From positions 1-24,349 of the IMG/VR virus record IMGVR_UViG_3300021437_000082: 24,349 bases of DNA; one strand, written 5' to 3'. This DNA comes from a virus. The translations under genes were made by a program, and so were the position numbers. How positions within the stretch are numbered: the first letter of the stretch is position 1; each line of letters starts with the position of its first letter. Below, one piece after another: positions 1 through 24,349 of this stretch. The notes under the pieces were generated by a model, which did not search any database, had not been told where the DNA came from, and saw only the letters and a list, made by a program, of their open reading frames with translations.

Positions 1-638
1 CGAGGTTCCCGGCGAAAGTATTCGACGCCCAAGGCAACCCGATGTTGCAACCCGGTCTCGTTAAGCCCGGATTCTGGATTGAGGTGTTAGGCACCGTCGA
101 GGGCAACGGCAACGCGCAAAAGCCCGGCGTGTACGTCAACCACAACATGGTCGCGTTTCGAGCGCCCGACAAGGAAATCCAAAGCGGCCCCGATCCTCGT
201 GCCGTGGGCTTCGGTCGTGCCGCGCTGCCTGCCGGTGTGACCGCTGCCCCCGTGGGTGCCGCTGCGTTCCCTGCCGCTGCTCCGGGCGTGCCAGCGAGTC
301 CCACACCTGCCGGCGTCCCAATGGGTGCCCCAGCGACTCCCGCAGCGCCTCCGGCTGCGAACGTGCCCCCAGCCACGCCAATGGCAGCGCCAACACCTGC
401 CGCAGCGGCTCCGGTGCCGGTATCGCCTTCCGCAAGCTTTATTGCCCCACCAGTGGCGGGCGCAGCACCGGGCGCGCCTATGGCCCCCGCAGCGCCTCCG
501 GCGGCAACCCTCGACCCATTGGGCGCACCGGCTGGCTATCGCATGGCAAACCCACAGGGCGCGCGTTATGAGGCGTACCGGCAAAACAACTGGACCGACG
601 CCGCTATGATCGCCGCAGGGCACATGGTGAGGCTTTGA
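1..638 (+). CDS. Phage ssDNA-binding protein, 5'-truncated (zero-frame product)
   Basis: The frame is open from base 3, so the gene begins upstream of the window; the ATG at 42 is internal. The visible N-terminal part, with KPGVYVNHNMVAFRAPDKEI then SGPDP, resembles the end of the DUF2815-like phage ssDNA-binding fold, which coats single strands at the replication fork. About 100 residues of Pro/Ala-rich low-complexity linker follow (roughly bases 217-530). The zero frame closes with a short conserved-looking end, YEAYRQNNWTDAAMIAAGHM, of a kind seen at the C-terminus of related phage proteins, then VRL and TGA at 636-638. This stop follows CTT, and the +1 frame continues to an SSB-type acidic tip (separate entry). 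It is first in a replication operon ahead of polymerase and helicase, which fits the role. Family assignment is by pattern recognition only. Confidence 0.7.
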   Translation, partial: RFPAKVFDAQGNPMLQPGLVKPGFWIEVLGTVEGNGNAQKPGVYVNHNMVAFRAPDKEIQSGPDPRAVGFGRAALPAGVTAAPVGAAAFPAAAPGVPASPTPAGVPMGAPATPAAPPAANVPPATPMAAPTPAAAAPVPVSPSASFIAPPVAGAAPGAPMAPAAPPAATLDPLGAPAGYRMANPQGARYEAYRQNNWTDAAMIAAGHMVRL

Positions 639-729
639 GGGCATCGTAAACGGTAGGTTGCCGGGGTATCTCTACCCCGGCAGCATGTACCCCTACGACC
701 CGGCGTTCGACGACGATATCCCGTTCTAA
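1..729 (+). CDS. Predicted +1 frameshift product: ssDNA-binding protein with SSB-type C-terminal tip
   Basis: If the ribosome slips +1 at CTT (633-635), it avoids the TGA at 636-638 and reads GAG at 637 onward for 30 more codons to TAA at 727-729. The added tail ends MYPYDPAFDDDIPF; FDDDIPF equals the end of E. coli SSB, whose acidic tip recruits polymerase, helicase and repair partners. The +1 frame has a stop at 628-630, so the switch can occur only between 631 and 636, exactly where CTT TGA lies. The only ATG in the tail (685) would give 14 residues and has no ribosome-binding site. The tail's stop overlaps the next gene's start as TAATG, the coupling style used throughout this genome, which suggests ribosomes do end here. 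A sequencing indel would give the same fused protein without frameshifting. Confidence 0.6.
618..639 (+). promoter_or_regulatory. Candidate +1 programmed frameshift site (CTT TGA)
   Basis: CTT TGA followed by G, at 633-639, is the shift pair of the bacterial prfB (RF2) gene: tRNA-Leu slips from CUU to UUU and the in-frame UGA is bypassed. Directly upstream, GGTGAGG (626-632) can pair with the 16S anti-Shine-Dalgarno end, and AGGG lies at 617-620. In prfB the Shine-Dalgarno-like element ends two or three bases before CUU; here GAGG abuts CTT, so spacing is not identical. The flanking base is G where prfB has C. Function is inferred. Confidence 0.55.
659..682 (+). repeat. Perfect 10-bp inverted repeat with TCTC loop
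   Basis: TGCCGGGGTA and TACCCCGGCA form a perfect 10-base-pair stem around a 4-base loop. It starts 20 bases after the TGA at 636-638, inside the +1-frame extension. No T-run follows, so an intrinsic terminator is unlikely. It could pause ribosomes, stimulate the frameshift (although farther away than usual), or stabilise mRNA ends. Only the stem is certain. Confidence 0.6.
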
Positions 730-1184
730 TGGCAAAGCAAAAATACACTTTGGAGCAACGCGAACGCCGCCGATTAAATTCGGCGGCGTGGCGTGCGCGT
801 AACAAAGAACAGCAAGCCCAATATTTTGAAACATATAACCGAGTGAATGCCGAAAAATTACGAGCCAACGCTAAAGCGCGATACGCGTCGAATCCTGAAA
901 GGTTTAAAGCAGAACAGAAAAAATATCGGCTACAGCAACGCAATGCACAACGTCGTAGAAAAGGCTTGCCCGCGCCTACAAGGCCGGAGCCAATCAATTG
1001 CGAATGTTGTCGCAAACCTTTTTTATCTCTCTCGCATCCGACGCCACACATAGATCACGATCACAATACCGGAGCTTTTCGCGGCTGGATTTGTAACCGC
1101 TGTAACACAGGACTAGGGTTGCTCGGTGATACCGTTGATGCAATTTTGTTTGCACTCGATTATCTGTTGAGTGTTCCGCGATGA
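729..1184 (+). CDS. HNH endonuclease, recombination endonuclease VII-like (copy 1)
   Basis: A 151-residue protein. The first 80 residues are basic and probably helical, likely DNA-binding. The C-terminal half is the endonuclease VII zinc/HNH module: C91xxC94, then HIDHDHNTG (107-115), RGWICNRCN (118-126) and LGLLGD. By analogy with T4 endonuclease VII, D109, H110, H112 and N126 would be catalytic, and C91/C94 with C122/C125 would bind zinc; all are present. The ATG overlaps the stop of the SSB-tail frame (TAATG), and its TGA overlaps the polymerase ATG (ATGA), so it is slotted in without breaking coupling. No separate ribosome-binding site is obvious. Probably a free-standing homing endonuclease rather than a Holliday-junction resolvase, judged from two paralogues in this window. 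Confidence 0.85.
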   Translation: MAKQKYTLEQRERRRLNSAAWRARNKEQQAQYFETYNRVNAEKLRANAKARYASNPERFKAEQKKYRLQQRNAQRRRKGLPAPTRPEPINCECCRKPFLSLSHPTPHIDHDHNTGAFRGWICNRCNTGLGLLGDTVDAILFALDYLLSVPR

Positions 1185-1648
1185 CTACGTCAGTGTTCCC
1201 TATAACAGAATACCCAACGTTTGATTTTGAGACGTACAGCGAAGCGGGCCTTGTGTGGGATAATTTACAACAGAAGTGGGGGTCGCTGCCGGGGTTGTCA
1301 GACCAAAATCGCGGACTCAAAGCAGTAGGCACGCGCAACTATGTCGAACATCACAGCTTTGAAGTGTTGTCACTCGCGTGGAATCTCAAAGACGGTAACG
1401 GCGTGCAATGGTGGCGACCACATCCGTCAATACCTTACAAATCATACCCACGTTACATGCCACTAGATCGTAACCACTTAGACGGCTATTGGTTGCATCC
1501 GTGGCACTTACTCGAACACGTTGCAGCCGGCGGACCACTCGAAGCGCACAACGTTAACTTTGAGTGGATCGTGTGGAATGTTCACTGTGTGCCGGTGTTA
1601 GGCTGGCCCCCGTTTCATTGCGACGACCAAGGCTTGCCGCCGCTCTAA
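1181..1648 (+). CDS. DNA polymerase I-type, N-terminal fragment (Exo I and Exo II motifs)
   Basis: A 155-residue fragment of a family A phage DNA polymerase. It carries 3'-5' exonuclease motif Exo I as DFETYS (D15, E17) and an Exo II-like block EAHNVNFEW (N124, F127, E128), then the conserved GWP (141-143). The frame stops after FHCDDQGLPPL, in the middle of the exonuclease domain. Exo III and the polymerase domain are encoded separately from 1836. The last five residues (GLPPL) look foreign to the family and probably belong to inserted DNA. The start is the ATG overlapping the HNH stop; the stop overlaps the next ATG as TAATG. With every junction coupled, the two halves may be made together and assemble, but an inactive exonuclease is also possible. 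Confidence 0.82.
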   Translation: MTTSVFPITEYPTFDFETYSEAGLVWDNLQQKWGSLPGLSDQNRGLKAVGTRNYVEHHSFEVLSLAWNLKDGNGVQWWRPHPSIPYKSYPRYMPLDRNHLDGYWLHPWHLLEHVAAGGPLEAHNVNFEWIVWNVHCVPVLGWPPFHCDDQGLPPL

Positions 1649-1839
1649 TGCAAGTCGTTCAATTCAATTTTTCTATTGGTCAACGCGTTAAACTTCACGC
1701 TGCCGATAATATTGACGGGGTCGTCACTGGATTATTGCGCGACTCCGAGGGGCACCAATACCGCGTAGTTTATTGGGCTGACACAACGCGAAAAGTGGAA
1801 TGGATGTTTCAACATGAACTCAAGGCCGTAGACCCATGA
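1648..1839 (+). CDS. Small SH3-like protein inserted within the DNA polymerase gene
   Basis: A 63-residue protein starting MQVVQFNFSIGQRVKL, with blocks DGVVTGLLRD, GHQYRVVYW and WMFQHEL. The pattern of a GxxV turn, GVVTG strand and YRVVYW strand is typical of small SH3/KOW-like beta-barrel proteins common in phages; no function can be assigned. It begins at TAATG with the end of the polymerase N-fragment and ends at ATGA with the C-fragment, so it lies wholly between the polymerase halves. The interrupting segment runs from about 1631 to 1835. Both edges carry a GA(C/T)CAAG heptamer (1625-1631 and about 1842-1848), which may mark the insertion boundary. No intron or endonuclease signature is visible in it. 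Confidence 0.65.
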   Translation: MQVVQFNFSIGQRVKLHAADNIDGVVTGLLRDSEGHQYRVVYWADTTRKVEWMFQHELKAVDP

Positions 1840-3695
1840 CCGATCAAGCACATTGCAGCGCCGCGAAGGCTCGCGCATCTGCATACCCCGGCGCACTTGG
1901 CGAACTCGGCGCAGTGCTGAACCTATCGCAACAAAAAGACAAAGCCGGTAGCGATCTAATTCGCAAGCTGACAATGCCGAAGAAACCCACGAAAGCAAAC
2001 CAGTCATTGCGCTGGACGCCATTCACGGCCGCCGATGACTTCGCGCGTTTTTATGAGTACAACAAGCAAGACGTGCGGACGGAAGACGAGGCAAGCTCTA
2101 AAATATACGATCTAACACCGCGCGAGCAAGATGTGTGGAAGCTTGATTTGCGTATCAACATGCGCGGCATGCAAGTCGACACCGCAGCGGTTGAAGATTG
2201 TATCGTTATCATTGAACAAGCCGAGTTGCGCTACAACAGCGAGCTGCGCGAGATAACAAACCACGCGGTGCAGAAGTCGACCGAAGTTGCAAAAATGCTC
2301 GAATGGATGCGCACACAAGGCGTTTACCTTTACGAGCTTGACGAAGACACACTTGCCGACGCATTGAAGCGCACCGACTACCCGCGCAACGTGTTGCGTG
2401 TGCTGCGTATCCGGCAAATCCTCGCGTTTGGTAGTTGCAAAAAGTATTACGCGTTTAGATCGCAGACGACATCGTCGGGCCGGCTTTACGATCAATACAC
2501 CTATTATGGCGCACACACTTCGTTGTGGAACGGTAGAGGCGTGCAGCCTGCCAACTTGTACAAGGGCGTTTTTTCAAAGCCCGAGCAAGTCGAACACGCG
2601 CTCGCAATCATCCGTTGCCGCTCTATTGAATTGCTCGAATACGAATACGGCGAGGGGTCAGCGTGGGCGCTCGATCCAAAGAACAACGGCGCGTTAGATG
2701 CCCTCGAAGTAGTTGCGAGCTGCCTGCGTTCGATGATCGTTGCCAAGGCGGGGCACCGTTTACTGTCTGCGGACTTCACCGCTATACAAGCGGTTGCAAC
2801 GTCCTGCATGGCTAATGAGCAATGGCGTATTGACGTGTTCAGAACCCACGGCAAGATTTACGAAGCGCAAGCCGCATTGCTGACGGGTAAGTCGGTCGAA
2901 GAGTACCAAGCGTTTAAGAAACAGCATGGCAAGCACCACGACGACCGGCAGCTCGGCAAGCTGGCAGTATTGTCGGCAGACTTCGGCGCGTGGGTGAATG
3001 GCTGGAAACGGTTCGGCGCTGACGATCTACTCGGTGATGACGATGCAATCAAAGCCGTGGTATTGAAGACGCGCGACGCTATCCCCAACATCGTCAAATT
3101 TTGGGGCGGCCAAACCATCAACAAGTTTAAGCACGACGAACAACAATTGTTATTCGGGCTTGAAGGCGCAGCTATCTCGGCCATCCTGCAACCCGGCGAT
3201 TGCTTCAACTCGAACCCCGGCTCGCGCCTTGGCGTTCTCTACCAAGTGCACGACGACGTGTTGTACTGCCGCCCACCCTCGGGCGGTTTCATTCGCTACC
3301 ACGCGCCACGCTTGACGCCTTCGCAACGCAACTATGCGAGCCCGTGGGAATTTGAAATGAGCTATGAGGGATTCAATAGCAACGCGACCAAGGGTAAAAT
3401 GGGTTGGTGCCGCATGTCACTATATGGCGGTGTTCAAACTCAAAATGTAATATCCCACATGTGCCGAGAGATTCAGGCCGACGCTTTATTGCGATTAGAG
3501 CGTGCAGGATATCCCGTGGTTATGCACACACACGACGAGAACGTGTGCGAAGTTCCTGACGGGTTCGGTAGTCTGGAAGAGTACAACGCCTTTATGAATA
3601 ATCTACCCGCATGGGCTATTTGCGAAGACGGCCAACCGTGGCCGGTTAAAGTTCCTGACGCGTGGGAAGCGAATCGCTACGGCAAATGGGAATAA
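1836..3695 (+). CDS. DNA polymerase I-type, C-terminal fragment (Exo III and polymerase domain)
   Basis: A 619-residue fragment that resumes the family A polymerase where the N-fragment ends: MTDQAHCSAAKARA corresponds to the family block after the GWP motif. Exo III is YNKQDVRTEDE (D79). Motif A is SADFTAIQAV (D313, Q318); the usual steric-gate Glu is Gln and the Arg two residues on is Val. Motif B is RQLGKLAVLSADFGAW (R371, K375, F383 at the usual Tyr position). Motif C is THDENV (H566, D567, E568). Both catalytic Asp residues are present, so synthesis should be possible. The ATG overlaps the small gene's stop (ATGA), and no open frame extends upstream because a TGA precedes. It would act with the helicase and ssDNA-binding protein in phage replication. 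Confidence 0.88.
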   Translation: MTDQAHCSAAKARASAYPGALGELGAVLNLSQQKDKAGSDLIRKLTMPKKPTKANQSLRWTPFTAADDFARFYEYNKQDVRTEDEASSKIYDLTPREQDVWKLDLRINMRGMQVDTAAVEDCIVIIEQAELRYNSELREITNHAVQKSTEVAKMLEWMRTQGVYLYELDEDTLADALKRTDYPRNVLRVLRIRQILAFGSCKKYYAFRSQTTSSGRLYDQYTYYGAHTSLWNGRGVQPANLYKGVFSKPEQVEHALAIIRCRSIELLEYEYGEGSAWALDPKNNGALDALEVVASCLRSMIVAKAGHRLLSADFTAIQAVATSCMANEQWRIDVFRTHGKIYEAQAALLTGKSVEEYQAFKKQHGKHHDDRQLGKLAVLSADFGAWVNGWKRFGADDLLGDDDAIKAVVLKTRDAIPNIVKFWGGQTINKFKHDEQQLLFGLEGAAISAILQPGDCFNSNPGSRLGVLYQVHDDVLYCRPPSGGFIRYHAPRLTPSQRNYASPWEFEMSYEGFNSNATKGKMGWCRMSLYGGVQTQNVISHMCREIQADALLRLERAGYPVVMHTHDENVCEVPDGFGSLEEYNAFMNNLPAWAICEDGQPWPVKVPDAWEANRYGKWE

Positions 3696-4042
3696 AAGAA
3701 CAACAGTTAAAGGCGTATCAGAAAACCTACCGCCTGCAAAATTCCGAGCGATTAAAAATAAAAGCGCTGGAATGGCAAAAGAAAAATAAGGAACACAAGC
3801 GCGCCTATGAACGTAAACGACGCGGATTGCCAGAACCCACACGCCCACGGCCTAACCGTTGCGAATTATGTAACGGCCTGCCTAACGGGCGTGGCAATTT
3901 GCATTTAGATCACGATCACGAAACCGGCGCGTTTCGCGGGTGGATTTGTTCGACTTGCAATACTGGCCTTGGCAAATTAGGCGATAATTTACAAGGGTTG
4001 CTTCGCGCTATGGATTATATTTTAGGCTTGCCGCGTAAATGA
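3686..4042 (+). CDS. HNH endonuclease, recombination endonuclease VII-like (copy 2)
   Basis: A 118-residue protein from the ATG at 3686, which lies inside the last codons of the polymerase (10-base overlap); an in-frame GTG at 3662 is a less likely start. It has a basic helical N-terminal half, then the same module as copy 1: RRGLPEPTRPRPNRCELC with C59xxC62, LHLDHDHETG with D75, H76, H78, RGWICSTCNTGLG with C88 and C91, and GDNLQGLLRAMDYILGL. Identity with copies 1 and 3 is high only in this C-terminal half. Its position directly behind the split polymerase suggests a homing nuclease acting on the polymerase region. All presumed catalytic and zinc residues are intact. Confidence 0.85.
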   Translation: MGIKEQQLKAYQKTYRLQNSERLKIKALEWQKKNKEHKRAYERKRRGLPEPTRPRPNRCELCNGLPNGRGNLHLDHDHETGAFRGWICSTCNTGLGKLGDNLQGLLRAMDYILGLPRK

Positions 4043-4059
4043 GACACGCGTCACTAGAC

Positions 4060-4079
4060 AACTGACGAGGTCGTCAGTT
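4060..4079. repeat. 20-bp palindrome in the only sizeable gap of the replication arm
   Basis: AACTGACGA GG TCGTCAGTT: nine-base arms with a two-base centre. It sits in the 73-base gap between HNH copy 2 and the next gene, where every other junction of this arm overlaps. No T-run follows, so it suits an operator or processing site better than a terminator. I could not define a promoter nearby. Confidence 0.6.
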
Positions 4080-4115
4080 AGGATTGCTCCACACTGAACG
4101 AACGGAGCCGCCCGC

Positions 4116-4364
4116 ATGAACTTCCGCACTCAACTTGCCTTAAATACCCTTAAAGCTGGCGGCTATTTCCGCAAGCAACTTGAAACGCAATACAATGGCC
4201 GCGAACAGTTTGTAATGCGTTTACGTAACGCGCAAGGTCAGTGCGTCAAAGGGGTTGGGTTCAAAACATTTCTTGAACTCGAATCACAACTAATTCGTAA
4301 AGAATGCGAGCGCAGCAGCGTGTGGGCTCAAGAATGGAAACTTAACGAAGTGGTGGCAGCATGA
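4116..4364 (+). CDS. Conserved-type small phage protein, function unknown
   Basis: An 82-residue, basic, mostly helical protein beginning MNFRTQLALNTLKAGGYFRK. I do not recognise the family. A CGGAG ribosome-binding site nine bases before the ATG supports this start, unusual here because most neighbours rely on overlap coupling. Its TGA overlaps the helicase ATG (ATGA), so it is the lead gene of a three-gene coupled unit with the helicase and the following unknown. No cysteine motif, signal peptide or membrane segment is seen. The central stretch GREQFVMRLRNAQGQCVKGVGF has a two-strand beta look with basic residues, which could contact nucleic acid; that is a guess from composition. Confidence 0.7.
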   Translation: MNFRTQLALNTLKAGGYFRKQLETQYNGREQFVMRLRNAQGQCVKGVGFKTFLELESQLIRKECERSSVWAQEWKLNEVVAA

Positions 4365-5827
4365 ATACTCGCACATGGTCGCCTTACCAACTCGATATTT
4401 TTAAATTCGTTGAATTCGGCACCGGCAACGCAATCATAAAAGCGGTTGCAGGCTCCGGCAAATCAACAACGGTCGAGGAAGCGGTTAAGCGCACCAAGGG
4501 CTCGCACGTTGTCCTAGCGTTCAACAAGTCGATTGCCGCAGCCATGAAAGGGCGCGGCGTCAATGGTCGCACGTTCCATTCGCTGACTTACTCAGCGGTG
4601 ATGCAGTTCAAAAATCAACGCGACGTTGTAGCGGACAAGCTGCGCATTCTCTGCGAGCAAAACTTGCAAGGCTCCGATTTCAAAATGTACGGCACGTTTA
4701 TCTGTCGCCTTGTCGGCCTCGGTCGTAACGCGGGCATCGGTTGCTTACATGCTGACTTGCAAGAAATGTGGCTTGCATTGATCGAATACCACGACCTCGA
4801 ACTCGACAGCGAACGCGCCACACCAGAACGCGCCGCCGAACTGGCAAGCGACTTGTTACGATGGTCTAACGAATCGCCGCTCGTGGACTTCGACGACTTG
4901 CTCTACATGGCAGTGCGTGAGGGTATCAGCCTGCCGAAGTTCGACAACGTGTTCGTTGATGAAGCCCAAGACACCAACGCGATACAGCGCGCTATCATTC
5001 GCAAGATCATGAAGCCGCGCAGCCGCCTGTTAGCTGTAGGTGACCCAGCGCAAGCAATTTACGGTTTTCGCGGTGCCGATTCCAACTCGTTGCAATTGAT
5101 TGCTGACGAGTTCGGCTGTGTAGAGTTGCCGCTAACAGTTTCCTATCGTTGCCCGACGAGCGTTGTTGCATACGCCCACAAGTGGGTAAAACACATCGAA
5201 GCCGCACCGGGCGCACCGGCCGGCGAAGTAAAAGACATTGGGCAACGTTGGAACGCCAGCACGTTTACAAGTGGCGATCTAGTGGTGTGTCGCACTACCA
5301 AGCCGCTTATTTCGTTGGTGTACTCACTCATTAAGCTGCGCGTGCCGGCCAAGATCATGGGCCGCGAAATTGGTGCGGGTCTCGTCTCGTTGATCAATCG
5401 ACTAAACGGCAAGGGCATCGACGGCCTAACCGATAAGCTGTTCACATGGAGCGCTCGCGAGCACGAGAAAGCCATCGCCAAGAAACAGGACGCGAAAGCC
5501 GAGGCCATCATCGACAAGCGCGATTGCATCATGACGTTAATCGACGCACTCGAAGAGAACGACCGCACGGTGCCGGCGCTGTGCCGTTTGATCGAGTCGT
5601 TATTCTCCGATGCCGCTGCATCCATCACGCTTGCAACGATCCACAAAGCGAAGGGGCTCGAAGGCGAGCGCGTGTTCTGGTTGAATGCGTCGCAATGCCC
5701 GGCACCGTGGGCTCGTCTTGATTGGCAACAACAGCAAGAGCGCAACTTGTGCTATGTTGCAACCACTCGCGCAAAGACTTCGTTGTTCTTGATGGACGAG
5801 CGAATTATCGCAAGAGAGGCCGCATGA
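4361..5827 (+). CDS. Superfamily 1 (UvrD/PcrA-like) DNA helicase
   Basis: A 488-residue ATP-dependent helicase with motifs in order: Q-motif-like WSPYQLDIF near the start, Walker A AGSGKST (30-36), motif Ia VVLAFNKSIA, motif II VDEAQDTN (199-206), motif III AVGDPAQAIYGFRGAD (225-240), motif IV LPLTVSYRCP (256-265), motif V TIHKAKGLEGE and motif VI YVATTRAK near the C-terminus. It is shorter than cellular UvrD (about 700 residues), consistent with a compact phage helicase with reduced 1B/2B subdomains. It would unwind duplex DNA ahead of the phage polymerase or act in recombination. The ATG overlaps the upstream stop and its own stop overlaps the next ATG. No key residue is missing. Confidence 0.95.
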   Translation: MNTRTWSPYQLDIFKFVEFGTGNAIIKAVAGSGKSTTVEEAVKRTKGSHVVLAFNKSIAAAMKGRGVNGRTFHSLTYSAVMQFKNQRDVVADKLRILCEQNLQGSDFKMYGTFICRLVGLGRNAGIGCLHADLQEMWLALIEYHDLELDSERATPERAAELASDLLRWSNESPLVDFDDLLYMAVREGISLPKFDNVFVDEAQDTNAIQRAIIRKIMKPRSRLLAVGDPAQAIYGFRGADSNSLQLIADEFGCVELPLTVSYRCPTSVVAYAHKWVKHIEAAPGAPAGEVKDIGQRWNASTFTSGDLVVCRTTKPLISLVYSLIKLRVPAKIMGREIGAGLVSLINRLNGKGIDGLTDKLFTWSAREHEKAIAKKQDAKAEAIIDKRDCIMTLIDALEENDRTVPALCRLIESLFSDAAASITLATIHKAKGLEGERVFWLNASQCPAPWARLDWQQQQERNLCYVATTRAKTSLFLMDERIIAREAA

Positions 5828-6147
5828 TCGACGCCGACGACATCGTCAGCTTTCCGCCGCCTGACGAGCGTTGCCCGCACATCACCGTCGTGTGCGATCA
5901 TCTTACGGCGTTGGACCTAGCCCGGATCGAGGCGCAGCTATTGGCGTATGGCACGGCAGGCGGCAACATGATCATAGGCAGCGTTAAGCAAGACAGCATC
6001 TACGCGTTGTTGCGAGAGTTCGAGGGCGTCGACTATGAGTTCGTGGCACCGCCAAGACCCTACGAGATGTTGCCCACGGTGAAGCCGGAGCCACAACCGC
6101 ACGGATGGTACAGACAGTTTGAAAAACGGCGCAGACGGAGCCGGTAG
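5824..6147 (+). CDS. Hypothetical protein, last gene of the replication arm
   Basis: A 107-residue protein of unrecognised family. I start it at the ATG overlapping the helicase TGA (5824), although the frame is open farther upstream inside the helicase. The N-terminal part is acidic (MIDADDIVSFPPPDE), the middle looks like a small alpha/beta unit (ITVVCDHLTALDLARIEAQL), and the tail is strongly basic (FEKRRRRSR), which could bind nucleic acid. It has a Pro-rich segment around 78-94. It ends 56 bases before the convergent terminator. No enzyme motif is visible. Confidence 0.7.
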   Translation: MIDADDIVSFPPPDERCPHITVVCDHLTALDLARIEAQLLAYGTAGGNMIIGSVKQDSIYALLREFEGVDYEFVAPPRPYEMLPTVKPEPQPHGWYRQFEKRRRRSR

Positions 6148-6203
6148 GGTTCGGTAGAAGTCCGATTAAAGCGCTGTGCCCTTGAGCAGCGCCCTACATC
6201 CTT

Positions 6204-6239
6204 ACATAAAACAGGCGGGCATGACTCGCCGTTTTATGT
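6204..6239. terminator. Bidirectional intrinsic terminator between convergent arms
   Basis: ACATAAAAC at 6204-6212 pairs perfectly with GTTTTATGT at 6231-6239. After one bulged A, GGCG pairs with CGCC, leaving a 9-base loop. The outer arm supplies A-rich/T-rich flanks on both strands, so it can stop transcription from the left arm (genes ending at 6147) and the right arm (last stop at 6240). A weaker 6-bp stem, GCGCTG/CAGCGC, lies just before at 6171-6192. Together they fill the 92-base intergenic space. Confidence 0.85.
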
Positions 6240-6518
6240 TTAACCAATCTTCCAGTTGGTGCCGTCGCTGTAAACCGGCACCTTGTTCGCACCGCCACCC
6301 GCTACCGTGGCACCGATGCCGGCGGTTGTGGTGGCGTTCGAGTCAGTGACGAAAGCCTCGGCACCTACGCCAGCGACAGCCGGGTCAGGCAACGTGGCGA
6401 CGGTCAAAACCCCGTAGGAGCCTCGACCGCCTGAAAGTGCGATAGGGGCGTCACCGGGAGCCCGAGCGGTGATAACACCGCCAACACTGAACAACTGAAC
6501 CTTTTTAGAGTCGGCCAT
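6240..6518 (-). CDS. Small fibre-module-like virion protein
   Basis: A 92-residue Gly/Ala/Val-rich protein with GVLTVATLP, GAEAFVTDSNATTTAGIG and the ending KVPVYSDGTNWKIG. The same kind of module occurs at the C-terminal part of many phage tail fibres and head fibres, so this is probably a stand-alone virion or tip protein; the role is inferred. A GGAG ribosome-binding site lies about nine bases before the ATG. It is the last gene of the late strand, and its TAA overlaps the foot of the terminator hairpin. No cysteine, signal peptide or membrane segment is present. Confidence 0.6.
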   Translation of the reverse strand: MADSKKVQLFSVGGVITARAPGDAPIALSGGRGSYGVLTVATLPDPAVAGVGAEAFVTDSNATTTAGIGATVAGGGANKVPVYSDGTNWKIG

Positions 6519-6550
6519 GTTACGGGCTCCTATGCGATCAAACGAGAGAC

Positions 6551-6571
6551 CCGACGGTTATGCGCCGTCGG
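6551..6571. repeat. 7-bp GC-rich hairpin at the stop codon of the preceding late gene
   Basis: CCGACGG and CCGTCGG flank TTATGCG, which contains the stop codon of the gene ending at 6558. On the - strand it is followed by GTCTCTCGTTTGATC, only weakly T-rich, so it is at best a partial terminator or an mRNA-end stabiliser before the last gene. Confidence 0.4.
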
Positions 6572-6800
6572 TTGGTGCTGGGGTTGATTCCGGCGCTGGC
6601 GTCTCGCTTTCCAGCGAGTTGATAGCGTCAATCAAGTTTGCGCGGGAGGTATCCACACCGGCACGAATAGCGGCGAGCTGTTCGTCGGTGATGCCTTGGC
6701 CTGACTCTTGGCCGGCGCGTACTTGGTCGGTGATGGACTGCACGCGCTGCGCGAGCAACGATGCAATTTCAAGGGCTGCGATTACGTTTGCGGTGTTCAT
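6558..6800 (-). CDS. Small helical phage protein, function unknown
   Basis: An 80-residue protein, strongly helical in its first 65 residues (MNTANVIAALEIASLLAQRV), with a repeated polar/hydrophobic spacing that could form a coiled coil, then a Pro/Thr/Glu tail ending ESTPAPTDGA. No membrane segment is long enough to be convincing. Its ATG overlaps the lipoprotein stop (ATGA). Position near the end of the lysis region suggests a virion or lysis accessory, but I do not recognise a family. Confidence 0.6.
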   Translation of the reverse strand: MNTANVIAALEIASLLAQRVQSITDQVRAGQESGQGITDEQLAAIRAGVDTSRANLIDAINSLESETPAPESTPAPTDGA

Positions 6801-7135
6801 TGGTGCGACGCCAAGTAGGTTTGTAAAGCGTTGAGGGTGGCGATTGCGGTCGCAAGCTTGTCATTTGCCGCCGCATCTTTTGCGGTGTACAAATCGCGAG
6901 CAATGTCGAGCGCGTCTCGGGCGTTGTCGGCTTGTGCCAATACGTTCTTTGCATCCGGCGCGGTCAGCTTGTGGGCACGCACAGCGACCGCCGTCACGTC
7001 GTAGATCGCAGCCACGGTCGTATAACCGACGGCAAGCTTATCGTTAAACGACTTGACAGGGAACGCAGCGCACGCCGTCAAGACGAACGCCAGCAACAAC
7101 GAGACGACACAGGTAAACAGGTTTGGCAGCTTCAC
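6797..7135 (-). CDS. Phage-encoded lipoprotein
   Basis: A 112-residue protein read from a GTG that overlaps the upstream stop (GTGA). The frame is open much farther upstream, but that part is a shadow of neighbouring genes. The N-terminus is a classic lipoprotein signal: MKLPNLF, a hydrophobic core VVSLLLAFVL, then lipobox LTAC with the cysteine at 22. The mature part is Ala/Asp-rich and helical, with blocks NARDALDIARDLYTAKDA. It would be a lipid-anchored envelope protein. Place in the lysis region raises the possibility of an outer-membrane spanin, but it is long, helical and not Pro-rich like Rz1; a superinfection-exclusion lipoprotein is another option. Confidence 0.7.
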   Translation of the reverse strand: MKLPNLFTCVVSLLLAFVLTACAAFPVKSFNDKLAVGYTTVAAIYDVTAVAVRAHKLTAPDAKNVLAQADNARDALDIARDLYTAKDAAANDKLATAIATLNALQTYLASHQ

Positions 7136-7500
7136 GGGGTTGGCTCCGTAGGGGTTGAGGGTTTTTTGCGTGGGTCGACATCTAACAGCGGCGGGTTTGC
7201 TGCTGTCAATGCGTCCGCGCCTTTGCGGGTCATGGTCAGCGGTGCAATCGACGAAGTTTGGCGGCTGTACATCGCCCACAGGCCGGCGGCAATCGTGACG
7301 ATTTGCAACGCGTCGGCGCTGTAGCCCTGCAACTGCTCGTCGGTAATCCCGAGATGGAACCAGCGAATCAGAATAGACGCGATTTGCGATAGGCCCGCAA
7401 TGACGCCGGCCACTTGCGACGGCGAGGTGTACCACGGAGCCGGGGGAATTAACGGCTGCGTAGCAGGTACGGGGGCTTGCTGGATGATTTCGCCGGTCAT
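7132..7500 (-). CDS. Putative holin-like membrane protein
   Basis: A 122-residue protein starting at the ATG that overlaps the DUF5675 gene stop; the upstream open frame is discarded as shadow. A Pro-rich N-terminus leads to hydrophobic segment one (VAGVIAGLSQIASILI, about 30-45), a polar link GITDEQLQGYSADAL, and segment two (IVTIAAGLWAMYSR, about 67-80), then a charged C-terminal tail. The layout, ending in AMYSRQTSSIAPL, resembles small phage holin families with two membrane helices and the sequence around YxR near the second helix. Its position after DUF5675 and before a lipoprotein suits a lysis cassette. The holin call is inferred from topology and place. Confidence 0.5.
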   Translation of the reverse strand: MTGEIIQQAPVPATQPLIPPAPWYTSPSQVAGVIAGLSQIASILIRWFHLGITDEQLQGYSADALQIVTIAAGLWAMYSRQTSSIAPLTMTRKGADALTAANPPLLDVDPRKKPSTPTEPTP

Positions 7501-7976
7501 GGTGCGGGCTCCGGTGGGGTGGCGCGTTGGATGGTGAGAGTATGCCCTAACTCCCACGGAACAAGGCGAGAAAAAAATGCCATCGCTGCCATCGAGCTTG
7601 TAATGCGCCACGCGCAGCGGCCGGGCTGTTGGTCCTGCACTCGCCCCAAGCCGAGCGCGATGCAGCCTTCGAGCTGATAGGCCCAATTAGCGCTATGGAT
7701 CAACACCGCCGAACGGAACCCCGGCACCGGCCAGTGTGTCACGTCAAGCTCGCGATTCACCAAGGCGAACACCTTGGGATGCTTGGGGGTGTCGTGCAAC
7801 ACAAGTTCGTAGGTGCCGTCGCGCACGCATGACTTGCCGGGCTCGCCGCCGTCTTCGCCGGGCTGATTACCGGCAACCCAAGGGCGTTCGATGGTGTGGA
7901 ACTTCTGTGCGCCAATCGTCAGCGTGCCCACAGTCTCGAACTCGGTAAACGTGTCGCGGATAAGTACGAGATTCAT
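7497..7976 (-). CDS. DUF5675 family phage protein, possible cell-wall enzyme
   Basis: A 159-residue protein matching DUF5675 by pattern: a first strand block with TVGTLTI, HTIERPW (27-33), GKSCVRDGTYELVL (48-61), HPKVFALVN and GFRSAVLIHSANWAYQLEGC (86-105) followed by IALG. The H94...GC105 arrangement recalls the His/Gly-Cys active site of L,D-transpeptidases (YkuD type), so a peptidoglycan role is plausible but unproven. It lies where an endolysin would be expected, between a coiled-coil membrane protein and a holin candidate, and no standard endolysin is seen in the window. The start ATG is three bases past the upstream TAA. Confidence 0.75.
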   Translation of the reverse strand: MNLVLIRDTFTEFETVGTLTIGAQKFHTIERPWVAGNQPGEDGGEPGKSCVRDGTYELVLHDTPKHPKVFALVNRELDVTHWPVPGFRSAVLIHSANWAYQLEGCIALGLGRVQDQQPGRCAWRITSSMAAMAFFSRLVPWELGHTLTIQRATPPEPAP

Positions 7977-7979
7977 AAA

Positions 7980-8216
7980 TTACCCGTGCATGTGGGATAA
8001 AGCCCACTGTGCAAAAGCGACTATTGTACCGCCGAGCGCCGCCGATCCTGAACACAACGCAAGCAAGACACGCATGCCGCCTTTATTCTGATTCATGTGA
8101 TCGTTTAGCGTAGCCACAGTCGAGCGCAAAGCCTCGACATCGTCGGCCAGCGATTTAACGGTTGATGTGAGTTGCCCAAGCATGAGCGAAACGTTATCAA
8201 TTTCCATAAAGGGCAT
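7980..8216 (-). CDS. Coiled-coil plus transmembrane protein (XhlA-like layout)
   Basis: A 78-residue protein. The N-terminal part (MLGQLTSTVKSLADDVEALR and on) is a predicted coiled coil with leucine/valine heptads, then MNQNKGGMR and a single hydrophobic segment (VLLALCSGSAALGGTIVAFA) near the C-terminus. This layout is that of small phage membrane proteins related to XhlA/haemolysin-type holin accessories. Start is either the first ATG or the fourth codon ATG; neither has a clear ribosome-binding site. First gene of the lysis region after the S74 fibre. Confidence 0.6.
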   Translation of the reverse strand: MPFMEIDNVSLMLGQLTSTVKSLADDVEALRSTVATLNDHMNQNKGGMRVLLALCSGSAALGGTIVAFAQWALSHMHG

Positions 8217-8254
8217 CTATAAGTTGTTAGTTAACGGGGGAATCAGGCGGCGCA

Positions 8255-10240
8255 CTAATGCACTTTCTTTTTGAGTTCGTCTAACTCTTCGCGCAAAGCT
8301 TTGATTTGCTCTTGCTGTTCCTGCACCACGCCGAGCAACAACACGCCCACGCGGTCATACTGCACACCATCCGGGCGGCCTTGCGCATCGTATTGAACGA
8401 GGCGCGGTTCGACCTCGGCCACATCCTCGGCAATCAAGCCGTAGAACCAATCGGTTTTAGAGTCGGCTTCGGCTTTCGAGTGATATCGCACCGGCTTCAA
8501 CTTGTACACTTCATCATTCAAACTATAACCCAATGGAATAATGTCTTTTTTGTAGCGACGCGATGAAGTCGAACGCAATAAGCGATTGCTGTTGCCGTTA
8601 TCAAGGAAGGCATTAGCCGCGCTCGCCGTGGTTGACGCCGAGGGAAATGCCACACGGTCAGACGCGTCCCACGTGAAAACATCGTTAGAACTGTTCAAGT
8701 TGCGGATACGACCATAGCTTAACGACTCGTTGTTGCCGATGGATGTTGCAAGGCTTGTCGTATTGAACTTGATAGCCGCCAACGATGAACCACCACTAAT
8801 TGCAATGCCGTCATTGCTTGCAGCAGCAGTCACAGTGATAGCGGCGTTACCTGTGCCGGCGGTCGCTGTGATCGTTGGTCCGCTGCTTGGTGCGTTTGCA
8901 ACAGTTAACCCGTTAACGGTTAATGCCGCGCCGCTGCTGGGCGTATTGACCGTGACATTGCCGTATGTAGCAACACTTGGTTTATTTGTTGAATTTCCAA
9001 GCGCAACACTTGTCACGGCAGCGCCAGAACGTGAAGCGCTAAAAGCTAAGTTTGCGGTAGTTCCCGCATCGTCGATTGTGCTGATATTATAAGAGCCAGC
9101 CGTATCGCCTATGACTCGCCATATACGATTGTTGGCTGACGCATTGGGGTTATTAAACTGATAGCCAGTGTTTCCAGTAGATGCAGGCTTAAATACAACA
9201 GGCGCGTTTAATCCCGATAAGTCGCTCCCTTGAAACGTATGCACGCCCGTCCATGTGGGCGCAATCGCTTGAGACAGCGCCGGAGCACCATCACTGCGCA
9301 GAAATGTGCCGGCGCTACCGTTGACTGCCGTCAAGCCAATGGTAGCGGTAGGGTTCGCAGAGGTGCCGCCGGTTGGTGGCGTTTGGCAAGTACCATCACC
9401 ACGCAAGTAAGTCGACGCGCTACACGTGCCGCCCCATGTTGAAATAACATCGCCCGAGACTGCCGCAGTAAACGCGCTCGTGCCGTTGCCTTTCGCAATG
9501 CCTGTCAGTGTTGCAACACCAGTGCCGCCCGCCGCAGGGTTGAGCGTACCTGATATTGCAAGGGTGCCCGAGGTTGTGACCGGCGAGCCTGTAACGCTAA
9601 AGCCTGACGGAACCGTCAGCGCAACACTGGTAACGGTGCCGGTGCCTGTGGCGGGCGTCTGGCAACTACCATCGCCACGCAAGAACGTCGACGAGCTGCA
9701 AGTGCCCGACCACGTGGCGATAACGTCAGAGGAAGCCGCCGCAGTAAACGCGCTCGTGCCGTTGCCCTTGGCAATGCCTGTTAACGTTGTGACGCCCGTG
9801 CCACCCTTTGCAGCGGTGATCGTGGGCAAGTCACCTAAGACGATGGTGCGAAGCGATAGCGCGCCCGTAGTGCCGTCTGGCGTAGCGAGGAACGAGTTAG
9901 CCGTCTGCCCCGTAGCAAACGCTAGTGCAAGGGTGCCGGTGTTGGTGATCGGCGAGCCCGTAACACTGAACACTGACGGAGCCGACAGGCCCACGCTGTT
10001 GACGGTGCCGCCGCCTGCGCCGGGTGGTGTCTGGCAGCTACCATCGCCACGCATAAACGTTGTGCTGTTACACGTACCGCTGAACGTTGCGAGAATGTCC
10101 GAAGACACGGCCGCCGTTGTGATGTAGGTCGACGGGTTGCCCTTTAGGATGCCGGCCGCAGGGTTGAAGTATTGAAACGTCGCACCGAGCGCCGCAACGC
10201 TGAAAAGTAGCGAACCAATAAACGCGTAAATCTTTTTCAT
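8255..10240 (-). CDS. Long tail fibre with signal-peptide-like N-terminus and S74 chaperone domain
   Basis: A 661-residue protein from the ATG overlapping the preceding fibre's TGA. Residues 1-20 (MKKIYAFIGSLLFSVAALGA) look like a Sec signal peptide, unexpected for a virion protein. Residues about 30-290 hold fibre repeats with FSVTGSP, GGTGVxTLTGIAKGNGTSAF and GTC...RGDGSC units. The middle is Ala/Thr/Ser-rich beta fibre. The C-terminal 100 residues form the S74 intramolecular chaperone: SSRRYKKDI (about 560-568), WFYGLIAEDV (about 598-607), PDGVQYDRVGVLLLGVV, ending in a coiled coil KALREELDELKKKVH. In this family the domain helps trimerisation and often cuts itself off. It may be a host-recognition fibre or a secreted fibre-like protein. 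Confidence 0.85.
   Translation of the reverse strand: MKKIYAFIGSLLFSVAALGATFQYFNPAAGILKGNPSTYITTAAVSSDILATFSGTCNSTTFMRGDGSCQTPPGAGGGTVNSVGLSAPSVFSVTGSPITNTGTLALAFATGQTANSFLATPDGTTGALSLRTIVLGDLPTITAAKGGTGVTTLTGIAKGNGTSAFTAAASSDVIATWSGTCSSSTFLRGDGSCQTPATGTGTVTSVALTVPSGFSVTGSPVTTSGTLAISGTLNPAAGGTGVATLTGIAKGNGTSAFTAAVSGDVISTWGGTCSASTYLRGDGTCQTPPTGGTSANPTATIGLTAVNGSAGTFLRSDGAPALSQAIAPTWTGVHTFQGSDLSGLNAPVVFKPASTGNTGYQFNNPNASANNRIWRVIGDTAGSYNISTIDDAGTTANLAFSASRSGAAVTSVALGNSTNKPSVATYGNVTVNTPSSGAALTVNGLTVANAPSSGPTITATAGTGNAAITVTAAASNDGIAISGGSSLAAIKFNTTSLATSIGNNESLSYGRIRNLNSSNDVFTWDASDRVAFPSASTTASAANAFLDNGNSNRLLRSTSSRRYKKDIIPLGYSLNDEVYKLKPVRYHSKAEADSKTDWFYGLIAEDVAEVEPRLVQYDAQGRPDGVQYDRVGVLLLGVVQEQQEQIKALREELDELKKKVH
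9377..10105 (-). repeat. Internal repeats of the long fibre
   Basis: Protein repeats inside the S74 fibre. A 51-residue unit, GGTGVxTLTGIAKGNGTSAF through GDGxCQTP, is encoded at 9653-9805 and again at 9377-9529 (offset 276 bases). A shorter 27-residue copy of its end (SSDILATFSG through SCQTP) is at 10025-10105. Each copy has a Cys pair 13 residues apart (GTC and GDGSC/GDGTC). The GFSVTGSP element also recurs. Confidence 0.8.
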
Positions 10241-10959
10241 GACACTGGCACCCATACGCCGATAGTCGACGAGTATTTCAAAGTGAGGTTTGCATATTGC
10301 GGCAAAGTAATGTCGGCAATCAATCGGAATTGATTAGCAGGCAGCGAGCTGCCATCGTTCGCTTTTAACGTAAGCAGGTTCGAGCCGTTCAAGTTGGTGA
10401 TTATAACCTGTTGCCCATTGGTAACATTGGTGTGTGAGATGCCCGTCAGGTTCGCCGCACCTGCCGAGGGGTTGCATTCAAGGAACCCAATACCACGATT
10501 AAGCGCGAAGTCGCTCGACACACCCGCAGGTAATGCAGCGGCCTGCACGCCTACCGCACCGCCTACAGGGCTGTAGGCGTACCAGCCAGTTATGACACTG
10601 TCGGGGTTGTTCGTGTTGCCGGCCAAAAAGTTGATAAAGAACAACTCGGGCGTTACAGCACTTTGCAAAATCTGCCCGACACCATAGCCGCCGGCAACGC
10701 TGACAACGTCGGCGTTGAATTGATAGCAGCCGCCGGCAGAAATCCAAGCGATATGCGCCGATATCATTTTCAAGATACCGTTCATATCCTTGCCGTCCGG
10801 CGGAATGCCGCCGGCTGTCGGGTCCGTCATGGTCGCAGGCGGAAAGCCAAGGTCGAACGATGCCGCGCCCGGTGTAGGTGAAGGCACAATCGGGATAACG
10901 TTTGTATCGCCGAGGGCGGCGAACGCTTGCACTAAGCTGGGGGGAAATGGTGTAGACAT
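10237..10959 (-). CDS. Tail fibre protein, short (shares N-terminal domain with next fibre)
   Basis: A 240-residue protein beginning MSTPFPPSLVQAFAALGD at the ATG that overlaps the upstream TAA (TAATG); six upstream in-frame codons are ignored. Residues about 38-100 hold SFDLGFPPATMT, DGKDMNGILKMISAH, FNADVV and GGYGVGQIL, blocks shared with the 379-residue fibre upstream and seen in many phage tail-fibre proteins. The C-terminal 90 residues are a beta-rich module (VTNGQQVIITNLNGSNLLTL ending YSSTIGVWVPVS), suited to a fibre tip. Likely a receptor-binding or adaptor fibre attached to the baseplate. Its stop overlaps the long fibre start, so the three fibres are co-translated. Confidence 0.75.
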   Translation of the reverse strand: MSTPFPPSLVQAFAALGDTNVIPIVPSPTPGAASFDLGFPPATMTDPTAGGIPPDGKDMNGILKMISAHIAWISAGGCYQFNADVVSVAGGYGVGQILQSAVTPELFFINFLAGNTNNPDSVITGWYAYSPVGGAVGVQAAALPAGVSSDFALNRGIGFLECNPSAGAANLTGISHTNVTNGQQVIITNLNGSNLLTLKANDGSSLPANQFRLIADITLPQYANLTLKYSSTIGVWVPVS

Positions 10960-12098
10960 TAACGTAACTCCGCCCACAAGGCCAAACCGGACCCGCTGAA
11001 CTGCGCTTGATACGTAGAGCCAGCCGGCACAACTGTAAACAGTGTCCCGTCGTCGTTATCGTTAGCGATACCTCGGGACACCATGACGCCGTCAACAAAT
11101 AAGAACGCGCCACCATTCGCAAAAATATGGTATTGCACCGACACCGCAATCGGTCGGCCTGTAGAGTTCACGTAATTGGTGAATCCGGCCCGCGAGCCGG
11201 TCACATCTTGCCATGACTGCAAGACACTGCCGAGCATCATTAGCAGCGCGTTCGCTGTGGCATTCACACCCACGGCTTGCGTAAACGCAGTTGTCGCAAC
11301 GCGTGTGGTGTTGTCCGTAGCGCCTGCAATTGTGGCCGCGTACAAGTAGCCGAGATTGTCACGCTTTGCGATAGTGTTCGCAGTTGGTAACACGTCAATC
11401 GGCAACGCTGCGGGCGAGTAAGTAAGGTTGATATCCGAGCCGTTTGCATACACACCTGTAGGTGATGCAAAGCTGCCGGCCGGTATGGTTATTCCTGTGA
11501 CTTGCGTTGCAGTCTTTACCGTCACAGTGAACGCGCCCGAGCACGTGTTGACGATAAGCCAATCTTTTACCGTAGCAGGTAGAATGATTTGTTGGTTGCC
11601 GATCAACGTGCCGAAGAGTGCAATAACAGACTTTGCAGCCTCTTGCGGCGTCAAGACTCGAACGCCACCAGTCAAGCCAGTGATAGCGGTTGCACCATAG
11701 GAATACAACGGCACCCACCCAAGGCTTGCAGGGTCGTCGGGGTCGTCAGTGTTGCCGGCGGTCAAGTTGTACCAAACGGTTAAACCGTCGGCCGAGCCGA
11801 GTATCGTGCCCACAGCATAACCGCCAATTGCGACCACAACGTCGGCGCTATACTTGTAAGGCTCGCCGCTTTGCGCATATACCGTATGCGTTGTAATCAT
11901 GTACAGGATGCCGTTCATATCCGGGCCTAACATCGGCTTGCCGCCGGCAACAACTGGCGTCATCGTCAGCGGCGGGAAGCCAAGGTCGAACGACGCGCGC
12001 TGCGTCGTAACCGGCGAGGTCGGGATAGTGTTGCGGAAACCCGGCGCGGCACTGATTGCAAACGCTTCGGGGATAAACTCGGGAGTAGGTGCGCCCAT
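10959..12098 (-). CDS. Tail fibre protein
   Basis: A 379-residue protein. Its N-terminal domain has SFDLGFPPLTMT, MLGPDMNGILYMITTHT, YSADVV, GGYAVGTILGS and NLTAGNTDDPD, matching the neighbouring short fibre block by block, so both probably dock to the same baseplate site. The middle section (QQIILPATVKDWLIVNTCSG, AFTVTVKTATQV) is a beta-module common in fibres. NTTRVATTAFTQAV (about 265-280) is a fibre motif seen near C-terminal tips, followed by a distinct C-terminal domain with SVQYHIFANGGAFLFVDGVM. The start ATG comes two bases after the DUF2612 stop. Function: adhesion, inferred from domain type and place after the baseplate genes. Confidence 0.8.
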   Translation of the reverse strand: MGAPTPEFIPEAFAISAAPGFRNTIPTSPVTTQRASFDLGFPPLTMTPVVAGGKPMLGPDMNGILYMITTHTVYAQSGEPYKYSADVVVAIGGYAVGTILGSADGLTVWYNLTAGNTDDPDDPASLGWVPLYSYGATAITGLTGGVRVLTPQEAAKSVIALFGTLIGNQQIILPATVKDWLIVNTCSGAFTVTVKTATQVTGITIPAGSFASPTGVYANGSDINLTYSPAALPIDVLPTANTIAKRDNLGYLYAATIAGATDNTTRVATTAFTQAVGVNATANALLMMLGSVLQSWQDVTGSRAGFTNYVNSTGRPIAVSVQYHIFANGGAFLFVDGVMVSRGIANDNDDGTLFTVVPAGSTYQAQFSGSGLALWAELR

Positions 12099-12100
12099 TT

Positions 12101-12748
12101 TTATGGCCTCGTATAAAACACGCCGAAATTGAACGGAAGCGCGCCGCCGTAACCTTGGAACCCAAAGAAACCGTTAGAGATGACAGTCACAGAATAGAAC
12201 ACGCCGGCAGGGTGCGGCATAGCATTCGATTGCGTGAGAATAGCGAACTCTACGGGAGTCAACGCGAAATTAAAAACAAACTCCATCGCCATATTGCCAA
12301 GGTCGCGCACGAACGCTCGGCCCCGGTGAGGGAAGAGGTTGCGCAATAACTGATTGATGCCCGGCGCAGTAGTCGAGACGATGTTCGCAAGCGCCTTGGT
12401 CAAGATCAACACGCGGTAGGCATCGTCTGGTAACTCGTAGCTCGTGGTGACTTCGTTCTCGCGTGCAAACCGGCCGTATGTCATAGGCGTCCAGTCGTCT
12501 GGATTGCTTGCGTTATCAAAGCCGACTATGGGGTCAGCACCGGGAATTTGCAGCAAGCGCGATACGCCCACAATGCGGCCCCATATGTCGAGCCCGAAAC
12601 CTACCGCCGTGTTGACATTCCACACAGCGTTATAGAACGCAACCATATTTGCGCGCGGGTCGATATACTCGTTCATGTTTTGAACGAGTTGCACCAACGT
12701 TGGCGAGTTGGCGTATTGCGAAATAATGGTGCGTTCAACGTCTATCAT
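12101..12748 (-). CDS. DUF2612 baseplate protein
   Basis: A 215-residue protein with the DUF2612 pattern: QYANSPTLVQLVQNMNEYID near the start, AVWNVNTAVGFGLDIWGRIVG (about 41-61), a central GFDNASNP loop, then the helical block DDAYRVLILTKALANIVSTT and the C-terminal beta part ending FGFQGYGGALPFNFGVFYTR. This family sits after baseplate J in many myoviruses and corresponds in position to tail protein I/Mu gp48, linking the wedge to the fibres. Its ATG overlaps the baseplate J stop. Ordinary length for the family. Confidence 0.85.
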   Translation of the reverse strand: MIDVERTIISQYANSPTLVQLVQNMNEYIDPRANMVAFYNAVWNVNTAVGFGLDIWGRIVGVSRLLQIPGADPIVGFDNASNPDDWTPMTYGRFARENEVTTSYELPDDAYRVLILTKALANIVSTTAPGINQLLRNLFPHRGRAFVRDLGNMAMEFVFNFALTPVEFAILTQSNAMPHPAGVFYSVTVISNGFFGFQGYGGALPFNFGVFYTRP

Positions 12749-13962
12749 GGTGTTAGTACAACCAAGATATTTGCAGGGTCTACAGTTGGCGCTTGGTCAA
12801 TGCCGGCAGTGATTGAATTCAACGCACCGGGGCCGCTTGTGCCGATCAAGATTGACAAGATAGAAACTTCGGGGCCGATGCGCGATACAGGACCGACGAA
12901 CTTTGACGCAAGAATCAACCCACCGATGCGAATGCGCGCCGAGCTTGGATCGAGGCCGTTAAACGCCGCAACAATTGCAGCCTTGACGAGCGCGTCAATG
13001 TCGGATGGTAGCGAGGTGCTATCGGTCAGCTCTACGCGAAAGAAAATAGGCAACGGCGTCGGGCGATTGAATGTGATGTTATATGTAGGGTAAGGCGGCG
13101 TGTAACTCGTATCCGGCACAACTACCGTTGTGTTGCCGTTCATGTTGCAGCCTAAATCCTTTTTTGTATAAATCGCGTTGCCGATGTCTTGGCCTTCGCC
13201 ACCCACAACACCCACGTAGACCGAATGCGGTGCAAGCGGGTAGTTAGTCGCGCCATAGTTGACGACCGCGTCGGTAACGTTCTCAGTCACGAACACGTCG
13301 AGCACATTGTCGACGTTGAACACTGCGCCGTAAATTGCTTCCTTGGAGCCATGCGCATTCAATGCAACGCTGTTGTAGCGACGGAACTCGAACTCGGCGC
13401 GAGACTCAACAAAACGACCGAGCACGCCCGGCGCTGAGTTGTTAATCGAATCCCAACCGGGGATAGCGCGGTAAATGATGTTAAGCGTATTTGCAGGGCA
13501 TGCGACGGGGCCGTCGACAACGTTCGCAAAGCTTAAAGTAATGTTGCCTGATATCGGTATCTGCCCGCCGTCTATGCACACGTAACGGTTGCCGCTCGTG
13601 TCTTGGGCCTGTGCGCCCGCAGGTATGATCGTGCCGAAGTTGCCGCTACATTGGCACGCAACCACGGTCGGCACGCCGGGCGAACGATCTAGGAAATAGA
13701 TGCGCGCAATAGCATCTTGCATGAACCCGTCAGCGGTGTCCGGGTCCACTTGGTTGACGAACTCAGCAAACACCGCATTTGCATCGGCCACAATGGCGGC
13801 CGTGCTCGATGCGAGTTGACCTTGCGGCGTGTTTAATGCGGGGTTGAGATTGCCGCCAAAGGCTTCGTTGTAGTCTTGCTGGACGCCGGCCAGAATGGCG
13901 GCCTCTTGCGGGACTTCGAGCCCTTCGGGCGTAAACACAACAGCGGGAACGTTCGTGGTCAT
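12745..13962 (-). CDS. Baseplate J-like wedge protein
   Basis: A 405-residue baseplate wedge protein of the J/Mu gp47 family. The N-terminus has FTPEGLEVPQEAAILAGVQQ and LNTPQGQLASSTAAIV; the body has DGFMQDAIARIYFLDRSPGV and IIPAGAQAQDTSGNRYVCID, hallmarks of the family, and a C-terminal ADIDALV-like helix region with AFNGLDPSSARIRIGGL. It polymerises around the hub as the inner wedge that controls sheath contraction. Start ATG overlaps the HNH copy 3 stop (ATGA) and its own stop overlaps DUF2612. Intact by length. Confidence 0.92.
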   Translation of the reverse strand: MTTNVPAVVFTPEGLEVPQEAAILAGVQQDYNEAFGGNLNPALNTPQGQLASSTAAIVADANAVFAEFVNQVDPDTADGFMQDAIARIYFLDRSPGVPTVVACQCSGNFGTIIPAGAQAQDTSGNRYVCIDGGQIPISGNITLSFANVVDGPVACPANTLNIIYRAIPGWDSINNSAPGVLGRFVESRAEFEFRRYNSVALNAHGSKEAIYGAVFNVDNVLDVFVTENVTDAVVNYGATNYPLAPHSVYVGVVGGEGQDIGNAIYTKKDLGCNMNGNTTVVVPDTSYTPPYPTYNITFNRPTPLPIFFRVELTDSTSLPSDIDALVKAAIVAAFNGLDPSSARIRIGGLILASKFVGPVSRIGPEVSILSILIGTSGPGALNSITAGIDQAPTVDPANILVVLTP

Positions 13963-14270
13963 GACTCTTGAGCCCGTTTTAAATAAGCAACCGCTTTCAT
14001 AACTCCCGCTAGGTTATCGCCCCACCTACCAAGAATCGCATTGCATGGAACACAAAGCCAGCCACGAAACTTGCCGGTCTCGTGGTCGTGATCTAAACAC
14101 AGTTCATTGCGCTTTGGTGGCGCGCCGCATATCTCACAACCGCAAGGCGCAGGGCGCGTCGGTACTGGCAAGCCTCGATATTTTCTATCGGCAATTCGCT
14201 GCCGCCCCTCAACCTGCCGGCGTCGTTGGTAGTCGCGATTGCGCAATAATTTTTCTACAACATCGGTCAT
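13959..14270 (-). CDS. HNH endonuclease, recombination endonuclease VII-like (copy 3), within baseplate operon
   Basis: A 103-residue protein, the shortest of three paralogues. It has a basic helical N-terminus, then GLPVPTRPAPCGCEIC (zinc pair C45/C48), CLDHDHETGKFRG with D60, H61, H63, and WLCVPCNAILG with C73, C76 and N77, then GDNLAGVMKAVAYL. Copies 1 and 2 have His where this has C58, a position not catalytic in T4 endonuclease VII. The gene lies between the gp46-like and baseplate J genes, which are normally adjacent. Both borders are ATGACC, so its loss would restore a direct ATGA overlap between the flanking genes. A clean free-standing homing-type insertion. Confidence 0.88.
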   Translation of the reverse strand: MTDVVEKLLRNRDYQRRRQVEGRQRIADRKYRGLPVPTRPAPCGCEICGAPPKRNELCLDHDHETGKFRGWLCVPCNAILGRWGDNLAGVMKAVAYLKRAQES

Positions 14271-14620
14271 TGCAGCGCTACCGTTAGGGTTTGCCCGTTG
14301 TCAGTGGTAAAAGTTACCTGCCCGCTTACGCGGCGGTCCTGAAAGGCTTGGATTGTACACTCAGCCGAGACCACACCGGGCACCGTCATTGCAGCGCCCT
14401 GCATGTACTCTTGGAACACAGTAACCGGCGGCGTGTCGCCGAGTATCTGTTGAAAGTAAGGAATACCGAGCGAGGTGTCGTACCACACCTCGCCGAGAAA
14501 GGTGCGCAACGCGCTGGCTACATCCTGCGCGAATTCGTAAGGAGCCTCGGCAAACGCGATGTTGCCGGCGGCATCCGTCAGCAAATCCCAATTTGTCAAG
14601 TCGAGTAATAGGGTTTTCAT
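14267..14620 (-). CDS. Baseplate wedge protein, gp46/gp25-like
   Basis: A 117-residue protein with family features: an opening strand (KTLLLDLTNWDLLTDAAGNI), then YEFAQDVASALRTFLGEVWY (28-47), DTSLGIPYFQQILGD (48-62) and a C-terminal strand pair around VTFTTDNGQTLTV. This matches the Mu gp46/DUF2634-type relative of T4 gp25, which ties the first sheath ring to the baseplate. Its ATG overlaps the spike gene stop and its TGA overlaps the HNH start. Usual length; no defect seen. Confidence 0.88.
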   Translation of the reverse strand: MKTLLLDLTNWDLLTDAAGNIAFAEAPYEFAQDVASALRTFLGEVWYDTSLGIPYFQQILGDTPPVTVFQEYMQGAAMTVPGVVSAECTIQAFQDRRVSGQVTFTTDNGQTLTVALQ

Positions 14621-15255
14621 GGGTTAGGCGGTGCCGTGTTGCTTCCGCCAGATGTTACCCCGCCGTGGGTGTGCGTCGCTACGCTTATCCCCTCGGCGGT
14701 CACGTCGCCGCTAAATACCGCGCCCGCTGTGCCGACGACGTTGCCTTGCAGGGTGATCGTAGGGGCTTGCAGCTTTATCGCTGTGGGCGACACCACAGTG
14801 ACCCCTTCGGCGCTGAATTGCACGTATTGCGTGGGTGCGCCATTAAGCAGGCCGCCGACGTACATGCCGTCGGCTAAATTGAACTGGCGCGAGCTGCCGG
14901 GGTTCGCTTGGCCCTTGGTCTTTTTCACGGCGCTGATATCGCGCGAGGCAAACACAGCGATACCGAGGTCGCCCGGCTGGGGGTCTAGGATGACCGCATT
15001 TGCGCCACCCTGTAAGCGGCTATAAGGCAGCGAGTAAAGCACGCCGTGAGGCACCGCAGTACGGTCGCCGGTCATCATGTTAACGAGGGGCTGAACATCC
15101 ACGAAGCCCGACGCCGAGACGCCGCCCGAGTTGGTGCACTTCACAACCTTAACGATGGTTGCGGTAGCCATGCCCGACATAAGTTGGTTAACGATAAACG
15201 CAGTCAATGCGTAGTCGCTTGCAACGTTCGGCGGCGTTTGATTTGAGACGGCCAT
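14617..15255 (-). CDS. Gp138-type baseplate spike (membrane-puncturing needle)
   Basis: A 212-residue protein read from the ATG overlapping the hub stop (TAATG); the longer open frame is hub shadow. The N-terminal OB-type domain has ATIVKVVKCTNSG, PLVNMMTGD, GVLYSLPYSRLQGGANAVI and PQPGDLGIAVFASRDIS, the Gp138_N pattern. The C-terminal part is a short beta-helix (TAIKLQAPTITLQGNV) ending with THTHGGVTSGG. H195 and H197 match the HxH that binds iron at the spike apex in P2 gpV and phi92 gp138. The trimer would tip the tail tube and pierce the outer membrane. Confidence 0.9.
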   Translation of the reverse strand: MAVSNQTPPNVASDYALTAFIVNQLMSGMATATIVKVVKCTNSGGVSASGFVDVQPLVNMMTGDRTAVPHGVLYSLPYSRLQGGANAVILDPQPGDLGIAVFASRDISAVKKTKGQANPGSSRQFNLADGMYVGGLLNGAPTQYVQFSAEGVTVVSPTAIKLQAPTITLQGNVVGTAGAVFSGDVTAEGISVATHTHGGVTSGGSNTAPPNP

Positions 15256-16136
15256 TACGCGAGCACTCGCAAGCATTGTAACTGTGACATCCACGAGCCC
15301 CGAGGCATGTTGCTTTCGAGCGTGTGATAGATCGAATAGGGATACCATCGGCCGGTTGCGTTCGGCACATCGCTTTCAATCTGCAACGCATAACCACACA
15401 AGAACGCCGGGTCGAATAGCGCCGTTACTGCCAAGCCCGAACGCTCGAACATCGGATAACCCACGAGGCCCGAGGTAGGTGTGAGCACGACCGCAGGTTC
15501 GGAGCCACGCGCACGACCGGCGGCAGTCACTAAAATTTGATCGCCTTGGATATAAAAATCACAGTTGGCTGCGGCGCATGCTTGCGCGAGTTGGTCCCAC
15601 ATCGTGCCCGAAAAATACGGGTTGGATAAAACGCCCTCGACGCCGTCACCTATCACCAGAACCCAAGGGTCGCCCATGATTGCAACCATGTCTTGAACGA
15701 CAGTACCGATATCGACTTCATTAGGATACGAGACGGGCTCGACTGGGTTAATCTTTTGAAAGTAACCAGTAACCGCCAAGAGATTGAACGACACGTCGGG
15801 CATTGCACGGTAATCGGGTTGTGCTTCGATGATGGTGCCTTTGAACACTTGCACCCAGCCCTCGGCCTTGCCGGTGTTGTTCGCTTCAACGATCACGATG
15901 TGATCGAGCACAACGGGAGGGTTGGCCCATGCAACAGTTAACGCATTCATGTCAGCCTGACGCATACCATAGATGCGCACGTCGGCTTGTGTAGCAAGAC
16001 GCGCAACAGCTTGAACCTTTGCAGTCATGCGTAGCTTGTCAATTACCAGCGTGTTGCTATTCGTGCCGGGGAACACTGCGTTAGCTCCGGTCAAAATCAA
16101 CGTTACGCGTAGTTGTTTTTGTGTGAAGCTATTCAC
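15255..16136 (-). CDS. Baseplate hub protein
   Basis: A 293-residue protein beginning at a GTG that overlaps the plug stop (GTGA). It has family features of phage hub proteins related to Mu gp44/P2 gpD and T4 gp27: RVTLILTGANAVFPGTNSNT near the start, RIYGMRQADMNALTV (about 53-67), KGTIIEAQPDYRAMPDVSF (about 99-117), then MWDQLAQACAAANCDFYIQG and a Gly-Tyr-Pro segment (SGLVGYPMFERSGL). It would form the trimeric hub connecting spike and tube. It lies directly upstream of the spike, as expected for this partner pair. Confidence 0.85.
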   Translation of the reverse strand: MNSFTQKQLRVTLILTGANAVFPGTNSNTLVIDKLRMTAKVQAVARLATQADVRIYGMRQADMNALTVAWANPPVVLDHIVIVEANNTGKAEGWVQVFKGTIIEAQPDYRAMPDVSFNLLAVTGYFQKINPVEPVSYPNEVDIGTVVQDMVAIMGDPWVLVIGDGVEGVLSNPYFSGTMWDQLAQACAAANCDFYIQGDQILVTAAGRARGSEPAVVLTPTSGLVGYPMFERSGLAVTALFDPAFLCGYALQIESDVPNATGRWYPYSIYHTLESNMPRGSWMSQLQCLRVLA

Positions 16137-16441
16137 TCGCCGGCCTCCAAGTAGATCAACTGGAAGCGTGAACCAACACCGCCCAAGCCTTTATAGTTGG
16201 GGTTGTCTTCGCCTTGCGTGTCGATGAAAACGAAGTCGCCGACAAACCCTTGATATGCAGCGTCGAGCAATAGGCGCTGACGGTCTCGACAAATACGCGT
16301 GCGCACGATGTACTCGTTGTTGAGCAACAAGTCGAAATAGATATTGCTGCCATTTTGGCGCAAAGCAATTTGTGCAGACTGACGCGCAAGCGTTATCGCA
16401 AGCGTTTGATTAGGCACCGGCTGCAAGGGTATTTGCATCAT
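16133..16441 (-). CDS. Baseplate plug protein (DUF6983-like)
   Basis: A 102-residue protein with the pattern of the phage baseplate plug family: IPLQPVPNQTLAITLARQSA at the start, NIYFDLLLNNEYIV, LLLDAAYQGFVGDFVFIDTQ and a C-terminal KGLGGVGSRFQLIYL. In this family the protein closes the hub channel. It begins at the ATG overlapping the Dit-like gene stop; a second Met follows immediately. The order Dit-like, plug, hub, spike is conserved in related myoviruses and supports the call. Confidence 0.8.
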   Translation of the reverse strand: MMQIPLQPVPNQTLAITLARQSAQIALRQNGSNIYFDLLLNNEYIVRTRICRDRQRLLLDAAYQGFVGDFVFIDTQGEDNPNYKGLGGVGSRFQLIYLEAGE

Positions 16442-17196
16442 GGTGTGAGTTTCCCCACGACGCTAGAAGCTGCGGCCGTCACGTCGTTTTTAATGTTCGT
16501 TATCGCCTGCACAACGCCGCTATTAGTGACCGGCGCAGCCGATGCGCTTTGCGCGTTCTGCGTCACCACGGCCGTTGTGGTGTAGGTCGATGTGACTTGC
16601 CGAACCTCTCGGAAATACAAATCGACTTCCGATAGAAAATAGGCACCCTTGGCACCGCGTCGCGACACTTCATAGCGCAACACATTTACACCGAGGTAAG
16701 TGCGCTCGGGCGTCACGATGTCGTACAAGTCGAGCGTGCCTTGTATAGCTTCAATGCTGTCTAAGAATTTTTTGCGAGCCTCTTTAGTGCCCCCCTTGTA
16801 CATGCGCACCATTGTCTCGAATGGGTTCGCTACTTTGTTATAGCTTGCAAATTCACCGGCCTGCACTGGAAAATCTGACATAGACCATTCGTTGCGGTAA
16901 GTGAACTCGCCGAACGAGTCAGGCTCTACAACAGGCTTGCGCTTTGAAACGACGACGACCTCGTCTAATTGGTTCGGGTCGGTTTTATCCGTCTTCGTGT
17001 CTTGCGCGCCGGCTACGTTGCTCTTGTAGATCGCCCAACCGCTTTTAGCAAAAACAGACTTCCACAAAGCGCCGAGCGCAAGGCCGAGGCTTAACACTGG
17101 CAACGCTGCCGTAGGCGACAGGGGCGAGCGTGGAAGCTGCGGCACACCGGGCAGCTTCGGCACGTTCGGGAATGGCGGCTTAGGGATAAGGGCCAT
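16438..17196 (-). CDS. Dit-like baseplate hub protein
   Basis: A 252-residue protein. A Pro-rich N-terminus (MALIPKPPFPNVPKLPGVP) and a hydrophobic stretch (LPVLSLGLALGALW, about 33-46) lead to the Dit-like domain: YRNEWSMSDFPVQAGEFASY (about 100-119), NKVANPFETMVRMYKGG, FLDSIEAIQGTLDLYDIVTP and VNVLRYEVSRRGAKGAYFLS, ending at VREV-type FREVRQV. The Ala/Thr/Val-rich tail has no clear motif. In relatives it joins the tube end to the hub. It starts at TAATG with the tape measure stop. Confidence 0.78.
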   Translation of the reverse strand: MALIPKPPFPNVPKLPGVPQLPRSPLSPTAALPVLSLGLALGALWKSVFAKSGWAIYKSNVAGAQDTKTDKTDPNQLDEVVVVSKRKPVVEPDSFGEFTYRNEWSMSDFPVQAGEFASYNKVANPFETMVRMYKGGTKEARKKFLDSIEAIQGTLDLYDIVTPERTYLGVNVLRYEVSRRGAKGAYFLSEVDLYFREVRQVTSTYTTTAVVTQNAQSASAAPVTNSGVVQAITNIKNDVTAAASSVVGKLTP

Positions 17197-18707
17197 TACT
17201 GCATACCTGTTTCAGCTTGGGCGGCCTGCATCTTGCGGCGCGTACCGTCTACAAAATCGCGCGCAATAGCGTCGCCGGTCTTGCCGTTCGTATTAACGGT
17301 TACATTCTCGAAAGTGATATCGCCGCCCTTGTTGCTGCCGCGAATGTTCTCGACGTTCGGCGATGGTGTTGCCTGTGAAGCATAACCGAGCACTTTGCCG
17401 GGATAGTCTAGCGTTTCTTGCGCGAGAGGCTTGCCGCCGGCCATGCTGCGACGTACACGCGATTGACCGGCATTGTACGACTCAAGCGCCAATGTCCACG
17501 CGCCTTGATCATCTGCGTCGCCCTTAGCGACGTGGGCGTCGTGCAGCTTGCGCACATACTCGGCTGCGGTGTTGATATCTGCAAAAGGATTCTGCCCGGC
17601 ACCGGGGAAGTATTGCGGCATTAACTGCATCATGCCGGTAGCGCCCGACGCATTCTTCGCCATAGGATTAAAGCCGCTTTCTGTTTGCGCAATGCCAGCG
17701 AGCAAACCGTCAGGCAAGCCGTACTTTTTCGACGCCTTAGCGAATTGATCCTCGTAGGCAGCGCGCCCACGTGGATACGAGCGCAAGTGCGCCTCGTTGA
17801 TTGAGTCGTGCATACGATCAACAAAGCTTTTAACGGCCGTTGTGGCGTCAGTAAACGCCCCCGTCAGTGCTTGCGTTGCGCCGCCTATGGTTGCGTTGCC
17901 TGCGGCGTCTGCGCCCTGTGCAATGAGGTTGTTGGCGGCCGTGCCCGGCACTGCCTCGATTGCCAGTTGTTTGAGCGCCGCAGCGTCGAGCGCCTGCGAA
18001 CGATTGGCCGCGCTTTCTTCCCACTTGGTCGCGAGCGTGACATCGGCACCGCTTACTTGCCGGCGCTGACCTTGGCGCGCGAGTTGGGCCTCGACATCGC
18101 CCTTTAAAATCGCGTTCGCGATACCCGGATCAAACCCGGCTTGCATAAGCATCTGGTATGCGTTCGCGCGCGAGGTGCCATTGCGCATAGCGCCTTGGAT
18201 GGACTTCTCAGTGTCGAGCACGATGCTTTTAAAGTCGCGCATGTTGCCGGTCGTGTCTTGAAACTGCACGCCGAGACGGCCAAGCATGATTAGCGAGTCG
18301 GACATCGAGCCGTTGTACGCAAGATCGTAAACGGCTTTTGTCAGACCGCTAACGCTCTTGGTTGCATCTTCGGCTTTGCCGCCGTTCATCTCTGCAATGT
18401 TGCCGAAGTTGCGCAGCTCGTTCGCTGCAATTCGATAGTTATCGGAATCAATGCCCAACTGACGAATACCGGCAGACAAGTCGGACGTGTACGAAAGGAA
18501 TTTTTTAACAGCGACCGCAGCCGTAGCGATGCCCGCAACCTTGCCTATGAAGCCGGTCCAATTCCGGCCCATCTCGTCAGTGTTTTTCTTCGTCTCGTTT
18601 TTAAACTTGACGCCTTCGGCGGCCGCTTTCTTTTGGCCGTCGGTGAAGCCTTTCGGGTCTAGCCCGAGCTTTACGATAAGGGTGTCAATTACTGTTGTGC
18701 TTGCCAC
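17196..18707 (-). CDS. Tape measure protein with lytic transglycosylase domain
   Basis: A 503-residue protein. The start is GTG at 18707; an in-frame TAG lies shortly upstream and no ATG is available. The N-terminus VIDTLIVKLGLDPKGFTDGQ is typical of tape measures in this group. A helical body with a short hydrophobic segment (IGKVAGIATAAVAVKKF, 54-70) follows. An SLT transglycosylase domain is present at about 325-425: YGLPDGLLAGIAQTESGFNP with catalytic Glu E343, GATGMMQLMP and ALESYNAGQ. It sets tail length and cuts peptidoglycan during DNA entry. At about 0.15 nm per residue it implies a tail near 75 nm. Its GTG lies inside the chaperone fusion gene end. Confidence 0.93.
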   Translation of the reverse strand: MASTTVIDTLIVKLGLDPKGFTDGQKKAAAEGVKFKNETKKNTDEMGRNWTGFIGKVAGIATAAVAVKKFLSYTSDLSAGIRQLGIDSDNYRIAANELRNFGNIAEMNGGKAEDATKSVSGLTKAVYDLAYNGSMSDSLIMLGRLGVQFQDTTGNMRDFKSIVLDTEKSIQGAMRNGTSRANAYQMLMQAGFDPGIANAILKGDVEAQLARQGQRRQVSGADVTLATKWEESAANRSQALDAAALKQLAIEAVPGTAANNLIAQGADAAGNATIGGATQALTGAFTDATTAVKSFVDRMHDSINEAHLRSYPRGRAAYEDQFAKASKKYGLPDGLLAGIAQTESGFNPMAKNASGATGMMQLMPQYFPGAGQNPFADINTAAEYVRKLHDAHVAKGDADDQGAWTLALESYNAGQSRVRRSMAGGKPLAQETLDYPGKVLGYASQATPSPNVENIRGSNKGGDITFENVTVNTNGKTGDAIARDFVDGTRRKMQAAQAETGMQ

Positions 18708-19346
18708 GGGTAACGCGCTCGTTGTGCATGTCTACTTTTAGAACTTCGAGCATGTTATACGCATCCTCGACGCTGTACACCGTTTGCAACTCTGTAAGGG
18801 TTGCAAGGCGAGCCGAAACTAACGTGCCGATGACCGGCGGCACGTTCGCGTAACGCACTAGACCGTCGGCGCTTCCGGTGATCGGTCGCCCGATTCCGTA
18901 GTCGATGCGTCGACGGCCAGCGAAAAACCCACGTGAAGCTGCACCAACTCAAAACGCAGCTTGAGCCACGTTGCGACCTCGTCAATCTGGCAGTTGATGC
19001 CGGGGAATATCTCTTGCTCAGGAGGCGCAGGAAAGCCGGGAGGCTGCCACGTGATAAACGGGGTCATTTCGTTAAACAGCTCTTGCACGTCGCGATGGTC
19101 GAGCCCTTGCACCGCACGGATTGCCACAACGAGCGAGTTGCGCAGCGTGGGCAACATCTCAGCAAACCCCGCAGCACCGCCGAACAACACCTCGTCGGGC
19201 ATCTTCGCGCCGGCATTGGCGAGCGCCAACACCAGACGAACGAACCATCGCTCGGCTTGGTCCGATGGCATCTCGCGCAACACGAACACCTTGCCCTTGT
19301 CGCGACCCTCGGCCGTGATGGTGACGCGTAAATCTTTACGTGCCAT
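18685..19346 (-). CDS. Tail assembly chaperone fusion made by -1 frameshift
   Basis: Slipping -1 at G GGT TTT (18930-18924) switches from residue 141 of the short form into a frame that stays open for 79 codons, starting FAGRRRIDYGIGRP and including YSVEDAYNMLEVLKVDMHNE, to TGA at 18687-18685. The total is about 220 residues. The tail's EDAYNMLE...VD..NE pattern is that of the second tail chaperone (GT/E+E' type). The added part has no plausible start codon with a ribosome-binding site of its own. It overlaps the tape measure GTG by 23 bases. I checked the codons one by one. Frameshifted tail chaperones are widely conserved. Confidence 0.85.
18858..19346 (-). CDS. Tail assembly chaperone (short form)
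   Basis: A 162-residue protein between tube and tape measure genes, the usual place of the G/E-type chaperone. Sequence features: DLRVTITAEGRDKGKVFVLR, EMPSDQAERWFVRLVLALAN, and a Pro-rich ITWQPPGFPAPPE linker, then a helical end WLKLRFELVQL. This form ends at TAG (18860-18858). It binds the tape measure during tail assembly. A slippery GGGTTTT in phase at 18930-18924 allows the longer fusion described next. Its ATG follows the tube stop by three bases. Confidence 0.85.
   Translation of the reverse strand: MARKDLRVTITAEGRDKGKVFVLREMPSDQAERWFVRLVLALANAGAKMPDEVLFGGAAGFAEMLPTLRNSLVVAIRAVQGLDHRDVQELFNEMTPFITWQPPGFPAPPEQEIFPGINCQIDEVATWLKLRFELVQLHVGFSLAVDASTTESGDRSPEAPTV
18924..18930 (-). promoter_or_regulatory. 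-1 ribosomal slippery heptamer GGGTTTT
   Basis: Reads G GGT TTT in the zero frame, the X XXY YYZ pattern that allows both tRNAs to re-pair after a one-base back-slip. Nine bases downstream GTCGA-CGCA-TCGAC (18914-18901) can form a small hairpin, at a typical distance for a stimulator. The zero-frame stop lies about 60 bases farther on, giving a short overlap. Confidence 0.8.
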
Positions 19347-19349
19347 GCG

Positions 19350-19802
19350 TTACACCGAGATAGGGGCAGGCGTGGATGACTCGAACGTCAGCTCGTACAC
19401 CATCGGCTCGGAGAAGCTTTTGCGCGCAGTGGGCATCGGTGTCAGGCGGCTAAGGAAGCCTTTAACAAGCGCGTAGGCTTTGCCGAGTGAAGGCGCAGCG
19501 ACGAACCCGTCAGCGACCAACACATCGCCGAGAACCTTTTGCGCGCTGTTCCATGCTTCAAATAGGGCAACGCTTGGGCTGTTCGCCATGAGCGACACAG
19601 TAAACCGTGTTGGCTGCGGCAGGAAACCGCCCGACAGTTTGCCATCTACGCCCATGATGACCTCGGCAGCGTCGACCGCTTCAACACCGAAGGCCGCATC
19701 TTGTGCGTAACCTTCAACAGTGAAAGGGCCGACAACAATGCCGGCGCTGTTGCGAATGGTCAACGTTAGTTTTGCATTCGCGCTTGTGATTGATACGCCC
19801 AC
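19350..19802 (-). CDS. Tail tube protein
   Basis: A 150-residue protein directly after the sheath gene, where the tube gene belongs. It starts at a GTG nine bases after a GGGAG ribosome-binding site. Beta-rich sequence: NAKLTLTIRNSAGIVVGPF, then AAEVIMGVDGKLSGGFLPQP, RFTVSLMANSPSVALFEAWN and a C-terminal strand YELTFESSTPAPISV. The central GVDG...SP..ALFE pattern recurs in tube-like phage structural proteins. The exact family is not certain; role is inferred mainly from order. Confidence 0.75.
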   Translation of the reverse strand: MGVSITSANAKLTLTIRNSAGIVVGPFTVEGYAQDAAFGVEAVDAAEVIMGVDGKLSGGFLPQPTRFTVSLMANSPSVALFEAWNSAQKVLGDVLVADGFVAAPSLGKAYALVKGFLSRLTPMPTARKSFSEPMVYELTFESSTPAPISV

Positions 19803-19830
19803 GGCTTAATACTCCCGAGTTAAATGCGAG

Positions 19831-21342
19831 TTACTGAACGTCGATTGACGAGAGTTCAATATTTTGGATGCTGCCGCCGTCGGTATACCACAGCGTCATA
19901 GGAGGCGAGCCCCGATTCGCGCGTGTGGTTGGGTTGGCGTCTAAAATTTGCAGGTAGTAGCCGGACGTTTGCAGCGTGTCCGCAATGTTGGCACCTGCGG
20001 CGGTGTTTACCTGCGCACGCTGCGAGTTCGACAAGGTAATGCCGGGCTGTATCACGCCGTTATTCAAGGCGGCTTGAATCGGGTCTAATGCAGCCGCACG
20101 CAACAGGTTGTAGCCTGCGGCGTTGTAAGGCAACGAATTAATGCTCGTCAGCAACTCCATGAACGCAAGCTGCAACGCGTTGTTGAGCCAGATTTGATTG
20201 ACGTAGGCGTCAATGAATTTCCACGCGCCCGGCATCACGCCGCGCTGCAAGTTTACAAAGCGGTCGTTTGCGGTAGCGTATGCGCCGTAAAAATTCGACT
20301 CGTTCGCTTCGAGGTTAAGCGCCTGCGTTGCGTCAGTGATGTCTGCAACGAGACCCGCTTGACCACGGTACGCATAAGACACGCGGCCTTGTGTTTGCAG
20401 GTAATCAATCGACGCGGTAATGCCGCAAATCAATGCAGCCTTGCGGCCGTTGCCTGCATCGGTTGCAGGTTCATAGATCGGCGTGACGCCGTCCATATTC
20501 GCAGCAACAACCAAGCCGGGGAACGATGTCGGCGCAGGACCGGCGAGCGGTGCCGCATCCGAATACCAGCCAACGTACATATAACGGTCGTTGGTTGTTT
20601 GCACCCAATCTGCAAACTCAATCATGACATCGGTTGCAGGTTCAAACGTGGTCATGAACGCGGCCCAATTCTGCGTAACGTTCACGATTTGAGCCATAGC
20701 GCCGGCAGGGGTTGCGGCATCATTGCCTTGTGACAGCACTGCGCCAGTTGCCGAGGTAAGCTTGAGACCCGCAGACAACGAGCCCGTTGCAAATGCAATC
20801 GTGGAAGCGTTGCCAGTCGTAGCCGAGTGAATCACAAACATCTTGAGCTGTGAGTCATAGGTGACTGTAGCAGTGCTCGAAGGCGTGCCGCCTTGTATGC
20901 CGGTTTGAATCAACGCGGCAGCGTTTGAAAAGCTTGTCGCGCTTGCAAGGTTGATCGCAAGCGATGTGGATGAAACGCCATTTACAACCGTGGTCAAGGT
21001 GCCCGAGAGGGCTTGCAGTTGCGCCAGCGTCACACCATCGAACGAACCCGAACGCAGATATGCAGATACGGCAGCGGCGTTGTACTGCGAGAAATACAAA
21101 ACGCTTGGCAGTGCGCTTGCAGTGTCGAAGCCGTTAAAATAAACCGCAGCAAGTTCGGCTTCAATTGAGGTCGGGCCGAAAAAGTTTTGCACGCTTTCCA
21201 GTGCTGCAAAGGCTTGCACGGCGTCGATTGGTACGCGTGTGCTGTCGGTCAACATCACGGTATTGAGCGAAAGCGGATTGCCGCCAGCACTCAACACAGA
21301 CGGGATAACATTCACCAGTTGACTTGCGGGGATTGAATTCAT
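19831..21342 (-). CDS. Tail sheath protein, DUF3383 family
   Basis: A 503-residue protein of the DUF3383 group, the sheath-like proteins of several proteobacterial myoviruses. Recognisable parts: IPASQLVNVIPSVLSAGGNP at the start, VQAFAALESVQNFFGPTSIE (about 43-62), AAVYFNGFDTASALPSVLYF, a Ser/Thr/Ala-rich inserted beta domain (about 110-200) with DGVTLAQLQALSG, then ALICGITASIDYLQTQGR and NFYGAYATANDRFVNLQRG and a C-terminal TSGYYLQILDANPTTRANRG. The last part carries strands that knit the sheath. It establishes the contractile-tail type of the phage. ATG overlaps the neck gene stop. Confidence 0.9.
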   Translation of the reverse strand: MNSIPASQLVNVIPSVLSAGGNPLSLNTVMLTDSTRVPIDAVQAFAALESVQNFFGPTSIEAELAAVYFNGFDTASALPSVLYFSQYNAAAVSAYLRSGSFDGVTLAQLQALSGTLTTVVNGVSSTSLAINLASATSFSNAAALIQTGIQGGTPSSTATVTYDSQLKMFVIHSATTGNASTIAFATGSLSAGLKLTSATGAVLSQGNDAATPAGAMAQIVNVTQNWAAFMTTFEPATDVMIEFADWVQTTNDRYMYVGWYSDAAPLAGPAPTSFPGLVVAANMDGVTPIYEPATDAGNGRKAALICGITASIDYLQTQGRVSYAYRGQAGLVADITDATQALNLEANESNFYGAYATANDRFVNLQRGVMPGAWKFIDAYVNQIWLNNALQLAFMELLTSINSLPYNAAGYNLLRAAALDPIQAALNNGVIQPGITLSNSQRAQVNTAAGANIADTLQTSGYYLQILDANPTTRANRGSPPMTLWYTDGGSIQNIELSSIDVQ

Positions 21343-21872
21343 GGCGGGTAACTCACGTCTACGTTGATAAGGTCAGCACTGGCAGCGTTTGCAAACTGCA
21401 TCGGCGTCGATACTACTGGATTGTATTGCAACTGTGCCTCTACAATCCACCGTTGTTCGTATTGTTCCTCGGCGTTGGTCAGCGGCATGAAGCGCGGCAT
21501 CTCGGTATAGAGCGGGGCCAAGGTCGGCGCAAGGGCATCAACGCCGTATTCGTCACGCAGAACTGTCGACAGCATGACCGCCCAATCGGCAGCCGCCGGG
21601 CCGTAACAATCTAGTTTTACCGTCAATTTAATCGCTTGCTCGATGTTGATCGCAACCGGCGCAGGGTCCGCAGGATTCCAGCGGTCTAGGTTGGTCATGA
21701 TGCGCGTTTGTAGGTTTGCGGTCATTCCCACGAAACCCGGCACAGGCGGCGGCATCGCGGCTCGGTCGACCGGCAGTTGTATCACTGCGACGCCCGCAGG
21801 CACCACGGACACGACGAACGCGCCGAGGGCGGCATATACGTCTTGCTGAGTGATAGAGACGGCTAAGGGCAT
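21339..21872 (-). CDS. Neck terminator protein, gp12-like
   Basis: A 177-residue protein matching the phage neck terminator (gp12-like, LIC_12616-type) pattern: SITQQDVYAALGAFVVSVVP (5-24), GVAVIQLPVDRAAMPPPVPG, FVGMT and AADWAVMLSTVLRDEYGVDA, with PLYTEMPRFMPLTNAEEQYE and a closing VEAQLQYNPVV strand. This protein caps the tail tube where it meets the head. It starts one base past the upstream stop, with its stop overlapping the sheath ATG. Confidence 0.85.
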   Translation of the reverse strand: MPLAVSITQQDVYAALGAFVVSVVPAGVAVIQLPVDRAAMPPPVPGFVGMTANLQTRIMTNLDRWNPADPAPVAINIEQAIKLTVKLDCYGPAAADWAVMLSTVLRDEYGVDALAPTLAPLYTEMPRFMPLTNAEEQYEQRWIVEAQLQYNPVVSTPMQFANAASADLINVDVSYPP

Positions 21873-21873
21873 G

Positions 21874-22290
21874 TTATGGGGGCGGCGGCGAGGGTGGAGC
21901 GGCGTCGGTTTGTAGGTTTACGATAAGGTGGCACCAATCGGCCCACGTTTCAACGACTTTTACGACTTTCCACACGCGCGGCGTTCCCGCAGGAACTTCG
22001 GGAAAGTAAAGCAGGTCGCCGCCTTGCTGGGTCACTCGCACAATGCCTTGCGTGTTGCCGTACATGTGCACCGAGCGCAACACGCCTTGCAGGTTCAAGC
22101 CTTCGAGGTGCTTTAAATCGCGGGCGCTTATGGCTTGCAACTGCAATGGAACGTTGACGCCGGCAGCATAGCCCGGCACCTGCTTAAACGACGCGTTCGG
22201 AGTGTTACCCGTGGACGCGTAGAAAGTGCCGACTATGTCGGGATTGACCACTTGCACCGCATTGTTTGCGGCAACGTGTACGTTAATCAT
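21874..22290 (-). CDS. Head-tail connector region protein, function unresolved
   Basis: A 138-residue protein of a kind regularly found between gp10-like and gp12-like neck genes: YASTGNTPNASFKQVPGYA, VPLQLQAISARDLKHLEGLN, LQGVLRSVHMYGNTQGIVRV, TQQGGDLLYFP, then VWKVVKVVETWADWCHLIVN and a Pro-rich end. Beta-rich, probably a tail-completion or head-closure ring protein; I know the sequence type but not a firm name. Its ATG lies eight bases inside the upstream gene. Confidence 0.7.
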   Translation of the reverse strand: MINVHVAANNAVQVVNPDIVGTFYASTGNTPNASFKQVPGYAAGVNVPLQLQAISARDLKHLEGLNLQGVLRSVHMYGNTQGIVRVTQQGGDLLYFPEVPAGTPRVWKVVKVVETWADWCHLIVNLQTDAAPPSPPPP

Positions 22291-22783
22291 CGCCTGAATC
22301 CTCGCCGGTCACGACTTGATAGTCGACCGAGCGCAACATGACGCCGGTATCTATGAGCGGCTTGTTAAAACCTTTCTTTGCAACAGTGCTCGGCGCATTC
22401 GCAGGCGACGACCAATTGTTGATAGATTGCACGAGCTGACCTTTAACAACTTCACCCATTAACGACAACGAGCGCTCGGCGTCGTAATGGTTTTTGCGCA
22501 GGATGTTGCCGAGCGTCACGCCCCAACGTGGGCTTTTCTTCTCGACCATATCACGGAAGAAAGGGCGCTCGGGGCTCGTAGCGGTTCCCCATTCGTTCCA
22601 CGCGGCAACCTGCGCCACGTGTAGCCCGGCTTTCTCGTCGTCTGCGCCTGCGGGATATGTGGCGCTTGCAAGGAACCCCACACGCACGTGCGCGCCTTGG
22701 CCGAGCTGTTTCTCTATTTCCCTGAGATGTCGTTCCATCGCTCGGCCGCCTTCAACGCTTGCGGTGATGGCTTTAAATGCCAC
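22283..22783 (-). CDS. HK97 gp10-like neck/tail completion protein
   Basis: A 166-residue protein starting at GTG (no ATG in range). Family features: HVRVGFLASATYPAGADDEK, VAQVAAWNEWGTATSPERPF (56-75) with FRDM, and a C-terminal APSTVAKKGFNKPLIDTGVM followed by LRSVDY. The E-[FW]-G-T...P-x-R-P-F-[FM]-R signature marks gp10-like neck proteins that complete the tail's upper end. The preceding stop is ten bases upstream; the ribosome-binding site is weak. Standard length. Confidence 0.85.
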   Translation of the reverse strand: MAFKAITASVEGGRAMERHLREIEKQLGQGAHVRVGFLASATYPAGADDEKAGLHVAQVAAWNEWGTATSPERPFFRDMVEKKSPRWGVTLGNILRKNHYDAERSLSLMGEVVKGQLVQSINNWSSPANAPSTVAKKGFNKPLIDTGVMLRSVDYQVVTGEDSGDD

Positions 22784-22792
22784 GGGGGCGAC

Positions 22793-23293
22793 TCAGCAAC
22801 AACCGCCGGGGCCACCATAGCCGGGGCCGTAGAAGCCCGGACCACGACCAATGCAACCATTGATCGGTGCCGGCACGTAGTGAAACGCGCGGTACTTTGC
22901 GGTTGCAGTCCAGAACATAGCGCCGTAGGGCGTTTGTGAGAAATACGCCTCCGACATGCTCATGTCGTTAACGTAAGCAGCGGACACCGACACGGTGCCC
23001 TCGCTGGCTTGATCCACGCGGCCGACGATGCCCGAGGGCGGCTTGCCGTTCTCGCCTTGCATCAATGCCGCAATGTGCGCCGTGACCATGTAGAGCAATC
23101 GCTCGCGCACGTTGGCGTCTTTGACAACGCTGCAACATGAGTTATTCAGAAACAGCGTTGCGATATCAAAATCGGTCTGTAATACCGCGTCGGCTATCGT
23201 TGCAAACGCAGGGTACTGCACTTTGAAGACAGCGGCTTCAAAGACAACAATGCCCCGAGTGACAACGACAGGCGCGCAAGGTATTACAGACAC
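22793..23293 (-). CDS. DUF4054 head-tail connector protein
   Basis: A 166-residue protein with the DUF4054 pattern: GIVVFEAAVFKVQYPAFATI (14-33), ATLFLNNSCCSVVKDANVRE, RLLYMVTAHIAAL, GIVGRVDQASEGTVSVSAAY and YFSQTPYGAMFWTATAKYRA ending FHYVPAP. These helical proteins sit under the portal as the adaptor ring. Start is GTG with AGAG ahead of it. Unusually, 22 residues follow the normal YVP end: a Gly/Tyr/Pro-rich tail with three cysteines (INGCIGRGPGFYGPGYGGPG then CC). Confidence 0.85.
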   Translation of the reverse strand: MSVIPCAPVVVTRGIVVFEAAVFKVQYPAFATIADAVLQTDFDIATLFLNNSCCSVVKDANVRERLLYMVTAHIAALMQGENGKPPSGIVGRVDQASEGTVSVSAAYVNDMSMSEAYFSQTPYGAMFWTATAKYRAFHYVPAPINGCIGRGPGFYGPGYGGPGGCC

Positions 23294-23299
23294 GTGTGC

Positions 23300-23731
23300 T
23301 TACTCTACGATTTGACGGCCGGCGCGTGGGTTCTCGGCTTGAGCTTGGCGGAATTTGCGCAGCTCTTTTTTATCGACTTCGCCGTGCTCGTTGTTGAGCA
23401 TGCCACGCGCGACAGGGTCGATAGCTTCCAAGCCGGTGACAACTTCCGCATGTTCTTTTGCAATCGAACGCGCACTCGCTTCGTCGCCGTGGATGAAAAT
23501 CTCTTTATTCACGACGGCCGGGTGCTTTGCGTTACGCTTGAACCATTCGGCCATAAATTCGGCTGATACGTTCGGCGTCATGCCGTAGCCGCCAATGATG
23601 CGCGACGCGTTAGCGCCTGCGATGGTGACGCGAACTTTTTCGCCGTCTTTGTTCTTGAGGTCCAAATGCAAACCGTTTGGCAGCTTGCAGCCGACAATAA
23701 CCATATTCGATGCGTTGCTTGTGTCGCTCAT
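23300..23731 (-). CDS. Structural-region phage protein, function unknown
   Basis: A 143-residue protein from the ATG overlapping the upstream stop (ATGA); the longer open frame is shadow. Sequence: NMVIVGCKLPNGLHLDL, KVRVTIAGANASRIIGGYG, MTPNVSAEFMAEWFKRNAKH, PAVVNKEIFIHGDEASARSI, then a charged helical tail (KKELRKFRQAQAENPRAGRQ). Similar proteins occur between capsid and connector genes in related phages, but I cannot name a function. The alpha/beta N-terminal part and basic tail fit a scaffold- or completion-type protein only loosely. Confidence 0.7.
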   Translation of the reverse strand: MSDTSNASNMVIVGCKLPNGLHLDLKNKDGEKVRVTIAGANASRIIGGYGMTPNVSAEFMAEWFKRNAKHPAVVNKEIFIHGDEASARSIAKEHAEVVTGLEAIDPVARGMLNNEHGEVDKKELRKFRQAQAENPRAGRQIVE

Positions 23732-24225
23732 GTGAGGGGGTTCCACGTTGTGATTAGAGAAAGGCCGCCGGCCGTATGAGGCTGACCGACCGCCCACGGA
23801 GTAGGCTCTAGGTCCACAGCGTACCCCGCGACGGGTATGCCGTCCAGCGGGCTTGTGTAAATTCGCTGGTTCCACTGCGCGCCGCCGGGGATACGCACGT
23901 ACATACCGGGGGCCGCTGACATCATCGTCAGGTTGAGCCCCTGACGAATCCGCCATGTTAGCGTAGCCTCGTCCCAAAACACCCGCCTCCAATCACCCGA
24001 TTGAATCACCACGAGGCCGAGCAAGCCCTCGGCAGACATGCGCGCGTTGTAGACGGTGCCGTCAGGCTCGGCCCAACCAAAGCGCCCGATTGCAACGCCC
24101 CCAGCGCCCGCACGGAAACCCGCCTCAACGCCCGGTACGAGCGACGAAGCGCGGTTGTAGTAGACCCCCGAAATAACAACGCCCTCGGCATGTGGGTACA
24201 TACCGAGGGCGCTATTTCCGTACAT
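23728..24225 (-). CDS. Virion structural protein, possibly capsid cement/decoration-like
   Basis: A 165-residue protein beginning MYGNSALGMYPHAEGVVISG at the first ATG after the upstream stop; an earlier TTG start is unlikely. Beta-rich: VPGVEAGFRAGAGGVAIGRF (about 31-50), DGTVYNARM, GLLGLVVIQSGDWRRVFWDE, MYVRIPGGAQWNQRIYTSPL, and GYAVDLEPTPWAVGQ. The layout (small beta protein next to the probable capsid genes) suggests a cement or head-surface protein, but no decisive motif is seen. An inverted repeat, GCCCTCGG/CCGAGGGC (24181-24210), lies just after its start codon and could fold in the mRNA. Confidence 0.65.
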   Translation of the reverse strand: MYGNSALGMYPHAEGVVISGVYYNRASSLVPGVEAGFRAGAGGVAIGRFGWAEPDGTVYNARMSAEGLLGLVVIQSGDWRRVFWDEATLTWRIRQGLNLTMMSAAPGMYVRIPGGAQWNQRIYTSPLDGIPVAGYAVDLEPTPWAVGQPHTAGGLSLITTWNPLT

Positions 24226-24239
24226 CGCAGGGACGCAGC

Positions 24240-24349
24240 TTAACCGAGCGACGAAGAGATTAAGACAGGGCGGAAAATGATCGTGCCCCAAGTGCCTTGC
24301 GACTTTTTCTGCGAGAAGTTCGACGAGCCCACAACGATTGCGTGGGCGC
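24240..24349 (-). CDS. C-terminal end of an unidentified virion gene (truncated by window)
   Basis: The last 36 codons of a gene running in from the right edge: HAIVVGSSNFSQKKSQGTWG followed by TIIFRPVLISSSLG and TAA at 24242-24240. The frame is open to the end of the window. The ending is beta-like and typical of a virion protein, and its place ahead of the connector genes suggests a capsid-region protein. It cannot be identified from this fragment. Confidence 0.6.
   Translation of the reverse strand, partial: AHAIVVGSSNFSQKKSQGTWGTIIFRPVLISSSLG

Follow-up and report, generated by a model that had tools for sequence, protein, structure and literature searches.

Does the gene for an ssDNA-binding protein (SSB) that opens this DNA encode a single product, or two that share a body and differ at the C-terminus through a +1 frameshift at the last sense codon? 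The window, by which we mean the whole analyzed stretch of 24,349 bases, is a viral contig fragment whose edge truncates the gene at its 5′ end. The zero frame closes with ATG GTG AGG CTT TGA, the CTT occupying 633-635. A ribosome that slipped by one base at CTT-T would read on from GAG (637) through TTC (726) to TAA (727-729), i.e., through 30 codons that end in FDDDIPF. DDDIPF stands at the very C-terminus, immediately before TAA, and does so in the +1 frame only. In bacterial SSB, this tip (DDDIPF) is the docking point for many genome-maintenance proteins. As the +1 frame is itself closed by a stop at 628-630, a shift could occur only within the final codons ahead of the zero-frame stop. 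Inside the extension, TGCCGGGGTA (659-668) and TACCCCGGCA (673-682) pair without mismatch over 10 bp and enclose a loop of 4 bases; the window lacks a T-run after this stem, which was therefore rejected as an intrinsic terminator. The original prediction had described these elements for 618-729, and all of them are present base for base, with every coordinate right.

Features of the SSB gene and its shift site in the window (group, the genes that end in CTT-T plus stop and carry the tip in +1)
Feature	Position	Strand	Remark
Zero-frame SSB ORF	3..638	+	C-terminal OB part, Pro/Ala-rich linker, conserved GHMVRL end; assigned by phrog_7011, relative L002, and fold
GGTGA, weak SD-like element 2 nt before CTT	626..630	+	Duplex energies; in 8/10 CTT-T genes
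+1-frame stop TGA	628..630	+	Same +1 stop in L001, L019-L022, L026
CTT-T slippery sequence	633..636	+	Putative tRNA-Leu slip from CUU to UUU; kept in 10/10 group members
Zero-frame stop TGA	636..638	+	TAA or TAG in some relatives
+1 extension EGIVNGRLPGYLYPGSMYPYDPAFDDDIPF plus stop TAA	637..729	+	6/6 base changes vs L001 synonymous in +1
10-bp stem-loop, putative stimulator	659..682	+	Begins 21 nt past zero-frame stop; downstream folding z -4.1
FDDDIPF, identical to bacterial SSB C-terminal tip	706..726	+	Tip retained by all group relatives

The gene encodes a predicted phage SSB of the T7 gp2.5/Enc34 type, which bears out its proposed identity as a phage ssDNA-binding protein. In a profile search, the zero frame matches phrog_7011 (Gp2.5-like ssDNA-binding protein) with E=2.2e-19. 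The Pfam PF10991 match stays below threshold (15.3 of 26 bits), and PF00436, the OB domain of bacterial SSB, has no match anywhere in the window record, so that a bacterial-type identity was rejected. The full-length relative L002 (2617-3633, 338 aa) comprises an OB domain, a Pro/Ala-rich linker, and the conserved end GHMV(R/K)L. An AlphaFold (AF2) model of the L002 domain, which is 94% identical to the window protein, was obtained with a pLDDT of 89 and displays a gp2.5-type OB fold. It matches Enc34 SSB with bound ssDNA (5odl; Z 15.8, rmsd 3.2 over 159) and T7 gp2.5 (1je5; Z 14.3, rmsd 3.9 over 155) as well as DUF2815 proteins, and the Enc34, DUF2815, and gp2.5 scores lie far above those of other OB proteins. 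Moreover, the order of DUF2800-type exonuclease, SSB, and DNA polymerase is the setting of the gp2.5/Enc34 family. The protein shares with Enc34 ORF6 and T7 gp2.5 (DUF2815, PF10991) the fold, a flexible C-terminus, and the neighboring DUF2800 exonuclease and DNA polymerase A. Known members carry their acidic tail in the zero frame (PMC5686142), whereas here the zero-frame form stops after the Pro/Ala linker and GHMVRL, the acidic tip being encoded in +1. As in bacterial SSB, FDDDIPF constitutes the last residues after a disordered linker; in contrast to bacterial SSB, it is attached to a gp2.5-type OB protein and only in the frameshifted form.

Homologues were gathered by searches not selected for the shift site, yielding about 174 distinct genes with a complete 3′ end. 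The full-length L002 protein as query reached 189, the first protein query reached one phage, and window positions 1-2400, compared as DNA against the phage collection, gave no match. Nine distinct genes of the unselected set carry CTT directly before the stop and the tip in +1, and a pattern scan added L229 as the tenth member of this group of uncultured phages. The stop after CTT is TGA in the window, L001/L002, L016, L018, L019, L026, and L229, TAA in L020, and TAG in L021 and L022. CTT-T with a stop as the next codon is present in all 10 distinct genes, whose SSBs span 94% to 39% identity. CTT makes up 10 of the 112 Leu codons (9%) in the gene bodies of the group, yet is invariant at the site. 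The +1 frames end in DDDIPF, DDEIPF, DDPIPF, or ADIPY; the extensions measure 18-33 aa and are mostly unalignable in sequence, frame and tip being constant. Additionally, the upstream +1-frame stop (GG TGA), two codons before, recurs in 8/10 genes. About 150 homologues lack a tip and terminate the zero frame at this position with an ordinary stop; one of them, L214, also ends CTT TAA. The +1 tip is found in 9/10 homologues ending in CTT-T and in none of the roughly 154 remaining ones that lie outside the 9NA lineage described below (Fisher p about 5e-14, relatedness not corrected). GGNCAYATGGTGVVVCTTTRR occurs in 21 contigs: in 10, from nine distinct phages, it belongs to an SSB gene, always tipped, while the other 11 occurrences are unrelated to SSB and the tip is present in none.

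Substitutions in the extension follow the +1 frame. All six changes between the window and L001 fall on its third positions, and read in the zero frame, 0/5 changed codons are synonymous. L021 and L022 differ at +1 codon positions one, two, and three by 0/1/4 changes, and pooled close pairs place 10/11 extension changes at +1 third positions (binomial p about 1e-4). Of 163 distinct homologues whose 3′ end is complete, 19 carry the tip directly in the +1 frame and none in the +2 frame, while shuffled 3′ regions gave 1 match in 32,600; a chance origin of the +1 tip is very unlikely. Judged by this conservation, the +1 frame belongs to the SSB gene as coding sequence under selection, and the comparison shows the two coding frames to be joined at CTT-T, the switch point. 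The predicted shift from CTT-T onto the tip frame is accordingly kept in diverged relatives, with substitutions of the coding type. The homologue comparison, set beforehand as a possible refutation, came out in its favor, the +1 frame being conserved in 10/10 group members.

In a tree of the homologues, the main CTT-T clade has a support of 100/100. L026 is placed with the tipless L031 and L062, for which the site may have been lost nearby, moved by recombination, or arisen twice. L142 and L182 have DDIPF at the corresponding C-terminus in the normal frame (in L142 at 4802-4822), and one of the two lies on a Candidatus Zixiibacteriota contig. These in-frame tips indicate that an SSB-type tip belongs on the gp2.5-like protein.

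We consider the following account very probable as a whole. Some ribosomes would terminate at the TGA after CTT and release a tailless SSB ending in GHMVRL. Others would pause at the stop with peptidyl-tRNA-Leu on CUU and, by analogy with prfB, slip +1 from CUU to UUU. They would then read GAG, stay in the +1 frame, and add a flexible tail of 30 residues ending in FDDDIPF, so that one SSB gene would supply two protein forms. As the tip sequence suggests, the longer form may dock host SSB-binding proteins such as primase, PriA, RecO, RecG, Exo I, Pol III chi, and similar partners. Frameshifting would set the share of tipped subunits on the phage ssDNA, and a suitable tipped:tipless ratio would presumably benefit the phage. 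The tipless majority and tipped minority of the original prediction go further than the sequence evidence supports. Readthrough is very unlikely and was rejected, since it would stay in the zero frame, which meets further stops.

The site resembles prfB in that an in-frame stop comes right after a CTT slippery codon, in the proposed +1 slip, and in its conservation across diverged genes. In prfB, peptidyl-tRNA-Leu slips from CUU to UUU at the paused stop, a strong SD-like AGGGGG lies three nt upstream of CTT, and the stop is TGA in 98.6% of cases and never TAG (PMC12421855). In contrast, the SSB genes offer only GGTGA, which pairs in a longer register and more weakly. The duplex energies amount to -7.4 to -8.7 kcal/mol in eight genes, -5.2 in L018, and -5.9 in L016, the latter two having GGTGC in place of GGTGA, compared with -10.7 for E. 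coli prfB and an average of -4.7 +/- 1.8 for tipless homologues. Nor is the prfB stop rule (TGA or TAA, then C) followed: the window has TGAG, L021 and L022 have TAG, and the position following the stop is not always C. Moreover, the prfB shift opens the body of the gene, whereas the SSB site lies at the 3′ end and adds a tail. Of the likeness to prfB that had been claimed, CTT-T plus stop therefore stands; a strong SD-like element is lacking, and the stop can also be TAG or TAA. A folded region past the stop is predicted in 7/10 genes (z of -2.3 or lower), with differing stems, and may or may not act as a stimulator. The stem GCCGGGG/CCCCGGC is kept past the zero-frame stop in L018 and L001 with a changed loop; the stems that lie about as far downstream of the stop in other relatives are unrelated to it.

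Also comparable are the +1 shifty stops at CCC.UAG in the capsid and tail genes of Listeria phage PSA and in the tail protein genes of SPP1 and the lactococcal 936 phages (PMC5009743, PMC4759559). There, too, a phage gene shifts +1 at or near its stop and makes a long C-terminal form beside a short one. Those genes encode virion proteins, add decoration domains, and slip on proline codons, whereas here a replication SSB would gain a host-type docking peptide through CUU-U. Our search of the open-access literature, which could miss older or subscription reports, turned up no such shift in genes for SSB or other replication proteins.

A second lineage places its tip in the +1 frame as well. It includes Salmonella phage 9NA, Klebsiella phages e270.1 and Carvaje, Escherichia phage Bas82, a Sashavirus, contig L096, and Proteus, Morganella, and Tbat2_2 phages. 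Their zero frame ends in FLxGNG(Q)Y(A), and WD(D/N)IPL follows in +1. This lineage forms a clade of its own (100/98), separated from the main CTT-T clade by tipless genes, and its slip site is not CTT-T. A hop from TAC to TAC (10 nt apart in 9NA) was dropped, the repeat being absent from L096 and the Proteus phages. A UUU-C slip is less likely, as zero-frame synonymous changes do not end at TTTCT but run on until the invariant GGTAACGG is reached (ACA/ACG in L103/L102, GCA/GCT in L107/L106). Since these changes extend up to GGTAACGG, the shift more likely takes place in or after this sequence, which we regard as the candidate region. In L012, L102-L108, L011, L095, and L096, the annotated SSB has an unannotated +1 WDDIPL tail past the stop.

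Four other explanations of the locus were weighed against the two-form account. A single true frame, with one base missing or extra near 633-638, would fit with the indels that metagenome contigs can carry and with the in-frame tips of L142 and L182. Yet the same arrangement recurs in 10 distinct genes with three different stops after CTT, and one of its class is present in finished genomes of isolated phages (9NA, Carvaje, Bas82, PM-CJR). A sequencing or assembly error, and with it the single fused frame that the original prediction had named as its alternative, is excluded by the independent contigs, and we assign it a practically negligible probability. The extension could also be made as a separate small +1 peptide, unfused to SSB, through reinitiation or translational coupling, for which the window offers an in-frame TTG (658) and ATG (685). 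The extensions of L021/L022 and 9NA, however, contain no ATG, GTG, or TTG codons, the conserved element is CTT-T rather than a start codon, and L142 and L182 have their tips fused in frame, which makes this reading extremely improbable.

Two further explanations accept the slip and dispute its purpose. If the shift sensed release factor as in prfB, it would report RF2 or the state of host translation instead of setting a ratio, and 7/10 sites are indeed CTT TGA, a stop read by RF2. Against this, L021 and L022 use TAG, which is read by RF1 only, L020 uses TAA, TGAC is not conserved, and the product is an SSB and not a release factor. Autoregulation of this kind is unlikely, and setting the tipped:tipless SSB ratio is the more likely purpose on the sequence evidence. 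Alternatively, the shift could be real but vestigial, a relic between an in-frame and a lost tip with no role for two forms. The tip is absent in most homologues and hence dispensable in the family, and its role is putative. But the extension is under coding-type constraint, CTT-T is invariant across diverged genes, a simple in-frame fusion was found only twice, and the split state persists in two lineages, so that a relic seems very unlikely.

Taking both lineages together, rationing of the tip by a +1 shift might be a recurrent phage strategy with at least two origins, one in the CTT-T group and one in the 9NA lineage. Tipless and tipped SSB would then coat the phage ssDNA side by side, and no more than a set fraction of the subunits would recruit, or compete for, host SSB partners. 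We favor this wider reading only slightly over its negation. If a fixed tipped:untipped ratio is true, it would allow a direct test of how many tips are needed per coated strand, and CUU-U shifting would extend beyond prfB. For isolated phages, 9NA and Bas82 among them, the SSBs as annotated in databases may moreover lack their functional tail. Phage SSBs trigger several defense systems, namely Hna, Hachiman, Nhi, AbpAB, and Retron-Eco8 (PMC13381803).

Downstream, the TAA of the extension overlaps the next ATG as TAATG (727-731). The predicted coupled junction is confirmed as an overlap, but coupling is specific to the window phage, as its closest relatives, L001 and L002, lack at the corresponding place the gene that follows here, an endonuclease VII-like ORF (729-1184). 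For the same reason, this gene looks like an insertion. The window holds three endonuclease VII-like genes, at 729-1184, 3689-4042 (+), and 13959-14270 (-), the first two matching PF02945 and the third recognized by eye. Rfam detected no intron in the window and nothing at gathering thresholds; on 560-2000, it returned one meaningless sub-threshold match. The DNA polymerase comes in two pieces, with the break behind its exonuclease part, at 1181-1648 and 1836-3695 in the window and 4035-4538 and 5277-6629 in L002, and also in L016 and L018. The spacer length is very different in the window and L002, and the first polymerase piece ends in FHCD(D/E)QGLPPL-stop in all four.
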